A stretch of 64,000 bases of DNA from Thiorhodovibrio frisius (GTDB lineage: Bacteria; Pseudomonadota; Gammaproteobacteria; Chromatiales; Chromatiaceae), in the NCBI RefSeq assembly GCF_033954835.1, contig NZ_CP121471.1:2908501-2972500 (forward strand), written 5' to 3'. Made by a program: the position numbers and the translations under genes. The notes below the pieces were generated by a model. It did not search any database. It was given only the letters and a program-made list of their open reading frames with translations, and was not told where the DNA came from. Below are positions 1 to 64,000 of the stretch, piece after piece. The first letter of the stretch is position 1. Each line of letters opens with the position of its first letter.

Positions 1-977
1 GTGCCGCACAGATTGTCTTCTGTCGCATAGGTTGCCACCATGGTATCAAATTCCAAGAGACTATCTGGATGGCCATCATCATGCTTGAAAGTTGTCTGGG
101 TCAGATTGCTCATATAGGAAGACGGCAAAATTTGCCAATCGCTGCCGCCAGATGTTTCGCAACTCGGCCCTTTTCCCCCATCTAAGCATTTATCCCCTGC
201 CACTGGCCGTTCAATGGCTACCCATTCCCAGATACGGTATGCTGAGTTTGGCAAAACCCGCAGCAAGGGTTCTTTGTTCCCGGTTTTCAGTAGCGTCGTA
301 TTTGCGAACAAATGACGCATCCCGTCAGGTGGCGCCGACAACGGAGTATAATCGGCGATGTCGTACCCGTCATGGTCGATACTTTTGTACTCCTTACCCC
401 AGCTATGCGCATCCTGCGGGATGTAGGAGCGCTCAAGCACCGTCAAGCAGTCCGTGCCGGTGCAACTATCGGTATCTGGCCCTTGGTCGATAATGCGCTT
501 TCCGCCATAAAGAACCTTGCGCAACGCATCGACTCGGGACGTCGTTAAATAATTAAGAAAATCGCCGCTCCAGTTGCCGCTACACTTTTTTGTCGATGCT
601 TGACCAGTCGGCTCAAAGCGTCCGTTCCCTGTGTCATAGTCGTAGCAAAGGTCGGAGTCGAAATAGCCAAAATAATCGACACGATTTCCATCACTGCCGA
701 TCATATTGGGTTTATAGCCGACATCGAGCACTCCATCGCCGTTCAGGTCCGATGCGTCGTTATAGGCTTCGTAGTAAAGGGTATGGTCGCGTCCCATGAC
801 CAACATTGTTAGGGGCGGGGCATTCACACCGCCGCCGCCGTAAAGCGGATATTGGGCAATTGGTGGCTCATCGGCGGAAAGATTGGCCGCGTAGCCGCAT
901 ACCAGGGCTGTCATCGCGGAACTGACCAGGGTCAGCAAGCGACGGGATAGAACAAGGGAGAATGGGGACATGGTCAT
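1..977 (-). CDS. pilY1: PilY1-like type IV pilus tip adhesin (N-terminal part, runs off the left edge)
   Basis: I read this gene directly from the minus strand, starting at the ATG at 977-975. An ATG in the same frame two codons later (971-969) is an alternative start. It is open for 325 codons to the window edge, so only the N-terminal third or so is present. The product starts with a basic and hydrophobic signal-peptide-like stretch (about residues 8-35). It continues with the stretch YEAYNDASDLNGDGVLD near residue 70, which is typical of PilY1 N-termini, and then a cysteine-rich region. In the PilY1 family the protein sits with the minor pilins at the pilus tip and promotes pilus assembly, surface sensing and adhesion. 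It is the last gene visible in the order fimT-pilV-pilW-pilX-pilY1, 72 bases after pilX, which matches the classical minor pilin operon. The C-terminal propeller is outside the window. Confidence 0.9.
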   Translation of the reverse strand, partial: MTMSPFSLVLSRRLLTLVSSAMTALVCGYAANLSADEPPIAQYPLYGGGGVNAPPLTMLVMGRDHTLYYEAYNDASDLNGDGVLDVGYKPNMIGSDGNRVDYFGYFDSDLCYDYDTGNGRFEPTGQASTKKCSGNWSGDFLNYLTTSRVDALRKVLYGGKRIIDQGPDTDSCTGTDCLTVLERSYIPQDAHSWGKEYKSIDHDGYDIADYTPLSAPPDGMRHLFANTTLLKTGNKEPLLRVLPNSAYRIWEWVAIERPVAGDKCLDGGKGPSCETSGGSDWQILPSSYMSNLTQTTFKHDDGHPDSLLEFDTMVATYATEDNLCG

Positions 978-1049
978 TACGTTAAACTCCAGTTACCCGG
1001 CTGATTTTGTTGCACTCGCGATTGGGGACAGAGGGCTTGACTTGGTGTC

Positions 1050-1667
1050 TCATTGGGACTCCATCCGCAGGACGCCGGTTTGCAAGACCACCACGGCGGG
1101 TGAATTGACCCCTTCGCCGCGAGCAGTCACGGTGTAATACGCTGTCTGGCTCTTGTTCCAGCCAAAGGCATTCTTCACAGCGCGGTTGTTGCCGCCGCCT
1201 TCTTGAATAACATACTGTGGCAGCTTTGCCATCAGCGGGAAGTCCACGAGTCCCGGAGCATCACCCTCGTCTCCTGAAGGCGTGTTTTTCTGTAGATCAT
1301 CCATGTTGCGCTCAATGCGGGGTGCTGTATCTTCATCCCAATCTTTGGCAAAATAGTCAAGATCGCCGTGATAAATGGGCGCGTCCTTTGATTTCTGCTG
1401 AAACGCTTCAGGCGCATTGGGGGCCGGGTTCGCCAGCGCCTCGCCATAGCGCAGCGCCAGTTCGGCGGCCTCGAAGGCGTTGTTGCGATCCCGCAGGTTG
1501 CCGGCAATGCGCTCGTCGAAGGTGGAGTTGGTGATCGCAGTGACACCGACGATGGTGGTCAGCAATAGAAACACCAAAGTGATGGCGAGCACCGTACCGG
1601 ATTGGGTTCGATGGGACGCATAACGCGCTCTGGTGGCGAGCAAGCAAGGGCTTGAAAATTTTGGCAT
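1050..1667 (-). CDS. pilX: PilX-type minor pilin
   Basis: The product is a 205-residue PilX-like minor pilin. I start it at the ATG at 1667-1665, preceded by AGAG at a suitable distance. The reading frame extends upstream to 1778 but would then overlap pilW. The N-terminus has a basic leader, a Gly-Thr cleavage-like site (TQSGTVLAITLVFLLLTTIV) and one hydrophobic helix. As usual for PilX it lacks the Glu at +5 of major pilins. The following DERIAGNLRDRNNAFEAAE stretch is typical of PilX. The protein would be processed by PilD and incorporated at the pilus tip with PilV, PilW and PilY1. It lies 25 bases downstream of pilW. Confidence 0.88.
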   Translation of the reverse strand: MPKFSSPCLLATRARYASHRTQSGTVLAITLVFLLLTTIVGVTAITNSTFDERIAGNLRDRNNAFEAAELALRYGEALANPAPNAPEAFQQKSKDAPIYHGDLDYFAKDWDEDTAPRIERNMDDLQKNTPSGDEGDAPGLVDFPLMAKLPQYVIQEGGGNNRAVKNAFGWNKSQTAYYTVTARGEGVNSPAVVVLQTGVLRMESQ

Positions 1668-1692
1668 GGCTTGATCTCTAGGTCGGTAGCGG

Positions 1693-2607
1693 TCAGGGCA
1701 AACGGTTGCGTATGGTGGCGTAGCCATGGAACTGGCGATAAAGCGCCTTGTCCGGTGCGGTCCAGGAGGTGCCATCAAAATTCAGCGTCATCGGTTCCTC
1801 CATCGCATTGGTATTCTCGCTTTTGACCAGAAGGCTGATTTTGACGGCAAAAACATTCTCCCAATCTTCAGCGGCCAGCTCATTCGCTGGGCGATATCCG
1901 CTATCCAGAACCGGTCTGGTAAAGTTGTCGATCCGCTTCCCGGTGGCGTAGAAAATTTGCATGTCGACCACGTTCGGGATCAAACCATTCGTGTCAGGTG
2001 CAGACTCATTGGGATCGATTTTCGTCAGGCGCAATCCGAGATTGGTACCGTCCGAGTCGGTACCGATGTAGTAGATGTAATCGATCGGGTCTTCTTCAGT
2101 GCATAGATCGGTGGCCGGATTGCAGCCGACCTCCGGTGCCGCGTGGGTAAGCCGGATGGCGTCGGTGCCGGATTCCCAATCGTTGGCTGTCCAGGTGGTT
2201 GTTCCGGTATCGTCTGTCATGGTGGGATTGGTGTCGTCCCAGCCAAAAATGTAGTCTTCAACCCAGGGTTGGTCGGCTGGGCTTTGCGGGTCATAACCGG
2301 CCTGGCGAATATCACGGGCGAGCATCTCAAGGGCGAATCGGCCGTTTTCTGAAACATCGCCCTGGCTTTCAGTCACGCGGTAAGTGCTCGTCATACCGAG
2401 ATAAAGCGCGATTACCCCGGCGCTTAGGAAGAGCCCAATGGTCAGGGCAACCATTAATTCGACCAGCGTGACGCCGCGCTGTCGAAGAATGACGCGCCGA
2501 TTAGGGATGCGGCAAAGAGAGCAAGATTCCAGCATCGAGCCGATTGGCGAAAGGCTTGTTTGACGCGCTGGCTGCGTTCTGCGGTTTGGAAGGCGTTGGG
2601 TTGACAT
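1693..2607 (-). CDS. pilW: PilW-type minor pilin
   Basis: A 304-residue PilW-like protein. The start at 2607 has a good AAAGGA ribosome site just upstream. A long N-terminal extension (about 45 residues) precedes the class III prepilin signal GVTLVELMVALTIGLFLSAG, with the Gly|Val cleavage site and Glu at +5. It is followed by the family-typical ENGRFALEMLARDIRQAGY. The C-terminal half is an acidic globular region. It is part of the tip-complex minor pilin operon, between pilV and pilX. The unusually long leader may mean that a start nearer the signal is used instead. Confidence 0.9.
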   Translation of the reverse strand: MSTQRLPNRRTQPARQTSLSPIGSMLESCSLCRIPNRRVILRQRGVTLVELMVALTIGLFLSAGVIALYLGMTSTYRVTESQGDVSENGRFALEMLARDIRQAGYDPQSPADQPWVEDYIFGWDDTNPTMTDDTGTTTWTANDWESGTDAIRLTHAAPEVGCNPATDLCTEEDPIDYIYYIGTDSDGTNLGLRLTKIDPNESAPDTNGLIPNVVDMQIFYATGKRIDNFTRPVLDSGYRPANELAAEDWENVFAVKISLLVKSENTNAMEEPMTLNFDGTSWTAPDKALYRQFHGYATIRNRLP

Positions 2608-2692
2608 GGTCCTTTTTCCTGTGCCTGGTCGACGCGCAATCGATAATCAGGCTATGACTGGGAGTCGGTTTGGTATCGGGCCAGATATGGGC

Positions 2693-3244
2693 TCAGAGAT
2701 CGGTGACATAGGTGAAATGCATGGTGCCCTTGAGGCCTTCTTGGTCGCAGAATGGGTCGACTTCGACAGTGGGATTACCGTCTTTGTCCAGAGTTTCCTC
2801 GCGGCTGTGGTCCCAGCATACGGTGATGCGATAAAGGGTGCCATTTCTGGCGATAACGCCTTCGCCAGATGAGAGCTGGCAAGCGAGTTGATTTCCCCAG
2901 TGCGCGATTTCGTCATCGATGATTAATTCCGCGACTGCTTTGTCAACAGTTTCCGCTGGTTCTGTGCCCTCGGCACGGGCGAAGGAGAGATTACAAGCAT
3001 CGACGCTATGATTGCCGAGATAGCCTTCGGCATAGCCGGAATTGGCACGCATCGCATCGCCCATCTGGTAAGCGAGTTGACTGGCCTGGGTGCGCTGCTG
3101 GGCACCGTTACTGAGCTTGAGCGCGGTGGCATTCAAGCCAGCCATGCCGAGGAGTCCAACGGCGAGAACGATGGCGGCGATTAGGACTTCTATGAGGGTG
3201 AAGCCCTGATGCGTTGCACTGCACCGGTTAAAGATCGTTTTCAT
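2693..3244 (-). CDS. pilV: PilV-type minor pilin
   Basis: A 183-residue PilV-like prepilin with a short leader ending at Gly, then FTLIEVLIAAIVLAVGLLG with Glu at +5 of the mature form. The sequence AYQMGDAMRAN that follows is typical of PilV. The start codon overlaps the fimT stop by four bases and is preceded by AAGGGTGA, so translation is probably coupled to fimT. The predicted role is as a minor pilin in the priming complex at the pilus tip. Confidence 0.9.
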   Translation of the reverse strand: MKTIFNRCSATHQGFTLIEVLIAAIVLAVGLLGMAGLNATALKLSNGAQQRTQASQLAYQMGDAMRANSGYAEGYLGNHSVDACNLSFARAEGTEPAETVDKAVAELIIDDEIAHWGNQLACQLSSGEGVIARNGTLYRITVCWDHSREETLDKDGNPTVEVDPFCDQEGLKGTMHFTYVTDL

Positions 3245-3888
3245 TCGCAGTCACCCTTTTCGAGTTTTTCAAGAGTCATGCGACCTGTAATGTTAATTGT
3301 AATTTCGCGTCGTTCATCAGAGACGCATAGTCGGATAGTCCCCTTTGAAAGGTCATCGGAACCGAAGTTCATGCCAGTCGGCCTAAAGCCAATATAATTC
3401 TCAAATCGTGAGGGTGCGATGATTTGCACATTGGGACTACTCAGTTGACCGACCCGGATAAGGGCATCGGTACTATTGAAGGCGTTGTCCCTATTTTCGT
3501 CCACGTAAATGATCCAACCATCAGTCCAGACAGCATCAGCATCGCAAGTGGGCGAGTCGCCGCTTGTACTTTTAGAAGGGCAGACAATGACATTGCGACC
3601 GCGCTTGACAGCCTCGGAACGCGCGAGACGCAGCGATTGCATAAATTGGTTAGTGACGCCAGCCGCACGGTTGCGTTTGATGACGCTCTCGAAACTTGGA
3701 ACAGCAACTGTCATTAGGATGGCAGCAACCGCAAGGGTGACCATGAGCTCGATCAGCGTGACACCACGGGCTGCGCGGCGCGGGACGGTCGGGTTGGTGC
3801 CGGTGGGGCGAACCACAGCGGTTGCCGTTGCTCGCGGAGCGGTTGAGGCGGCCGTGGATGGTGCAGGTAAGCATCGGGATGGCTGCAT
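3241..3888 (-). CDS. fimT: FimT/GspH-type minor pilin
   Basis: A FimT/GspH-family prepilin: the signal GVTLIELMVTLAVAAILMTV has the Gly|Val cleavage site and Glu at +5. It is followed by RNRAAGVTNQFMQSLRLARS, and then SEAVKRG, both typical of GspH-domain pilins. The remaining C-terminal domain contains the WTDGWIIYVDENRD strand of the GspH fold. It is the first gene of the minor pilin operon. The upstream 215-codon frame starts at 3888, but the Pro/Arg/Ala-rich first 40 residues and the weak ribosome site there make the true start uncertain. A start closer to the signal peptide is possible. Confidence 0.85.
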   Translation of the reverse strand: MQPSRCLPAPSTAASTAPRATATAVVRPTGTNPTVPRRAARGVTLIELMVTLAVAAILMTVAVPSFESVIKRNRAAGVTNQFMQSLRLARSEAVKRGRNVIVCPSKSTSGDSPTCDADAVWTDGWIIYVDENRDNAFNSTDALIRVGQLSSPNVQIIAPSRFENYIGFRPTGMNFGSDDLSKGTIRLCVSDERREITINITGRMTLEKLEKGDCE

Positions 3889-4321
3889 GGGTTTCTCGAC
3901 TCTGGCGCGGTTGCAAGACGATGTGATGGGGTATTTACTAATCTCACCGGCGAAGCCTCTTCTCGGGTCGGGAAGAGCAGATGCCTTTACGGAATCGTCT
4001 CGGCTGGCTATGGTCTGGTCACCGAGTGGATGCCCTGGCTTTTCCTGCCTTCCGGTCGCCGTCTGGCGTGGCCGATGCCTGGGTTTTCTTGTTACCTTTG
4101 AAGTTTAGCAAAGGAATGGGCGCCGAACAGGCTGTTAAGGACCGGCGGGGGTCGTTAAATGATGAAGCAGCGATTGCGGCGACCAAAGGTCGTATTTTCC
4201 GGCTGGACGGTTGGTTTTGGAGCTGGCGCCGTGCTTGGTCTTCGGCTGTATCGTCTGGCACTCAGTTCGCGGCCTCGGTATTTTTGTAGTTTGGGTTTCT
4301 GGGGCTTGACGGCTGGGCTCC
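3889..4321. other. Divergent intergenic region between the pilin operon and the oligosaccharyltransferase gene
   Basis: This 433-base region between two divergently transcribed units should hold the promoters of both. I see no well-spaced sigma-70 pair that I would defend. A 56-codon frame at 4159-4329 is listed separately. Nothing else is evident. Confidence 0.5.
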
Positions 4322-4329
4322 ATGGCTAG
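4159..4329 (+). CDS. Possible small membrane-protein ORF
   Basis: Two tandem ATG codons (4159, 4162) are preceded by a GGCGGGGG stretch. They open a 56-codon frame whose product starts with a basic segment (MMKQRLRRPKVV) followed by a short glycine-rich hydrophobic stretch. Its stop overlaps the start of the downstream STT3-like gene by eight bases, an arrangement compatible with translational coupling. I recognise no family, and a chance frame is at least as likely. Confidence 0.2.
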   Translation: MMKQRLRRPKVVFSGWTVGFGAGAVLGLRLYRLALSSRPRYFCSLGFWGLTAGLHG

Positions 4330-6571
4330 CAGCACCTTGGGCGAGAATCGGATATTGGATTTCCGGCATGCTGCCGTGGCTCTGGGGTTGCTGATGGCGC
4401 TGGTCGCCGGGCTTTTCCTTCGCATCGATAGTCTTGCCATCTGGCTGGAGAACCCGCAGCGCTACTTTTTTGCCCAGCAGACTCGGCCCCTGCTGCTTGG
4501 GGTGGATGGCTATTATTATCTGGACATCGCCCGCGATTTGCTGGACGGGACTTATCAGCCATTCGATCCTAATCGCCAGATTCCGCGCGGATTTGAGCGT
4601 GCGGCCACACCGCCGCTGCTGTCGGTTGTTACCGCAGGCCTTGCGCGGGCGTTTACCGTGTCGCTTGAGTGGATTGCGATTCTGCTGCCTCCGGTGCTGG
4701 GCGCCCTGCTCGCAGTGCCGGCTTTTCTGCTTGGGCGCGCGCTTGGGGCGTCGGTTCGGCTGGATTGGGTGGCGGGCGGCAGTCGCGCCGGCAGTGCCGA
4801 AATCATGGGGCTGGCCAGTGCGTTTTTTGCGCTTTTGTCGCCCTTTCTGGTTTCCCGCAGCGGGGTTGGCTGGTATGAGACGGACCCGCTCAATGTGTTT
4901 TTTGCCGCTCTGTTGCCATTTTTGGCGCTAGCCTGCGGGGAGGCCGCGCGGACGCGCCGGGCACTGGGCTTTTTTGCTGCCTGGGCGCTGTGCCTGCTGT
5001 TGTTTCTGTGGTGGTGGGACCAAAGTGAAGTGCCCGTGCTGGCGCTGGCTGGTTTGCCGATGCTGGTCGCGCTGGGGCGGATTGCGAGCCGTTCGGCGCG
5101 CTCGCTGCTGCCTTTCGTGATCGGCTTGGTGGGGCTGGCGCTAGTGCTGGGTCTCTGGAAGGGGGCGGAGCTGCTGGACCCTGTTCAGTACCTGCGCAAG
5201 CTGGGGAGCATCTACCGCTATATCGGCGATCACGAGACCTCGGTCTTCAGGCCGACTGGCGCAGCGGTGTCGGAGCAAATGAGCGTGCCGCTGGCGCGTT
5301 TCGCGCGCGACACGGCGGGGGGCTGGTTGCCCTTCAATGCTGCCATGACTGGTCTCTTGGGGCTGTTGATTGCCCTGCGCTATCGCGCGCTCTATCTGGT
5401 GGCGCTGGTGCTGGTCGCCCTGCTTTCGTTCTCGGCCGCGCGCTTTATGATTTTTGCTGCGCCGCTTTTTGGCCTTGGCATGGGGTTTGTGGCCTTTGTG
5501 ATCTGGAATGCGCCCGGACTTTGGTGGTGGCGCACAGGGTTACTTGGCTTTGTTCTCGTCAGCATGGGTGCGGTCGCCCTTGCGCGAACCGAGGCTTACG
5601 ACGGACTGGTGCCCCGTCGGGCGCCGGAGCTTTTTGACGCCATGGTCAAATTGCGCGAACACACACCACCGGATGCGGTTATTTGGGCCAGTTGGGGACA
5701 TGGACATCCACTGGCGCATTATGCCGACAGGGGCACGCTGGGAGATGGGATTTATCATCCCGCACCGCTGCAGTACGCACTGAATTTTCCGCTGACGACG
5801 GCCGACCCGCGACTGGCGGCAAACTGGATCGCCTTCGTGGTCGCGCATGGGGTACCCGGACTGCATGAGGCCAATGCAATGCTCGGAAATGGCCCAGATG
5901 ACTGGGGGCTGGGGATGGCACGACTGCAACGCCTGCTCGCGCTTGGCGTTGAAGGTGCACGCCAGCAGCTATTAGAGTCGGCCGGGCTGAGCGATGAGCA
6001 AACCGCGCAACGACTGGCATTTTTGTTTCCCGGTTCGACGCGGCCGACATATCTGTTTTTGAACGACTTGCTGCTGAGCGAAGCCTGGTATGTGCTGGGG
6101 CGCTGGGATTTTTCCCAACGCAACAGCCCGCCGGCGGTTTTTCTCCCGCTGCGACAGTTACAGGGTGGAGACGACGGGGTGTTTGAGGCTGTGAGTCGCG
6201 CCGGGCCGACGATGATCGATTTGCAGCGGGGACAGATTCGTATTGGGCGGCAAGACAGTTATCTCCAGCAGGCGACCCTGCTCGATCAAGCGCGCTTGCA
6301 ACGGCTGACTTTCCATGAGGGACATGGGTTTTCGGTTCACCTGATCCCTGCGGCAAAGCTTGGCGTTTACGCGAGTGCAAACACCGCCAGCACGCTGCTT
6401 ACCCAGCTCTTTTTTGAGCGGGAGTATGATTCGCGCTTTTTTACACCGACGCTGATCAAACTACCTGACTACTCGGTATGGAAAGTTGAGGGGGAAAGCT
6501 CAAGAACCAATTGTCCCGTCCCAGGAGATGGCCATCCGCCCCATGGCGACTGGCGATCTACGCGCCCATGA
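4322..6571 (+). CDS. STT3/PglB-like oligosaccharyltransferase
   Basis: The 749-residue product is a polytopic membrane protein with the sequence landmarks of the STT3/AglB/PglB family, which transfers glycans from lipid carriers to protein. Near residue 61 is VDGYYYLDIARDLLDG, equivalent to the first catalytic Asp loop of PglB. At 185-188 is YETD, equivalent to the DTD metal motif. At about 312-318 is TGAAVSE, the external-loop Glu motif. At 455-459 is WASWG followed by HGHPLAHYADRGTLGDG, a variant of the sequon-binding WWDYG motif. About a dozen hydrophobic helices cover residues 15-425, followed by a soluble C-terminal domain. It is divergent from the minor pilin operon, so pilin or another exported protein could be the acceptor (inference). 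The last about 30 residues are Pro/Arg/Gly-rich and run into the neighbouring nuclease remnant, so the original C-terminus may have been replaced. Confidence 0.8.
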   Translation: MASSTLGENRILDFRHAAVALGLLMALVAGLFLRIDSLAIWLENPQRYFFAQQTRPLLLGVDGYYYLDIARDLLDGTYQPFDPNRQIPRGFERAATPPLLSVVTAGLARAFTVSLEWIAILLPPVLGALLAVPAFLLGRALGASVRLDWVAGGSRAGSAEIMGLASAFFALLSPFLVSRSGVGWYETDPLNVFFAALLPFLALACGEAARTRRALGFFAAWALCLLLFLWWWDQSEVPVLALAGLPMLVALGRIASRSARSLLPFVIGLVGLALVLGLWKGAELLDPVQYLRKLGSIYRYIGDHETSVFRPTGAAVSEQMSVPLARFARDTAGGWLPFNAAMTGLLGLLIALRYRALYLVALVLVALLSFSAARFMIFAAPLFGLGMGFVAFVIWNAPGLWWWRTGLLGFVLVSMGAVALARTEAYDGLVPRRAPELFDAMVKLREHTPPDAVIWASWGHGHPLAHYADRGTLGDGIYHPAPLQYALNFPLTTADPRLAANWIAFVVAHGVPGLHEANAMLGNGPDDWGLGMARLQRLLALGVEGARQQLLESAGLSDEQTAQRLAFLFPGSTRPTYLFLNDLLLSEAWYVLGRWDFSQRNSPPAVFLPLRQLQGGDDGVFEAVSRAGPTMIDLQRGQIRIGRQDSYLQQATLLDQARLQRLTFHEGHGFSVHLIPAAKLGVYASANTASTLLTQLFFEREYDSRFFTPTLIKLPDYSVWKVEGESSRTNCPVPGDGHPPHGDWRSTRP

Positions 6572-6782
6572 AGACCCACCACCCGATTTATCTTTTCCTG
6601 CGCAGCGGCCCTGAAGCCTTCCGGGTGCTCACGGGTGGCTTGGTGTTGGAAGGCCCCTATAAAAGCCTGCTCGCTGACCATCAAAGGCATCGAGCGCCGG
6701 CTCGATGGCCTGGTCGAACCTGACGGGCACGCCGGTCCGACCTTTGTGGTGGAATTCCAAGCTCAGCCCTCAACCAAAAATT
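6572..6782 (+). pseudogene. Remnant of a DUF2887-type nuclease gene (5' end, frameshifted)
   Basis: The sequence MKTHHPIYLFLRSGPEAFRV (ATG at 6568) is nearly identical to the start of the intact gene at 14818-15708. A one-base insertion near 6662 shifts the frame: the continuation ACSLTIKGIERRLDGLVEP is found in the next frame. The homology ends near 6778, where the repeat at 6784 begins. It overlaps the 3' end of the STT3-like gene by a few bases. It keeps the first half of the predicted nuclease core, including VVEFQAQ, but nothing downstream, so it is a dead fragment. Confidence 0.8.
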
Positions 6783-6783
6783 T

Positions 6784-6975
6784 GAATTCCGGGGACAGTA
6801 TACGTAATTCCCAACACTGATCCCTCCTGAGCGCTGGCCCCGCCAACCAGCCCTGAGGTTCGCGCCTCGGGGGGGGGGGGCAGCCAACCAGATCGCGCCA
6901 TTGCCTCCCCAAGCCCTGGCAGATCGACTAAACTCCTGCCATGCATCGCGACCAACGCATCCCCTGGCACAAAAA
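6784..6975 (+). repeat. Dispersed repeat, copy 1 (with GGGGACAGTATACG motif and a 12-G tract)
   Basis: From the motif GAATTCCGGGGACAGTATAC up to the codons MHRDQRIPWHK, this segment is almost identical to 11088-11275. It contains a run of 12 G at 6869-6880 (9 G in the other copy). The GGGGACAGTATAC-type motif resembles repeats often seen beside REP-associated tyrosine transposases (from memory). In the second copy the segment is the leader and start of the gene at 11241. Here the gene is cut after 11 codons and joined to another repeat. Confidence 0.8.
6941..6975 (+). pseudogene. 5' fragment of the 11241-type nuclease gene
   Basis: The first 11 codons (MHRDQRIPWHK) match the start of the intact gene at 11241. 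The match stops at 6974, where the GGTGCCAGGCTCGAATT-type repeat begins. An open frame continues to 7123 but encodes only repeat sequence. Confidence 0.7.
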
Positions 6976-7146
6976 ATTTGGTGCCAGGCTCGAATTTATT
7001 TCGCGCGTCAACCCCCTCAAGCCACGGCAGGCGCCGATGCCGGTTAAACCCTATTGGATGCCCCCTGTCGAGGTGAATCGGTTAGACTCGCTTGATGAGC
7101 GCCAAGCCCCGGATGGCCAATAGCGGCACGCGGATAGGGAACCCCG
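6974..7146 (+). repeat. Conserved leader module of the MSHDQNF-type nuclease genes, copy 1
   Basis: A module of about 170 bases that starts with TTTGGTGCCAGGCTCGAATT and ends at the start codon of the nuclease gene. It recurs, with small differences, at 8678-8849 and 13630-13807, each time directly in front of a gene beginning MSHDQNFKNL. Such gene-plus-leader duplication suggests that the leader (with promoter) and gene move or recombine as one unit. Confidence 0.75.
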
Positions 7147-7875
7147 ATGAGCCACGACCAGAACTTCAAGAACCTCATCCTCGACTACCCACGCCAGGCG
7201 ATTGAGTTTGCCGCCGCGAGCGAAGCGGCGCGGCTGGGCGAGGACGTTCGCATCCTGCCGCTACGCGAGGAACAGCTGAAGGAACGTCTTGGCGAGCGCT
7301 TTCGCGAACTCGACGTGCCGCTGCTGCTGGAATGGCCCGACGGGCTCCGCCAGGCGCTGTTGTTTGTGTTCGAGGAAGAAACCGAGCCCGGGCGCTTCTC
7401 CATCCATCGCCTGATCCACTATTGCGTGGACATCGCCGAACTCTACCAAACGGAGCGGGTAGTACCGGTGGTGATCTTCCTGCAACCCGGACAGTTCCGT
7501 GAGTCGCTCAGCCTGGGCAGCGACACGCGCGTGTATCTGCACTTCAGCTATCTGGCCTGGCCGCTCTTTGGGCTGCTGTATCAGGATCTGATTCGCGCCG
7601 AGACGGTCAAAGTCGGTAATCAGCCGCCACCGGTCTTGCCGGTGGTGCTCTACAACGGCGCCTCGCCCCACAAACCATCCTCAAGCCCTGGCGCATCGAA
7701 GAAGTCATTGCCACCACCCGGAAACAGCCCACCCCGAGCTTGGTGCTGTCCCCCGAGTTCATCGACCAACACCGTCGCGCCGATGAACCCCATGACCATG
7801 ACGCCGCCGAGGCGCGAATCCGCTTTGACGTTCAAACCGGACGCTTGCCGCAGCCATCGCTATCGCCAGATTTAA
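7147..7875 (+). pseudogene. Chimeric Rpn-family nuclease gene (three-part mosaic)
   Basis: The frame encodes 242 residues, but its parts come from different genes. Residues 1-141 match the N-terminus of the 8850 gene (DYPRQAIEFAAASEAARLG and following). At GGGCT near 7570 the sequence switches in frame to the middle of the 10042 gene (LLYQDLIRAETVKV to YNGASP). At about 7670 it switches again, out of frame, to the 3' end of a third gene. That gene's own frame reads KPWRIEEVIATTRKQPTPSL and ends at the TAG at 7905-7907, directly in front of the next ATG. The fused product keeps the predicted nuclease residues (around Asp56 and Glu76-78) but has lost the C-terminal module present in the complete copies. 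Whether it is expressed is unknown. Confidence 0.75.
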
Positions 7876-7907
7876 ACCACCAAAGCCCACGACATGAGGA
7901 TCAATAG

Positions 7908-8513
7908 ATGACCCAAGCCAACCCGACGCTAGATGATGTCTGGCGGTTATTCCAGGAAACCACCGAAAAATTTCAGGAAACCGACCGACAGTTCAAGGAA
8001 ACCGACCGACAGTTTAAGGAGACCGACCGACAGTTTAAGGAAACCGACCGCAAGTTTCAGGAAACGGATCGCCGCATGAAGGAACTGCAAAACCTGTTCG
8101 AAAGCCAATGGGGAAAACTGATGGAATCCCTGGTCGATGGCGATCTGGTCAATCTGCTGCAAGCTCGTGGCATCGCCATTACCGACACCACAACCCGCCT
8201 GAAAGGACGTCTGCCCGACGGGCGCAACTACGAATTCGACATCTTGGCTCATAATGGTAACGAGGTGGTGGTGGTGGAAGTCAAAACCACTCTTAAACCC
8301 CATCATGTGCGCAAATTCATTGAACGCATGAATGCCTTCAAAACCTGGCTGCCGCGCTATGCCGACAATCGCCTCTATGGTGCCATGGCCTGGTTAACGG
8401 CGGATGCCGGTGCCGAAAACATGCTGCTTAACCAGGGTCTGTTCAGCATTCGGGCTACCGGAGATTCGGCACAAATCGTCAATTCGACTGATTTTACACC
8501 GCGCGCTTGGTAG
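7908..8513 (+). CDS. Coiled-coil PD-(D/E)XK nuclease-like protein (DUF3782 type)
   Basis: A 201-residue protein in two parts. Residues 15-56 are six near-perfect 7-residue repeats (FQETDRQ/FKETDRQ), which should form a coiled coil. The C-terminal part has a compact nuclease-like core: Asp111 in YEFDIL and Glu124-x-Lys126 in VVVEVKT fit the PD-(D/E)XK pattern, as in DUF3782 proteins. The start directly follows the TAG of the truncated upstream partner gene, so it was probably the second gene of a two-gene unit. The frame is intact. The biological role of this family is not established. A DNA-repair/mobile-element or defence nuclease is possible (inference). Confidence 0.75.
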   Translation: MTQANPTLDDVWRLFQETTEKFQETDRQFKETDRQFKETDRQFKETDRKFQETDRRMKELQNLFESQWGKLMESLVDGDLVNLLQARGIAITDTTTRLKGRLPDGRNYEFDILAHNGNEVVVVEVKTTLKPHHVRKFIERMNAFKTWLPRYADNRLYGAMAWLTADAGAENMLLNQGLFSIRATGDSAQIVNSTDFTPRAW

Positions 8514-8565
8514 CATGAACCAGACGTTATGATTCCGTTAGCAGCAATTCATCAGGAGCTTGCCC

Positions 8566-8677
8566 ATGTCAGCACTCGCCGAACAATTGTCCTTCGATGC
8601 CGGAGCCTACCTTGCTTGGGAACAAGACCAAGCCGACAAGCATGAATAATGTCGCGGCGAGACCTTTGCCATAGACA
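8566..8677 (+). pseudogene. Remnant of a Uma2-family (DUF820) nuclease gene
   Basis: An ATG at 8566 with AGGAGC eight bases upstream starts MSALAEQLSFDAGAYLAWEQ, which is the typical beginning of a Uma2/DUF820 protein, including the KHE at its end. A TAA interrupts after 27 codons. Reading on with one base removed and one added restores the family-like YVAGETFAM, so two small indels destroyed the gene. Sequence after 8677 is unrelated repeat. Confidence 0.65.
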
Positions 8678-8849
8678 TTTGGTGCCAGTCTCGAATTCAT
8701 TTCGCAAGCCAACCCCCTCAAGCCACGGCACACGCCGATGCCGATGAAACCCTATCGGGAGCCTCCCGCTGTCGAGGTGAATCGGTTAGACTCGCTTGAT
8801 GAGCGCCAAGCCCCGGATGGCCAATAGCGGCCGCGGATAGGGAACCCCG
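8678..8849 (+). repeat. Conserved leader module of the MSHDQNF-type nuclease genes, copy 2
   Basis: Starts with TTTGGTGCCAGTCTCGAATT and carries the same GTTAGACTCGCTTGATGAGC core as the other copies at 6974 and 13630. It ends at the start codon of the next gene. Confidence 0.75.
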
Positions 8850-9743
8850 ATGAGCCACGACCAGAACTTCAAGAACCTCATCCTCGACTACCCACGCCAG
8901 GCGATTGAGTTTGCCGCCGCGAGCGAAGCGGCGCGGTTGGGCGATGACGTGCGCATCCTGCCGCTGCGCGAGGAACAGCTGAAGGAACGTCTTGGCGAGC
9001 GCTTTCGCGAACTCGATGTGCCGCTGCTGCTGGAATGGCCCGACGGTCACCGTCAGGCGCTGCTGTTTGTGTTCGAGGAAGAAACCGAGCCCGGGCGCTT
9101 CTCCATCCATCGCCTGATCCACTATTGCGTGGACATCGCCGAACTCTACCAGACAGAGCGGGTAGTGCCGGTGGTGATCTTCCTGCACCCCGGACAGTTC
9201 CGCGAGAGCCTCAGCCTGGGCAGCGACACGCGCGTGTATCTGCACTTCAGCTATCTGGCCTGGCCGCTCTTTGGGCTCAAGGCGCGCGATTATTTTGATA
9301 GTCACAATCTGGTGGCGCGGTTGAATCTGCCCAACATGCACTATGCGCCCGAGGAGAAAGTCGAGGTCTACGCCCAAGCGGTGCGCGGTCTGCGCACGCT
9401 GGAACCCGACCGCGAGCGTCAGATCAAATATCTCGACTTTGTCGACATCTATGCCAACCTTGACGAGAATGAACGCCAGCGCTACCAGCAAAACTATGCC
9501 GAGGAGATCGAGACCATGAGCGCGTTTGCCGATCGGTTTATTGAGCAGGGCATGCAGCAAGGCATGCAGCAGGGCATGCAGCAGGGTGAAGCCACGATTT
9601 TGATGATGCTGCTAGAAGAAAAATTCGGCTCGGAATCCATCGCCGCCCACCGTGAGCGCATCGAGACCGCCGAACCTGAAAAACTGTTGCAGTGGTCGAG
9701 GCGGATCCTCACCGCCGAGACGCCCGAGACCATTTTCCACTGA
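8850..9743 (+). CDS. Rpn-family PD-(D/E)XK nuclease / putative transposase with DUF4351-like tail, copy A
   Basis: A 297-residue intact member of the Rpn-like family often annotated as 'transposase'. The N-terminal two thirds hold a PD-(D/E)XK-like core: Asp56 in RELDVPLLLEW, then Glu76-78 in LLFVFEEETE. A hinge of three GMQQ repeats (12-bp units, 9549-9584) leads to a C-terminal helical module (EEKFGSESIAAHRERIETAE and following) resembling DUF4351. An in-frame ATG at 9516 with GAGGAG nine bases upstream lies just before the hinge and is listed separately. Rpn proteins act as DNA endonucleases with effects on recombination and phage defence (family knowledge). A second complete copy is at 13808, nearly identical apart from hinge length. 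Confidence 0.8.
   Translation: MSHDQNFKNLILDYPRQAIEFAAASEAARLGDDVRILPLREEQLKERLGERFRELDVPLLLEWPDGHRQALLFVFEEETEPGRFSIHRLIHYCVDIAELYQTERVVPVVIFLHPGQFRESLSLGSDTRVYLHFSYLAWPLFGLKARDYFDSHNLVARLNLPNMHYAPEEKVEVYAQAVRGLRTLEPDRERQIKYLDFVDIYANLDENERQRYQQNYAEEIETMSAFADRFIEQGMQQGMQQGMQQGEATILMMLLEEKFGSESIAAHRERIETAEPEKLLQWSRRILTAETPETIFH
9501..9743 (+). promoter_or_regulatory. Internal Shine-Dalgarno and ATG: predicted intragenic RpnS-like product, copy A
   Basis: GAGGAG at 9501-9506 precedes an in-frame ATG at 9516 with a nine-base spacer. Starting there gives a 75-residue product (MSAFADRFIEQ and following) that is the hinge plus the DUF4351-like module. The same arrangement recurs in the unrelated genes at 10042, 11241 and 14818. 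Confidence 0.5.
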
Positions 9744-9761
9744 CGTTCTGACAGACCTGCC

Positions 9762-9930
9762 GTCATCACTCTGCACCGCCTGCTAACCCGCCGCTTCGGT
9801 CCGCTGTCACCGTGGGCTGCAGAGCGCATCGCCGCCGCCCCCGAGGGGCAACTCGATCTCTGGCTTGATGGCATTTTTGATGCGACCCGGGTTGAGGATT
9901 TGCTTGGAGGCGAGAACGAGCGTCATTGAC
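9762..9930 (+). pseudogene. 3' remnant of a DUF2887-type nuclease gene
   Basis: The sequence encodes ITLHRLLTRRFGPLSPWAAE and continues to DATRVEDLLGG with a terminal stop, matching the C-terminal module of the intact gene at 14818-15708. The 5' part is missing and the join lies at GTCATCAC, which is also present in the 3' flank of the MSHDQNF-type gene. That short shared sequence may have been the recombination point. Confidence 0.75.
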
Positions 9931-10041
9931 ACTGATGAGTCACCTGACGATAAGGCGGCGGGAGATCGGTGGGGGCTTTTTGCATCATTCCTGGTCGGTT
10001 CGAAGTGCCAGCGATAATATTGACCAAGCCACCTGTGTCAC

Positions 10042-11082
10042 ATGAGCGAACCGCAACCAAACTGCCGCGACCCGAGCCATGACGGCAGCTATAAGTTGCT
10101 ATACTCCCATGCGGCCATGGTGCGCGATCTGCTCCGTGGATTCATTCCTGGCGAGTGGCTCGCGCAGTTGGATCTGGGCACCCTGGAGCAGCAAAGCAGC
10201 AGCTATGTCAGCGACGATCTGCGTGATCGGGCCGATGACATCATCTGGCGCGTGCGCTGGGGCCGTGAGTGGCTGTACATCTACGTGCTGCTCGAGTTCC
10301 AGTCGAGCATCGATCACTGGATGGCGGTGCGCATTCCGACCTACATCGGTCTGCTGTATCAGGATCTGATTCGCGCCGAGACGGTCAAGGTCGATGATCA
10401 GCTGCCACCGGTCTTGCCGGTGGTGCTCTACAACGGCGCCTCGCCCTGGAATGCCGAGACCAGCCTCGAGCCGCTGGTTGCGCAAGGGCCGAGGATCTTG
10501 CGGCCCTTTTGCTTGCAATCTGGCTATCTGCTGCTCGATGAGCGGCGAATTGCCGAGAAGGGCAATCTACCGACGCGCAATCTTTGCACCGCGCTGTTTC
10601 AACTCGAGGCCAGCCGGGGTGTCAAACAAGCGCTGGCGATTTTACAACCGCTAATCGCTTGGCTGAGCGCGCCCGAACATGTCAGCCTGCGCCGTGCCTT
10701 TGCCCAGTGGTTTGCGCGGGTGTTTTTGCCCCGGCGCCTGCCCGGAGCCCAGTTTCCATCCTTCAACGATCTTGCGGAGGTTTACACCATGATTGCAGAC
10801 AATGTTGATTCCTGGGCGGATCAGTGGGAACAGCAGGGGATCGAGAAGGGGATCGAGAAGGGGATCGAGAAGGGGATCGAGAAGGGCATCCCCACAGGGA
10901 CGCGTCGCGTGCTCGTTCGCCAAATCCACCGCCGCTTCGGTGAAGGAGCCGCCGAACAGAGCAAGCCGCTCTTGGAGCAAATCGCCGAAGCACAGCGACT
11001 CGAGGATCTCGCCGAGGAACTCCTGCTCTGCACCGACGCTGAAGCCTGGCTGGTCGCCTTGCACACCGCCGCCGAGCAATGA
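10042..11082 (+). CDS. Rpn-family nuclease / putative transposase (Transposase_31 type)
   Basis: A 346-residue intact protein of the Transposase_31/RpnA-like type. The N-terminus has DPSHDGSYKLLYSHAAMVRD, typical of the family, then Asp66 (RADDIIWRV) and Glu85-x-Gln87 (YVLLEFQSS), which fit the PD-(D/E)XK core. The middle VLPVVLYNGASPW is also family-typical. A hinge of four GIEK repeats (12-bp units, 10837-10884) joins a short C-terminal module (RRVLVRQIHRRFGEGAAEQS and following). An internal GGAGG-ATG (10776-10791) precedes the hinge. RpnA proteins cleave DNA and stimulate RecA-independent recombination (family knowledge). The gene sits between remnants of relatives, and pieces of it occur in the chimera at 7147. 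Confidence 0.82.
   Translation: MSEPQPNCRDPSHDGSYKLLYSHAAMVRDLLRGFIPGEWLAQLDLGTLEQQSSSYVSDDLRDRADDIIWRVRWGREWLYIYVLLEFQSSIDHWMAVRIPTYIGLLYQDLIRAETVKVDDQLPPVLPVVLYNGASPWNAETSLEPLVAQGPRILRPFCLQSGYLLLDERRIAEKGNLPTRNLCTALFQLEASRGVKQALAILQPLIAWLSAPEHVSLRRAFAQWFARVFLPRRLPGAQFPSFNDLAEVYTMIADNVDSWADQWEQQGIEKGIEKGIEKGIEKGIPTGTRRVLVRQIHRRFGEGAAEQSKPLLEQIAEAQRLEDLAEELLLCTDAEAWLVALHTAAEQ
10776..11082 (+). promoter_or_regulatory. Internal Shine-Dalgarno and ATG: predicted intragenic RpnS-like product
   Basis: GGAGG at 10776-10780 and an in-frame ATG at 10789 (eight-base spacer) would start a 97-residue C-terminal product beginning MIADNVDSWADQWEQQ. It contains the GIEK hinge and the terminal module. Confidence 0.5.
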
Positions 11083-11087
11083 GACGC

Positions 11088-11275
11088 GAATTCCGGGGAC
11101 ATATACGTAATTCCCAACACTGATCCCTCCTGAGCGCTGGCCCCGCCAACCAGCCCTGAGGTTCGCGCCTCGGGGGGGGGCAGCCAACCAGGTCGCGCCA
11201 TTGCATCCCCAAGCCCTGGCAGATCGACTAAACTCCTGCCATGCATCGCGACCAACGCATCCCCTGGCACAAACT
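11088..11275 (+). repeat. Dispersed repeat, copy 2 (leader of the 11241 gene, 9-G tract)
   Basis: Nearly identical to 6784-6975. The run of G at 11172-11180 is 9 long here and 12 long in copy 1. The tract lies 60 bases upstream of the 11241 start codon, where length changes could alter promoter or leader function. Confidence 0.8.
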
Positions 11276-12161
11276 TTTAGGACAAGCCCTGGCGGACGCC
11301 CTGAGCGGGTTACCCTACCAGGTCAGCACCGAGGAAGAACTCGCGCTGCGCAGTCAGCGCCTGGATGTGCTCATCATTGAGCAGGGGCAATCCGCGCAGG
11401 CAACCAGCAGACCTGCTGAAGACTGCCCGGATGGACTGGAAGACCTGACCAAGCACAACCTGCTGAGCTTCAAAGCCGCCGACGAGCCCTTCAGCGCCTG
11501 GTCTGCCGAAGAATTGCTCAGTCATTCGGTTACCTACCGCAAAGTCGCCTCCCTGCGCGCCCTACGCGAGCGTCAGTCAGACCCTGACCAACCGCTCGAA
11601 GAGCCCAAGGAGCACTACCGGCTGTTACCGGCCAAAGACTTCCGCTGCTACGCCATTGCCACGCGCTTTCCGCGCCAATTGGTCAAACAACTGCGACCGG
11701 GCAGTTGTCAAAAAACCGAGAAAGCGGGAATCTATCGCTTGCGCTTTGGCACCCGCGACATGCGCCTGGTCGTCATCAACCAGCTCGAGCCCCACCCGCG
11801 CAATGCGCCCTGGGGCCTGTTCGCCACCGATGAAGCCCACTGGCGCGCGGCCTATGCCAGCTATCGCTCGCATAGCGACATCGGCATTCACCTGCACAAT
11901 CTCATTGGTTATTTTCGCCTGGGAGAAGGACACATGGCCTACACGCAAGACGACATGCACCGCGATGCCCGCGAATGGCTCAAGAGCGCGCTGAGCGAGC
12001 TTGACCCTGAAGAAGTCCTGCAATGTTACGCCCCCGAGGATCGGCTTAAGGGGCTTGATGCGGAGGAGGTGCTCAATCGCTACGATCCGGAGGATCGGCT
12101 CAAGGGACTTGATTCCGCCACCATCGAAGCCTGGTTGGCCAAGCAGCGCCGAGATCACTAA
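11241..12161 (+). CDS. Nuclease-like protein of the Rpn island (unrecognised family)
   Basis: A 306-residue intact frame starting MHRDQRIPWHKLLGQALADA. The N-terminal region has the beginnings of a nuclease-like core (RSQRLDVLIIEQGQ, then GLEDLTKHNLLSFKA) that resembles the D...(E)xK layout of Rpn-type proteins but without a canonical Glu-x-Lys. I do not recognise a named family. The C-terminus has two 18-residue repeats (12003-12056 and 12057-12110) sharing PEDRLKGLD. An internal ATG at 11934 follows GGGAG with an eight-base spacer, again just before the repeats. The 3' end abuts a 5'-truncated copy of another gene, so the extreme C-terminus could have been altered by recombination. Confidence 0.6.
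   Translation: MHRDQRIPWHKLLGQALADALSGLPYQVSTEEELALRSQRLDVLIIEQGQSAQATSRPAEDCPDGLEDLTKHNLLSFKAADEPFSAWSAEELLSHSVTYRKVASLRALRERQSDPDQPLEEPKEHYRLLPAKDFRCYAIATRFPRQLVKQLRPGSCQKTEKAGIYRLRFGTRDMRLVVINQLEPHPRNAPWGLFATDEAHWRAAYASYRSHSDIGIHLHNLIGYFRLGEGHMAYTQDDMHRDAREWLKSALSELDPEEVLQCYAPEDRLKGLDAEEVLNRYDPEDRLKGLDSATIEAWLAKQRRDH
11921..12161 (+). promoter_or_regulatory. Internal Shine-Dalgarno and ATG in the 11241 gene
   Basis: GGGAGAAGGA at 11921-11930 followed by an in-frame ATG at 11934 would yield a 75-residue C-terminal product (MAYTQDDMHRDAREWLK and following) containing the repeat units. This is a fourth instance of the same layout in the island. Confidence 0.4.
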
Positions 12162-12171
12162 GCGAATCTAC

Positions 12172-12579
12172 ATGCACTATGCGCCCGAGGAGAAGGTCGA
12201 GGTCTACGCCCAAGCGGCGCGCGGCCTGCGCACGCTGGAACCCGACCGCGAACGTCAGATCAAATATCTGGACTTTGTCGACATCTATGCCAACCTTGAC
12301 GAGAATGAACGCCAGCGCTACCAGCAAGACTATGCCGAGGAGATCAAGACCATGAGCGCGTTTGCCGATCGGTTTATTGAGCAGGGCATGCAGCAGGGCA
12401 TGCAGCAGGGCATGCAGCAGGGCGAAGCCACGATCTTGATGATGCAGCTGGAAGAAAAATTCGGCTCGGAATCCATCGCCGCCCACCGTGAGCGCATCGA
12501 GACCGCCGAACCTGAAAAACTGTTGCAGTGGTCGAGGCGGATCCTCACCGCCGAGACGCCCGAGACCATTTTCCACTGA
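12172..12579 (+). pseudogene. 5'-truncated MSHDQNF-type nuclease gene that keeps the complete C-terminal module
   Basis: From ATG 12172 (MHYAPEEKVEVYAQAARGLR) to the stop this matches the 3' half of the 8850 gene. The nuclease core is missing. The hinge has three GMQQ units (12385-12420). The internal start (GAGGAG 12337-12342, ATG 12352) is unchanged and would give a 75-residue product like copy A. It could therefore still make the C-terminal protein alone. Confidence 0.75.
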
Positions 12580-12727
12580 CGTTCTGACCTGCCGTCATCA
12601 CTCACACCATAATCAAAGGGGCCGGGCACGAATTCATTTCTCAAGTCAACTTTAAATCAAAGCGCAGCTAACTGATTTGCTGACGCGGGAATTGGAATTC
12701 TGGCAGTAAAAACGATAAACTCAATTG
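12580..12727 (+). other. Short spacer with a degenerate repeat
   Basis: The first 30 bases repeat the 3' flank of the MSHDQNF-type genes (GTTCTGACCTGCCGTCATCA). A degraded GGGCACGAATTCATTT element follows. The rest up to the PIN gene shows nothing recognisable. Confidence 0.5.
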
Positions 12728-13210
12728 ATGAAGCGGAAAATATACATTGAAACCTCCGTCATCAGCTATCTGACTGCACGCCCTAGCAAAACCATTATTG
12801 GCGCAGCTCATCAGCAAATCACTCTGGCCTGGTGGGATTTGCGTTCCGACTATGACCTGGTTATTTCTCAGCTCGTCTGGCAAGAGTGCGCAGCTGGTGA
12901 TCCGATAGCTGCACAACGGCGGCTTGCCACCCTTGAGGGGATGTCCGTTCTCGCGGTAACGCAAGAGATGATCCACTTGGCAGAATCGCTTATTGAACAA
13001 GGTATTATTCCTGCCAAAGCCATTGAGGACGCGCTTCATATTACTGTTTCAACTCTGCATCGCGTTGATTTTCTTTTGACTTGGAATTGCCGTCATATTG
13101 CCAATCCAGTCATTCAGGAAAAGATTGCAGAATATTTTGAGCAACTCGGATTGTTTCTCCCGATTATTTGTACCCCGGAAGAACTTCTTGGAGAAAATAT
13201 TGATGACTGA
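12728..13210 (+). CDS. VapC-like PIN-domain toxin
   Basis: A 160-residue PIN-domain protein: YIETSVISYL at the N-terminus, a central acidic position, EDALHITVS and WNCRHIAN near residues 105-125 are the conserved stations of one VapC subfamily in which the first Asp is Glu. PIN toxins are Mg2+-dependent RNases kept in check by a partner antitoxin. The ATG at 12728 is preceded by an alternative in-frame TTG. Base composition is visibly lower in GC than the neighbours, which fits recent acquisition. The stop overlaps the start of the next small gene, as usual for toxin-antitoxin pairs. Confidence 0.8.
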   Translation: MKRKIYIETSVISYLTARPSKTIIGAAHQQITLAWWDLRSDYDLVISQLVWQECAAGDPIAAQRRLATLEGMSVLAVTQEMIHLAESLIEQGIIPAKAIEDALHITVSTLHRVDFLLTWNCRHIANPVIQEKIAEYFEQLGLFLPIICTPEELLGENIDD

Positions 13211-13412
13211 CGAAATTATGATGGAAGTCCATGCTATCAAAGACGCAATTGGCATTAAGTATGGCAACGATCTTAACGGTCTATTTAAAGATATACAACA
13301 TGGGGAGGCTAGGCTAAAAGCTGCGGGCTTCGAAGTTTTAGCTCCTCCTGTCAAGTGTAGACATTTGCCTGACTCAGCATTGCAGCGGACCCGGTTTTTT
13401 AATCAAAGGTAA
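13203..13412 (+). CDS. Probable antitoxin partner of the PIN protein
   Basis: A 69-residue frame beginning MTDEIMMEVHAIKDAIGIKY, whose ATG overlaps the PIN gene by eight bases. The N-terminal 45 residues (charged helix, LFKDIQHGEARLKAAGFEV) look like the small proteins encoded next to this PIN subfamily. After about residue 52 the sequence has no such look and AT-rich spacer-like DNA follows, so the natural C-terminus may have been lost at a junction. The order toxin-then-antitoxin is less common but known for this group. Confidence 0.6.
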   Translation: MTDEIMMEVHAIKDAIGIKYGNDLNGLFKDIQHGEARLKAAGFEVLAPPVKCRHLPDSALQRTRFFNQR

Positions 13413-13414
13413 GT

Positions 13415-13510
13415 AAGAACAAATGGAAAAAAGAAGCGCTGGAGCGGTTGTTTTCCGAGTTCCTCGCGCTGCTGTTCCCGGCCATTCACGCCCAGATCGA
13501 CTGGCGCGTT
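13415..13510 (+). pseudogene. Short N-terminal remnant of an Rpn-type gene
   Basis: In frame, 13415-13510 reads KNKWKKEALERLFSEFLALL and FPAIHAQIDW, which looks like the first strand-helix segment of Rpn/DUF4351 'transposases'. It has no start codon with a ribosome site, and it ends in unrelated sequence. Confidence 0.45.
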
Positions 13511-13607
13511 CTGCCTGGGGACTTGGCGCCCCGTGTTGAAAATACCAGATGACGAAGTGCTAGATAGCGATTTTCCTAGTTGTCCAGTCCCGTGTAATTC
13601 CGGTCAA

Positions 13608-13807
13608 GGAAATTTGGTGCCAGGCTCAAGGAAATTTGGTGCCAGGCTCGAATATATTTCGCGCGTCAACCCCCTCAAGCTGCGGTGCGCGCCGATGCCG
13701 GCCAAACCCTATCGGGAGCCTGCCGCTGTCGAAGTGAATCGGTTAGACTCGCTTGATGAGCGCCAAGCCCCGGATGGCTAATAGCGGCACGCGGATATGG
13801 GACCCCG
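13608..13807 (+). repeat. Leader module of the MSHDQNF-type nuclease genes, copy 3, with doubled first element
   Basis: The element AAATTTGGTGCCAGGCTC occurs twice in tandem here (about 13609 and 13632). The second copy continues into the same leader as at 6974 and 8678 and ends at the start codon of the nuclease gene at 13808. Confidence 0.75.
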
Positions 13808-14677
13808 ATGAGCCACGACCAGAACTTCAAGAACCTCATCCTCGACTACCCACGCCAGGCGATTGAGTTTGCCGCCGCGAGCGAAGCGGCGCGGCTGGGC
13901 GATGACGTGCGCATCCTGCCGCTGCGCGAGGAACAGCTGAAGGAACGTCTTGGCGAACGCTTTCGCGAACTCGACGTGCCGCTGCTGCTGGAATGGCCCG
14001 ACGGGCACCGCCAGGCACTGCTGTTTGTGTTCGAGGAAGAAACCGAGCCCGGGCGCTTCTCCATCCACCGCCTGATCCACTATTGCGTGGACATCGCCGA
14101 ACTCTACCAGACAGAGCGGGTAGTGCCGGTGGTGATCTTCCTGCACCCCGGACACTTCCGCGAGAGCCTCAGCCTGGGCAGTGACACGCGGGTGTATCTG
14201 CACTTCAGCTATCTGGCCTGGCCGCTCTTTGGGCTCAAGGCGCGCGATTATTTCGACAGCCCCAATCTGGTGGCGCGGTTGAATCTGCCCAACATGCACT
14301 ATGCGCCCGAGGAGAAGGTCGAGGTCTACGCCCAAGCGGTGCGCGGCCTGCGCACGCTGGAACCCGACCGCGAGCGCCAGATCAAATATCTCGACTTTGT
14401 CGACATCTATGCCAACCTTGACGAGAATGAACGCCAGCACTACCAACAAGACTATGCCGAGGAGATCGAGACCATGAGCGCGTTTGCCGATCGGTTTATT
14501 GAGCAGGGCATGCAGCAGGGCGAAGCCACGATTTTGATGATGCAGCTGGAAGAAAAATTCGGCTCGGAATCCATCGCCGCCCACCGTGAGCGCATCGAGA
14601 CCGCCGAACCTGAAAAACTGTTGCAGTGGTCGAGGCGGATCCTCACCGCCGAGACGCCCGAGACCATTTTCCACTGA
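13808..14677 (+). CDS. Rpn-family PD-(D/E)XK nuclease / putative transposase with DUF4351-like tail, copy B
   Basis: A 289-residue near-duplicate of the 8850 gene: same N-terminus, same predicted core (Asp56, Glu76-78) and same C-terminal module. The main difference is the hinge: only one GMQQ unit (14507-14518) instead of three, so the protein is eight residues shorter. The internal ribosome site GAGGAG (14459-14464) and ATG (14474) are retained. The high identity between copies points to recent duplication or gene conversion. Confidence 0.8.
   Translation: MSHDQNFKNLILDYPRQAIEFAAASEAARLGDDVRILPLREEQLKERLGERFRELDVPLLLEWPDGHRQALLFVFEEETEPGRFSIHRLIHYCVDIAELYQTERVVPVVIFLHPGHFRESLSLGSDTRVYLHFSYLAWPLFGLKARDYFDSPNLVARLNLPNMHYAPEEKVEVYAQAVRGLRTLEPDRERQIKYLDFVDIYANLDENERQHYQQDYAEEIETMSAFADRFIEQGMQQGEATILMMQLEEKFGSESIAAHRERIETAEPEKLLQWSRRILTAETPETIFH
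14459..14677 (+). promoter_or_regulatory. Internal Shine-Dalgarno and ATG: predicted intragenic RpnS-like product, copy B
   Basis: GAGGAG at 14459-14464, nine-base spacer, ATG at 14474. The product would be 67 residues, differing from copy A mainly by two fewer GMQQ units. Confidence 0.5.
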
Positions 14678-14817
14678 CGTTCTGACCTGCCGTCATCACT
14701 CACACCATCGCCGCTTTGCGGTGCTATGAGCTGAAGCTGCGGGTGCTAAAAAACTCATGGTTCGCCGGCAGGCAGGTACCCGGCGAAACTCCCATGGCCA
14801 CAACCAATCCCGCGCCC

Positions 14818-15708
14818 ATGAAGACCGATCACCCGATTTATCTCTTCCTGCGCAGCGGCCCTGAAGCCTTCCGGGTGCTCACCGGCGGCCTGGTGCTGAA
14901 CGGCCCCTACACAGCCTGCTCGCTGACCATCAAAGGCATCGAGCGCCGGCTCGATGGGCTGGTCGAACCTGACGGGCATGCCGGCCCCACCTATGTGGTG
15001 GAATTCCAAGCTCAGCCCTCAGCCAAGGCGCTGTACAATCTCAATACCAAGATCGGACTCTACGGCGAAGAACACCCCGAACGGGAAGTGCTGGGCATTG
15101 CGGTGTTTCTGCGCGCGGCCGATATTCCCGACCAGCCAAGCTGGGTGCATAAACAAGGCTCGCCGATTCGCTGTGTCGCACTCGACAGCTTTCTGCGCGA
15201 CCTGCTTGTGCGCGAACCGGACAACCCATTCGTGGCGGTGTTCGCGCCGCTAATCATCGACAGCGATGCCGAGCTGACCGAGCGTGCCTCGGTTCTGTGG
15301 CAAACCATCCAGCAAGCACCAGTTGACGAAGACACGCGCGAGACGCTGTCGAACGTACTGGAGTTCTGGTTTTTTGAACGTTTTCGTGGCAAGACCGCGA
15401 AGGAGATCTGGACAATGTTAAATCTGGTCACTCCGATTCAGGAGACGAAGGCGTATCAGTCCATCTTTGCTGAGGGTGAGGAGAAGGGCAAAACTGACGG
15501 CAAGGCAGAGGGCAAGGCGGAGGGCAAGGCGGAGGGCAAGGCCATCACCCTGCACCGCCAGCTAACCCGCCGCTTCGGTTCGCTGCCACCTTGGGCCGCG
15601 CAGCACATCGCCGCAGCACCCGAGGCGCAGCTCGATCGCTGGCTTGATGGCATTTTTGATGCAACCAGCGTTGAGGATTTGCTCGGTGGCGAGGGCGAGC
15701 CTCATTGA
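14818..15708 (+). CDS. DUF2887-type Rpn-family nuclease
   Basis: A 296-residue protein starting MKTDHPIYLFLRSGPEAFRV, typical of DUF2887 Rpn-like proteins. The predicted PD-(D/E)XK residues are Asp46 (RRLDGLVEP) and Glu62-x-Gln64 (VVEFQAQ). The frame is open upstream to 14716, with another ATG at 14794. I prefer 14818 because the remnant at 6568 starts at the same Met, but 14794 remains possible. A GKAE repeat hinge (12-bp units, 15487-15546) leads to a DUF4351-like tail (HRQLTRRFGSLPPWAAQHIA and following). An internal AAGGAG-ATG precedes the hinge. Two fragments of the same family lie at 6572 and 9762, so this locus has been repeatedly recombined. Confidence 0.8.
   Translation: MKTDHPIYLFLRSGPEAFRVLTGGLVLNGPYTACSLTIKGIERRLDGLVEPDGHAGPTYVVEFQAQPSAKALYNLNTKIGLYGEEHPEREVLGIAVFLRAADIPDQPSWVHKQGSPIRCVALDSFLRDLLVREPDNPFVAVFAPLIIDSDAELTERASVLWQTIQQAPVDEDTRETLSNVLEFWFFERFRGKTAKEIWTMLNLVTPIQETKAYQSIFAEGEEKGKTDGKAEGKAEGKAEGKAITLHRQLTRRFGSLPPWAAQHIAAAPEAQLDRWLDGIFDATSVEDLLGGEGEPH
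15400..15708 (+). promoter_or_regulatory. Internal Shine-Dalgarno and ATG in the DUF2887 gene
   Basis: AAGGAG at 15400-15405 and an in-frame ATG at 15415 (nine-base spacer) would start a 97-residue product beginning MLNLVTPIQETKAYQSIF. It contains the GKAE hinge and the DUF4351-like tail. Confidence 0.5.
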
Positions 15709-15916
15709 TTCGGATCGGATTATTTTCAAGCCAGGCTAGCAAATTCCGCCGGATCACAAATTTTCGGAGTTTAACAAGGTGGGGCCGCTTGAGACGCTTG
15801 CTCAGAGACCTAGCTCACTATGTGAGCCAAGCCGGATCAGTTGCAACACCCTAGACCGAAAACACCCTCGTCCAGCGAAACACTTCCTTTTAAGATCGAT
15901 CCGTTGCGGTGATACG

Positions 15917-16732
15917 ATGTTTACCCCGGATTTCACAAAACCGGAACGCGATCTCGCTGGTCGCCGCACTTTCACTCTGACCCCGAGCGCCCTGTTGTTC
16001 AAGACTTTTGTGTTTGCAATTCTTCGCCCGCTTGGCAACAGCCTGCGCGATCTCGCACCCATTGTGCTGCTGATCGCGGTCTTTCAATTGCTTGTGCTGC
16101 GCCAGCCACTGCCGGATCTGCCTGCGCTACTGCTGGGAATGCTGTTCGTCGTGCTGGGGCTGACGTTGTTCATTGAGGGGCTGAAGCTGGGGCTCTTTCC
16201 GCTCGGGGAGATGATGGCCTGGGGCTTCGCGCGCAAAGGCAGTGTGTTCTGGCTGTTGTGTTTTTCCTTTGCGCTCGGCTTTGGCACCACGGTCGCCGAG
16301 CCGGCGCTGATCGCGGTGGCCGACGAGGCCGCGACCATCGTCGCCGAGGGTGGCATGATCGCCGATGAGCCTGCCGCGCTCGCCCGTTATGCCGATGGCC
16401 TGCGCTACAGCGTTGCGGTTGCCGTCGGCCTGGCCATTGTCATTGGCGTGCTGCGCATTCTGCGTGGCTGGCCCATTCAATGGCTGATCATTGGCGGCTA
16501 TCTTGGAGTGGTACTGATGACCCTGGTCGCACCGAGCGAAATTATCGGCATCGCCTATGATTCCGGTGGCGTGACCACCTCAACCATCACTGTGCCCTTG
16601 GTCGCGGCCTTGGGCGTGGGTTTGGCCTCCAGCATCGAGGGCCGCAATCCGCTGACTGACGGCTTCGGGCTGATCGCCTTTGCCTCGCTGACGCCTATGA
16701 TCTTTGTGATGGGCTATGGATTGCTGATATGA
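15917..16732 (+). CDS. umpA: DUF1538 membrane protein, subunit A (UmpA-like cation/H+ antiporter)
   Basis: A 271-residue polytopic protein; the start is the ATG at 15917, since the upstream frame lacks coding character. It has about seven hydrophobic helices and the conserved stretches [17 protein letters not shown] and [18 protein letters not shown], both repeated in the next gene. DUF1538 pairs named UmpAB have been reported to act as a two-component Na+(Li+,K+)/H+ antiporter (family knowledge), so a role in ion homeostasis is likely. Its stop overlaps the start of the second subunit by four bases. An unusual, frequently paired PII-like and CBS protein follow in the same unit. Confidence 0.78.
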
Positions 16733-17514
16733 CCGCCAGCCTGTGCCCTTTTGAAGACATCATTCCGCTCTGCGGCACCCTGGTTGATGTGCTGCCGATT
16801 CTGGCGGTGCTCATTGGCTTTCAGGTGCTGGTGCTGCGCCGGCCCATTGCCCATCCTGGCCGCGTCGCACTGGGGTTTTTAATGGTGCTGCTGGGGCTGG
16901 CGCTCTTTATCGCTGGACTGGAAAGCGCTCTCTTCCCGCTCGGCCGGTTGATGGCCGAGCAACTGACTGCGCCCGCCTTTCTCGGCTTCGATAGCCTGGC
17001 GGCTCAGGGCGGCCCGCACTGGAAGGCCTATCTGTGGGTGTATTTGTTTGCCTTCGCGCTCGGCTTTGCTACCACCATTGCCGAGCCGTCGCTGATCGCG
17101 GTGGCGCTCAAGGCCGAACAGGTCTCGGCTGGCGCCATTCGCCCGCTCGGGCTGCGCCTGGCTGTGGCCTTGGGGGTCGCCTTTGGTATCGCCCTGGGTG
17201 CCCATCGCATCGTCGCCGGCACCCCACTGCATTATTACATCATCACCGGCTATGTCATTGTATTGATCCAGACCGGATTCGCGCCCAAGATGATCATCGC
17301 CCTCGCCTACGACTCGGGCGGCGTCACGACTTCCACGGTCACCGTGCCTCTGGTCACGGCGCTTGGCCTAGGGCTGTCGTCTAACATTCCCGGGCGCAAT
17401 CCGCTACTCGATGGCTTTGGTCTCATTGCCTTCGCCAGCCTCTTCCCGATCATGGCCGTGATGGGCTACGCTCAGATGGGCCAATGGCTCGCACACCGCA
17501 GCAGCCACCGCTAA
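16729..17514 (+). CDS. umpB: DUF1538 membrane protein, subunit B (UmpB-like cation/H+ antiporter)
   Basis: A 261-residue paralogue of the preceding protein, with the same signatures: [19 protein letters not shown] and [18 protein letters not shown], and the shared [17 protein letters not shown] near the C-terminus. The ATGA overlap with umpA suggests coupled translation and a heteromeric complex. The matched Glu-Pro and Asp-Ser-Gly-Gly motifs in both subunits may form a pseudo-symmetric ion path (inference). Confidence 0.78.
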
Positions 17515-17566
17515 GTTTTCCTGCAACAAAAACTCAGAGCCAGAACCACTCAGGATTGCCACTGCC

Positions 17567-17917
17567 ATGCATTTCAAACTCATAGTTGCCCTGGTGCAGG
17601 GCTCAGAGACGGAGAAGGTGCTCAAGGCCGCGCGCGGGGCTGGGGCCACCGGCTCCACCGTGATCAGCCAGGCACGCGGCGAGGGCCTCGAGCAGCAGAA
17701 GACATTCTTCGGGCTTACACTCGATGCTCCGCGCGACCTGCTGTTATTGCTGGTGGAAGAACATCTGAGCCGCAAGATTTTGGAGACCATCGCCGAGGTC
17801 GCCGGCTTTGAGGACAAGCCCGGCTGCGGCATTGCCTTTCAGATCGATGTCGAGGATGCCGTCGGCATTCGCCATCAGGTCGAACGCCTGTCAGAAACCG
17901 TCGAGAAAGAGATTTAA
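17567..17917 (+). CDS. PII-like signalling protein
   Basis: A 116-residue protein with the ferredoxin-like PII fold: MHFKLIVALVQGSETEKVLKAA at the start and CGIAFQIDVEDAVGI near the end, matching the last strand of PII. It lacks the uridylylated Tyr of the canonical GlnB T-loop, and its B-loop (EDKPGCG) differs from GlnB/GlnK. Stand-alone PII-like proteins beside transporters typically bind nucleotides or other small ligands and gate their neighbour. Regulation of the UmpAB pair is the natural inference. The ATG lies 52 bases after umpB. Confidence 0.8.
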   Translation: MHFKLIVALVQGSETEKVLKAARGAGATGSTVISQARGEGLEQQKTFFGLTLDAPRDLLLLLVEEHLSRKILETIAEVAGFEDKPGCGIAFQIDVEDAVGIRHQVERLSETVEKEI

Positions 17918-17918
17918 C

Positions 17919-18380
17919 GTGACTGAAGAAGCCATTTCCGATTCCCTTTCGCCCGAATCCCAGGCGCCTGAGGCGCCCATCGTTCGGGTGCGCCATGTGA
18001 TGAAACGCGACTTCGATATCGTCGATGGCATGGACACCGTCGCTGAGGCACTGGCGCGCATGGTGCACGTCGAGACCAAGTGTCTGATCGTTAAAAAGCG
18101 CCATGCCGATGATGAATTCGGCATGGTGCTGATGTCAGACATCGCTCGCAAGGTGCTGGCGCGCGATCGCCCCGCCGAGCGAGTGAATATCTACGAAATT
18201 ATGTCCAAACCCCTGCTGAGCGTGCCACCGGAGATGGACATCCGCTACTGCGCGCGGCTGTTTGCCCGCTTCAAACTCTCGCGCGCGCCCGTGGTGGACC
18301 AACGCGAGGTGGTGGGTATTGTGAGCCTGACCGATCTGGTGGTGAAGGGAATGCTGGAGCGCACGACGCCGACGCCCTGA
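17919..18380 (+). CDS. CBS-domain protein
   Basis: A 153-residue protein with two CBS motifs: VRHVMKRDFDIVDGMDTVAE through GMVLMSDIARKVL, and YEIMSKPLLSVPPEMDIRYC through VGIVSLTDLVVKGML. CBS pairs bind adenine nucleotides and report energy state. I start it at the GTG at 17919, one base after the PII-like stop. The reading frame is open upstream, but that part overlaps the PII-like gene. It is the last gene of the DUF1538 unit, and the tight spacing suggests the two soluble proteins work with the transporter. Confidence 0.82.
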   Translation: MTEEAISDSLSPESQAPEAPIVRVRHVMKRDFDIVDGMDTVAEALARMVHVETKCLIVKKRHADDEFGMVLMSDIARKVLARDRPAERVNIYEIMSKPLLSVPPEMDIRYCARLFARFKLSRAPVVDQREVVGIVSLTDLVVKGMLERTTPTP

Positions 18381-18423
18381 TAGCGGGACCAGGCATCCAG
18401 AGTCCCTGCGCTTGTTGCCAGCC

Positions 18424-19005
18424 ATGACCGACGAGACCATGAACAAGCCAATGCCGGATCATCCCCTGTCGCGCGGCTGGCTGACGGCTGCCCGCCCCTG
18501 CCCTTCGCCCAATCATAATGAGCGCCCGCCGGGCATGCCTGTCGATCTGCTGGTAATTCACAATATCAGCCTGCCGCCGGGTGATTTTGGCGGACCTGGG
18601 ATCGCGCAGTTATTTCTCAATCAGCTCGATCCTGCGCAACATCCATTTTTTGCGACCATCGCCGACCTGCGGGTATCGGCTCATCTGCTGATCCGCCGCG
18701 ATGGGGAGCTGATCCAATTTGTCGATCTGCGCGCGCGCGCCTGGCATGCGGGGGCCTCGGCGTTTGGCGGGCGCGCGGACTGTAATGATTTTTCGATTGG
18801 GATTGAGCTTGAAGGGACGGATGAGACGCCCTTTACCGATGCGCAGTATGCGCGGCTGATTGGCGTCACCGAGGTGATTTTGCGCGGCTTTCCGGGTATC
18901 GGGCCGGGACGTGTTGTCGGGCATGAGCATATCGCGCCTGGGCGCAAGACGGACCCTGGCCCTTGCTTTGATTGGGCTCGGTATTTGGATAGTGTTTTTG
19001 GGTGA
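18424..19005 (+). CDS. ampD: 1,6-anhydro-N-acetylmuramyl-L-alanine amidase AmpD
   Basis: A 193-residue amidase_2-family zinc enzyme. It cleaves the peptide from anhydro-muropeptides in the cytoplasm during peptidoglycan recycling. The Zn ligands His46 (VIHNIS), His167 and Asp177, and Lys175, in GHEHIAPGRKTDPGP, match the AmpD pattern, with the same spacing of ten between His and Asp. FSIGIELEG is also family-typical. The ATG at 18424 is preferred over an upstream TTG at 18412. In related bacteria AmpD activity keeps AmpC-type beta-lactamase induction low. No ampE follows. Confidence 0.93.
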   Translation: MTDETMNKPMPDHPLSRGWLTAARPCPSPNHNERPPGMPVDLLVIHNISLPPGDFGGPGIAQLFLNQLDPAQHPFFATIADLRVSAHLLIRRDGELIQFVDLRARAWHAGASAFGGRADCNDFSIGIELEGTDETPFTDAQYARLIGVTEVILRGFPGIGPGRVVGHEHIAPGRKTDPGPCFDWARYLDSVFG

Positions 19006-19054
19006 TTGGCTTTGGGCAAATGAAGTTGAGTCTGCGGATTTGGGATCAGCCGCC

Positions 19055-19870
19055 TCAGGCTGCTTCGGCCAGGGGTTGAGGGGCAATGTTGTCATTGCGG
19101 CCGAGCACTTCGCGAATCTCCGTCCAGCGCAGTAGCTCCATGCGACCGTTATGGTGCTCGACCAGTGCGGTGCAGCTTTCGACCCAGTCGCCGCAATTGC
19201 AGTAGTTGACACCTTCAATTTCGCGCATTTCGGCATGATGGATGTGGCCGCAAACCATGCCGTCAACCTGATGCCGCTGTGCCTCGGCGGCCACCGCCTG
19301 CTCGAAGTTGCCGATGTAATTGACGGCGTTCTTGACCTTGTGCTTGAGAAAGGCCGCCAGCGACCAGTAGCGCAGCCCCAAGCGGCGGCGGATGCGATGC
19401 ACCGGCTGGCTAATCGCCAGCACGGTGTCGTACAGGGTCGCGCCCAGCATGGCCAGCCAGCGGCCGTTTTGCACCACCTGATCGAACTTGTCGCCATGCA
19501 GCACCAGCAGGCGACGCCCATCGACTGTGGTATGCACCAGTTCATCGCAGATGGCGACACCGGCGAATTCCGCGCCGAGATGGCCGCGCAGTAATTCGTC
19601 GTGATTGCCTGGTACATAGGTGACCTGCGTGCCGTTGCGGGCCTTTTCCAGCACCGCCTGCACCACCTGATTGTGGGCATCCGGCCAGTAAAGCCCTTTG
19701 CGCAGTGCCCACATGTCGATGATGTCACCAACCAGATACAGCTGCCGACAGGCGGTCGCACGCAGAAAGTCGAGCAGAAACTCCGCCTGACAGCCTCGAA
19801 ACCCCAGATGCACATCCGAAATCCAGATGGTGCGATATCTTAGCGGCCGCAAGGCCTCAACCTGACTCAT
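19055..19870 (-). CDS. LpxH-like UDP-2,3-diacylglucosamine diphosphatase / metallophosphoesterase
   Basis: A 271-residue calcineurin-type phosphoesterase with the metal-binding motifs DVHLG, GDIIDMW, GNHDE, LHGDKFD and GHIHHAEM in order. The length and the extra C-terminal part fit the LpxH/LpxH2-like group that hydrolyses UDP-2,3-diacylglucosamine in lipid A synthesis. A second LpxH-type enzyme elsewhere cannot be excluded, and so I leave the symbol open. It is convergent with ampD, with 49 bases between. Confidence 0.8.
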   Translation of the reverse strand: MSQVEALRPLRYRTIWISDVHLGFRGCQAEFLLDFLRATACRQLYLVGDIIDMWALRKGLYWPDAHNQVVQAVLEKARNGTQVTYVPGNHDELLRGHLGAEFAGVAICDELVHTTVDGRRLLVLHGDKFDQVVQNGRWLAMLGATLYDTVLAISQPVHRIRRRLGLRYWSLAAFLKHKVKNAVNYIGNFEQAVAAEAQRHQVDGMVCGHIHHAEMREIEGVNYCNCGDWVESCTALVEHHNGRMELLRWTEIREVLGRNDNIAPQPLAEAA

Positions 19871-20067
19871 TCTTAACCCCCTCGTGACTGAAAGCGCGCC
19901 GGCATCCGCATCGCAGTGAAAAACTGCGGGCTATGGTCACCGAGCTTTGTTGCAAAGCCGTTGAGGTGTTGTGAAGGTCTGGTTAAGACGCGCGAGCCCG
20001 GCTCAAGAAAGCGCGGTCATGCAATAATGGCGGTTATTCGGTCAATCACTTTTCACGGAGCCTTTGC

Positions 20068-21291
20068 ATGCCCGCAACACAGATTAACAAGGTCGTGCTC
20101 GCCTACTCCGGCGGCCTCGACACCTCCGTCATCCTGAAATGGCTACAGCAAGAATATGACTGCGAGGTGGTAACTTTCACCGCCGACATCGGCCAAGGGG
20201 AAGAGTTAGAGCCCGCGCGCACCAAGGCGCAGGCGGCAGGGGTGAAGGAGATCTACATCGACGACCTGCGCGAAGAATTTGTGCGCGATTTCGTCTACCC
20301 CATGTTCCGCGCCAATGCGCTTTATGAGGGCGAATACCTGCTCGGCACCTCCATTGCCCGCCCGCTGATCGCCAAGCGCTTAGTGGAGATTGCGCGCGAG
20401 ACCGGCGCCGATGCCATCTCCCACGGCGCCACCGGCAAAGGCAACGACCAAGTGCGCTTTGAACTCGGCGCCTATGGGCTAAATCCGGAGATTCAGATCA
20501 TCGCGCCCTGGCGGGAATGGGATCTGCTCTCGCGCGAGAAGCTGCTGGCCTACGCCGAGCAGCATGGCATTCCGGTGGAGATGAAGCGCGAGGGTAACAA
20601 GTCGCCGTACTCCATGGACGCCAACCTGCTGCACATTTCCTACGAGGGCTATGATCTGGAAGACCCCTGGGTCGAGCCTGGTGCCGACATGTGGCGCTGG
20701 ACGCGCGACCCGCAAGAGGCCCCGAATACTCCGCAGGAGATCGAACTGCGCTTTGAGCGCGGCGACATCATCGCCATCGACGGCAACCCCATGAGCCCGG
20801 CGCAGGTGCTGGCGGAGCTCAACCGCATTGGCGGCGAGCATGGTATCGGCCGCGCCGACATTGTCGAGAATCGCTATGTCGGCATGAAATCGCGCGGCTG
20901 TTACGAGACCCCCGGCGGCACCATCATGCTGAAGGCGCATCGGGCGATGGAATCGCTCACGCTCGACCGCGAGGCGGCGCACCTGAAAGACGAGCTGATG
21001 CCTCGCTATGCCAGCCTGATCTACAACGGCTATTGGTTCAGCCCGGAGCGGAACATGCTCCAGGCCGCGATTGACCAGACCCAGTCGGTGGTCAATGGCG
21101 AGGTGCGCCTAAAGCTCTACAAGGGCAATGTGATGGTCACCGGCCGGCGCTCAGCAAGTGACAGTCTGTTCGATACCAGCATCGCCACCTTCGAAGAAGA
21201 CGCCGGCGCTTATGATCAGGGCGATGCAACCGGTTTTATTCGGCTCAATGCGCTTCGCCTGCGCGTGGCTGGGCGCAAGGGGCGGCTTTAA
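20068..21291 (+). CDS. argG: Argininosuccinate synthase
   Basis: A full-length 407-residue Arg[12 protein letters not shown] is the ATP-PP motif, then [10 protein letters not shown] and [15 protein letters not shown] (ATP and citrulline/aspartate binding), and [13 protein letters not shown]. It condenses citrulline and aspartate with ATP to argininosuccinate, the penultimate step of arginine synthesis. The gene stands alone with about 200 bases upstream. The ATG at 20068 is preceded by a GGAG at a normal distance. Confidence 0.97.
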
Positions 21292-21358
21292 GCTCAAAAG
21301 CTCAAGCGGGGCCTCTTCATGGGCGCGGTCGGGACTGACGCTGACCGCGCCAGCGCGG

Positions 21359-21814
21359 CTAATGCCTCTGCGGCAGTTCAGAGGGCGCCTCGGCGCGCGC
21401 CTGCAATTGATCAAAAGGATCTTCACCCGCGCGCGTGCGTCCAGCATCGCGCAGTCGCTGCAAATAATCCTGCCACAGCGGCTGCCAGCCACGCCCGAGC
21501 TTGTAGAGATAAGCCCAGTCAAACAGCCCGGACTTATGCCCGTCGTCAAAGAAAATCTTCACCGCATAGTTGCCGATAGGCTCCAGATTGGTGATATTCA
21601 CAGTCTCTTTGCCTATCTGCAGCTTGGCCTGATCCGGCGTGTGCCCTCGCACTTCGGCCGAGGGAGAGTAGACCCGCAGATATTCGCACGGCAGGCGAAA
21701 ATGGGCGCCATCATCATAAATGAGTTCTAGCACGCGGGATTGGCTGTGCAACTGGATGTCGGTTGGGCGGGGGTTCGTCTCCATCACATTGGGCTCAAGT
21801 GATCTAACATTCAT
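21359..21814 (-). CDS. DUF971 domain protein (gamma-butyrobetaine hydroxylase-like N-terminal domain)
   Basis: A 151-residue protein with the DUF971/GBBH-like_N signature: LELIYDDGAHFRLPCEYLRV, ITNLEPIGNYAVKIFFDDGH and SGLFDWAYLYKLG. Short bacterial members consist of this zinc-ribbon-derived domain alone and are suspected to act in Fe-S or complex assembly; no reaction is known to me. An alternative start METNPRP lies ten codons later. It is convergent with argG (67 bases). Confidence 0.85.
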   Translation of the reverse strand: MNVRSLEPNVMETNPRPTDIQLHSQSRVLELIYDDGAHFRLPCEYLRVYSPSAEVRGHTPDQAKLQIGKETVNITNLEPIGNYAVKIFFDDGHKSGLFDWAYLYKLGRGWQPLWQDYLQRLRDAGRTRAGEDPFDQLQARAEAPSELPQRH

Positions 21815-21927
21815 TGTGCGAAACCATCCCGGAAGATGGAGTTGCGATTAAGGGAATCGCGCGGCAGCGCCTGAATTTGCCCCGAGAAGTTGACTGCCGG
21901 GGTGCGGTTTCACAGAAATACACTTCG

Positions 21928-23007
21928 CTAGCCGACTGCGGCCATTTTGACTAAATGCGGACAGGCCGCGCCGCTGGCCTGCATCTCTGGCCAGCCGCAG
22001 GTGTGGCGGGCAACCAAAGCCGCCAGCATGTCGAGATGCTCGGGTGCATCGTTGAGGCAGGGAATGTAGTAGTAGCTCTCCCCGCCGGCTTCAATGAAAT
22101 AGCGGCGATTTTCGACGGCGATTTCTTCCAGGGTTTCCAGGCAGTCAGCAGAGAAACCGGGGGCAATAACATGCACGCTCTTAATTCCGTCGCTGCCCCA
22201 GAGTTTGAGCGTTTCATCGGTATAGGGTTGCAGCCATTCGTCGCGCCCGACGCGGGACTGGAAGGAGACCAGCCAGCGATCTTCGTCCAGCTCAAGCTGG
22301 TCGGCAACCATGCGCGCGGTTTTGTGGCAATGGCAGTGGTAGGGGTCGCCGGCGGTAAAGTAGCGCTTCGGGATACCGTGAAAGGAGAACAGCAGACGCT
22401 CGGGCTCGCCTTTCTCGGCCCAGGCGCGGCGGACACTGCTCGCAAGGGCGTCAATGTAGGCCAGCTCGTCGTGATAGTGATTGACGAAGCGTATTTCCGG
22501 TAGCCAGCGCCAGGTGCTGAGCTCCTCGGTGACGGCGTCGAAACTGGATGCCGTGGTGGTGCCAGAGTACTGGGGGTAAAGCGGCAGGACCAGCAGGCGG
22601 CGCACCGCGTCGGCCTTGAGCAGCTCGAGTGCCTGTTTGACTGACGGATTGCCATAGCGCATGCCAAGTTCGACACGCACCTTTGAGCCGATGCGCTGGC
22701 TGAGGCGTTCCTGCAGACCGGTGGCCTGGCGCTGGGCAATGTCGAGTAGCGGCGAGCCGCGATCAGTCCACACGGCCTGGTAAGCGCGCGCGGAACGCGC
22801 CGGGCGCACCCGCAGGATGACACCGTGCAAAATGAACCACCACAGCGGGCGTGGGACTTCGACCACCCGCGGGTCGTTGAGGAACTCGGCTAAGTAGCGG
22901 CGCACAGCGTTGGGTGTGGGTGCATCCGGGGTGCCGAGATTGAGCATCAGCACGCCCAGCTTTTCTGGCATATCATGCTGAAAATCTACGATATTTTTGT
23001 ATTTCAT
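21928..23007 (-). CDS. hemH: Ferrochelatase
   Basis: A 359-residue ferrochelatase. It inserts Fe2+ into protoporphyrin IX, the last step of protoheme synthesis. Family landmarks in order: KLGVLMLNLGTPDAP, LPLYPQYSGTTTASSFD, LFSFHGIPKRY (active-site His), SFQSRVGRDEWLQPYTDE and APGFSADCLETLEEI. Its start overlaps the stop of the upstream hemerythrin-like gene by four bases, suggesting coupled expression. Confidence 0.96.
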   Translation of the reverse strand: MKYKNIVDFQHDMPEKLGVLMLNLGTPDAPTPNAVRRYLAEFLNDPRVVEVPRPLWWFILHGVILRVRPARSARAYQAVWTDRGSPLLDIAQRQATGLQERLSQRIGSKVRVELGMRYGNPSVKQALELLKADAVRRLLVLPLYPQYSGTTTASSFDAVTEELSTWRWLPEIRFVNHYHDELAYIDALASSVRRAWAEKGEPERLLFSFHGIPKRYFTAGDPYHCHCHKTARMVADQLELDEDRWLVSFQSRVGRDEWLQPYTDETLKLWGSDGIKSVHVIAPGFSADCLETLEEIAVENRRYFIEAGGESYYYIPCLNDAPEHLDMLAALVARHTCGWPEMQASGAACPHLVKMAAVG

Positions 23008-23600
23008 GCGGCATCCTCGGGGTCAATTTCATCCTTGAGATAATCATACAGAGTGCGAAAGCGCAGCGGATCGAGCTGCCCGAAAACCGGATCGGCCGCA
23101 CTCGGTGCCTGCTGCTCGAGCCGCGACCAGTCGTCCGCGCTTAGCATGGTGCGTGCAACGGGAAACACCCGAGCTTCTTCATCGGCGATGTGAGAGCGCA
23201 TTAGTGCAATCAACGCTTGCCCCTGCCCAGCCACCGCATCACGTGACAGCACTTCCCCGTGGACAATGCCCTCGAGTGCGTCACGAAAAGCTCGGCTCGT
23301 GTCCTCGAGCTGCCGATGCTGGTCGCTCAACTCGGTGATGGCCAGAGCCAGCGCCGATGGATCCATCTCAGGTCCCGATGCTGTCGCGCCCAGCCCCTGT
23401 CGCAGGGCAGTGAAGATCAGCTCCTCGCTCGGATGGTGAACCTGGTCCGCATAGTCCACGACATATTCCAACATCTCGCACATCAACTCATAGTCCGGCT
23501 CATCGCCGCCTTGAAAACGCGCAACCAGCGCGTCAAGCAGCGCCATGATGCGCGCGAAGCGGCGATGATCCCGCGTTAACCGATTCATCAGGGCACTCAT
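23004..23600 (-). CDS. Hemerythrin-like domain protein
   Basis: A 198-residue HHE-type helical protein: RLTRDHRRFARIMALLD, VVDYADQVHHPSEE, LSDQHRQLEDT and MRSHIADEEARVFP supply the His/Glu ligands expected for a di-iron centre. Such proteins bind O2 or NO or sense iron and redox state. It overlaps hemH by ATGA, which points to iron/heme economy rather than general stress, though that is inference. Confidence 0.85.
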   Translation of the reverse strand: MSALMNRLTRDHRRFARIMALLDALVARFQGGDEPDYELMCEMLEYVVDYADQVHHPSEELIFTALRQGLGATASGPEMDPSALALAITELSDQHRQLEDTSRAFRDALEGIVHGEVLSRDAVAGQGQALIALMRSHIADEEARVFPVARTMLSADDWSRLEQQAPSAADPVFGQLDPLRFRTLYDYLKDEIDPEDAA

Positions 23601-23676
23601 CGGGTTCTCCCGTCGCTTGCAACTAGGTTGTCACCAGTTGGCCGATCCGCCACAACCTGGCGATTCATCGACCGCA

Positions 23677-25392
23677 TCAGGTCTGCCAGCGCGCGGGCAG
23701 ATGCGGGCGCAGCTGGCGCCATAACCAGCCGACTTGCGGCGGACGCCCCAGGGTCGTGCTCAGAACGTCAATATCGACCTGATTCCACCGCATGCGCGTG
23801 CGTGCCGAGGCACTGCCGCAAAATAGCAGTCGGTCGCCGGGCTGGATAAGGGTACCATGAGGGTCGGGCAACAAGTCGAGCCGAGTGCCACGCTGATGCA
23901 GCAGCGCAATGGCGGACAAACTGGCATCAACCGCGCGCGGGTCTTTCAGCAGATCGACCAGATGCGGCTTGAGCCCGAGATCGGCCGCATCCATCAAGGC
24001 CGGCGAATCATCGCCGTCAATGCCAAATTCCCAAACCTCGGGCGCCTGTTCCTGAATCATCGCGGCCACCCGGCTGACCAGGGCGCAGGCCCATTCCTCG
24101 TTCTGGTCTCGTGCGAGGTCAAAAAACCTGGCGAGCAGCGGTGATCTGAGCAGGGTGCGAATGCGATTGGCGACAATCAGGCTGGGGTGCATGCGGATGT
24201 CCGCGTCCACGGCGGCAAAGAGGTCCTCGTTGACCATGTGATTTTCGCGCACCACCACGAACAGCTCCGGATTCAGCACCCGCGCGGTCATGATAATGGA
24301 CAAATTGTTGGCATCGTTATCGGTGCCGGCAATCAAGCCAACCGCCTCGCGGATACCGGCCTGCTCCAGGGTTTCAGCCTCGGTGCCACGGCCGTGAATC
24401 CAGGCGGTCGACGGCGTGCCGGTGTGCTCGGGGCTCTGTTCGATGACCATGAGTTCGGTGCCGCCCGGGCTCAACTCACGATAGACCGCCTTGCCGAAGC
24501 GACCAAAACCGCACAGAATCCAGCGTCCTTCGCTCGGTGGCTTGCGCGGCTCGCCGAGCTGCGCTCCGCGCAGGGCACCGAGCCAGTCATTAAGCACCGT
24601 GTGACAATGCGCGGTCAGGGCGACGCGCAGATAGAGCGCGAAGATCTCAAAGGGATTGAGTACATAGTCGGTGTCAAACGACAGCATGTTCGCCGAGATG
24701 TCGTGCGAATCCGAACGACCGATAATGGTCACCTCCGGATGCAGCAACTTCGCTGCCAGCGCCACCTTAAGGTTGACCTCGTTAGAGGAGGTCAGAGCGA
24801 GCACCGCCTGGCACATTGGGTGGCGCAGACCACCACTCAGCAGCACATCCGGGCATTGCGCATCGGCCTGCAGGGAGGGAACGAATTCGCGCAGCTTCTC
24901 GAGTTGCAGACCGTTAAGGCGTTCGCGATCAATGTCAATGACGACGGCACGGCGACGCTCGCTAGTCAGTGCCCGCACCAGGTCGCGACCGGTCTGGCCA
25001 TAGCCAACGATCAGAAAAAAGGGCGTAGTAATGCGCTTAACACTCGCCGCGAAGCGTCTTTCCGCTAGCGCGCGCTGAAGACTCTCGTCTTGCAGCAGCG
25101 CAATCAGCGAGCCGACCGAGTAGATCCACACGGTCACCGTTAAATAGATACAGAACACCGTCCAAAGCCGCTGCGCATCGCTGAACTCGCGCGGCAATTC
25201 GCCAAAGCCAATGGTGGTGGCCATGTAGCTGACAAAATAAAAGGCATGAAAGAAACCCAGATACCAGACAGTACCGTCGGCATCCCGCCCTGGGATCAGG
25301 ACCAGCCCGAACACCGCAACACTGTAGACCGTCACCAAGGCCAGCAGCGGTTTGCGCATGCGCCGCAGAATGAGGAAATAGATGTTATCCAT
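23677..25392 (-). CDS. Potassium channel protein with two TrkA/RCK modules
   Basis: A 571-residue protein. The N-terminus has a two-helix pore module with the selectivity filter TTIGFGEL at residues 59-66. This is followed by an RCK domain with the Rossmann glycines GYGQTGRD (130-137), and a second one with GFGRFGKA. Tandem RCK channels gate K+ flux in response to ligands such as nucleotides or Ca2+. The C-terminal part has a TrkA_C-like segment (LIQPGDRLLFCG). The family as a whole is often annotated as NAD-binding potassium channel. It lies 64 bases after a small membrane protein gene. Confidence 0.87.
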   Translation of the reverse strand: MDNIYFLILRRMRKPLLALVTVYSVAVFGLVLIPGRDADGTVWYLGFFHAFYFVSYMATTIGFGELPREFSDAQRLWTVFCIYLTVTVWIYSVGSLIALLQDESLQRALAERRFAASVKRITTPFFLIVGYGQTGRDLVRALTSERRRAVVIDIDRERLNGLQLEKLREFVPSLQADAQCPDVLLSGGLRHPMCQAVLALTSSNEVNLKVALAAKLLHPEVTIIGRSDSHDISANMLSFDTDYVLNPFEIFALYLRVALTAHCHTVLNDWLGALRGAQLGEPRKPPSEGRWILCGFGRFGKAVYRELSPGGTELMVIEQSPEHTGTPSTAWIHGRGTEAETLEQAGIREAVGLIAGTDNDANNLSIIMTARVLNPELFVVVRENHMVNEDLFAAVDADIRMHPSLIVANRIRTLLRSPLLARFFDLARDQNEEWACALVSRVAAMIQEQAPEVWEFGIDGDDSPALMDAADLGLKPHLVDLLKDPRAVDASLSAIALLHQRGTRLDLLPDPHGTLIQPGDRLLFCGSASARTRMRWNQVDIDVLSTTLGRPPQVGWLWRQLRPHLPARWQT

Positions 25393-25456
25393 GGGGGCGT
25401 GGACACAGGGCGGCGAGCATTCAGGCCGCGATTGGAAAGGCGGTTCGCCGCTTGCC

Positions 25457-25840
25457 TCAGCGCCTCAGCATCACGGTTTCGGCAATCAAAAGCACCACAG
25501 AGATGATATTAGCCACCATAGCGCCTCCGGCAAGTGAGACGATGCTGGCCATGACGCTGGCTGTCATGCCGGATTCCCACACATGGGCTGCCAGAATCCA
25601 GATAATGGCCGCACCCACCAGTTGCAGCATCGCGACCAGGCCGGTAGCCAGCAGCATGGCATCGACTTGACTGCGATCCCCAATCTTCATGATCAAGGCC
25701 ACGGCATTGACGATGAACAGGATGACGAATTCGCGCAGGTGATGGTGATCGGGATTATCGATCTCGCCGACGAAGAAGCCGAAATTCAGCGTCAACGCCA
25801 GAAAAATGAAAAACCCGAAGACGACTTTTTCCAGATTCAT
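25457..25840 (-). CDS. Small four-helix membrane protein (DUF6394-like)
   Basis: A 127-residue protein with four hydrophobic helices and a conserved-looking N-terminal part (FVGEIDNPDHHHLREFVILF). I believe it belongs to the DUF6394 family, which I recall only as uncharacterised membrane proteins next to K+ channel genes. It precedes the tandem-RCK channel on the same strand, so an accessory role is possible (inference). The ATG is preceded by AAGGGG. Confidence 0.65.
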   Translation of the reverse strand: MNLEKVVFGFFIFLALTLNFGFFVGEIDNPDHHHLREFVILFIVNAVALIMKIGDRSQVDAMLLATGLVAMLQLVGAAIIWILAAHVWESGMTASVMASIVSLAGGAMVANIISVVLLIAETVMLRR

Positions 25841-25891
25841 GCCAAGCTGGCCCCTTCGATGATGGACAATGCAACGCGCGCCGGCTCAGGC

Positions 25892-27469
25892 TCAGGCCGC
25901 GTGCTCCGCTTCTTCGCGCCCCGGTTGCGCCCATTGCAGCACCAGATTGAGCATGCGCATGGTCGCGCCAATGGCGGCAAACACCTGATTGGCATGCACG
26001 CCGCGGGTTTTGAATTCGCGTCCCTTCCCTGCCCCGCCGGTCTCCGACCAGCTGATCGTGCACTCGGTCAGGGCATCGGTACGCCCGCCCTTGGGGATGC
26101 GGACCTCGTAGTCCGCCAGGGTCGGCAAAGTCAGGCCAAGCCGCTTGACGATGCGCGCCAGGGCGTTATTGAAGGCATCGAAGCCGCCATTGCCGCTGCC
26201 AGCTGCGGTCAGAAGCTCCCCATCGATGCACAGCTTGATGCTGGCAGTGGATTCAAGCCCCAGGCTGCTGGACACATTGCAGGCTAGAAGCTCTGCATGA
26301 TCATAGTCCTTACTCTCGAGCACCTCGGCGATGATAAAGGGTAAATCATCGGCGGTGATCGTTTTCTTAGAATCCCCCAGCTCAACGATTCGTTTAAGCA
26401 CCTTGCGCTGATTGTCTTTGGACAAACGAATGTCGAGACGTTCAAGATTCTTGATCAGCGACGCCTTGCCGCTCAGCTTGCCCAGAGCATAGGTACGCCG
26501 GCGGCTGAAACGCTCCGGCGAGAGCTTGGTGTGATAGAGCCGGCCCTTGCTGTCGCCATCGGCATGGATACCGGCAGTTTGGGTAAAGACATCGCCACCA
26601 ATGATGGGTGCATTATCCGCCACCCGCTTGCCGGAAAAATACTGCACCAGCTCGCTTGCGCGCACCAGATGGGTTTCGTCGATGCCAAGTTCGATGTCGA
26701 GTTGGTCGCGCAGATTCACCACCACCTCGGCCAGGGAGGCATTGCCAGCGCGCTCACCCAAGCAGTTGACAGTGCAGTGAACGGCCGCCGCACCAGCCCG
26801 CGCTGCGGCGAGCACATTGGCGGTCGCTAGGCCGTAGTCGTTATGGGGGTGAAAATCAAACCGACAGCCGGGAAAGCGCTCGATCATGTCGCGCATGGCG
26901 GCATGGACCCGCTCCGGTGTCATGACCCCCAGGGTGTCTGGCAGCATGACATGGCCGATGGCAGCGTCCTGCAACAACCCCATTAGCTCAAACACATAAC
27001 CCGGATTATCCGCATAGCCGTTCGACCAGTCCTCTAGGTACAGATTGACATCAAGCCCTTGTCCAGCGGCAATCTGCACGGTCTCGCGCACATCGGCGGC
27101 ATGTTCGGTCAGGGATTTTCCGAGCTGGGTATGGCAATGTTTCTCGCTACCCTTAGCCAGCAGGTTGATCACCGAGCCACCGGCGGCGCGAATCCAGTCG
27201 ACGCTCTTGCCATGATCGACAAAGCCCAGCACCTCGATGCGCCGGTCCAGTCCGAGTTCGCGCGCCCAGTCGATCATGGCCGCCACCGCGCTCTGCTCGC
27301 CCTCCGACACGCGCGCCGAAGCCACCTCGATGCGATCCACCCGCACCTGCTCCAGCAACACCTTGGCGATGTTGGTCTTCTCATCGCGCGAGAACGACAC
27401 CCCCTGGGTTTGCTCGCCATCGCGCAGCGTGGTGTCGAGAATTTGCAGATGCCTGGTGTTCGCGGTCAT
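25892..27469 (-). CDS. cimA: Citramalate synthase / isopropylmalate synthase-family protein
   Basis: A 525-residue HMGL-like acyltransferase: LDTTLRDGEQTQGVSFS at the N-terminus, FHPHNDYGLATAN (metal-binding His pair) and CLGERAGNASL in the TIM barrel, then a C-terminal LeuA dimer/regulatory domain (TASIKLCIDGELLTAAGSGNG region). Members either make citramalate from pyruvate and acetyl-CoA (isoleucine route without threonine) or isopropylmalate. Its length and sequence fit the CimA/LeuA2 group, but the substrate cannot be settled from sequence alone. It follows thrC on the same strand, so two entry points to 2-oxobutyrate sit side by side. Confidence 0.8.
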   Translation of the reverse strand: MTANTRHLQILDTTLRDGEQTQGVSFSRDEKTNIAKVLLEQVRVDRIEVASARVSEGEQSAVAAMIDWARELGLDRRIEVLGFVDHGKSVDWIRAAGGSVINLLAKGSEKHCHTQLGKSLTEHAADVRETVQIAAGQGLDVNLYLEDWSNGYADNPGYVFELMGLLQDAAIGHVMLPDTLGVMTPERVHAAMRDMIERFPGCRFDFHPHNDYGLATANVLAAARAGAAAVHCTVNCLGERAGNASLAEVVVNLRDQLDIELGIDETHLVRASELVQYFSGKRVADNAPIIGGDVFTQTAGIHADGDSKGRLYHTKLSPERFSRRRTYALGKLSGKASLIKNLERLDIRLSKDNQRKVLKRIVELGDSKKTITADDLPFIIAEVLESKDYDHAELLACNVSSSLGLESTASIKLCIDGELLTAAGSGNGGFDAFNNALARIVKRLGLTLPTLADYEVRIPKGGRTDALTECTISWSETGGAGKGREFKTRGVHANQVFAAIGATMRMLNLVLQWAQPGREEAEHAA

Positions 27470-27531
27470 GTTGTCAGGGCGAGTGGCCTGTGTGAGTAAG
27501 GGTCGTTACGGGGCAGGATGCCAGCCCTGTC

Positions 27532-28917
27532 TCAGGGAGCGTCCAGAGTGGTTTTCAGCCGCTCGCGCACCGCAGAAGTGTCGGCGGCAAGCTCCTCGCA
27601 GCGACTGGGCTTATCGAGCAGACCTTGCAAGCAGAGCGGCGGCGGCGCGTCCACACCGACAGCTTCGCGCACCGCCTGGTTGAATTTGGCCGGATGCGCG
27701 GTGGCCAAGCACACTGCATCTGGCCAAGGTGCGGCTGCACGCACCCCAACGGCCGTGTGCGGACACAGAAGATAACCGGTGCCACTATAGGTCGCGCGCA
27801 TCTGCTCGAGCGTATCGACATCGCTCACCGCACTGGCAACAAAGTCCTCGGCCGCGCGCTGATGCTCCGTGCGGCTAAACTCAATGCGACCGTCGCGCTG
27901 CATGGCAGTGACCCGGGCGCTGACCGCAGCGGCATCCTCATCAAGCAGGTAGTAGAGATAGCGCTCGAAGTTTGAGGCGACCTGAATATCCATTGCCGGG
28001 CTCAAGGTGTGGTGCACCGAGGTGAGAGAATAGAGCCCGTGATGCACGAAGCGCGTTAAAATATCATTGCGGTTAGTGGCCAGAATCAAACGCTCGATCG
28101 GCAGCCCCATGCGCCGAGCCAGATAGCCGGCGAACACATCGCCAAAATTGCCAGTGGGTACCGAGAAGCTGATTTTTTGCTTCAAATTCCCGCCGCTGAG
28201 CCGGCCCCAAGCGTAAAAATAGTAGACCGTCTGCGCCAGAATACGCGCCCAGTTAATCGAATTGACCGCCCCCAGACGATAGCGTGTCTTAAAAGCAAGA
28301 TCGCTAAAGAGCGCCTTGACGATGCGCTGTGCGTCATCAAAAGTGCCACGCAACGCCAGATTATGGACATTGTCATCGAGCACCGTGGTCATCTGGCGCT
28401 CCTGCACCGGCGACACCCGTCCCTTGGGATGCAGGATGAAGATCTGAATGCGCTCCTTGCCGCGCACCCCGGCAATGGCCGCAGAGCCGGTATCGCCCGA
28501 GGTCGCGCCGATAATATTCAGCCGCTCGCCACTGCGGGCGAGAAAGTGCTCAAACAGATTGCCAAGAAATTGCAACGCGACATCCTTGAATGCCGCCGTA
28601 GGCCCGTGAAACAGCTCCAGAATGCGCCGCTCCCCGGCCTGCGCCAGCGGGGTGATGTCCGGATGCTGAAAACTGGCATAGGAGCGATAGACCAGGTCCT
28701 GCAACTCGGCTGCCGATAAATCCTCGCCAACAAAAGGCCGCATGACCTCACAGGCCAGATCCTGAAAACTCAGGCGCGACCAGGCTTGGAGCTGCTCAGC
28801 GCTGATCTTGGGCAGGGACTCTGGCACCAGTAGCCCGCCATCGGTTGCCAGCCCCATCATCACCGCCTCGGCAAAACCGACCGGCTCCACACCGCCTCTG
28901 GTGCTTAGATACTTCAT
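27532..28917 (-). CDS. thrC: Threonine synthase
   Basis: A 461-residue PLP enzyme that converts O-phosphohomoserine to threonine. MKYLSTRGG is the classical N-terminus. The PLP lysine is Lys111 in HGPTAAFKDVALQF. IGATSGDTGSAAI is the phosphate-binding loop, and GAVNSINWARI is family-typical. The frame starts at 28932, but the ATG at 28917 matches family starts. hom and thrB are not in the window. Confidence 0.95.
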   Translation of the reverse strand: MKYLSTRGGVEPVGFAEAVMMGLATDGGLLVPESLPKISAEQLQAWSRLSFQDLACEVMRPFVGEDLSAAELQDLVYRSYASFQHPDITPLAQAGERRILELFHGPTAAFKDVALQFLGNLFEHFLARSGERLNIIGATSGDTGSAAIAGVRGKERIQIFILHPKGRVSPVQERQMTTVLDDNVHNLALRGTFDDAQRIVKALFSDLAFKTRYRLGAVNSINWARILAQTVYYFYAWGRLSGGNLKQKISFSVPTGNFGDVFAGYLARRMGLPIERLILATNRNDILTRFVHHGLYSLTSVHHTLSPAMDIQVASNFERYLYYLLDEDAAAVSARVTAMQRDGRIEFSRTEHQRAAEDFVASAVSDVDTLEQMRATYSGTGYLLCPHTAVGVRAAAPWPDAVCLATAHPAKFNQAVREAVGVDAPPPLCLQGLLDKPSRCEELAADTSAVRERLKTTLDAP

Positions 28918-29395
28918 AACACTCCCAAACATTTAGCGCCCCCAAGGCACCGCACCGGCCAGCTCCAGCAGGACGCGCGCCGGCCAACTCAGGGGCTTTG
29001 CTTCAGCGGTGCAAATTAAGCCAAAGTGCGAGCTAGGGCAACCACGAGATGACCCAACCGGCGACTGCGCAAGCAATTACCCACCAAAGTCCGCACCATC
29101 AACCACGCACCATTTATAAAGCGCGGCATTGACAGGGAGTATGCACAGACCAGAGAATGCCCCACCGTCAGCGCGTCCGGGCAGGACCCGCTGGCGATAA
29201 AAAGCCCAATAAATCCTGTGGGGGTGTCTGCCCGATCGAAATCGTCCGTTGATCTGTTCTGCCATTGTCATGATCCTTACCTGCGGGATCAAACCCACAA
29301 CGGCAAAGCTCCGTGCCTGGCCTCCAGGTGGCCGCGTTTTCGATCCTCTCGCCCCCGCTTCACACAAGCCTCACTCATGAGGGAGGAACATCAAG
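28918..29395. other. Intergenic region between thrC and the symporter operon
   Basis: This 478-base region separates two divergent units. I see a TTGACA at 29129 but no good -10 hexamer at the right distance, and no attenuator-like peptide or hairpin that I would defend. The GTG of the DUF4212 gene is preceded by GAGGAAC. Nothing else is recognised. Confidence 0.5.
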
Positions 29396-29653
29396 GTGAC
29401 ACCCGAAAATCGCGCTGCTTATTGGAAGGCAAATCTAGGTTTGCTCGCAATCCTACTGACGATCTGGTTTATCGTCTCCTACGGATTCGGCATTCTACTC
29501 GCACCAATGCTTAACAGCTTCAGCCTCGGCGGATATCCGCTCGGATTTTGGTTTGCCCAGCAGGGCTCAATTTATGTGTTCATGGTATTGATCTTTGTCT
29601 ATGCCTATCGCATGAATACGCTCGATAAACAATTTGGTGTGGACGAAGAATAA
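29396..29653 (+). CDS. DUF4212 small subunit of a sodium:solute symporter
   Basis: An 85-residue protein with two hydrophobic helices, starting at the GTG at 29396 (GGAGGAAC upstream). YWKANLGLLAILLTIWFIVS and YPLGFWFAQQGSIYVFMVLI are typical of DUF4212, the small subunit encoded in front of acetate-type SSS symporters. The large subunit follows 12 bases later. It is probably needed for assembly or activity of the symporter. Confidence 0.9.
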   Translation: MTPENRAAYWKANLGLLAILLTIWFIVSYGFGILLAPMLNSFSLGGYPLGFWFAQQGSIYVFMVLIFVYAYRMNTLDKQFGVDEE

Positions 29654-29665
29654 GGGGAAGCATCC

Positions 29666-31480
29666 ATGGATAATCTCTCGATCTGGACCTATTCGGTCGT
29701 TGGCGCGACCTTCGCGCTCTACATCGGCATTGCCATCTGGGCGCGTGCGTCGAGCACCGCCGAGTTCTACGTTGCCGGCAAAGGCATTCATCCCGTCGCC
29801 AATGGCATGGCCACGGCAGCCGACTGGATGTCAGCGGCGTCTTTTATCTCTATGGCCGGCCTGATCGCCTTCAACGGCTATGGCGCATCGGTATTCCTGA
29901 TGGGCTGGACTGGCGGCTATGTGCTGCTCGCCCTGCTACTTGCACCCTATCTGCGCAAGTTTGGCAAGTTCACGGTCCCCGAGTTCATCGGCGACCGTTA
30001 TTACTCGCAGGCGGCGCGCATCGTGGCGGTCATCTGTCTGATTCTGGCCTCAGTAACCTATGTTATCGGGCAGATGAAAGGCATCGGTGTCGCCTTCTCG
30101 CGCTTCCTCGAGACCAGCTATGACGTGGGCCTGTACATCGGCATGGGCATCGTTTTTGTCTATGCGGTACTTGGCGGCATGAAGGGCATCACCTACACGC
30201 AGATCGCACAGTACTGCGTACTGATCCTGGCCTACACCATTCCGGCAATTTTCATCTCGCTCAATCTCACCGGCAACCCGCTACCGCAGCTGGGACTGGG
30301 TAGTGGTTATGTTGAAAACGGCGTAGCCTCCGGCATGAGCCTGCTCGATAAGCTCGATCAGGTCATTATGGAACTCGGCTTTCAGGAGTACACCACACAG
30401 AAAATGGGCGGCACGCTTAATATGTTCGCCTACACCCTGTCGCTGATGATCGGCACCGCCGGCCTGCCGCACGTCATTATCCGCTTTTTCACCGTACCCA
30501 AGGTCAAGGACGCCCGTTTCTCCGCCGGCTGGGCGCTGGTCTTCATCGCCATCCTCTACACCACTGCTCCGGCAGTCGGCGCCATGGCGCGTCTGAACCT
30601 GATGAATACCATTCAGATTGGTCCGGTTGGCACAGAAACCGGTAACCTGAAATATGAAGACCGTCCAGAGTGGTTCAAGAAGTGGGAAACCACCGGTCTG
30701 CTGCAGTTTGAGGACAAGAACGGCGACGGTCGCATTCAGTACTACAACGATAAGAACGAGGACTTCGCCGCCAAAGCCGAGGGCTTCGGCTGGGCAGGCA
30801 ACGAAATGGTCAAGGTGGACCGCGACATCATGGTGCTGGCCAATCCGGAAATTGCCAATCTGCCCAACTGGGTGATCGCGCTGGTGGTCGCCGGTGGTCT
30901 AGCCGCTGCACTCTCCACTGCCGCCGGTCTGCTGCTGGCCATTTCCTCTGCCATCTCCCATGACTTGCTCAAGGGCATCTTCAAGCCAGACATCTCAGAG
31001 AAGGCCGAACTCAACGCCAGCCGTGTCGCCATGGCCGGCGCCATCGTGGTGGCGGGTCTGCTGGGATTGCATCCACCGGGATTTGCGGCCGGAACCGTGG
31101 CCATCGCCTTTGGACTGGCTGCCTCGTCGATCTTCCCGGCACTGATGCTCGGCATTTTCGACAAGCGCATGAACAACACAGGCGCCATCTGGGGCATGGC
31201 CTCGGGCATCACTGTGACCATGCTCTATGTGTTCCAGCATAAGGGGATTCTCTTCATCCCCGGCACGGAATTCATGATGGGCATGGACCCCAACTGGTTC
31301 TTCGGCATCTCGCCGAACGCCTTCGGAGCTGTGGGCGCGATCATCAACTTCGCTGTAGCTCTGATCGTCTCTCGCCTGACGGTGGCGCCACCAGAGAACA
31401 TCCAGGCCCTGGTCGAGGATGTCCGCGTGCCACGCGGCGCAGGTGCGGCTCCGCACATCAGCGCGGCGCTGGATCACTGA
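29666..31480 (+). CDS. Sodium:solute symporter of the VC_2705/acetate type
   Basis: A 604-residue SSS-family transporter, with 12-13 hydrophobic helices and FYVAGKGIHPVANGMATAAD near the N-terminus, typical of ActP-like and VC_2705-type members. A long extramembrane insertion at about residues 325-385 contains DKNGDGRIQYYN (350-361), which looks like an EF-hand Ca2+ loop. The pairing with DUF4212 and with the downstream cNMP/CBS/DUF294 and exonuclease genes is the usual acetate-uptake neighbourhood in gammaproteobacteria. Acetate or another short carboxylate is the likely substrate (inference). Confidence 0.87.
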   Translation: MDNLSIWTYSVVGATFALYIGIAIWARASSTAEFYVAGKGIHPVANGMATAADWMSAASFISMAGLIAFNGYGASVFLMGWTGGYVLLALLLAPYLRKFGKFTVPEFIGDRYYSQAARIVAVICLILASVTYVIGQMKGIGVAFSRFLETSYDVGLYIGMGIVFVYAVLGGMKGITYTQIAQYCVLILAYTIPAIFISLNLTGNPLPQLGLGSGYVENGVASGMSLLDKLDQVIMELGFQEYTTQKMGGTLNMFAYTLSLMIGTAGLPHVIIRFFTVPKVKDARFSAGWALVFIAILYTTAPAVGAMARLNLMNTIQIGPVGTETGNLKYEDRPEWFKKWETTGLLQFEDKNGDGRIQYYNDKNEDFAAKAEGFGWAGNEMVKVDRDIMVLANPEIANLPNWVIALVVAGGLAAALSTAAGLLLAISSAISHDLLKGIFKPDISEKAELNASRVAMAGAIVVAGLLGLHPPGFAAGTVAIAFGLAASSIFPALMLGIFDKRMNNTGAIWGMASGITVTMLYVFQHKGILFIPGTEFMMGMDPNWFFGISPNAFGAVGAIINFAVALIVSRLTVAPPENIQALVEDVRVPRGAGAAPHISAALDH

Positions 31481-31506
31481 TGTCTGTTCTCTCCTGTTGA
31501 GAACGC

Positions 31507-31537
31507 AAGCCCCGCCCTCGTGCGGGGCTTTTTTTTT
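31507..31537 (+). terminator. Rho-independent terminator after the symporter gene
   Basis: AAGCCCCGC (31507-31515), a CCTCGT loop and GCGGGGCTT (31522-31530) form a 9-bp perfect stem, and the T-run continues to 31537. It lies 26 bases after the symporter stop. Confidence 0.92.
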
Positions 31538-31680
31538 GCCTCCTGACAGCCAACAACGCACAAAAGCGCCGCTCCCACTGGACGCGAGCCGCGTGGCGAC
31601 GCATCATGAAGGCTCTAAACCGCAGCGCTTCGCCGCAGCCCGATCTGCGGCGCCACCCCGGAACAACCTCAGAGCACCCA

Positions 31681-33549
31681 ATGGACATCGAGCTGATCGA
31701 AATCCGCGATTTTCTCGCCAGTCATCCGCCCTTCGACGGTCTGCCGGAGGAGGCACTAAACGCCCTGCCTAAACAGCTGACGGTGCGCTATTTGCGCCGC
31801 GGCTCCATCTTCCCGCCCGAGGATGAAAGTGCTCCCGCGCTCTATATTCTGCGCCGTGGCGCCATTGAGCTACGCGACCGCGCGGGCGACCTGATCAGCA
31901 AGCTGGCCGAGGGCGACACCGCCCCCAGCGCCTGCGAGGATAGGCGCATCCAGCGCCAGTTCACCGGCACCGCTGCGGAAGATTCGCTGATCTACCTGCT
32001 GCCCTGCGAGCTACTGGGCCAACTGCGTGCCGAGCACCCGGACTTTGCCGCCCATTTCGAGCAGTCGGTCTCCGAGCGCCTGCGCCAGGCCATTGATCTG
32101 GTCAAGGACAGCGGCACCAGCGCCAGCGCCAGCCTGATGACAGTGCGAGTGCGAGATCTGCTCGGCAAAAACCTCATCAGCGCGCCGCCCGGGATCAGTA
32201 TCGAGCAGGCCGCACGCGTGATGAGCGAAGCACGCTGCTCCTCGCTGATCATCATGGAAGACAAACAGCTGCGCGGACTGCTGACGGTGCGCGACCTGCG
32301 CGACCGCTGTCTGGCGGCAGGTCTGTCGCCGCAGCGCCCGGTGAGTGAAATCATGACCCGCACCCTGCACACCACCACTGTGGAGACGCCCGGGTTTCAG
32401 GTGCTGATCACCATGTCGCGCCTGAATGTGCATCACCTGCCGGTGCTGCGCGAGGGCGAGGTGGTCGGTGTGATTTCCACCTCCGACCTGGTGCGCTTTC
32501 AGAGCGCCAATTCCGTTTATCTGGTCGGAGACATCCGCAAGGCTGAGGATCTCGGCACCCTGATCGCCATTGCGCGCAAGATCCCCGAGTTGCAAATTCA
32601 TCTGGTTGCGTCCGGCGCCACTGCCGATCAGGTCGGCCAGGCCATCACCGCCGTGACTGACGCCATTAGCCTGCGTCTGCTAGAACTGGCCGAACAGGCA
32701 CTCGGGGCACCTCCCTTCCCTTACTGCTGGATGGTCGGTGGCTCCCAGGCGCGACGCGAACAGTCCGCGCACTCAGACCAGGACAATGCCCTGCTGCTGG
32801 CCCAGGCGCCAACGCCGGAGCAGGACGCCTATTTTAAAGCGCTGGCCACCCAGGTGACCGATGGGCTTAATGCCTGCGGCTTCGTCCACTGCCCAGGTGA
32901 TGTCATGGCTTCCAACTCCAAATGGCGCCAGCCTCTGAATGTTTGGCATGGCTATTTCACCGACTGGATCGAACGCCCCCAGCCCCAGGCGCTGCTCAAT
33001 GCCAGCGTGTTCTTTGACCTGCGTGCCCTGCATGATCCCGAGCATCTGTTCCCGGCCCTGCAACGCGAGATACTGCACAAAACCAGCGAGAATCGGATTT
33101 TTATTGCCCACATGGCAGCCAATGCCATCAAGCACCGCCCGCCACTGGGGTTCTTTCGCAACTTCGTGCTGATTCGCGGCGGCGATCACGACCACACCTT
33201 CGATCTCAAACTGCGCGGTACAGTGCCCATTATCGACATGGCCCGGGTGCATGCCCTGTCCGCCGGCATTCCCGAGGTCAATAGCCTGGAGCGCCTGCGG
33301 ATGGTCGCCGGCAGTGCCGCGCTGAGCCGCGACGGCGGGGCCAATCTGATCGACGCGCTGGAGTTCATCGGCACCCTGCGCGTGCGCCATCAGGCTGGGC
33401 AGTTGCGCGCCGGAGAAGAGGCCAATAATTTCCTCTCGCCCGATAGTCTCTCGCCGCTCGAGCGCGGTCACATGAAGGAAGCCTTCGCGCTCATTGCCTC
33501 GCTGCAAGAAACCCTGGGCCAGCGCTATCAGGCCGGACGCTTTGCCTGA
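31681..33549 (+). CDS. cNMP-binding / CBS / DUF294 nucleotidyltransferase-like protein
   Basis: A 622-residue regulator; I use the ATG at 31681 (MDIELIEIRDFL) because the longer frame start is less typical. Order of domains: a cyclic-nucleotide-binding-like fold (about 20-130), two CBS motifs (VRDLLGKNLISAPPGISIEQ through VSEIMTRTLHTT and following), a DUF294 nucleotidyltransferase-like part with MVGGSQARREQSAHSDQDNA, and the DUF294 C-terminal helical domain. The Gly-Ser...Asp-x-Asp pattern suggests protein nucleotidylylation as in GlnD-type enzymes. Such proteins are usually coupled to acetate symporters and are thought to control them. It lies downstream of a strong terminator and so probably has its own promoter. 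Confidence 0.85.
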   Translation: MDIELIEIRDFLASHPPFDGLPEEALNALPKQLTVRYLRRGSIFPPEDESAPALYILRRGAIELRDRAGDLISKLAEGDTAPSACEDRRIQRQFTGTAAEDSLIYLLPCELLGQLRAEHPDFAAHFEQSVSERLRQAIDLVKDSGTSASASLMTVRVRDLLGKNLISAPPGISIEQAARVMSEARCSSLIIMEDKQLRGLLTVRDLRDRCLAAGLSPQRPVSEIMTRTLHTTTVETPGFQVLITMSRLNVHHLPVLREGEVVGVISTSDLVRFQSANSVYLVGDIRKAEDLGTLIAIARKIPELQIHLVASGATADQVGQAITAVTDAISLRLLELAEQALGAPPFPYCWMVGGSQARREQSAHSDQDNALLLAQAPTPEQDAYFKALATQVTDGLNACGFVHCPGDVMASNSKWRQPLNVWHGYFTDWIERPQPQALLNASVFFDLRALHDPEHLFPALQREILHKTSENRIFIAHMAANAIKHRPPLGFFRNFVLIRGGDHDHTFDLKLRGTVPIIDMARVHALSAGIPEVNSLERLRMVAGSAALSRDGGANLIDALEFIGTLRVRHQAGQLRAGEEANNFLSPDSLSPLERGHMKEAFALIASLQETLGQRYQAGRFA

Positions 33550-33634
33550 GGCTCATGATTCCGGCCACCCCGGAAAATGAATCCATCCCAACGCGGCAAG
33601 AAACCTTGTCCCAACACAGCCGTCTGAGATTCGC

Positions 33635-34318
33635 ATGAACAACGATGTCCTGCTCGAAGCCCGCCGGCGCTGGACTATTCACAACCTGCCCTTTGGCGCG
33701 CTGCGCGACCATTATGCCCAGCTGCTACCGCGCGCCAGTCGCGACTATCGCGACACCGACTATCTGGCGCTCGATTTTGAAACCACCGGGCTCTACCCGG
33801 TAAAGGATCAGATTCTGAGCTTCGGCTGGGTACCTATTGACGGCAATCGCATCCGGCTCGCCGGTGCCCAACACCGGCTGGTGCGGATCGATCAGGCCAT
33901 CTCGGCGGACAGCGCCGTGATTCACCAGATTACCGACGATCAGACCGCCACCGGCGAGCCGCTGAAAGATGTGCTGTCCGATTGCCTGCGCGCGCTCGGC
34001 GGACGGGTACTGGTGGCCCATCACGCACGCATCGAGCGAGGGTTTCTTGGCGCCGCCTGCCGCCAGGTGTTTGGGCAGGAGCCGCTGCTGCGGGTGATCG
34101 ACACCCAGGCCCTGGCGCGCCGCAGCCTGGAGCGCCGCCAGCAGGCATACCGCGCCGAAGATGTACGCCTGCACGCATTGGCCGCGCATTACAATCTGCC
34201 CCAAATGGCGGCTCACAATGCGCTCAGCGATGCGCTCAACACAGCGCAGGTGTTCCTTGCCCAGAGTGCCTATCTCGACACCGGAAAACCCCTGCTGCTG
34301 CGCGATTTACTCACCTGA
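33635..34318 (+). CDS. DnaQ-like 3'-5' exonuclease
   Basis: A 227-residue DEDDh exonuclease: YLALDFETTGLYP (Asp-Glu motif), ISADSAVIHQITDD, LVAHHARIERGFL (second Asp replaced by a His/Glu-rich motif) and HNALSDALNTAQVF (His and Asp of motif III). It is not the polymerase III epsilon subunit proper; the neighbourhood (symporter, DUF294 protein) is the usual one for this small exonuclease family. The role there is unknown. Confidence 0.82.
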   Translation: MNNDVLLEARRRWTIHNLPFGALRDHYAQLLPRASRDYRDTDYLALDFETTGLYPVKDQILSFGWVPIDGNRIRLAGAQHRLVRIDQAISADSAVIHQITDDQTATGEPLKDVLSDCLRALGGRVLVAHHARIERGFLGAACRQVFGQEPLLRVIDTQALARRSLERRQQAYRAEDVRLHALAAHYNLPQMAAHNALSDALNTAQVFLAQSAYLDTGKPLLLRDLLT

Positions 34319-34350
34319 CAGCCACAACAATCTCGCTTGGAGCCCCGACC

Positions 34351-35142
34351 ATGCGCCCGTCCCTGCCCATCGCGTTCTGTTTTGTCGCCACCCAAGTCCT
34401 GGCCACCCAGGCGGCTTTCGCCCAATCTGATCGCGATATCCTGTTTCAACTCTCCACTATTGATGCCCTGCTGGCTGGCGTTTATCAGCCGCTCGCCACC
34501 CTGGACGAGGTACTCGAGCACGGCGATTTCGGCCTTGGCACCTTTGCCGGCCTCGACGGGGAACTTGTACTCATTGACGGGGAGGTCTATAAGGCCGCAG
34601 CTGACGGGACAGTCAGGCGCATGCCGGGCGACACGGCCACACCCTTTATCAGCCTGACCTGGTTCGATGCCGATGAACGGCTACAACCGCCACCCGATCA
34701 GGATTACGCCGCCTTCAAAACCTGGTTGGAAGAGCGACTGCCTAGCCCGAACCTCACCTACGCGGTGCGGGTGGATGGCCAGTTCGCCAAAGTCCGCTAC
34801 CGCAGCGTCCCCGCGCAGAAACCACCCTATCGGCCGCTGAAGGAAGTCGCCAAGGAACAGACCTACTTCGACAGCGAGAACATCGCCGGCACCCTGATTG
34901 GCTTCTGGTGCCCGAGCTACGTCAAAGGGTTGAATGTGCCGAGCTTCCACCTGCATTTCCTGTCCGATGACCGCAAATCCGCCGGACATCTGCTCGACTT
35001 CACCCTGACCGAGGGCGAGGTAACGCTCGACCCGACCACCGGCTGGACCCTAGAACTCCCGATGGACAAAGCCTTTCTTCGCGCCAATCTCGGGGCGGAT
35101 CGCGCCAAGGCGCTGCACGCTGTCGAGCAGGGCGAACAATGA
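34351..35142 (+). CDS. budA: Alpha-acetolactate decarboxylase, predicted exported
   Basis: A 263-residue protein of the BudA/AlsD family, which converts acetolactate to acetoin. GTFAGLDGELVLIDGEVYKA, PFISLTWFDADE and FHLHFLSDDRKSAGHLLDF (Zn-binding His cluster) are diagnostic. The start is the ATG at 34351; the longer frame overlaps the exonuclease. The N-terminus MRPSLPIAFCFVATQVLATQ and following AAFA looks like a signal peptide, with cleavage likely after residue 24, so the enzyme should act in the periplasm or outside. No acetolactate synthase (alsS/budB) is adjacent. Confidence 0.88.
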   Translation: MRPSLPIAFCFVATQVLATQAAFAQSDRDILFQLSTIDALLAGVYQPLATLDEVLEHGDFGLGTFAGLDGELVLIDGEVYKAAADGTVRRMPGDTATPFISLTWFDADERLQPPPDQDYAAFKTWLEERLPSPNLTYAVRVDGQFAKVRYRSVPAQKPPYRPLKEVAKEQTYFDSENIAGTLIGFWCPSYVKGLNVPSFHLHFLSDDRKSAGHLLDFTLTEGEVTLDPTTGWTLELPMDKAFLRANLGADRAKALHAVEQGEQ

Positions 35143-35263
35143 TCGCCGCCCTCGGTAGAGGCCGAAGAGTGAGAAAATTGGAGCGGGGAGAGAAATCGAG
35201 AGGGGAAAATAGGGCCCGCGTGAAAATCTTTCGACTGGCCGACCCTCTGCACTGGCGCACCCG

Positions 35264-36076
35264 CTAGGATTCGGTGTCAACAGGCTCCGTCGAATTCGCC
35301 GGCGCGTCCTGTGGTTGCTCAACCTGATTGACGCGCACCAGAGCAACTGTGATGTTATCCACGCCGCCGCGTTTGCAGGCAAGTTTTATCAGGGTGTCAG
35401 CCGCTGTCTCTAGGGAGCTTGCGGCGACTAAGACATTCTGTAGTTCCTCGGTGGGCACCATGCCTGTCAGTCCGTCGGAGCACAACAAATAGAGATCGCC
35501 CTCGACCAGCTCGGTGGTATCCGTGGTCGCCTTGATGTGCGCAGCCGAGCCTAGGGCACGGGTCAGCACATTGTCGGTGATGCCATATTCGCGGGCATCC
35601 GCCAGCGTCGGGAAAAAGCCCTGATCGACCACTTCCTGAATAAAGGAGTGATCGCGTGTGAGCTGCTTTAGCTCGCCGTCGCGCAGCCGGTACAGGCGCG
35701 AATCACCGACATGGCCGTAAACCATCCAGCCTTGGCCAAAAAAGCCCATGACGACTGTGGTGCCCATACCGGAGCACTCGGGTTGCTCTTTGGCATGGCG
35801 AATAATGGCGACATTGGCCTCATCGACCGCAGCCTCGGTCAGCAGTTGTGCGATGCGAGGCTCTGAGCGGCTAGGTGCCCGCGCAATAAAGCGCTCACCG
35901 ATCAAGTCAACCGCCATGCGGCTTGCGACCTCTCCCGCGCTGGCCCCACCAACGCCATCAGCAACAATGGCCAGGTAATTCTCGGGGTGCACCGCGACAG
36001 AGTCCTCGTTGCCCTTGCGCACCATGCCGAGATGCGTGCGGCTAGCGAACTCCAATGCCGGCTTTTGTTCAGCCAC
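35264..36076 (-). CDS. PP2C-type serine/threonine phosphatase (Stp/PrpC)
   Basis: A 270-residue bacterial PP2C. Metal and catalytic motifs in order: VRKGNEDSVAV, AIVADGVGGASAGE, SGMGTTVVM, YGHVGDSRLYRLRDG, LLCSDGLTGMV and GGVDNITVALV. It dephosphorylates Ser/Thr residues, normally opposite a Hanks-type kinase, but no kinase is nearby. The start at 36076 is straightforward. Confidence 0.92.
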   Translation of the reverse strand: MAEQKPALEFASRTHLGMVRKGNEDSVAVHPENYLAIVADGVGGASAGEVASRMAVDLIGERFIARAPSRSEPRIAQLLTEAAVDEANVAIIRHAKEQPECSGMGTTVVMGFFGQGWMVYGHVGDSRLYRLRDGELKQLTRDHSFIQEVVDQGFFPTLADAREYGITDNVLTRALGSAAHIKATTDTTELVEGDLYLLCSDGLTGMVPTEELQNVLVAASSLETAADTLIKLACKRGGVDNITVALVRVNQVEQPQDAPANSTEPVDTES

Positions 36077-36242
36077 TGCGAACCACCTCTTTCACCTGAC
36101 CCGCGCAGACCCCGGCAACCCGGAGTATGAATCTGCTGTTTTCACGATAACTCTCATAGCTGGGGCAACCATAGTCGGGGCAACGCGGAGAATGACTCTG
36201 CTGTTCTCACAGAGCAACCACAGACGAAAAAATCATCCGCAC
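36077..36242. repeat. Spacer with an imperfect direct repeat
   Basis: Two roughly 30-base units, at 36117 and 36179, share CGGAGTATGAATCTGCTGTT versus CGGAGAATGACTCTGCTGTT, and both then end in TCAC. They may be operator-like or a simple duplication. Confidence 0.5.
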
Positions 36243-37058
36243 CTACTTGGAGGTGGCATCGAGCAATTTGGCCAGACGGTCTGGCTCTACATAACCAGGA
36301 ATCATATCGCCCGATTCCAGCACAATCGCTGGCGTTCCTTGGATGCCCAGCATTTCTCCGAGCGCCATATGCTCCTTGACCGGATTTTTGCATGTCGCCG
36401 ACGCCACTTGCTCGCCGTTCTTGGCGGCAGTCATCGCGGCTTTCTGGTTATCGGCACACCAGACGGAAACGGCCTTGTCGTAGGATGGGCTGCCCGCACC
36501 GCTGCGTGGGAAGAACAGATAGCGGACGGTGATTCCCGCCTGATTATAACCATCGATCTGGTGGTGCAGCTTGCGGCAGTAACCGCAGTCGATATCGGTA
36601 AAGACAGTGATTTCATGCTTGGGATTATCGGCGGCAAAAATGATGGCTTCGTCATCCCCAACGCCTGCCATGGTGCGCTGACGTGCCTCGGCCTGGGCCG
36701 CTTCGACGATATTCTCGCGAGTCTGCAAGTCAACAATGGCGCCGTCGATCAGGTAGCGACCGTCGGCAGTCACAAACATCACCTGCGGGCCTATGTCCAC
36801 CTGGTAGAGCCCGTCGATGACTGATGGTTTGACCGTCGTTGGCTTGTCCTCTGGCAGTACCTTGGCCAGCGCGGCACGGATGGTAGCGGCATCGTCCGCT
36901 TGCACCGGGCCAGCCAGGGCCAAGCCCAGGGCGACCAAGGGCAAAAGCAAGGCAGCCTTCAGCAATGAAACTCCAGGGTTCTGGAAATGGCTGGGAAGAT
37001 AGCCGTTGGAATGGCTGAGATACTGGAAATCGCCCTGGGGATTGATGGATACCATCAT
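36243..37058 (-). CDS. dsbC: Thiol:disulfide interchange protein DsbC
   Basis: A 271-codon frame for a periplasmic disulfide isomerase: the active site CGYC is at residues 158-161 (VFTDIDCGYCRKLHHQID), and GTPAIVLESGDMIPGY contains the cis-Pro loop. The N-terminal dimerisation domain follows the signal peptide. The hydrophobic signal starts near residue 32, and a TTG at 36965 preceded by GGAG is a good alternative start; the annotated ATG at 37058 adds about 30 atypical residues. DsbC isomerises wrong disulfides and is kept reduced by DsbD. Confidence 0.9.
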   Translation of the reverse strand: MMVSINPQGDFQYLSHSNGYLPSHFQNPGVSLLKAALLLPLVALGLALAGPVQADDAATIRAALAKVLPEDKPTTVKPSVIDGLYQVDIGPQVMFVTADGRYLIDGAIVDLQTRENIVEAAQAEARQRTMAGVGDDEAIIFAADNPKHEITVFTDIDCGYCRKLHHQIDGYNQAGITVRYLFFPRSGAGSPSYDKAVSVWCADNQKAAMTAAKNGEQVASATCKNPVKEHMALGEMLGIQGTPAIVLESGDMIPGYVEPDRLAKLLDATSK

Positions 37059-37081
37059 GCAAAAAACCTCGCTAACAATGT

Positions 37082-37564
37082 CTAATCGCGAAAATTGGTG
37101 AACTGAAGCGGCAGCTTCCAGTCGGTATTGCGCAACTCGGCGATGGCGTCTTGAAGATCATCGCGTTTTTTGCCGCTGATTCGCACCTGATCGCCCTGAA
37201 TCTGCGCCTGCACCTTGAGCTTGCTGGCCTTGAGCGCTTTGACCATGCGCTTGGCGGTGTCCGAGTCAACGCCCTGCTTGATGCCAACGCGCTGGCGGGC
37301 TGCATTCAGGGTGGTGACGGGTTCGTCGATCTCAAGCGCGGCGAGATCGACTGAGCGTTTGACAAGCTTCTGGCGCAAAATGTCCATCATTTGCCCCAGT
37401 TGGAATTCCTGCTCGGCGTGCAGCTCAATGGCACCATCCTGCAGCTCAAAACGCGCTTCAACGCCTTTGAAATCAAACCGCGTTGCAATCTCGCGCGCGG
37501 CTTGATCGACAGCATTGCGGACTTCCTGCAGGTCGGCCTCCGCGACCACATCAAACGACGGCAT
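37082..37564 (-). CDS. yajQ: YajQ-family nucleotide-binding protein
   Basis: A 160-residue YajQ/UPF0234 protein. MPSFDVVAEADLQEVRNAVD, IATRFDFKGVEARFE and VRISGKKRDDLQDAIA are near-invariant in the family, and the ending LPLQFTNFRD is typical. Members bind nucleotides, and in some species cyclic-di-GMP. The ATG at 37564 is used; the longer frame upstream is a shadow of xerD. Confidence 0.93.
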   Translation of the reverse strand: MPSFDVVAEADLQEVRNAVDQAAREIATRFDFKGVEARFELQDGAIELHAEQEFQLGQMMDILRQKLVKRSVDLAALEIDEPVTTLNAARQRVGIKQGVDSDTAKRMVKALKASKLKVQAQIQGDQVRISGKKRDDLQDAIAELRNTDWKLPLQFTNFRD

Positions 37565-37667
37565 TGCACCTCCACCAGAATATTCAGCAGCCTGATTAAG
37601 CCGAAAGGCTACCATAGTTTCGCGCAGTGGCGAGAGTGTTTGCGCCACAGCGGGCACGCACAATTGC

Positions 37668-38567
37668 TCAGGCGCGCGGATGGTGCCGGGCGTGCATTTC
37701 CTGCAAGCGCGCGTTGGCAACATGGGTATAGATCTGGGTGGTAGAAAGATCGCTGTGACCAAGCAGCATCTGCACCACACGCAGATCGGCACCATGGTTG
37801 AGCAAATGCGTGGCGAAAGCATGCCGCAGGCTGTGGGGAGAAAGCTCCACCACAATCCCGGCCTCGAGTGCATAACGTTTGATCAGCTGCCAGAAGGCCT
37901 GACGGGTCATACAGCAGCCGCGGCTGGTCGGAAACACCTGGCCGCACTGGCGCGCCCCCAGCAGCTCGGCCCGCGGCCCGCGCGCAAAGTCCGTCAGCCA
38001 GGACAGAGCTTCCTCGCCCAGAGGCACCAGCCGCTCCTTGCTGCCCTTGCCCATCACCCGCACCACGCCCTGATTCAGGCTGACTGAATTCCATTCAAGG
38101 GTTACCAGTTCCGTCACCCGCAAGCCGGTGGCATAAAGCACCTCAAGCATGGTGCGATCCCGATGCCCGCGCGCGAGTTCGGTATCAGGTGCCTGGAGCA
38201 GAGCTTCGACATCGGCCTCGCTCAGACTGCGCGGCAGCGGGCGCCCGAGTTTGGGTGCATCAATGCGCGTGCTCGGGTCTTTGTCAACCAGCCCCTGGCG
38301 CAACAGATAACCGTAGAACTGACGCAGACAGGACAGCACCCGCGCCGAGGAGCGCGGCTTGAGCCCCTTGCCCGCCAGCGCCCCGAGATAATCCATCAAG
38401 TCGATACGATCCGCCGCAGCCGGCTCCCGACCTTGGGCAGCTTCGAGCCACTCGCAGTAGGCACGCAAATCGGACTGATAGGCCGAGAGGGTATTGGCAC
38501 TCAGGCCCCGCTCCATCCAGAGCGCATCGGCGAAAGCTTCCACCATGGCCGCAGTTGCGTCTTTCAT
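37668..38567 (-). CDS. xerD: Site-specific tyrosine recombinase XerD
   Basis: A 299-residue XerD. The catalytic residues are all present: Arg150 (GLRVTELVTLEW), Lys174, His245, Arg248 (SPHSLRHAFATHLLNHGADL), His271 (LLGHSDLSTTQIYTHV) and the nucleophile Tyr280. Together with XerC it resolves chromosome dimers at dif and is activated by FtsK. Its start overlaps the ogt stop by four bases. Confidence 0.95.
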   Translation of the reverse strand: MKDATAAMVEAFADALWMERGLSANTLSAYQSDLRAYCEWLEAAQGREPAAADRIDLMDYLGALAGKGLKPRSSARVLSCLRQFYGYLLRQGLVDKDPSTRIDAPKLGRPLPRSLSEADVEALLQAPDTELARGHRDRTMLEVLYATGLRVTELVTLEWNSVSLNQGVVRVMGKGSKERLVPLGEEALSWLTDFARGPRAELLGARQCGQVFPTSRGCCMTRQAFWQLIKRYALEAGIVVELSPHSLRHAFATHLLNHGADLRVVQMLLGHSDLSTTQIYTHVANARLQEMHARHHPRA

Positions 38568-39055
38568 GCACCAAACTCCGTCAAATCCACGTTCTCATGC
38601 CGCAGCAGCCAGACCTTGATGCACATGGATGCGCCATCGGTCTGTCCAGCAAAACCACCGAGACCGCGCTGCGCCACAACCCGATGACAGGGCACCAGAA
38701 TCGGGCAGGGATTGGCGCGACAGGCGTTACCCACCGCGCGCGCGCTGCTGCCGAGTTCCGCCGCCAAATCACCATAGCGTTTGACCGCCCCACTTGGAAT
38801 CCGCCGCAGTGCCTGCCACACGCGCTGCTGAAACGCCGTGCCCACAAGTTGCAAGACAATGCTGAAGTCGTGAGTTGCATCGCGAAAATAGGCATGAAAC
38901 TCTTGCTCAAGCCAGGCTGGCGCGGCCAAGGTGGGGCGGTGCGCGCAAGCCTTGTGCATCGGCAGGCGCACACAGCGAACCGCACGCCGCTGCCAATGCA
39001 CGCTGAGCGCACCGAGCGGTGTGTCGATCATGGAGCATTCGCAGTCATTCAGCAT
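38564..39055 (-). CDS. ogt: Methylated-DNA--protein-cysteine methyltransferase
   Basis: An alkyltransferase that repairs O6-methylguanine by transferring the methyl group to its own cysteine. The active site is PCHRVVAQRGLGGFAG. TAFQQRVWQALRRIPSGAVK and ARAVGNACRANP are also family-typical. I use the ATG at 39055 (MLNDCECSMIDTPLGALSV); the frame is open to 39124. It overlaps xerD by four bases and is divergent from ycgN. Confidence 0.93.
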   Translation of the reverse strand: MLNDCECSMIDTPLGALSVHWQRRAVRCVRLPMHKACAHRPTLAAPAWLEQEFHAYFRDATHDFSIVLQLVGTAFQQRVWQALRRIPSGAVKRYGDLAAELGSSARAVGNACRANPCPILVPCHRVVAQRGLGGFAGQTDGASMCIKVWLLRHENVDLTEFGA

Positions 39056-39143
39056 CTGGCGCTCAACCCGGGACCGAACATCAGCTTGAGATCGGTATAA
39101 TGCGGCCATTCTCCCCCCACGCATTCATCAGAGGTCACCCGGT

Positions 39144-39587
39144 TTGAACGACGCCCACCCGCCCTTTTGGGAAAGCATCCCGCTCGCGGCCATGACGCGG
39201 GAACAATGGGAATCCCTGTGCGACGGTTGCGCGAAATGCTGCCTGAACAAGTTTGAGGACGAGGATACCGGGGACATTCATTACAGCAATGTGGCCTGTT
39301 TTCTGCTCGATCATCATAGCGGCCATTGTCAGGACTATCCCAATCGTTCCACTCGGGTGCCAGACTGCGTGACCCTGACGCTCCAGACACTGGAAAATCC
39401 CGGCTGGCTGCCGCAAACCTGCGCTTACCGCTTGCTTGCCGAGGGGCAACCCCTGCCCAAGTGGCACCCTTTGCTGAGCGGTGAGGCAGACTCCGTCATA
39501 GAAAGCGGCCATTCGGTCCTCGGACGTATTGTCTGCGAGACCCAAGCCGACGACCCCCTGCTCCATCTGATCGACTGGGTCCGCTGA
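39144..39587 (+). CDS. ycgN: YcgN-family cysteine-rich protein (UPF0260)
   Basis: A 147-residue protein with the UPF0260 signature WESLCDGCAKCCLNKFEDED and further conserved cysteines (VACFLLD, CQDYPNRSTRVPDC). The start appears to be the TTG at 39144 with GAGG upstream; the first ATG is 16 codons later and would cut the conserved N-terminus. The cysteine pattern suggests a metal or Fe-S site; function unknown. Confidence 0.9.
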   Translation: MNDAHPPFWESIPLAAMTREQWESLCDGCAKCCLNKFEDEDTGDIHYSNVACFLLDHHSGHCQDYPNRSTRVPDCVTLTLQTLENPGWLPQTCAYRLLAEGQPLPKWHPLLSGEADSVIESGHSVLGRIVCETQADDPLLHLIDWVR

Positions 39588-39610
39588 CCCTTACCCGACC
39601 TGCTTTGCTC

Positions 39611-40216
39611 ATGACCACAGCCACTATCGTGCTTGCCTCCAGTTCCCGCTACCGGCGCGCCTTGCTGGACAAACTCGGGTTAGACCGGTTGGGCCTGGAG
39701 TGCCGCACCGATGCCCCGGACATCGACGAGCAAGCACTCCCCGGCGAGGCCCCCGCCACTCTGGTCGAGCGTCTCGCCCTGGCCAAGGCGCGAGCCGTGG
39801 CGCCCCGCCACCCGAATGCGCTCATCATCGGCTCCGACCAGGTCGCCAGCATTGATGGTCAAATGCTTGGCAAACCCGGTGGGCACCAGGCGGCCATCGC
39901 GCAGCTAGAGCGCCTGGCCGGGCGTCAGGTTTGTTTTCTGACCGGACTCTGTCTACTCAATTCCGCAACCGGCCGATCGCAAAGCTGCTGCGAGTCTTTC
40001 TGGGTGAGCTTCCGGCACCTGTCGCAAAAGCAGATCGCCGCCTATGTCGAGCGCGAACGCCCTTACGACTGCGCCGGGGCCTTCAAGTCCGAGGGGCTTG
40101 GCATCGCGCTCTCCTCGCGCCTAGAGGGCGCGGACCCCAACAGCCTGATCGGCCTGCCGCTGATTCGCCTGATCGCGATGCTGGAAGCGGAGGGAATTGA
40201 GGTGCTCGGACCCTGA
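39611..40216 (+). CDS. Maf-family nucleotide pyrophosphatase (YceF type)
   Basis: A 201-residue Maf-like protein: IVLASSSRYRRALLDKL at the N-terminus, LIIGSDQVASIDG and PYDCAGAFKSEGLGIALSSR. The Ser/Asp/Lys pattern is that of Maf/HAM1-like house-cleaning hydrolases, and the YceF subgroup prefers m7GTP. The ATG at 39611 is chosen over an upstream TTG. ycgN precedes it by 23 bases. Confidence 0.9.
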   Translation: MTTATIVLASSSRYRRALLDKLGLDRLGLECRTDAPDIDEQALPGEAPATLVERLALAKARAVAPRHPNALIIGSDQVASIDGQMLGKPGGHQAAIAQLERLAGRQVCFLTGLCLLNSATGRSQSCCESFWVSFRHLSQKQIAAYVERERPYDCAGAFKSEGLGIALSSRLEGADPNSLIGLPLIRLIAMLEAEGIEVLGP

Positions 40217-40221
40217 CGCCA

Positions 40222-41214
40222 TCAGCGCAAGGAGACGGTGCCCTCGGCGCCGATCAGCTGCGCCCAGGTCGAGGCGATGGACGCGCCCAGTTGCTCGGTT
40301 AACTTTTCGAGCAGATCCCGCTTGCGGCTGTAGGCGACAATCTCCTCGGCGCCAATCAGATCGCGCGCCACGGAACTGCTGCTGCCCAAACCATCGGCCA
40401 GGCCAAGCTCGACACTCTCGGCGCCGGTCCAGAACAGCCCAGTGAATAGCTCGTCGTTCTCAGCCAAGCGATCCCCACGGCCTTCTTTGACCGCGTCAAT
40501 AAATTGCTGGTGCAGGCCATCGAGCATTCGCTGAACAAACACCTCGTCGAAGGTGTCCAGCGGCGAGAAAGGATCAAGAATCCCCTTGTGATCACCCGCG
40601 ACCAGCAGCCGGCGTTCGATGCCCAGTTCTTCCATCGCGCGCGAAAAGCCGAAGCTGCCGATGCGCACGCCGATGGAGCCGACCAGGCTGGCCTTGTCGA
40701 CATAAATCTCATCCGCTGCCACGGCGATGTAGTAGGCCCCGGAGGCACAGGCATCCACGGCCACGGCATAGACGGGTTTGTCAGGATATTTTGCCTTGAG
40801 CCGGCGAATTTCGTCGTTCACATAGCCTGACTGCACCGGACTGCCGCCGGGGCTGTTAATGCGCAGGATCACGCCCTTGGCATGCTCCGCCTTGAACGCC
40901 TTGCGCAACGCGGTGATGATTTTATCCGCGCTGGCATCGCTGTCAGCCGAGATCACCCCATCGATTTCAACCAGCGCGGTATGCTCTTTACCCGCCCCAA
41001 CCGACTCACTCAGATTCTCGGAATAGACCACCGCCAGCAACACCAACACGTAGGCTAGGGCGGCAAGTTTAAAAAACAGCCCCCAGCGACGCCCACGGCG
41101 CTGATCGCGCAGGAACTCGACCGCCATGCTGTTGATCAGCGCGCGCTCCCAGTTGGGATCATCGGGATCGGGCAGTTTGCTGGGGGGCAGTTGGCGGAAG
41201 GGCCATGGCTTCAT
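40222..41214 (-). CDS. sppA: S49 signal peptide peptidase SppA
   Basis: A 330-residue membrane-anchored S49 protease with one N-terminal transmembrane helix (about 45-65). The predicted nucleophile Ser is in VDACASGAYYIAVAADEI, and the Lys of the dyad in VAGDHKGILDPFSPLD. LRINSPGGSPVQSGYV is the oxyanion region. It digests remnant signal peptides in the inner membrane. It is convergent with the maf gene and upstream of the gph-like gene on the other side. Confidence 0.92.
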   Translation of the reverse strand: MKPWPFRQLPPSKLPDPDDPNWERALINSMAVEFLRDQRRGRRWGLFFKLAALAYVLVLLAVVYSENLSESVGAGKEHTALVEIDGVISADSDASADKIITALRKAFKAEHAKGVILRINSPGGSPVQSGYVNDEIRRLKAKYPDKPVYAVAVDACASGAYYIAVAADEIYVDKASLVGSIGVRIGSFGFSRAMEELGIERRLLVAGDHKGILDPFSPLDTFDEVFVQRMLDGLHQQFIDAVKEGRGDRLAENDELFTGLFWTGAESVELGLADGLGSSSSVARDLIGAEEIVAYSRKRDLLEKLTEQLGASIASTWAQLIGAEGTVSLR

Positions 41215-41250
41215 CTGTGTGTCTCCGGTGTCGAATGGCGGTCAGTCAAG

Positions 41251-41961
41251 TCAGCCGCGTGTGGCGAGCCAGGCGGGTAGTTCAGCGATGGCGTGAATCA
41301 GGCCAAGCGGCTCGCAGGCGAGCAGGCGGTCAGCGTCATGCACGCCGTAGCTGACGGCGAGCGACGGCATGCCGGCATTCTTCGCCATCAGCAGGTCAAA
41401 TTCGGTATCGCCGATCATCAGGGCTGCGTCCGCGCGGATGCCAAGCTCATCGAGCAATTCAAAAAGCATCTGCGGATTGGGCTTGGAAAGCGTCTCATCG
41501 GCACAGCGAGTGGCGTGAAAATAAGGCGCGAGCCCAGATTGCGCCAGTGCCCGATCAAGACCGCGACGGCTCTTGCCGGTAGCGACTGCAATCAGCCGCC
41601 CTTGTTGGTGCAAGGCACGCACCACCTCGTCAGCCCGGTCAAACAGCGGCGTCGGCGTCGGATCATCGCCAAGAAAGCGATTGCGATAGCCATCCATTAG
41701 CCGGGTGATGACTTCAGGCCTCTCCTGCGGACAGAGCGCCAGCATGGCCTCCTCCAGCCCCAGCCCGATCTGGGCGCGCATCTGCTCGGGCGGCGGCGGG
41801 CTCAGCGCTTGCTCAACAAAGGCGGCGGTCATGCAGTTGACGATGCGCGCGGCCGAGTCCATCAAGGTGCCGTCCCAGTCGAAAATAATCAGTGCGGGTT
41901 GCATGCTGTTGGAGGGCAATTGGCAATCTGCGGTTAGCGGTGTTTCGGTGATTTCTGTCAT
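41251..41961 (-). CDS. gph: HAD-superfamily phosphatase, phosphoglycolate phosphatase-like
   Basis: A HAD hydrolase with IIFDWDGTLMDS (nucleophile Asp), VATGKSRRGLDRAL, SKPNPQMLFELLDEL and MIGDTEFDLLMAKNAGM, as in Gph-type phosphatases. The starts at 42006, 41961 or 41904 are all possible; I give 41961. In phototrophs and aerobes it removes phosphoglycolate, but substrate specificity cannot be read from sequence. Its position directly after rluC is the common gammaproteobacterial arrangement. Confidence 0.87.
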   Translation of the reverse strand: MTEITETPLTADCQLPSNSMQPALIIFDWDGTLMDSAARIVNCMTAAFVEQALSPPPPEQMRAQIGLGLEEAMLALCPQERPEVITRLMDGYRNRFLGDDPTPTPLFDRADEVVRALHQQGRLIAVATGKSRRGLDRALAQSGLAPYFHATRCADETLSKPNPQMLFELLDELGIRADAALMIGDTEFDLLMAKNAGMPSLAVSYGVHDADRLLACEPLGLIHAIAELPAWLATRG

Positions 41962-42011
41962 CAGTATCCCGATGCTCAAGGTGTCGGGGCGAATGGAATC
42001 GCCCATTCGGC

Positions 42012-43067
42012 TCAGTCAGGAGCCTTGCGTCTCAGCCTCTCCAACACCTGGTGCAAATCCTCAGGCAGGGGGGCGCGCACCACCAAGGGCTCAGCCTCTG
42101 GATGCGGGCGAAAGCCGAGCTCGGCGGCGTGCAAGAATAAGCGATTCAGCCCCAAGCTGCTCAGATGTTGATTGTGGGTGGCATCGCCGTATTTATCATC
42201 GCCAGCCACAGCCGCACCAAGATGGGCCGCATGCACGCGGATTTGATGCGTCCGCCCAGTCCCCAGCCTGACATCCACCAGAGTAAAACCAGCGAGTGTT
42301 TCCGCCCGCCGGAAACCGGTCCGCGCCTCCTTGCCCTCGGCATGATCGACCCGCACCACCCGCTCACCACCGCGCAGCAGGTTCTTGCGCAGCGGTGCGC
42401 GCACATCGACCCGCTCACGCGGCAAGCCGCCCACCAGCAGGGCCTGGTACCTCTTACGAACCTGCCCCTCGCGCAATTGCTGATGCAACCAGCGCAAAAT
42501 CGCCGGCTTTTTGCTGATCAGCAAGCAGCCCGAGGTCTCGCGATCAAGCCGATGGACCAGCTCGAGCGACTGCTGCGGTCGCATGGCTCGCAACGCTTCG
42601 ATCAGTCCCAGACTGAGCCCACTACCGCCATGCACCGCAAGGCCTGAGGGTTTGTCGATCAAAATCAGGCCCTCGTCTTCATACAGGACTGCATCCAACA
42701 GCCGTGCCTGCAATCCCGCCGTTGGCGTGACCGCAGGCGCCGCCGGGGTGAGGCGCAGCGGCGGCAAGCGCAGGGAGTCACCAGCCTCGAGCCGGGTTGC
42801 CGGCTTGACACGGCCACGGTTCACCCGCACCTCGCCGCTGCGAATAATGCGATAAACCAGGCTGCGCGGGGCACCTTTGAGGTGCGCAAGCAGGAAGTTG
42901 TCGATACGCTGCCCCTGATGGTCCGCACCGATCTCAAGGTAGCGAACCCCGCCCGGGGTTTGGTTGCCTGCGCTCGTAGACAGCTCGGCCGGCGGCTTAG
43001 CGACCGGCTCAGGAGCCGGCTCAGTCATGGGCACTCGCTGGGGTCTGATGGGTTTTTGTTTGCTCAA
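42012..43067 (-). CDS. rluC: 23S rRNA pseudouridine synthase RluC
   Basis: A 351-residue enzyme: an S4 RNA-binding domain (about 50-110) precedes the RluA-type catalytic domain with LVHRLDRETSGCLLISKKP (catalytic Asp) and RLGTGRTHQIRVHAAHLGA. It makes pseudouridines 955, 2504 and 2580 in 23S rRNA. Divergent location relative to rne is conserved in many gammaproteobacteria. Confidence 0.93.
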   Translation of the reverse strand: MSKQKPIRPQRVPMTEPAPEPVAKPPAELSTSAGNQTPGGVRYLEIGADHQGQRIDNFLLAHLKGAPRSLVYRIIRSGEVRVNRGRVKPATRLEAGDSLRLPPLRLTPAAPAVTPTAGLQARLLDAVLYEDEGLILIDKPSGLAVHGGSGLSLGLIEALRAMRPQQSLELVHRLDRETSGCLLISKKPAILRWLHQQLREGQVRKRYQALLVGGLPRERVDVRAPLRKNLLRGGERVVRVDHAEGKEARTGFRRAETLAGFTLVDVRLGTGRTHQIRVHAAHLGAAVAGDDKYGDATHNQHLSSLGLNRLFLHAAELGFRPHPEAEPLVVRAPLPEDLHQVLERLRRKAPD

Positions 43068-43743
43068 TGGGTGTTTCGCTGCTATCTTGACAGGTCGCTA
43101 TCGCAGGGCGCCATTGAACGCAGGCAACCTGTCGATATGCGTTCGCTGCGCCAGCCGGTCTAAACCGCTGGCGCCGCTAACCTGACAGTCTATGTCGGAA
43201 TTGGAGCCAGCATCCTGCCATTGTAGGCCGAAGGCCACTGCCAGATGCGCGATTTCTCCGGGGGCTTGCCTCCGAAGGTCGGCTCGACCGGCAGCGCGCG
43301 AGAAAACCACCGGTTATCAGCCTTGATGACAGTGGCACAAGGGCTTGATTCCCTGGGGTGACCGGGACCAAGAGCTTTAGAAAGGTGCCGATCAAAGCAA
43401 AAACCGGCTCGCCGCAATCACACCTGAGCCAGGCTCAGGTGGTGGCAGAACATTCAAGCGCGACCCCGTCGGGGTGCGCAACCATGATTGATCCGCAGGC
43501 TCTGGCGGAGCCTGCGGACCGAAAAACAACAACCTAAAGAGCGCGCAACAGTATCGATGCACATCCGGATCAGTGATGAGCGCGCGCGAGGCCACAAGCC
43601 GTCGCGCCGCGACCTTGCCCGGACGCCATCGCCGCCAGGCCCCGCTACCGCCCGGGACCTGCACTGGCCGGCTGTGAACAGAGACCCACCATGGGGTCTG
43701 TTCACAGCCGCCAGAGCGCGCTGTTCAAGAGATTTTAACCACA
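43068..43743 (+). promoter_or_regulatory. Long leader region of rne with two strong hairpins
   Basis: The 676 bases between rluC and rne contain no gene I can support. Two hairpins stand out: CCGCAGGCTC/GAGCCTGCGG (43493-43517, loop TGGCG) and a longer one at 43670-43709, where GGCTGTGAACAGA pairs with TCTGTTCACAGCC, with one bulged G. In E. coli the rne 5' leader folds into hairpins that bind RNase E and give feedback control of its own mRNA; the same may hold here (inference). Promoters of rne and rluC must also lie here. Confidence 0.6.
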
Positions 43744-46700
43744 ATGAAAAGAATGCTGATCAACGCAACTCAACCAGAAGAGTTGCGTGTCGCCATCGTC
43801 GATGGTCAACAACTATTCAACCTTGATATCGAGTCCCCCGGTCGCGAGCAAAAAAAGGCCAATATTTACAAAGGGATTATTACCCGGGTCGAGCCCAGCT
43901 TGGAGGCGGCCTTCGTCGACTACGGCAGCGAGCGCCACGGGTTCCTGCCTCTGAAAGAAATCGCACGCGCTTACTTTGACGGCGATGCGGCCAAGCCTGG
44001 CACCAAAAACAACATCCGCGAGTTGATCCGCGAGGGCCAGGAGGTCGTGGTCCAGATCGACAAGGAAGAACGCGGCAACAAGGGCGCGGCCCTGACCACC
44101 TTTATCTCGCTCGCCGGTCGCTATCTGGTACTAATGCCAAACAATCCGCGCGCCGGTGGCGTGTCGCGCCGCATTGAGGGCGCGGATCGCAGCGAGTTGC
44201 GCGAGGTGCTCAGTCAGCTCGATATCCCCGAGGATACCGGGCTGATCGTGCGCACCGCTGGCGTTGGCAAGAACACCGAGGAACTCCAGTGGGATCTCGA
44301 CTACCTCAAACAACTCTGGGACGCCATCAAGACCTCAAGTGAGGAGCGCAAAGCACCTTTCCTGATCTATCAGGAAAGCGATGTGATCATCCGCTCCATC
44401 CGCGATCATCTGCGCGCGGATATCGGCGAGATCGTGGTCGATGATCCCAAGATGTACGAGAAGGCACAGGCATTTGTGCGCTCGGTCATGCCGCATAACC
44501 TGAAGAAACTCAGGCTGTATGACGACGAAGTCCCGCTGTTCACCCGCTATCAGATTGAAAGCCAGATCGAATCCGCCTTCCAGCGCGAAGTGCGCCTGCC
44601 CTCTGGCGGCGCTCTGGTGATCGACCACGGTGAAGCCCTGACCTCCATCGACATCAACTCAGCGCGCGCCACCAAGGGCGCGGACATTGAGGAAACGGCC
44701 CTCAACACCAACCTGGAAGCCGCCGATGAAATCGCCCGGCAACTGCGCTTGCGCGATCTGGGTGGCTTGTTCGTCATCGACTTCATCGACATGACACCGG
44801 CCAAGAACCAGCGCGACGTCGAAAACCGTCTGCGCGACGCGCTGAAACAAGACCGCGCCCGGGTGCAGACCTCGCGCATTTCGCGCTTTGGCCTGCTGGA
44901 GATGTCACGCCAGCGCCTGCGCCCGTCGCTGGGAGAATCCAGCCAAATCGTCTGTCCGCGCTGCAAGGGCCAGGGCACAATTCGCGGGGTTGAATCCCTC
45001 GCACTCTCGGTGCTGCGCATCGTCGAAGAAGAGGCGATGAAAGACAGCACTGCGCGCATCCTGGCCCATCTGCCCATTTCAGTCGCAACCTACCTGCTCA
45101 ATGAAAAGCGGCGCGCGGTGCTCACGGTCGAAGACCGCCACCAGGTCGAGATTCTGCTGGTGCCAAACAAGAGCATCGAAACCCCTGAATACCGCATCGA
45201 GCGCGTCCGCGGCCAGGACGTGATCCAATCCGGCAGCGATGAGGATGTCAGCTACCAACTCAGCGAAGAGCTAACCACCGAGGAGATCCTCTCACAGGTC
45301 GCAACCAGCCGCCCAGCTGACGAGCCGGCGGTCAAGCAACTCGCGCCTTCCATGCCCGCCCCCCACCGCAGCGAGCCCCCAACAGCCGAACACCGCCATG
45401 CGGGCGCCACTGCGGCAGCCACCCATGAGCGCAACGAGAATCTGCTCAAGCGTCTGTGGGTCACCTTCTTCTCGGGCGGCGACAGCCAGGCAAACGCGTC
45501 GCAGGATTCGGCCTCCGCTTCTGCAGCCGCTGCCAAGCGCGAGGAACCGGCGCTCGCAAGCGAGGCCCCACCGGCCCGCGGCCGTTCACCGAGACGCGGA
45601 TCGAGCACTAGCAGCGAGCGCCAAGGCCGCGTGAGCGAGAGGTCGCGGCGCACATCTTCAACAGACAGCCAATCCGAATCCGGCACCTCCGCGACCGAGA
45701 GCCGGGCCAGCAGCGGCCCGGCGAGCGACACTGCCAGCGATCAGCCGAGCGACGGGCAATCGCAACGCACGGAGCGCTCACGCTCCAGTCGCCGCGGTGG
45801 ACGCGGACGCGGCAAGAAATCCCCAGTCAATCAGGACAATGGCGGCAATCAGGCGGAAGCCAGTGCTACGCCCAAAGGGGGACGGAGCTCACCAGCGGAG
45901 GCATGGGCCAACCCAGACCGCAAAGGCGCCGACCAACCAGCCAGCGGTGAACAAGGCCCATCCGACAAAGCGCGCAGGGATTCCGCTGCCCAAACCCCAG
46001 ACTCCGGCAAAACTGACGAACCCGCCGCGCGTGCCGAGCAAAACAGCTCCTCTGACGCGAACAACCAGAACGGAGACGGCGAAGCACCGCGTCCGCGCTC
46101 CAGCCGCCGGCGGCGCGGCGGTCGTAACAGACGCAAGCCAACCTCCCCGGCAGCGACCAACGGGGATTCCCAATCCACTGCCGAGGCAACATCAGACACA
46201 CCGGCAGCTGAGGCCCGTCAAGACGCGCCCACGTCAGGCAATGCAGATTCCGCGCGCTCACAGCCTACAGAAAGACAGAATGCACGGCGGCCGGCCAGGG
46301 AAGCGACGCCAGCGCCGTCTGAACCCCAGCGGGAAGCAGCCGACCCAATGCCAGCGCCAATACCAGCACCCGCTTCGATCCCGGCGCCTATCCCAGGGTC
46401 CATATCAGCGGAACCTCGGCAACCAGCTATTAAAGGATCGGAAGCATCGCCATCGTCACCTGAATCCATGAGCAGGCCAGCAGAGGCTGCACCTCTTCCC
46501 AAAACGGAAAAGCTGCCACCAAGCACGCCGCCCGTTGAAAAAATAGTCTCGGAACCAAAACCACTCGGACAGCCCGGGGACTCACCCGTCACGCCATCAA
46601 CACCACCGGCGCCAAGGAAACAAGAGCAGCACATCGGGGAGTCAGGCCAGCCAAGGACCGAGCTTCCGCCCCAACCCCGCCCGCCTGCTAGTGAGTCCGG

Positions 46701-46794
46701 GCCGAGCACCCTGGATAGACCAACAGACCAGGGAAGCCCCCAACGTGAATCAGCAAACTCATCCGCTGGGATGCCGCCGCGCCAAGACAGTTAG
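43744..46794 (+). CDS. rne: Ribonuclease E
   Basis: A 1016-residue full-length RNase E, the essential endonuclease of mRNA decay and rRNA/tRNA processing. [18 protein letters not shown] is the family N-terminus. An S1 domain follows (about 35-125). The catalytic Asp303 ([10 protein letters not shown]) and Asp346 (FVIDFIDM) fall at exactly the E. coli numbers, as do the Zn-link cysteines Cys404 and Cys407 (CPRCKGQG). From about residue 520 the protein is a disordered Pro/Ser/Gln/Arg-rich scaffold, with Arg-rich patches ([10 protein letters not shown]) likely to bind RNA and degradosome partners. Confidence 0.97.
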
Positions 46795-46804
46795 AGCAGG
46801 TAAG

Positions 46805-46842
46805 AAATCTGCGGACATGGCCCCACTGCCGTCCGCAGATTT
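46805..46842 (+). terminator. Hairpin just after rne
   Basis: AAATCTGCGGAC (46805-46816) and GTCCGCAGATTT (46831-46842) form a perfect 12-bp stem with a 14-base loop, starting 11 bases after the stop. There is no U-run, so it may protect the 3' end rather than terminate. Confidence 0.55.
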
Positions 46843-46997
46843 GCGCCCAATTTGCCACCGACAGGTTCTGACCGCGAACCATGTGGAACATATCGACCGC
46901 CAACTGGGTTAACATAGCCGTTCAATAATCTATTTCTGGCTGCGCCTGTGATCCCTGGCCCGGCTGTTCGTAAAAGCGCGCCGCCACACTGCATTCG

Positions 46998-48200
46998 ATG
47001 CTCAAACTCTTCCTCCTCACATCGAAGCGCTTTGTCAGCCTGGCCATCCAGAGCTTTGCTCGCCATCCGGCAATCGACAACGGATCACTTCGGCTCCGCG
47101 CGCGTCGACGCCTGGTGATGATTGGCTTTCTGCCTTTTCTCGCCCTAGTGCTCGCCATCCATTGGCTGGGCTTTCTGCTCGATGAGATCTTCTTTCGCGG
47201 TTACCGGAAGGTTCCAATTCGCGAGCCACTTTTCGTACTTGGCGTGCCGCGCAGCGGGACCACCAATCTGCATCGGGTCCTGGCCCGGGATGAGCAATTC
47301 ACCACCTTCAGCACCTGGGAGAGTCTCTTTGCACTCTCGGTTAGCGCGCGCAAGTTCTGGCTGGGGCTGGCGCGACTCGACCGCTCCCTGGGCGGCCACC
47401 TCGCCCGTCTGCTCGCATGGATGGAAAAACATGGCTTCGCCGCCATGGACGATGTGCACCCCATGACACTGAGCGCACCAGAGGAAGATTATTTTGCCCT
47501 GCTGCCAATTCTCTCCTGCTTCATCCTGGCGCTGCCCCTCCCTTTCAATGAGCGCCTGTGGGACATCGGACAATTCGACCGGCGCATTCCAGCCGACGAA
47601 CAGGAGGCGATACTCGCATATTACCGCCTCTGCCTGCAGAAGCACCTCTACGTTCACGGCCCGGACAAACGCCTGCTGTCCAAAAATGCCGCCTTCGCGC
47701 CCTTGGCGGGTGGACTCAGCCGCACCTTTCCAGATGCTCGCTTTTTAATTTGTCTGCGCGAACCCGAGCGCACCCTGCCCTCGCAGCTCAGCTCTATTGG
47801 TTCGGGTCTTGAGTTCTTCGGCACGAGCGCGCGCAGCCCCTGGGTGCGAGATCGGTTCATCGAACAGCTGCGGTTTTATTACCTGAACCTGGCGGCCCAA
47901 TTGGGACAAACACCGCCCGAGCGCTGTGTCTGGATCGGTATGAATGCCCTGCGCAAGAATCTCCACAGCGCGCTGACCGACGCCTACCGACAGCTTGGAC
48001 TGCCGATGTCCGATACCTTCGCCGCCATCCTGGAGCAAGAATCCGAGGCGAGCCGTCGCTATCGCAGCGGACATCGTTATGCACTCGCACATTTCGGGCT
48101 GAATGCGGCCGAGCTTGCCCGCGCCTTTGCCGATGTCCATGCCGAACCCCGGCTGGCTGCGATTCTGCCGCCACCAGCGACGAACGCAGCCCCATGCTGA
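46998..48200 (+). CDS. Sulfotransferase-family protein
   Basis: A 400-residue protein with an N-terminal hydrophobic stretch (about 40-60) and the PAPS 5'-phosphosulfate loop GVPRSGTT at 82-89. DARFLICLREPERTLPSQLS is the 3'-phosphate loop. It transfers sulfate from PAPS to an acceptor, and the membrane anchor and neighbours suggest a glycolipid or polysaccharide acceptor (inference). The last residues overlap the start of the glycosyltransferase by seven bases. Confidence 0.82.
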   Translation: MLKLFLLTSKRFVSLAIQSFARHPAIDNGSLRLRARRRLVMIGFLPFLALVLAIHWLGFLLDEIFFRGYRKVPIREPLFVLGVPRSGTTNLHRVLARDEQFTTFSTWESLFALSVSARKFWLGLARLDRSLGGHLARLLAWMEKHGFAAMDDVHPMTLSAPEEDYFALLPILSCFILALPLPFNERLWDIGQFDRRIPADEQEAILAYYRLCLQKHLYVHGPDKRLLSKNAAFAPLAGGLSRTFPDARFLICLREPERTLPSQLSSIGSGLEFFGTSARSPWVRDRFIEQLRFYYLNLAAQLGQTPPERCVWIGMNALRKNLHSALTDAYRQLGLPMSDTFAAILEQESEASRRYRSGHRYALAHFGLNAAELARAFADVHAEPRLAAILPPPATNAAPC

Positions 48201-49345
48201 ATTCCGACAGCGCATCCACCCCACAGCAATCTAAAGCGGCACCGCTGCGCGTTGCCATCTTCTCGGATGCCGCCCCCGAACGTAATGGCGTCGGTGCCTA
48301 TTATCGTGATCTTGCCGAACATCTGCGCAGCGCCGGGGTGCTGGCGCAGATCGTCTCTCCGCGCTATCGTAACGGGCGCTGGTATGGCGGTTTTGCGGTT
48401 CCGCTGCCGGGTGACCGCACTCAAAAGTTCATGCTGCCCTCGCCCCTGATGATTCGCCGACGGCTCAAGCGCATCAACCCCGATGCCATTATCATTCCCA
48501 CGCCCGGCCCTTACGGCATGCTTGGGCTGCTGTTTGGAAAAAGGCACAAGGCGCGCATCATTGTCGGCTTCCATACCCATTTCGAGCGCCTCGCGGCCAT
48601 GAATCAGGACTGGTCCGCGCGCGCACCCAGTTCGCAGTGGTATCTGAACAGCTGCAACCGCAAGCTGTTTCACGACAGCCAGCTTGTGCTTGCCAACTCA
48701 CGGGAGATGGTCGACATTGCCCGGCGCATCGGCGCCGAGCATGTCGGACTCATGGGCACATCGATTCCCCGACGTTTTATCCAGCAGCCGCCCAAGCCTT
48801 TGCAAGGAAGCCTTAGCCGAATCCTTTTTGCGGGACGCCTTGCCCCCGAAAAAAATCTCGAAACTGTGGTCCAGGCCGCCGAGGCACTGCCGCACATGCA
48901 ATTTCTGGTAGCCGGTGAGGGCCCCATGCGCCCCTGGCTGGAAGGCGAGGCACAGCGGCTCAAGAATCTCGAACTTCTCGGCTGGGTCCATCGCCAGAAG
49001 ATGCTCCCAATCATCGACAGCGTCGATGCCCTGGTGCTGCCCTCCACGGTTGAGTCCTTTGGCACCATTGCGCTGGAGGCTATGGCCCGAGCGCGCCTGG
49101 TGGTGGTGTCATCACACTGCGGCATATTGAGCTGGGATGCGCTCAACCGCGGGCTGTTTCAGATCGAACCACAGCAGACGCTGGCCGAGGTGCTGCACCA
49201 CATCGCCGAGATGGATCCAAAGGAACGCAGCCGCAAAGCCGAGATTGCCCGCACAGCCGCAACCAACATCAACTCAGCCAATCTCAACCACTGGCTTGAG
49301 ATTCTGCGCGATGGCCGTCTGACCGGGATCGATGCAACCTCTTAG
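48194..49345 (+). CDS. GT4-family glycosyltransferase
   Basis: A 383-residue GT-B glycosyltransferase: an N-terminal glycosyltransferase 4 domain (RNGVGAYYRDLAEHLRSAGV), and a C-terminal GT1 domain with ILFAGRLAPEKNLETVVQA and the EX7E motif in STVESFGTIALEAMA. The overlap with the sulfotransferase implies translational coupling and a joint pathway. Donor and acceptor are unknown; lipid or cell-surface glycan synthesis is likely. Confidence 0.85.
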   Translation: MLNSDSASTPQQSKAAPLRVAIFSDAAPERNGVGAYYRDLAEHLRSAGVLAQIVSPRYRNGRWYGGFAVPLPGDRTQKFMLPSPLMIRRRLKRINPDAIIIPTPGPYGMLGLLFGKRHKARIIVGFHTHFERLAAMNQDWSARAPSSQWYLNSCNRKLFHDSQLVLANSREMVDIARRIGAEHVGLMGTSIPRRFIQQPPKPLQGSLSRILFAGRLAPEKNLETVVQAAEALPHMQFLVAGEGPMRPWLEGEAQRLKNLELLGWVHRQKMLPIIDSVDALVLPSTVESFGTIALEAMARARLVVVSSHCGILSWDALNRGLFQIEPQQTLAEVLHHIAEMDPKERSRKAEIARTAATNINSANLNHWLEILRDGRLTGIDATS

Positions 49346-49441
49346 CATGAAACAGCAAGCGTCATATTCCGGAGTGGCCGGGACCATGCGCCTTAGCGTG
49401 AAACAACGCCTTGCTCTTTGCGGATGTCCGGGACCATGAGC
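49342..49441 (+). repeat. 50-bp imperfect tandem duplication in front of the DUF2334 gene
   Basis: Two units of about 50 bases (49342 and 49392) share TTAGC(A/G)TGAAACA at the start and CCGGGACCATG at the end. The second unit provides the ATG of the deacetylase gene; the first places an ATG in a different frame. Confidence 0.6.
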
Positions 49442-50173
49442 CTTAGCCCTGCCCTCGCCTCGCCTTCGGATCCTTTGAGCCTGGTGTCCGTGCATGATGT
49501 CATGCCGGAGACCCTGACGGTGATTGAGCGGACGCTGGAAACGCTTTCCAGCCTGAATGTCGGGCCGGTCACACTGCTGGTAGTTCCCGGTCGCGACTGG
49601 TCCGCTGCGGACCTGACCCGCCTGCATGCACTTGCCCAACAGGGCCATGAACTGGCGGCCCACGGCTGGCGCCACCAGGCGGAACGCATCGGTGGCCTCT
49701 ATCACCGCTTGCATGCCTTGTTTCTTTCACGCACCGTTGCTGAGCATCTGGCGCTGGACGCTGATGGAATAATGGCATTACTCAAGCGCAGCCAAGATTG
49801 GTTCATTCAGCAGGGATTTCCGCCACCGGCACTCTATGTGCCACCTGCCTGGGCAATGGGCGCTATCACGCGCGCGCGCCTGAGTGCCGAGGGCCCCTTT
49901 GCCCGTTATGAAGTCTTCGGCGGCATTTACGAGGCGGCTACCCAGGAATGGCGACCCACCCCAATGCTGGGCTACGAGGCCGACACGCCCGCTCGCGTAC
50001 TGCCATTAAAGCTATGGAATGCGCTCAATCGCCGCCGGGCACGCGCAGCCGAGGTCATCCGCATCGGCATCCATCCTCATGATCTGGACTATGCCCTCGC
50101 CGGTGATCTCAAGGCTGATCTCAAGCGTTTTGACCGCTGCGGTGATTATGCCCAGCGCTCGCCGGGCGGCTAA
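49436..50173 (+). CDS. DUF2334-type polysaccharide deacetylase family protein
   Basis: A 245-residue protein: SVHDVMPETL (metal-binding Asp-His region), GHELAAHGWRHQAER (His-x-x-x-His motif) and YVPPAWAMG identify the NodB-like DUF2334 group. Members deacetylate sugars in surface polysaccharides or act on undecaprenyl-linked substrates. I use the ATG at 49436. The stop overlaps the convergent pqiC stop (CTAA), so the two transcripts share their ends. Confidence 0.8.
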   Translation: MSLSPALASPSDPLSLVSVHDVMPETLTVIERTLETLSSLNVGPVTLLVVPGRDWSAADLTRLHALAQQGHELAAHGWRHQAERIGGLYHRLHALFLSRTVAEHLALDADGIMALLKRSQDWFIQQGFPPPALYVPPAWAMGAITRARLSAEGPFARYEVFGGIYEAATQEWRPTPMLGYEADTPARVLPLKLWNALNRRRARAAEVIRIGIHPHDLDYALAGDLKADLKRFDRCGDYAQRSPGG

Positions 50174-50832
50174 GTCGCTGCCTGCTCTGTCTGGTTTGGT
50201 TTCGGTTTTGGCTTTGGCAGACGCCGAAGTTCGTCGGCAACATCGCGACTAAAATCCGCCAGAGCGGCACTCAAGCCCGCGACCTGTTGGGACACGCCAG
50301 CATCGGCGGGAAGGCTCTGGCGATAGCTGTCCTCGCGCATGCTCAGCACCTGCTCCGAGAAAGGATCGATCACAGCCCAGCGCACCTTAAGCAGGGCCTG
50401 GTTAGAGGGGCCAGCCTCGAACGCCACCACCTCGGCCATCACGCGAAAATCGAGCCGCATGCGCAGCTCGCTCGGAAACACCACAACGCGGCTGGTCTGG
50501 AGCAGCTGGGCCAGATTCTCCGAGAACACCCGCAGAAAATCGTCATCCAGGCTCCCACCCCAGCGATGGAATTCATCCACGCTGAGTTGATTACCACCCT
50601 GGCGTTGGACCACTTGCGGGCGATCGAGAAAGCGCGGAAAAGTCACCGGCCCAAGGCCGACCGCGAGCTGTCCGCCCTGAATCGCCCGGTTTTCTCCGGC
50701 TGGGCTCTCGGCCATCGCCGTCAGGGTATAAAACGCTGAGGGCGGTGAGCTGGCACAGCCCCCAAGCAACCACAGGCACGCGACCATCAAGGCCAGTGCG
50801 CGTGCTAACCATCGGACTTGCGCTCGCCTCAC
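50170..50832 (-). CDS. pqiC: PqiC-like outer-membrane lipoprotein
   Basis: A 220-residue ABC-type transport auxiliary lipoprotein. The signal ends in the lipobox WLLGGC, with Cys at residue 26. The body (FYTLTAMAES, VGLGPVTFPRFLDRPQVVQR, DEFHRWGGSLDDDFLRVFSE) is the PqiC/YmbA domain. It forms a ring at the outer membrane that docks with PqiB in lipid transport across the periplasm. Overlap of four bases with pqiB. Confidence 0.9.
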   Translation of the reverse strand: MRRAQVRWLARALALMVACLWLLGGCASSPPSAFYTLTAMAESPAGENRAIQGGQLAVGLGPVTFPRFLDRPQVVQRQGGNQLSVDEFHRWGGSLDDDFLRVFSENLAQLLQTSRVVVFPSELRMRLDFRVMAEVVAFEAGPSNQALLKVRWAVIDPFSEQVLSMREDSYRQSLPADAGVSQQVAGLSAALADFSRDVADELRRLPKPKPKPNQTEQAAT

Positions 50833-52550
50833 CTGACTCCTCCTTTTCCTCTCAGCAGTGCCTCGGGATGGCGTTCGAGGTAATCCGCCAGATCTCCCAC
50901 AGACCGGGCCACGGACTGAAACTCTTGCAGGGAACGCAGGGCCTCGGCGCTCATGGGTGCACCGGGCGCAAACTGCGCATTAAAATTCTTAAACGACCCC
51001 TGGGCTTCAGTGATCAGCCCCAGAAGCTCTGGCGAAAGCTGCCGATCAGCCATAGCGCTCAAGCGCACCAGATGATCCAGAAGCTGATCGACCTGCGTCA
51101 AGGCATCGCGCAGCTGAGTGGAGTCCACCAGAGTGCGCACACCGGCCAGAATGGCCGAGAGATCCTCGCCAATGCGCCTGAAAGGGATGGCCTCGACCTC
51201 AGTCAGAATGCGATTGGCCTTGGTAGCCATCGCCTCGGCATCTGTGGGCAGCGTTGGCAACACCGGATAGCCTTGACGCTGACCAATCTCCACCGGCGGA
51301 GCATCCGGATGCAGATCAAATTCGACATACAATTGCCCGGTCAGCAGGCTACCGGTCTTCAGCTGCGCGCGCAGGCCATTGGCCACCATTGCCCGCAATA
51401 GCGACTGATCCGAGGTCGTTGTAAGGGGCTGCTGCGTCTGCTCAAGAGTCGCATCGCCCTGAGGATCGAGTTCATTCACCCGCTCCGGTTCAATTTCGAT
51501 CAACACCGGAATCTGAAAATCGATTCGACTGGGATCGAACTCAAGCTGAATGTCCAGCACCTGCCCCACCTGGATACCGCGCACCAACACCGGCGCGTTT
51601 ACCGAGAGCCCACGCACCGAACCGTCGAACAGCAGCACATAGCGCTTTTTGTTCAAATAGGCGCGTTCATACGCCTGCTTACGGTTGGCATAGAGCGGAA
51701 AATACTGCCCGTCACTGGCCTGAGTCCCTTTATCATCCAGCGTGTCTAGGGTATCGAAACCGACGCCGCCGATCAGCATGGAGATCACAGATTCGCTATC
51801 CACAACGACACCATCGGCAGTCATGCGCACATCGAAGCCACTGGCATTCCAAAATCTTGTATTTGAATAAACCAGATCGTGGTATGGCTCAGCGATGAAG
51901 ATTTCAATAGTGACGCCGCCCCCGTCGTCATCCAGACGATAATTCACCACCTGCCCGACCTGAATGTGGCGATAGTAGACCGGAGAGCCCAGATTCAGCG
52001 ACCCCAGAGATGAGGCGCGCAACGAGAACTGCAAGCCAGGCTGAGAGGTCGTGATGACCGGCGGGTCTTTGAGTCCGACAAAATGCCGCGCCGACTCGCC
52101 GTCAATCACCGGGTCGATCGCCACATAGGCACCCGAGAGCAGGGTCTCGAGCCCGGTGATCTGGCTGGGTGTCACCCGCGGCCTGGCGACCCAAAAGCGG
52201 GTCTTATGCGTCAGGTAGTGACCAGAGTCTGGTGTGAGTTCGGCGGTGACCAGGACCTTTTCCAGATTCTCGGACAGTGCAATGGCCGTCACCTGACCGA
52301 TCACAACGTCTTTGAACTTGACCTTGGTCTTACCCGCCAGCAAACCACTGGCGGAGTCGAACTCAATGGTGATGGTCGGGCCGCGCTGGCTGATGGCGTG
52401 ATAGGCCAGCCAGGCACCGATAACCACCGCCACCAGCGGCACCAACCACACCAACGACAAGCGCTCGCGTTTAACGACCCGGGCCTCGGCCAGCGCCGGC
52501 CCGGCATCCGAAGACTGCGTCTGGGCATCCTGACTCTTGGGTTGCGTCAT
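50829..52550 (-). CDS. pqiB: PqiB-type MCE protein
   Basis: A 573-residue MCE protein: an N-terminal transmembrane helix (about 30-50) followed by three MCE repeats, visible from starts such as GPTITIEFDSASGLLAGKTK, and VYYRHIQVGQVVNYRLDD, and APVLVRGIQVGQVLDIQLEF. The coiled C-terminal region (EAIPFRRIGEDLSAILAG) would build the needle. It spans the periplasm and moves lipids between the membranes. I use the ATG at 52550, seven bases after the pqiA stop, rather than the in-frame start at 52619. Confidence 0.92.
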   Translation of the reverse strand: MTQPKSQDAQTQSSDAGPALAEARVVKRERLSLVWLVPLVAVVIGAWLAYHAISQRGPTITIEFDSASGLLAGKTKVKFKDVVIGQVTAIALSENLEKVLVTAELTPDSGHYLTHKTRFWVARPRVTPSQITGLETLLSGAYVAIDPVIDGESARHFVGLKDPPVITTSQPGLQFSLRASSLGSLNLGSPVYYRHIQVGQVVNYRLDDDGGGVTIEIFIAEPYHDLVYSNTRFWNASGFDVRMTADGVVVDSESVISMLIGGVGFDTLDTLDDKGTQASDGQYFPLYANRKQAYERAYLNKKRYVLLFDGSVRGLSVNAPVLVRGIQVGQVLDIQLEFDPSRIDFQIPVLIEIEPERVNELDPQGDATLEQTQQPLTTTSDQSLLRAMVANGLRAQLKTGSLLTGQLYVEFDLHPDAPPVEIGQRQGYPVLPTLPTDAEAMATKANRILTEVEAIPFRRIGEDLSAILAGVRTLVDSTQLRDALTQVDQLLDHLVRLSAMADRQLSPELLGLITEAQGSFKNFNAQFAPGAPMSAEALRSLQEFQSVARSVGDLADYLERHPEALLRGKGGVR

Positions 52551-52557
52551 CGGGCCA

Positions 52558-53829
52558 TCATCCTCGCACAAGCGGGCCGGACGGCTGCATACCCGAGGCG
52601 CATTCAGGGGTGGATGCATCCCAAATCAGGCGCGGGTCGAAACTCATGGCCGCGAATATGGTGATGATGACCACGGCGCAAAAAAACACCGCGCCCGCCT
52701 CGGCCTGAATCGATGCCAGATTCCCTAAATGCACCAGCGCCACCAGAATGGTGACCACATAGACATCTACCATGGACCAGCGCCCGATGGCCTCGGTGAT
52801 GCGATACAACCGCGTGCGATCAACCGGCCGCCAGCGCGAGCGCAGTTGCACCGAGACTAGCAAAAACAACAGAATCAGCAACTTGAGCAAGGGCACAAAA
52901 ATACTCGCAACAAAAACCACCAGCGCCAGCGGCCACATATCATGGTGCAGCAAAAACAGCACACCGGACAGAATGGTATCCGACTGCTCACTGCCCAAAG
53001 AGGTGACCGTCATAATCGGGAACACATTCGCCGGGATATAAAACATCAGGGCCGCAATCACCAGCGCCCAAGTGCGCTGCAAACTGCGCGGCTTGCGGTG
53101 ATGCAGCGCACTACCACAGCGCGGACAGGCATCCGTCAGACCCGCCTCCTGCAGCGCGCGGGAAGGCACCACCTGTTCGCAGGTTTCACAACCCAGCGCC
53201 AACTCGCCGGCCTTGGGTGTCAGACGCACCGGCGCCTTGAGCGGCACCCGACTCCAGACAAGCTCGGGGTCGAGCAAAGACTGAGCCGCTGCCAGCACAA
53301 AGATCAGCACCACAAAAGCAAAGAGCGACACCCCTGCCACAATGGTCGCCATGTCGGTCAACTTGACCACCGACACCAGAATGCCGATCAGGAAAACATC
53401 CATCATGCCCCAAGGCAGCAGGTGACGAAACAGGCGGAAAGGCTGCGCCAGCCAGGGCGAAAAACGACCGGCTTTGAGCGGCAGCAGCACGCTAACCAGC
53501 AAGGCGAGTTGCAGACCCGGAGCCAGAATGCTGGTGAACAACACCACCAAGGCCACTTCCCATTTGCCTTGCTCAATCAGGCTGAAAACGCCAGTGCTCA
53601 GCGTGGTCTCGGTGATCTGCCCCTGCATTTGAAAGGACAAAAAGGGAAAGCTGTTTGCGATTACAAACAGCACCAGACCAGCCAGCGTGAGCGCCAGAGT
53701 GTGATCAAGACTGTTTGCCCTGGCGCGGTGCAGCGTGAAACTGCACCGCGCGCAACGAACGACGCTACCAGCCGCCAGCGGCGGGGCATTCTGCAGCAGA
53801 TCGCACTCGGGGCAAAGATACACAGCCAT
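52558..53829 (-). CDS. pqiA: PqiA-type inner membrane protein
   Basis: A 423-residue protein with two PqiA domains, each introduced by a zinc ribbon: YLCPECDLLQ plus VVRCARCSFTL near the N-terminus, and LGCETCEQVV plus DACPRCGSALHHR in the middle. Each half has four hydrophobic helices. It is the inner-membrane partner of PqiB/PqiC. First gene of the pqiABC operon. Confidence 0.92.
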   Translation of the reverse strand: MAVYLCPECDLLQNAPPLAAGSVVRCARCSFTLHRARANSLDHTLALTLAGLVLFVIANSFPFLSFQMQGQITETTLSTGVFSLIEQGKWEVALVVLFTSILAPGLQLALLVSVLLPLKAGRFSPWLAQPFRLFRHLLPWGMMDVFLIGILVSVVKLTDMATIVAGVSLFAFVVLIFVLAAAQSLLDPELVWSRVPLKAPVRLTPKAGELALGCETCEQVVPSRALQEAGLTDACPRCGSALHHRKPRSLQRTWALVIAALMFYIPANVFPIMTVTSLGSEQSDTILSGVLFLLHHDMWPLALVVFVASIFVPLLKLLILLFLLVSVQLRSRWRPVDRTRLYRITEAIGRWSMVDVYVVTILVALVHLGNLASIQAEAGAVFFCAVVIITIFAAMSFDPRLIWDASTPECASGMQPSGPLVRG

Positions 53830-53901
53830 GGCTGCGCCGGCGAAAACGCTTCTTTAGGGCAGGTCGCAGGCGCGCCCCGCCATCTTGGTGGATTCCAGAT
53901 C

Positions 53902-53924
53902 AAAGCCGGCTCAAGGCCGGCTTT
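53902..53924 (-). terminator. Possible terminator hairpin after the rhodanese gene
   Basis: AAAGCCGGC and GCCGGCTTT form a perfect 9-bp stem around a TCAAG loop, 54 bases after the rhodanese stop and before pqiA. A short T-run is part of the stem only, so termination efficiency is uncertain. Confidence 0.45.
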
Positions 53925-53978
53925 AACCCAGATTCAGACTAGGGGCGTTACCGCTCAGGCTAAGGCCCAGTATCAGGC

Positions 53979-54671
53979 TCAGTCCGGCTCAACCGTGGTT
54001 AACCCAACGCTGACCCAATCCTGCATGCCACCGCGATACCATTTCATTTTGTCTACCGGATAGCCGATGCCATTCAGCGTTTTGATATTGATAGACGATT
54101 GCGGGCACCAGATGCCATTGCAGAAAAAGACCAGGGTCTTAGCATCGTCGAACGACCATGTTTTGGTTTGCGGGTCCTGCTTGGCGCCGAACTCATCGCT
54201 CAGGATGTGTACAAGAGATTCTGCCGCACTTGGCGCCGCGAAGGTCTTGCCGCCTTCATGGTTGATCTTATTCCAGGGAATATTGACTGCGCCCGGAATC
54301 GTCCCCTGCATGACCCAGTCGGGCGTGCGCGAATCGACCACCAAAAGAGTGTCATCGCCCTCGCTGATGCGCTGCAAGTAGCCGAGCATGTCAATTTCGC
54401 CAATGGTTTCAACGCCTGGCACCACAACCATGGGCTGCACGCAGAAGGGCGGACAGCCGCGATCAGTCTTCTGATACATTTCCGGGAGGGTCGCATTGCG
54501 ATCATTCCCACGCTCGATCGTGATCAGCTCGCCGTTGTGCATGACCTCCACGGACTCAATCTCCGAGGTAATGCGATTGTCCGCCGCGCTCAGTGTCAGC
54601 GGCAGCAGCAGGGCCGCGATCATGCAGCCGCCAAGTACGCTCGAAAAGGGCGCGATTGAAAAGGTTTTCAT
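53979..54671 (-). CDS. Exported rhodanese-like protein with CPPFC motif
   Basis: A 230-residue protein with a signal peptide (SVLGGCMIAALLLPLTLSAA). A rhodanese domain follows: LLVVDSRTPDWVMQGTIPGA, and VFFCNGIWCPQSS with the catalytic-position Cys in CNGIWC. Before it, DRGCPPFCVQPM adds another close cysteine pair. The role is likely in periplasmic sulfur or thiol chemistry; the exact substrate is unknown. It is upstream of pqiABC on the same strand but separated by about 150 bases and a hairpin. Confidence 0.82.
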   Translation of the reverse strand: MKTFSIAPFSSVLGGCMIAALLLPLTLSAADNRITSEIESVEVMHNGELITIERGNDRNATLPEMYQKTDRGCPPFCVQPMVVVPGVETIGEIDMLGYLQRISEGDDTLLVVDSRTPDWVMQGTIPGAVNIPWNKINHEGGKTFAAPSAAESLVHILSDEFGAKQDPQTKTWSFDDAKTLVFFCNGIWCPQSSINIKTLNGIGYPVDKMKWYRGGMQDWVSVGLTTVEPD

Positions 54672-55119
54672 AGCGACAAATCTCCTTTGGTCAGCAGCGA
54701 ATACGCATCACCCCGGTCACCCCTGGGACGATAACGCGCTTGTTTCACGGGAAGCTCTCCTGGCCTTCTGCCAAGGTCACCATCTTACCAGCTTGACTCC
54801 CCTCGCGCGCTCCAAGCAGCACTTCGCCCTGCACAAGGCAGTGCGCGAGCGCATCCGCTACTTTCGGCTCAAGCCCCCGGCGTTGCCCCATCCCTCAGAG
54901 ACAGGCGCTTACCTCAAGGGCTTCAAGAGGCGCGACGCACTACCGACATCAACGAACACAAGATCGGCGAGACAGCTTTTCTGTCCTTGCCTTGTAGCAC
55001 TTCATTTCGACCGAATCCTCTGGTACATTTTCCGGAACGATTGCGCACCGATGATCCGACCGATTGGTTACTCCGGCGCGGCACTAACGAATACTCGCGC
55101 ATTCGCGCTCGATTGACTC
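54672..55119. other. Intergenic region with a possible nucleotidyltransferase-like remnant
   Basis: No complete gene is visible in these 448 bases. In one plus-strand frame, 54745-54790 encodes SREALLAFCQGHHLTSL, which resembles the N-terminus of MntA-type nucleotidyltransferases, but the continuation does not hold the GSxxRG motif. I treat it as a degraded fragment at best. Confidence 0.35.
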
Positions 55120-55590
55120 ATGGACTCAAAAGCAAAAAACTACCTCGAGCGGTATTTGGCGACTTTGCCTCAAAATGTGCGCGAACAATATCGCCAATTC
55201 GACGCCTATCATTTCTGCGCTGACAAGGAAAATGCCGACATTTGCGCCGAGTTGGTGGTCAAAGGCGAAAAAAAAGCAACAGCCGGCCTGGTTTGGAGTT
55301 ACGAGGCAGAGGCTGAACCTTTGCCGGAGATCTGCAAACTCACTGTCATCACGGATTGGAACAAGACCCCGCAGTGCATCATTGAAACCACAGCAGTCGA
55401 GATAAAATCATTCAAGGATGTTGATTCGGCATTCGCGCTCGAAGAAGGGGAAGGCGATAAAACATTAGACTCTTGGAGAAGCGAACACTGGAAATTCTTC
55501 AGCGCCGAGTGCGAGGAGCTGAACAAGGAGCCTAGCGAGGAGATGCCGGTGGTTTTGGAACGTTTCAAAGTTGTTTATCTTGGAGTCTAA
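55120..55590 (+). CDS. ASCH-domain protein
   Basis: A 156-residue protein of the ASCH fold (YqfB/PF04266-like): EKKATAGLVWSYEAEAEPLP, KLTVITDWNKTPQCIIETTA and DKTLDSWRSEHWKFFSAECE are the typical stations. ASCH proteins are RNA-binding-like, and some act as amidohydrolases on modified nucleosides. GC content is lower than the surroundings. ATG at 55120. Confidence 0.82.
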   Translation: MDSKAKNYLERYLATLPQNVREQYRQFDAYHFCADKENADICAELVVKGEKKATAGLVWSYEAEAEPLPEICKLTVITDWNKTPQCIIETTAVEIKSFKDVDSAFALEEGEGDKTLDSWRSEHWKFFSAECEELNKEPSEEMPVVLERFKVVYLGV

Positions 55591-55702
55591 GGCCAGCACG
55601 TCGAACAGGTTGTTTGTTTTTGACCCTCTCGCTCTTATGATTTCAATGACTTAAATTCTCAGTGTTTTGATTCAGACAAGAATCGCCCCCTAATCCTCAT
55701 GG

Positions 55703-56773
55703 TTAAGGCAGGCCATACCAAGCTCCGCGACCCTGGCCATGCAAGGTCAAATAGCCCTGCTCGCGCAGCATTTTGAAGTGCATCTTTAGGGTATTGCGGC
55801 TCGCGCCGGTAATGGTGACGGCATCAGCGATGGTGACACGCCCGTGGTCGCGCGCATGATCAAGAATTTGAAGCGCCAAATCCGGTAGTTTGGCCAACAA
55901 CAGCCGTTCACGCTCGACCTTCTCACGCAGCCGGCACATCTGGCGGTGCAGGGCCTTGAGAAAAAACCTCAGCCACGGCTCCCAGTCCGGCGCATCGGTA
56001 CGCAGACCGGCCTGGGTCTGACGCAGGGCCAGGTAATAGCCTTCCTTGCTCTGTTCGATCACGGTTTCGAGCGAACTGTAAGGCACATACGCATAGCCGG
56101 CGCGCAGCAGCAGCAAGGTGGTCAATACCCGGCTCAGCCGTCCATTGCCGTCCTGGAACGGATGAATGGCGAGGAAAACCACCACGAAGATACCGATAGC
56201 GATCAGGGGATGCAGCTCGTCCCGCCGTGCCTGGCTGACTGCCGGATTGGACGCCTGGTTGAACCAGGTCAGCAGTTCGGCCATCAATTGCGGGGTCTCG
56301 AAGGGGCTCGCGGTTTCAAACACAATACCAACTTTTCGGCCGTCCGCATCGAACGCGGCGACGCTGTTTGATGTTGTCTTGTAGTCACCGCGATGGCGCT
56401 CGTCCTTGTCACTGTATCGGAGCAGGTCACGGTGAAGCTGGCGAATATGATTCTCGGTGATGGCGATCTCGGCCCAGGCTGCAAAGACGGTCTCCATCAC
56501 ATCCGCGTAGCCAGCCACTTCCTGCTCGTCACGCGAGTCGAAGGACTGGATATCCAGATTCGACAGCAGCCGTTCAACCTCGCGATCAGACAGGCGGCTG
56601 CCCTCAATGCGGGTCGAGGAACCAATACTTTCGACCGTCGCCATCCGACGGAGTGCCGACAGGCGTTCCGGGGCCAGGGTGCCGAGCGCCCGCCAGGCGC
56701 CCTTGAACTCGTCGATCTCGGCGACAAGCAAGAGCATCTCGGCGGTGATACGAAAACTGGATGTTTGGAACAT
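55703..56773 (-). CDS. Fic-domain protein AMPylator (class II)
   Basis: A 356-residue Fic protein. The catalytic motif HPFQDGNGRLSR is complete at 204-215. An inhibitory helix motif S-x-x-x-E-G (Ser53 to Gly58) lies N-terminally, which makes it a class II Fic that should be self-inhibited. A C-terminal winged-helix-like segment (ITGASRNTLKMHFKMLREQG) resembles a DNA-binding domain. Fic enzymes usually transfer AMP to Ser/Thr/Tyr of target proteins. No separate antitoxin is adjacent, as expected for class II. Confidence 0.9.
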   Translation of the reverse strand: MFQTSSFRITAEMLLLVAEIDEFKGAWRALGTLAPERLSALRRMATVESIGSSTRIEGSRLSDREVERLLSNLDIQSFDSRDEQEVAGYADVMETVFAAWAEIAITENHIRQLHRDLLRYSDKDERHRGDYKTTSNSVAAFDADGRKVGIVFETASPFETPQLMAELLTWFNQASNPAVSQARRDELHPLIAIGIFVVVFLAIHPFQDGNGRLSRVLTTLLLLRAGYAYVPYSSLETVIEQSKEGYYLALRQTQAGLRTDAPDWEPWLRFFLKALHRQMCRLREKVERERLLLAKLPDLALQILDHARDHGRVTIADAVTITGASRNTLKMHFKMLREQGYLTLHGQGRGAWYGLP

Positions 56774-56932
56774 GATCCATTTCTACACCCACAAACACCC
56801 ATTCCGCAACCCACCTATCTGCCGAGCGCCTGCAAGAAAACTTTCATGACCGGGCAGGATGCCGGCTATCTCGACTCGGCGAATGAATGCGCCGCTACGG
56901 ATGGAAGGAACATTTGTTGCCGGCATCTCGCC

Positions 56933-57307
56933 TTAATCTTGCCCGGCCTTAACGCCCGGCAGGGGCGTTTTCTTGCCCTCTGCATCCAGCCGCACGAAGG
57001 TGACGCACGTGGAAAAGATCTGCATCTCGGCGCCGGTGTCCAGGTCGTCGCTGAAGACGATCACCCGGTAGGCGACCGAGGTAGTGCCACGCCGGCTCTC
57101 GCTCGCATCGAAGCGCAGCACCATGCCCTGGCGCGTGCCGCAGTGAAATTCGACATTGTCCATAGCGACAGTCACCAAGCGGCAGCCTGGGTAGTCGCGA
57201 CTAGCTGCAATCCAGGAGATTTCGTCCACCCATTTGAGCAAGAAGCCACCAAAAAGGTAGCCGTAGTGGTTCAGGTGCTCGGGTCGCACCACCTTGAAGC
57301 TTTCCAT
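56933..57307 (-). CDS. Acyl-CoA thioesterase (hotdog fold)
   Basis: A 124-residue YciA/BFIT-type thioesterase: MESFKVVRPEHLNHYGYLFG, LKWVDEISWIAASR (catalytic Asp region) and VTVAMDNVEFHCGTRQGMVL. It hydrolyses acyl-CoA to free acid. The true start is the ATG at 57307; the longer frame upstream runs antisense into the symporter gene. It is divergent from the symporter cluster and may serve its CoA-ester metabolism (inference). Confidence 0.87.
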   Translation of the reverse strand: MESFKVVRPEHLNHYGYLFGGFLLKWVDEISWIAASRDYPGCRLVTVAMDNVEFHCGTRQGMVLRFDASESRRGTTSVAYRVIVFSDDLDTGAEMQIFSTCVTFVRLDAEGKKTPLPGVKAGQD

Positions 57308-57541
57308 CTCGACAACAGTCCTCCCCGCTCGTCCCGCCGGCGATCCGTCCGCATCGGAATCATCAAAACCGGAAAAAATGAAGGTTTTATTGCGCCAGGT
57401 CCATGAAATGAACTTGCGTTTTGCGTATGGTTCCGCGCCAGCTTTGCGACAAACTTGTGACAGGTGTCGCGGCCGGCGCCACAACTCTGGCTCAACAACA
57501 ATGACATAAAGCGCTAGCGGGCGCGACTTGAGGGGGTACGC

Positions 57542-59395
57542 ATGACAGGACAGTCCGGGCTCGGCTGGATCGACATTCTGGTTATTCTTCTCTATCTGAT
57601 CGCCACTGGGTACCTCGGCTGGCTCGGCTATCGCGGCACGCGCTCGGCGGCGGATTTTCTGGTCGGCGGGCGCTCGGCGCATCCGGTCATCATGGCCATC
57701 TCCTACGGAGCTACCTTCATCTCCACGGCTGCCATTGTCGGTTTTGGCGGCGTCGCCGGGCTCTTTGGCATGAGCCTGCTATGGCTGACTTTTCTGAACA
57801 TCGGCGTGGGTATTTTCATCGCCTTCGTCTTCTTAGGCGAGCCCACCCGACGCATGGGGCACCGGCTCGGCGCCCATACCTTTGGCGAGCTGCTGGGACT
57901 GCGCTATCAGAGCCGGGCGGTGCAGATTTTCGCCGGAACCCTAGTGTTTCTGTTCATGCCGCTCTACTCGGCTGCGGTGATGACCGGCGGCAGTATTTTC
58001 GCCGCCACCCAGTTTGGTATCGACTTCGAGGTGGCGCTGCTGATCTTCGCCCTGATCACCGCCGCCTACGTGGTACCCGGCGGGCTCAAAGCGGTCATGT
58101 ACACCGATACCCTGCAGGGCTTTGTGATGATCGCGGCCATGATCTTTCTGCTCTGGTTCACCTACAGCCAGCTCGGCGGCGTCGGCGAGGCCCATCGCTT
58201 CCTGACCGACATGGCCGACATGGTGCCAGCCAAGCTGCAAGCCATCGGCCATCAGGGCTGGACCGAGATGCCAGCCTTCGGCTGGGGCTCCAACAGCTAT
58301 AACCTGTGGTGGATTGTGGTCAGCACCATCATCCTCGGTGTGGGCATCGGGGTGCTGGCGCAGCCGCAGCTCGCGGTGCGCTTTATGACGGTGCGCAGCC
58401 GGCGCGAACTCGACCGCGCGGTGCCCATTGGCGCTGTCTTCATCATGCTGATGACAGGCACGCCCTTCATCGTCGGCAGCCTGTCGAACGCCTGGTTCGC
58501 CCAGCATGGGCCGCTGCTGAATGGCCAAGTGGAGCAGGTAATCGACGCCGACACCGATCGCGCAATGGTCGCGCTGATGCGCCAGAACGACGTCGGTGCC
58601 TGGACGCCTATCCTGGGCAAAGACAAGAAGCCCGCCGTGGTGCCCCTGATCATTACCACCCGCGAACAGGCTGCGGATGCCAGCGGCCAGGGGTTCGAGC
58701 TGGTCTCCGGGCGCTCGTCCATTATCACCTACGTGAAGGGCGAGGCCGATCAGGTCATCCCAACGTTCATCTCCACTGCCCTGCCACGCTGGTTCGGGAT
58801 TATTTTCTTCCTCGCCATGCTGGCGGCGGCTATGAGCACCATGTCGAGTCAGTTCCATACCATCGGCACTGCGGCTGGGCGCGATCTTTATGAACAGATC
58901 AGCCGCAAGCCGCATGGCAGCGAGCCAAGCCTGCTGGCGATGCGCTTGGCGGTGGTTGTCGGCCTACTGGTCGCCGTCACCATCAGCTACACGGTGCGCG
59001 AGGGCTATGTGATCGCGCGCTTCACCGCGATCTTTTTCGGGCTGTGCGCAGCAGCCTTTATGCCGGCTTATATTGGCGGGCTTTTCTTCAGAGGCGTCAC
59101 GCGCGCCGGGGCGCTAGCCTCCATGAGCGTCGGCTTTGGGGTTTCGGCCTTCTGGCTGGTGTTCATCAAAGCCAAGGAGGCGGGGACCATCGGCCTGGTG
59201 CAACTGGTCACCGGCGGCAAGCCCAGCCTGCTCGCCGACGCGCCCAACTGGCCGGTGGTGGACCCAATCGTTGTGGCGCTGCCGCTGTCGGCGCTGACGC
59301 TGATTCTTGTCAGTGCCTTCACCCGCAAGCCCGATGAGGCGCACTTGGCCCAGTGCTTCACCCCCCGCCGTCGCGCGCGCGCAACCGCATCCTGA
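57542..59395 (+). CDS. Sodium:solute symporter family transporter
   Basis: A 617-residue SSS-family permease with about 13 hydrophobic helices; FLVGGRSAHPVIMAISYGAT and GGLKAVMYTDTLQGFVM are family landmarks, and AMSTMSSQFHTIGTAAGRDL is the Na+-binding helix region. A variable loop of about 100 residues (300-400) is present. It is distinct from the acetate-type symporter at 29666. Next to a small accessory protein and a porin, it likely imports an organic acid. Confidence 0.87.
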   Translation: MTGQSGLGWIDILVILLYLIATGYLGWLGYRGTRSAADFLVGGRSAHPVIMAISYGATFISTAAIVGFGGVAGLFGMSLLWLTFLNIGVGIFIAFVFLGEPTRRMGHRLGAHTFGELLGLRYQSRAVQIFAGTLVFLFMPLYSAAVMTGGSIFAATQFGIDFEVALLIFALITAAYVVPGGLKAVMYTDTLQGFVMIAAMIFLLWFTYSQLGGVGEAHRFLTDMADMVPAKLQAIGHQGWTEMPAFGWGSNSYNLWWIVVSTIILGVGIGVLAQPQLAVRFMTVRSRRELDRAVPIGAVFIMLMTGTPFIVGSLSNAWFAQHGPLLNGQVEQVIDADTDRAMVALMRQNDVGAWTPILGKDKKPAVVPLIITTREQAADASGQGFELVSGRSSIITYVKGEADQVIPTFISTALPRWFGIIFFLAMLAAAMSTMSSQFHTIGTAAGRDLYEQISRKPHGSEPSLLAMRLAVVVGLLVAVTISYTVREGYVIARFTAIFFGLCAAAFMPAYIGGLFFRGVTRAGALASMSVGFGVSAFWLVFIKAKEAGTIGLVQLVTGGKPSLLADAPNWPVVDPIVVALPLSALTLILVSAFTRKPDEAHLAQCFTPRRRARATAS

Positions 59396-59409
59396 CAGAG
59401 GAAACCACC

Positions 59410-59580
59410 ATGCTCGGAATCCCTGACCCCTGGGTCGCCACCGCCTATCTTGGCTGCATTCTCATGGCCATCGTGTCCCTGATCTACGGACTGGTGCGCC
59501 GTAACGCCGCGCCCGATGAAATCACACCCGTCGACCGTGACTGGGCGATCGAAGAGAGGAAAGCTGACCATGATCTTTAA
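59410..59580 (+). CDS. Symporter small accessory protein
   Basis: A 56-residue protein with one hydrophobic helix (VATAYLGCILMAIVSLIYGL), starting at the ATG at 59410, 14 bases after the symporter stop. Such small proteins are commonly encoded directly after SSS symporters. The last residues overlap the porin start by 11 bases. Confidence 0.82.
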   Translation: MLGIPDPWVATAYLGCILMAIVSLIYGLVRRNAAPDEITPVDRDWAIEERKADHDL

Positions 59581-60964
59581 TCCACGCCAGTCCGGCCTGC
59601 TCGCCGCCACACTGCTATCCACTGCCGCGCTGGCCGCCCCGGAACAAGCCAGCAGCCCTTTCGACTGGGGCGCGGATATGCGCCTGCGCCAGATCTACAT
59701 CGGCAACGTCGGGCTGAACGACGACACCGCCACAGCTGATCGCAACTTTGAGCGCCTGCGCCTGCGCCTGTGGGGCAATTACAAGCCCAATGACCAGTTT
59801 GGGCTCAATTCCCGGCTGATCTGGGAAGGCCGCCATTATGTGCAGCCCGATGAGGACACTTACCCCCTGCCCGGGTTCCAGGACTGGTACAGCGGTGGGA
59901 TTCTGTTCGATCAGCTTAATGTCGATCTCAAGCCCATTGCCACACTGCCGCTGACGTTCAAAATCGGCCGTCAGGATCTGATCTTCGGCAACGGCTGGCT
60001 GATCCTCGAGGGCACCCCAATCGATGGATCGCGCACTATCTATTTTGATGCCGCGCGTGCCACCTATCAGCTTGAGGCGCTCGACACCACAGTCGATCTG
60101 ATCTACATCGACCAAGACGCCAACACTGGCCGCTTCCCGCAGCCGCTCAATGGCGTTATCGAAGACCAGACTGAGCAGTATGAGACCGGCGCGATCCTCT
60201 ATCTGCGCAACAAGAGCATGCTGAAAGATGGCGCGGTCGATGGCTACTTCATCTACAAGCACAGCCGCGAGAACCTGACCGATTACGTCCCCGGCCTCGA
60301 CACCGTGCGCGAGAACAACGGCGCGCCCTTCCCGTCGCCCTCGGATACCGGCGACGTCTATGGCATCGGCGCCCGAGTCGACACCAAGTTGACCGACAAA
60401 TGGAGCCTGCGGGCCGAAACCATCTACGAATGGGGCACGCGCAATAACGCCGACCTTAGCGCCTTTGGCTTCAATAGCCGCATCGGCTATTTTATCGGCG
60501 GGCCGCTTGAGCAGTCAGTGCACTTTGACTACGAATACCTGTCTGGCGATGATCCAAACAGCAGCACTAACCAGGCGTTCGACCCCCTGTGGTCACGCTG
60601 GCCGCAGTGGAGCGAACTGATGGTTTATCAGTGGCCGCTCGAGAGCCGTGTCGCCGAGGCCACCAACCTGCAGCGCCTCAATCTCGGCTGGGGCGCCAAA
60701 CCGCACGAAACCACCACGGTCACCCTGAATTACCACGCGCTCTTCGCGAATGAAAACAGCACGCGCACGGCGTCGCAACTGGCCAACATCACAGACAACG
60801 GCAAATTTCGCGGGCATTTGTTCACTGGCTGGATCAAGACCAAGCTCAACAAGCACCTCTCCGGCCACCTGGTCGCCGAATACCTGCTGCCCGGCGATTA
60901 CTACGCCAAAGATCGCCGTGACAACAGCTACTTTGTGCGCGCGGAGATCAACTTGGCCTGGTAG
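59570..60964 (+). CDS. Outer-membrane porin, alginate-export-like
   Basis: A 464-residue beta-barrel protein. A signal peptide (SGLLAATLLSTAALAAPEQA) is followed by a repetitive barrel rich in aromatic/polar alternation: NFERLRLRLWGNYKPND, LKIG-type strands such as LPLTFKIGRQDLIFGNGWLI, and a C-terminal YFVRAEINLAW ending in an aromatic residue, as required for barrel insertion. It belongs to the alginate-export (AlgE-like) family, which includes many general anion channels. It is probably the outer-membrane route for the substrate of the adjacent symporter. Start at 59570. Confidence 0.82.
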   Translation: MIFNPRQSGLLAATLLSTAALAAPEQASSPFDWGADMRLRQIYIGNVGLNDDTATADRNFERLRLRLWGNYKPNDQFGLNSRLIWEGRHYVQPDEDTYPLPGFQDWYSGGILFDQLNVDLKPIATLPLTFKIGRQDLIFGNGWLILEGTPIDGSRTIYFDAARATYQLEALDTTVDLIYIDQDANTGRFPQPLNGVIEDQTEQYETGAILYLRNKSMLKDGAVDGYFIYKHSRENLTDYVPGLDTVRENNGAPFPSPSDTGDVYGIGARVDTKLTDKWSLRAETIYEWGTRNNADLSAFGFNSRIGYFIGGPLEQSVHFDYEYLSGDDPNSSTNQAFDPLWSRWPQWSELMVYQWPLESRVAEATNLQRLNLGWGAKPHETTTVTLNYHALFANENSTRTASQLANITDNGKFRGHLFTGWIKTKLNKHLSGHLVAEYLLPGDYYAKDRRDNSYFVRAEINLAW

Positions 60965-61043
60965 CGCCGGGTTAGGTTGCCGCCTTCCCGGGATACGCTG
61001 ATAATCGCCGGTTGAAACGCTTGCAAACAGAGCTCGACTCCCA

Positions 61044-62666
61044 ATGACTGACTCCCTCACCGAATCCCGCCAACTCCTAAGCGGCGACGATGCCGTGGCC
61101 CTGGCCGCCTTGCATGCCGGCACCACGCTCGGCGTCGGCTATCCTGGCACCCCCTCGACCGAGATTCTTGAGACCTTCGACCGCCTAGGCGGGCGGGCGC
61201 AGTGGTCGCCGAACGAGAAAACCGCGCTCGAGGTCGGCATCGGCGTGGCCTTCGCCGGCGCACGCTCGCTGGTGACCATGAAGCATGTAGGGCTCAATGT
61301 CGCGGCTGATCCTCTATTCACCGCCACCTACACCGATGTCGATGGTGGGCTTGTCATCGTCTCGGCCGATGACCCGGGCATGGCATCGAGCCAGAACGAG
61401 CAGGACAATCGCCGCTATGCGCGGGCGGCTGGCATCCCGATGCTGGAGCCAGTCGATTCCCAACAAGCCTACGACTTCACCTGGCTTGGGTTCGAGCTGT
61501 CCGAGCGCTGGAAGATTCCGGTCATGCTGCGACTCACCACCCGGGTCTGTCATTCCCTAACGCCAGTGCAGCCACGCGCGCCCATCCCCCCCAAAGCGGT
61601 CAAGTTCCGCCGTGATGTACCCGCCCGGGTAATGATTCCCGCCTACGCCAAGCCCGCGCATCACCGACTACGCACCAAGCTCGCGGAGATCGCGGCCTGG
61701 AATGAGGCCGAGGGGCCCATGGAAACCGAGATGGGCAGCAAGACGCTCGGCATCATCTCCACCGGCATCAGTGCCATGCATGCGCGCGAGGCAGCGCCCG
61801 AGGCCAGCCATTTCACCTTCGGCCTGACGTACCCGCTGCCGATCACGCGCATTCGTGAGTTTGCTCAGCAATTCGAGCGGGTGCTAGTGGTCGAGGAAGG
61901 CGATCCGGTTCTGGTTGAGGAACTGCGCACCGCAGGTATTCCAGTCGAGGGCAAGACCGAGCGCTTCCGCTTCGGCGAGCTGGATGTCGCGCGCGTGCAC
62001 CGCATCGTCACCGGTGATGACAGCGAGGAGCCGGCTCAGCCCAAGGGCAAGCCGCCGGAGCTCTGCCCTGGTTGCTCGCATCGCAATGTCTTTCATGCGC
62101 TGCGCGAACTCGACTGCATCGTCGCCGGCGACATTGGCTGCTACACCCTCGGCGTGCTGCCACCCTTCTCGGCCATGGATACCTGCGTATGCATGGGCGC
62201 GAGCATTACCACCGGACTCGGCCTGCGTCATGCGCTACCAGAGGTGCAGGCGCGCCGAGTGGTAAGCGTGATTGGTGATTCCACCTTCGTCCACTCGGGG
62301 CTGACGGGCCTGGCCGAAATGGCCTACAACCCGCCGGAGACTGGGCATCTGGTGATGATTCTGGACAATGAGACCACCGCCATGACCGGCCAGCAGGAGC
62401 ACCCAGGCACAGGCCGCTCTCTAAACCACGAGCGCGCGGACCGCATGGACTTCGAGGCCGTCGGGCGCGCATTGGGCATTGCCTATGTCGAGTTGATCGA
62501 CGAGTCGGCCAAGAATGTCGATCTGAAGGCTCGCATCGCCGACTGCCTGGCGCGCAACGAGACCGCACTGATGATTGTGCGCCAGCCGTGCGTGCTGGCC
62601 GCACCAAAAATCCGGCTCTATGAAAAAGCCGCCGACCAGCAATGCGCGGCAGCACCGGCGGGCTGA
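61044..62666 (+). CDS. iorA: Indolepyruvate ferredoxin oxidoreductase, alpha subunit (without ferredoxin domain)
   Basis: A 540-residue TPP-dependent enzyme: GDDAVALAALHAGTTLGVGY and PNEKTALEVGIGVAFAGARS are the pyrimidine half, and CPGCSHRNVFHALRELDCIV through VIGDSTFVHSGLTGLAEMAY the TPP-binding half. It oxidatively decarboxylates arylpyruvates to aryl-acetyl-CoA, with a low-potential acceptor. Most IorA proteins end with a ferredoxin domain carrying two 4Fe-4S motifs; here the protein stops after RQPCVLAAPKIRLYEKA without any CxxCxxC. It pairs with iorB, 93 bases downstream. Confidence 0.9.
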   Translation: MTDSLTESRQLLSGDDAVALAALHAGTTLGVGYPGTPSTEILETFDRLGGRAQWSPNEKTALEVGIGVAFAGARSLVTMKHVGLNVAADPLFTATYTDVDGGLVIVSADDPGMASSQNEQDNRRYARAAGIPMLEPVDSQQAYDFTWLGFELSERWKIPVMLRLTTRVCHSLTPVQPRAPIPPKAVKFRRDVPARVMIPAYAKPAHHRLRTKLAEIAAWNEAEGPMETEMGSKTLGIISTGISAMHAREAAPEASHFTFGLTYPLPITRIREFAQQFERVLVVEEGDPVLVEELRTAGIPVEGKTERFRFGELDVARVHRIVTGDDSEEPAQPKGKPPELCPGCSHRNVFHALRELDCIVAGDIGCYTLGVLPPFSAMDTCVCMGASITTGLGLRHALPEVQARRVVSVIGDSTFVHSGLTGLAEMAYNPPETGHLVMILDNETTAMTGQQEHPGTGRSLNHERADRMDFEAVGRALGIAYVELIDESAKNVDLKARIADCLARNETALMIVRQPCVLAAPKIRLYEKAADQQCAAAPAG

Positions 62667-62759
62667 CCGGCAATTGAGATTGAGCTGGGCGTGCCAATTC
62701 GCCCCCACGAGTTCTGAGGCGAATCCATTCGTCTCGACAGACTGACCACTCAGACACCC

Positions 62760-63248
62760 ATGCATAGCACCACCAACATCGTGATCGCCGGCCTCGGTGG
62801 CCAGGGCATCATCACCGCCTCAGACATTCTTGCCGAGGCGGCTTTCCGCGCCGGCTTCGACGTAAAAAAGAGCGAGCTGCACGGCATGAGTCAGCGCGGC
62901 GGTTCAGTGACCAGCGACGTGCGCTTCGGCGAGCGGGTATTGAGTCCCATGGTCCCCGCAGGCCAGGCTGACGTGCTGCTTGTGCTGGAGCCTTCGCAGG
63001 TTGAGATCAACCGCCCGCTGATGCGTGCCGATGGCGTGCTGTTGACAACGGACGTCATTCCACCCGACGCACTTAAAAACAAAAAGAGCCTGAATGTCGC
63101 CATGCTCGGCGCCCTGTCGAGCGTGCTGGAGATCGCCGAGACCCACTGGCTCGCGGCCGTTCATGCGCACCTAGCTGAGAAGCTGCACCGCCTAAATGAC
63201 GAGGCCTTCGCGCTCGGGCGTCGGGCCAGCGCTTCGATGCCTGGCTGA
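62760..63248 (+). CDS. iorB: Indolepyruvate ferredoxin oxidoreductase, beta subunit
   Basis: A 162-residue protein of the POR gamma type: TNIVIAGLGGQGIITASDIL at the N-terminus and KSELHGMSQRGGSVTSDVRF are diagnostic. It is the second subunit of arylpyruvate oxidoreductase. It lies between iorA and paaK. Length is shorter than many IorB proteins (about 190-200). Confidence 0.9.
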   Translation: MHSTTNIVIAGLGGQGIITASDILAEAAFRAGFDVKKSELHGMSQRGGSVTSDVRFGERVLSPMVPAGQADVLLVLEPSQVEINRPLMRADGVLLTTDVIPPDALKNKKSLNVAMLGALSSVLEIAETHWLAAVHAHLAEKLHRLNDEAFALGRRASASMPG

Positions 63249-63314
63249 GCTGCTACACGGTTTTTTTTTGCCCGCGCGCTCCAAAATCGACGACGAGACA
63301 AAAGAGGAAAACGA

Positions 63315-64000
63315 ATGCTCAACGCGCTCTGGAACGACGATGCTGGCGGTTTTCACCCGGCCAGCGCACCGGATTTTCTGCCCGAAAAGCGCCTGAAGGA
63401 GGTCCAGCTCCGTCGCCTGCGCGCGGTTGTCAGCCGCGCTTACGAGCGAGTAGAGCTGTTTCGTACCCGGTTGCAAGAACGCAAGCTGACGCCTGAGAGT
63501 ATTCGCAGCCTCGAGGATATCGAGCAACTGCCCTTTATGGTCAAGACCGACCTGCGCGACACCTACCCCTTCGGGCTCTTCGCCAGCCCCATGTCCGATA
63601 TCGTGCGGTTGCATGCGTCCTCGGGTACCACGGGCAAACCCATCGTGGTAGCCTATACGCAGGCGGACGTTGAGGTCTGGGCCGAGGTGATGACCCGCAC
63701 CTTCGCCTCCTGCGGATTACACCGCGGCGATATTCTGCAAAATGCCTTTGGCTATGGACTCTTCACCGGTGGCCTGGGCGCGCACTATGGCGCCGAGACC
63801 TTGGGCGCCACCGTAATCCCCATCTCCGGTGGCAATACCGACCGCCAGATCATGGTGATGCGCGACTTTGGCGTTACCGCACTCTGCTGCACCCCGAGCT
63901 ATTTCACCTATCTGGTCGAGCGCGCCGCCGAGCTCGACGCCGATCTGCGCGACATGCCAGTCAAAGTAGGCATCTTCGGCGCCGAGCCCTGGTCGGACGC
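63315..64000 (+). CDS. paaK: Phenylacetate-CoA ligase (N-terminal part, runs off the right edge)
   Basis: Read from the ATG at 63315, preceded by GAGGAAA. The first 228 codons are present. LFRTRLQERKLTPESIRSLE, LPFMVKTDLRDTYPFGLFA and the AMP-binding loop HASSGTTGKPIVVAYT are typical of PaaK. It activates phenylacetate or related aryl acetates to CoA esters. Linked to iorAB, the pair can interconvert arylpyruvate, aryl-acetyl-CoA and aryl acetate. The C-terminal half is outside the window. Confidence 0.93.
   Translation, partial: MLNALWNDDAGGFHPASAPDFLPEKRLKEVQLRRLRAVVSRAYERVELFRTRLQERKLTPESIRSLEDIEQLPFMVKTDLRDTYPFGLFASPMSDIVRLHASSGTTGKPIVVAYTQADVEVWAEVMTRTFASCGLHRGDILQNAFGYGLFTGGLGAHYGAETLGATVIPISGGNTDRQIMVMRDFGVTALCCTPSYFTYLVERAAELDADLRDMPVKVGIFGAEPWSD

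Follow-up and report, generated by a model that had tools for sequence, protein, structure and literature searches.

In the 64,000-nucleotide stretch of the Thiorhodovibrio frisius genome analysed here (contig NZ_CP121471.1, positions 2,908,501 to 2,972,500 of the forward strand; hereafter the window), two genes encoding DUF1538 membrane proteins are followed by a gene encoding a PII-like protein and a gene encoding a two-CBS protein. The association of DUF1538 with PII and CBS genes is not a product of chance, and the counts of gene architectures show that PII is the near-constant partner and that the third component, either a CBS protein or a second PII, is variable. On balance, the four genes probably encode one unit, a UmpAB cation/proton antiporter gated by the PII-like protein and provided with the CBS protein as a second sensor.

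The first-pass annotation had placed two DUF1538 genes, a PII-like gene and a CBS gene in this region, and all of the reading frames were found at those positions, on the forward strand, with Pfam matches. The spacing it gave was also confirmed: umpA and umpB overlap by 4 bases (ATGA), a gap of 52 bases separates umpB from the PII gene, and a single base lies between the PII and CBS genes. The features of the locus, in window coordinates, are:

15917-16732, + strand: umpA, ATG start, DUF1538 membrane protein of 271 aa, first antiporter subunit (Pfam PF07556, NCBIfam NF041627)
16729-17514, + strand: umpB, ATG start, DUF1538 membrane protein of 261 aa, second antiporter subunit (Pfam PF07556, NCBIfam NF041628, AlphaFold2 model)
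17080-17091, + strand: AEPS motif of UmpB, residues 118-121 (alignment of 58 rows, model)
17311-17334, + strand: DSGGVTTS motif of UmpB, residues 195-202, in the second broken helix (alignment of 58 rows, model)
17567-17917, + strand: PII-like regulator, ATG start, 116 aa, with divergent ligand-site residues (Pfam P-II, model, Foldseek, column counts)
17919-18380, + strand: two-CBS protein, GTG start, 153 aa (Pfam CBS, alignment to CBS-CP12 5nmu)

The start of umpA is uncertain, the protein having about 244 aa in many relatives. The promoter scan shows two promoter-like sites, both on the reverse strand, against 0.9 (sd 0.8) in shuffled sequences, and the terminator scan shows four terminator-like sites against 4.1; neither scan is informative about the operon boundaries. 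When window positions 10001-24000 were compared with 11.4 kb around the operon of a genome of the same genus (G001), DNA similarity was found only from about 16040 to 18356, that is, in the four genes and not in the flanks. The upstream flank contains two ORFs and a DUF2887/DUF4351 gene (12001-12579, 13808-14677 and 14716-15708) with near-identical C-terminal stretches, and this flank has no match in the 11.4 kb around the G001 operon. Genome G001 carries both the split four-gene form and a fused antiporter with two PII genes (L110, L100), and another genome of the genus, G002, shows no DUF1538 match.

Co-occurrence was determined in a class sample of 274 Gammaproteobacteria genomes, in which PII was searched with model A1 at E <= 1e-10. 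DUF1538 is present in 90 genomes, PII in 87 and both in 85 (Fisher test, 6e-62, with the kinship of the genomes ignored), which supports the earlier description of the soluble proteins as dedicated partners. The remaining genomes are five with DUF1538 only and two with PII only. All five of the former show a more divergent PII beside DUF1538 (L056, L236, L237, L245 and L247). In the latter, the PII of L193 lies 121 bases from the contig end, and L194 has 1380 bases upstream without DUF1538.

Gene order was read at 243 DUF1538 loci, the window not counted: 107 belong to the class and family samples, 80 to named GTDB genomes, 40 to the phylum search (36 from other classes and four from the class sample), seven to plasmids (seven of the nine records found), and nine were fetched for their PII. 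In the phylum sample DUF1538 is present in 88 of 397 genomes, part of which was fetched; the named loci, found with the UmpB alignment, are the best 80 of 557 confirmed matches. PII adjoins DUF1538 at 232 of the 243 loci (223 of 234 without the nine PII-fetched loci). Among the 11 loci without an adjacent PII, six have a contig end at most 173 bases downstream and five do not (L077, L102, L172, L231 and L234). A CBS gene is found at 187 of the 243 loci, and an overlap of 4 bases between the PII and CBS genes is seen at 153 of 185 loci. The first-pass annotation had made a conserved order of the four genes one test of the association, and antiporter, PII and CBS follow each other in 79 of the 80 named loci (the best 80 of 557). 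The exception is L172, a Thiomargarita MAG, in which an exonuclease-like frame, named by its sequence, follows instead. Represented in this named set (again the best 80 of 557) are Vibrio, Photobacterium, Colwellia, Sedimenticola and Methylomicrobium, together with one record each of Desulfobulbaceae, Nitrospirae, Polarisedimenticolaceae, Gallionellaceae, Thiobacillus and Aliiroseovarius; except for Aliiroseovarius, these single-record labels could be mis-binned, since they are MAGs. No record named Halomonas is found among the best 80 of the 557 confirmed named loci. In genome G099, UmpA and UmpB are in different contigs (L077 and L078), and PII and CBS are located after UmpB only.

Sixteen loci, picked from unusual cases, were fetched for PII alone. 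DUF1538 adjoins PII in nine of them, and none is found in the stretch read of the other seven (L193, L194, L195, L196, L198, L200 and L203). L194 and L195 show more than 1.3 kb upstream without DUF1538, the DUF1538 of the genomes of L195, L196 and L198 sits on another contig, and L200 and the degraded L203 are extra PII copies. The PII encoded at L200 (5033-5380) belongs to this group (104 bits); neither DUF1538 nor CBS was matched in the 10.5 kb read there, and the genome, G251, also has a normal operon (L040).

The loci were divided into architecture classes by automatic labels. The largest class, with 175 loci, shows split UmpA-UmpB, PII and CBS, and 11 loci show a single fused antiporter with PII and CBS. 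The order PII-CBS-antiporter (G055, L207) is seen at one of the 11 fused loci, L207. A fused antiporter of about 600 aa or more with two PII-like genes, without CBS, is present at 25 loci. At twelve loci, among them Methylocystis and Chelativorans plasmids, PII alone accompanies a split antiporter; two of the twelve are irregular, L056, where a fused antiporter and PII come with an additional subunit at a contig end, and L201, a broken copy. The class with a fused antiporter and one PII-family protein includes seven loci: five clostridial plasmids, L236 and L237. L161 has two PII genes plus CBS, and L230 has a split antiporter with PII, followed by a fused one with two PII genes. The DUF1538-PII association persists whether the antiporter is split or fused, whether CBS is present or absent, where the order is changed, and on alphaproteobacterial and clostridial plasmids, in whose records PII is annotated just as 'P-II family nitrogen regulator'. 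From the four-part set proposed by the first-pass annotation, PII is thus retained as near-constant partner, but CBS is frequently missing or gives way to a second PII.

Both antiporter subunits are members of PF07556: UmpA matches with E 1.7e-67 (227 bits) and UmpB with E 5.8e-66 (222 bits), against a curated cut-off of 22.6. The NCBI UmpA and UmpB models align almost end to end despite scores below the equivalog cut-offs, UmpA reaching 371 bits against 490 for NF041627 and UmpB 336 bits against 500 for NF041628. The name UmpAB-like antiporter is consequently upheld by family but not at the NCBI equivalog level. None of the 274 Gammaproteobacteria genomes reaches the UmpA equivalog cut-off.

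An alignment of a natural fusion (L151) with split subunits, meant for a model of the UmpA-UmpB pair, was discarded because the shared invariant columns revealed UmpB rows placed on the UmpA half; UmpB was therefore modelled alone, with UmpB and UmpA rows. In this AlphaFold2 model (pLDDT 91.3), helices are broken at AEPS (98-117 and 120-132) and at DSGGVTTS (187-199 and 205-219). Secondary transporters often show such breaks at their ion sites. Across 58 aligned UmpB and UmpA rows, A118, E119 and P120 are invariant, as are D195 to V199, T201 and S202, with T200 conserved in at least 90%, and DSGGVTTS is a candidate ion site. A known fold was looked for in the PDB with Foldseek and VIA, and no clear match was obtained. 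Foldseek gave nothing at E <= 0.001, the best being a ZIP transporter at 0.52. The best VIA rows are 4u9l (Z 5.6) and 4u9n (Z 5.5), titled 'a membrane protein', with values in a range common for helical proteins; they share the residue numbering of MgtE 2zy9, itself a weak structural match (Z 4.9), and we take them to be the MgtE membrane domain. The lack of a fold match proves neither a new fold nor a different one.

The one published system of DUF1538 antiport found is UmpAB of Halomonas zhaodongensis, for which the available text describes Na+(Li+,K+)/H+ antiport and reports a hetero-dimer (PMC5484666). The 4.2-kb Halomonas clone pUC-ZD-6, whose last listed ORF is umpB, allowed growth of E. 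coli KNabc at 0.2 M NaCl, and co-expression of umpAB alone conferred salt tolerance (PMC5484666). This system has paired DUF1538 subunits like those of the window but is described without PII or CBS, neither term occurring in the main text of PMC5484666. As the clone is described without a PII or CBS gene, these partners are probably not needed for transport, and since the characterised umpAB is active without them, they are probably regulators. In the accessible part of the cable-bacteria literature, UmpAB is cited as a salt adaptation.

The PII-like protein matches Pfam P-II (PF00543) with E 2.2e-13 and 50.9 bits, against a cut-off of 25, and its monomer model (pLDDT 84.8) shows the classical, ferredoxin-like PII fold. 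The best Foldseek match is GlnK1 2j9d (9.5e-7), and VIA gives Z values up to 12.6 with classical PIIs and 11.1 with SbtB; by sequence, PDB entries are related to it only weakly (best E 0.0027). The host genome also encodes two ordinary PIIs, which score 118 and 114 bits against 50 for this protein. Mean column identity is 78% in 25 rows and 72% in 67 rows. According to the available text of PMC8395244, the ATP contacts of canonical PII include Thr29, Gln39, Gly87, Lys90, Arg101 and Arg103, and those of 2-oxoglutarate include Arg9 and Lys58. An alignment with one canonical PII of the host genome served to map these positions, and columns were counted in 187 PII sequences, the window included, taken from the two kinds of antiporter-PII-CBS arrangement only. 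The Lys90 position is Ile in 165 of the 187 sequences and the Arg101 position is Gly in all 186 that have a residue there. Thr29 is kept as Thr31 (1.0 after rounding, in the 187 sequences), Gly87 is mostly kept as Gly86 (172 of 187), the Gln39 position varies, and the Arg103 equivalent, Arg102 in the window protein, is variable among relatives. Arg56 is found near the Lys58 position in 167 of 187 sequences, so this contact may persist. The T-loop is shorter and lacks Tyr51, and Arg37, Thr46, Phe47, Glu64, His66, Arg69 and Asp97 are strongly conserved in the group. The window protein therefore lacks the marks of the classical nitrogen PIIs GlnB and GlnK (Tyr51 in the T-loop; Gln39, Lys90 and Arg101), and the reading of this protein as a non-canonical PII holds. 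It also lacks the R-loop of SbtB (C105GPEGC110): its single cysteine, C87, means that it cannot form the Cys105-Cys110 disulfide described in the available SbtB text. As judged from these residues, the cleft would be kept but would read a different, less phosphate-rich ligand.

The CBS protein matches Pfam CBS with E 3.6e-17, only the second motif being reported at the Pfam threshold. The first motif is supported by CBS-CP12 5nmu, whose two-CBS part aligns with residues 21-144 (E 1.5e-22), and with both motifs present the protein is a CBS (Bateman) pair, as the first pass had it. D74, in the first CBS, is invariant in 27 rows and presumably supplies the acidic position of the (S/T)xxD motif common in CBS domains, adenine nucleotide binding being putative here. 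The 5nmu protein, which we take to be cyanobacterial, is the closest solved sequence, but the window protein lacks the CP12 part; CBS-CP12 has a role in the Calvin cycle. In MgtE, the CBS part belongs to the transporter protein. The same arrangement in CNNM/CorB and MgtE differs from the separate CBS gene of the window, but in both of these systems a CBS pair controls an ion transporter, as in the proposal made here (PMC10710835, available text).

In the proposed mechanism, UmpA and UmpB would form a heteromeric Na+(Li+,K+)/H+ antiporter, an activity taken from the one published homologous UmpAB. A trimer of the PII-like protein would dock from the cytoplasm and hold the transporter in one state, or release it from that state; which of the two it does would be set by a small ligand occupying the intersubunit cleft of PII. 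This ligand may be an adenine nucleotide, and the loss of the Lys90 and Arg101 equivalents would make AMP or ADP likelier than ATP. The CBS protein would be a second sensor, probably of AMP or ATP, tuning the contact between PII and transporter, and the presumed purpose would be to limit ion and proton exchange when the energy charge falls. Gating by nucleotide or energy signals, as suggested in the first-pass annotation, is plausible by analogy and from the folds. The five DUF1538 loci that have no adjacent PII although no contig end is near, and the seven PII loci without DUF1538, speak against the mechanism. The most likely form of control, by analogy, would be that of GlnK on AmtB and of SbtB on SbtA. 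The portions available of PMC10710835 describe PII control of AmtB, inhibition of SbtA by AMP-bound SbtB, and several transporters that are controlled by CBS. In GlnK-AmtB a PII-family gene is linked to a membrane partner, GlnK being a PII trimer with a T-loop in the text available, as the PII gene is linked to DUF1538 here; in the window, however, DUF1538 replaces Amt, the Tyr51 T-loop and the counterparts of Lys90 and Arg101 are missing from the PII, and a CBS protein is added. The cyanobacterial SbtB-SbtA likewise pairs a PII-like protein, a fold neighbour of the window PII, with a secondary transporter, but the transporter family differs.

An unlikely but serious alternative is that the true cargo is a different solute, such as bicarbonate, ammonium or a small acid, that PII regulates its transport as in carbon or nitrogen uptake, and that the antiport seen in E. 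coli is incidental. In its favour, ammonium, nitrate/nitrite, urea and bicarbonate are the substrates of the PII-controlled transporters named in the available part of PMC10710835, both window subunits score under the equivalog cut-offs, and no clear solved fold hints at the substrate. Against it, the homologous Halomonas pair showed antiport (PMC5484666, available text), PII and CBS genes lie downstream at locus L080 of G091, which in the class sample is the top match to the NCBI UmpA model (408 bits), and DUF1538 is tabulated among the genes tied to growth pH by a machine-learning model in the available text of PMC13255231.

It is less probable still that PII and CBS are a signalling pair of their own with another target, sharing the operon with UmpAB through a common stress response. 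Pairwise-distance correlations over 165 loci, raw values with the kinship of the species left in, are 0.67 for UmpA-UmpB and 0.61 for PII-CBS, against 0.31 for PII-UmpA and 0.42 for PII-UmpB, the range of values across the two pairs being 0.31-0.42. These higher values within the pairs mean that the sensors could act elsewhere, and they are consistent either with that or with two sub-units of one system; the usual 4-base overlap of the PII and CBS genes also favours a separate pair. However, PII is still found with DUF1538 at loci that have no CBS, among them the seven plasmid loci (of nine records), and this counts against a separate pair: with CBS as its main partner, the opposite pattern would be expected. 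Binding of c-di-AMP by the PII, coupling the antiporter to that messenger as proposed from PstA and SbtB, PII-like binders of it, and from its binding to ion transporters elsewhere (in the sources as available), is very improbable and is set aside for Gammaproteobacteria, although not for Clostridia, because the diadenylate cyclase family PF02457 is present in none of the 274 Gammaproteobacteria genomes, against 11 of 14 control genomes.

The preferred reading of a PII-gated UmpAB antiporter joins component families that are known; what may be new is the stable DUF1538-PII pairing with CBS or a second PII, and its kind, PII-controlled transport, is known. No description of DUF1538 paired with a dedicated PII, with or without CBS or a second PII, was found in the literature searched, a scope outside which subscription papers and preprints fall, and in it 'PII' stands alongside 'DUF1538' only as letters of a sequence motif. 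The transporters under PII control named in the review carry nitrogen or carbon sources (PMC10710835, available text), and a dedicated PII for a Na+/K+/H+ antiporter would tie ion and pH balance to a metabolic signal. A function would be assigned to this PII group, and the DUF1538 family would gain a control system. A wider proposal, which we hold only tentatively, is that of a widespread class of PII-gated cation/proton antiporters in which the PII trimer reads a metabolite other than ATP and 2-oxoglutarate, and the CBS pair and the second PII are interchangeable co-sensors. PII control appears restricted to transporters able to act as trimers, as stated in the available text of PMC10710835; a hetero-dimeric UmpAB does not agree with this restriction unless it is a trimer of heterodimers, and the stoichiometry of UmpAB would show directly whether a trimeric transporter is required for PII control.

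Some PII-family proteins beside fused DUF1538 genes are longer. In the clostridial plasmids L211 (4467-5135), L212 (4485-5153), L213 (5266-5940) and L214 (5326-5979), the fused gene is followed, without CBS, by a gene for a PII-family protein mostly of 217-224 aa; of these four proteins tested, Pfam finds two P-II stretches in L211 and L212 and one in the other two, and the protein probably consists of two PII domains. Under the wider proposal above, chains with two or three PII-like domains would represent naturally asymmetric PII assemblies made of one chain and fitted to the UmpA/UmpB pair, and would go against the statement that only transporters able to act as trimers come under PII control. 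L236 (6759-7913) and L237 (6787-7965) each show a single protein after the fused DUF1538 gene, of 384 and 392 aa, with one Pfam P-II match each, that of L236 below the cut-off; from their sequences, these proteins may comprise three tandem PII-like domains, possibly a one-chain pseudo-trimer.
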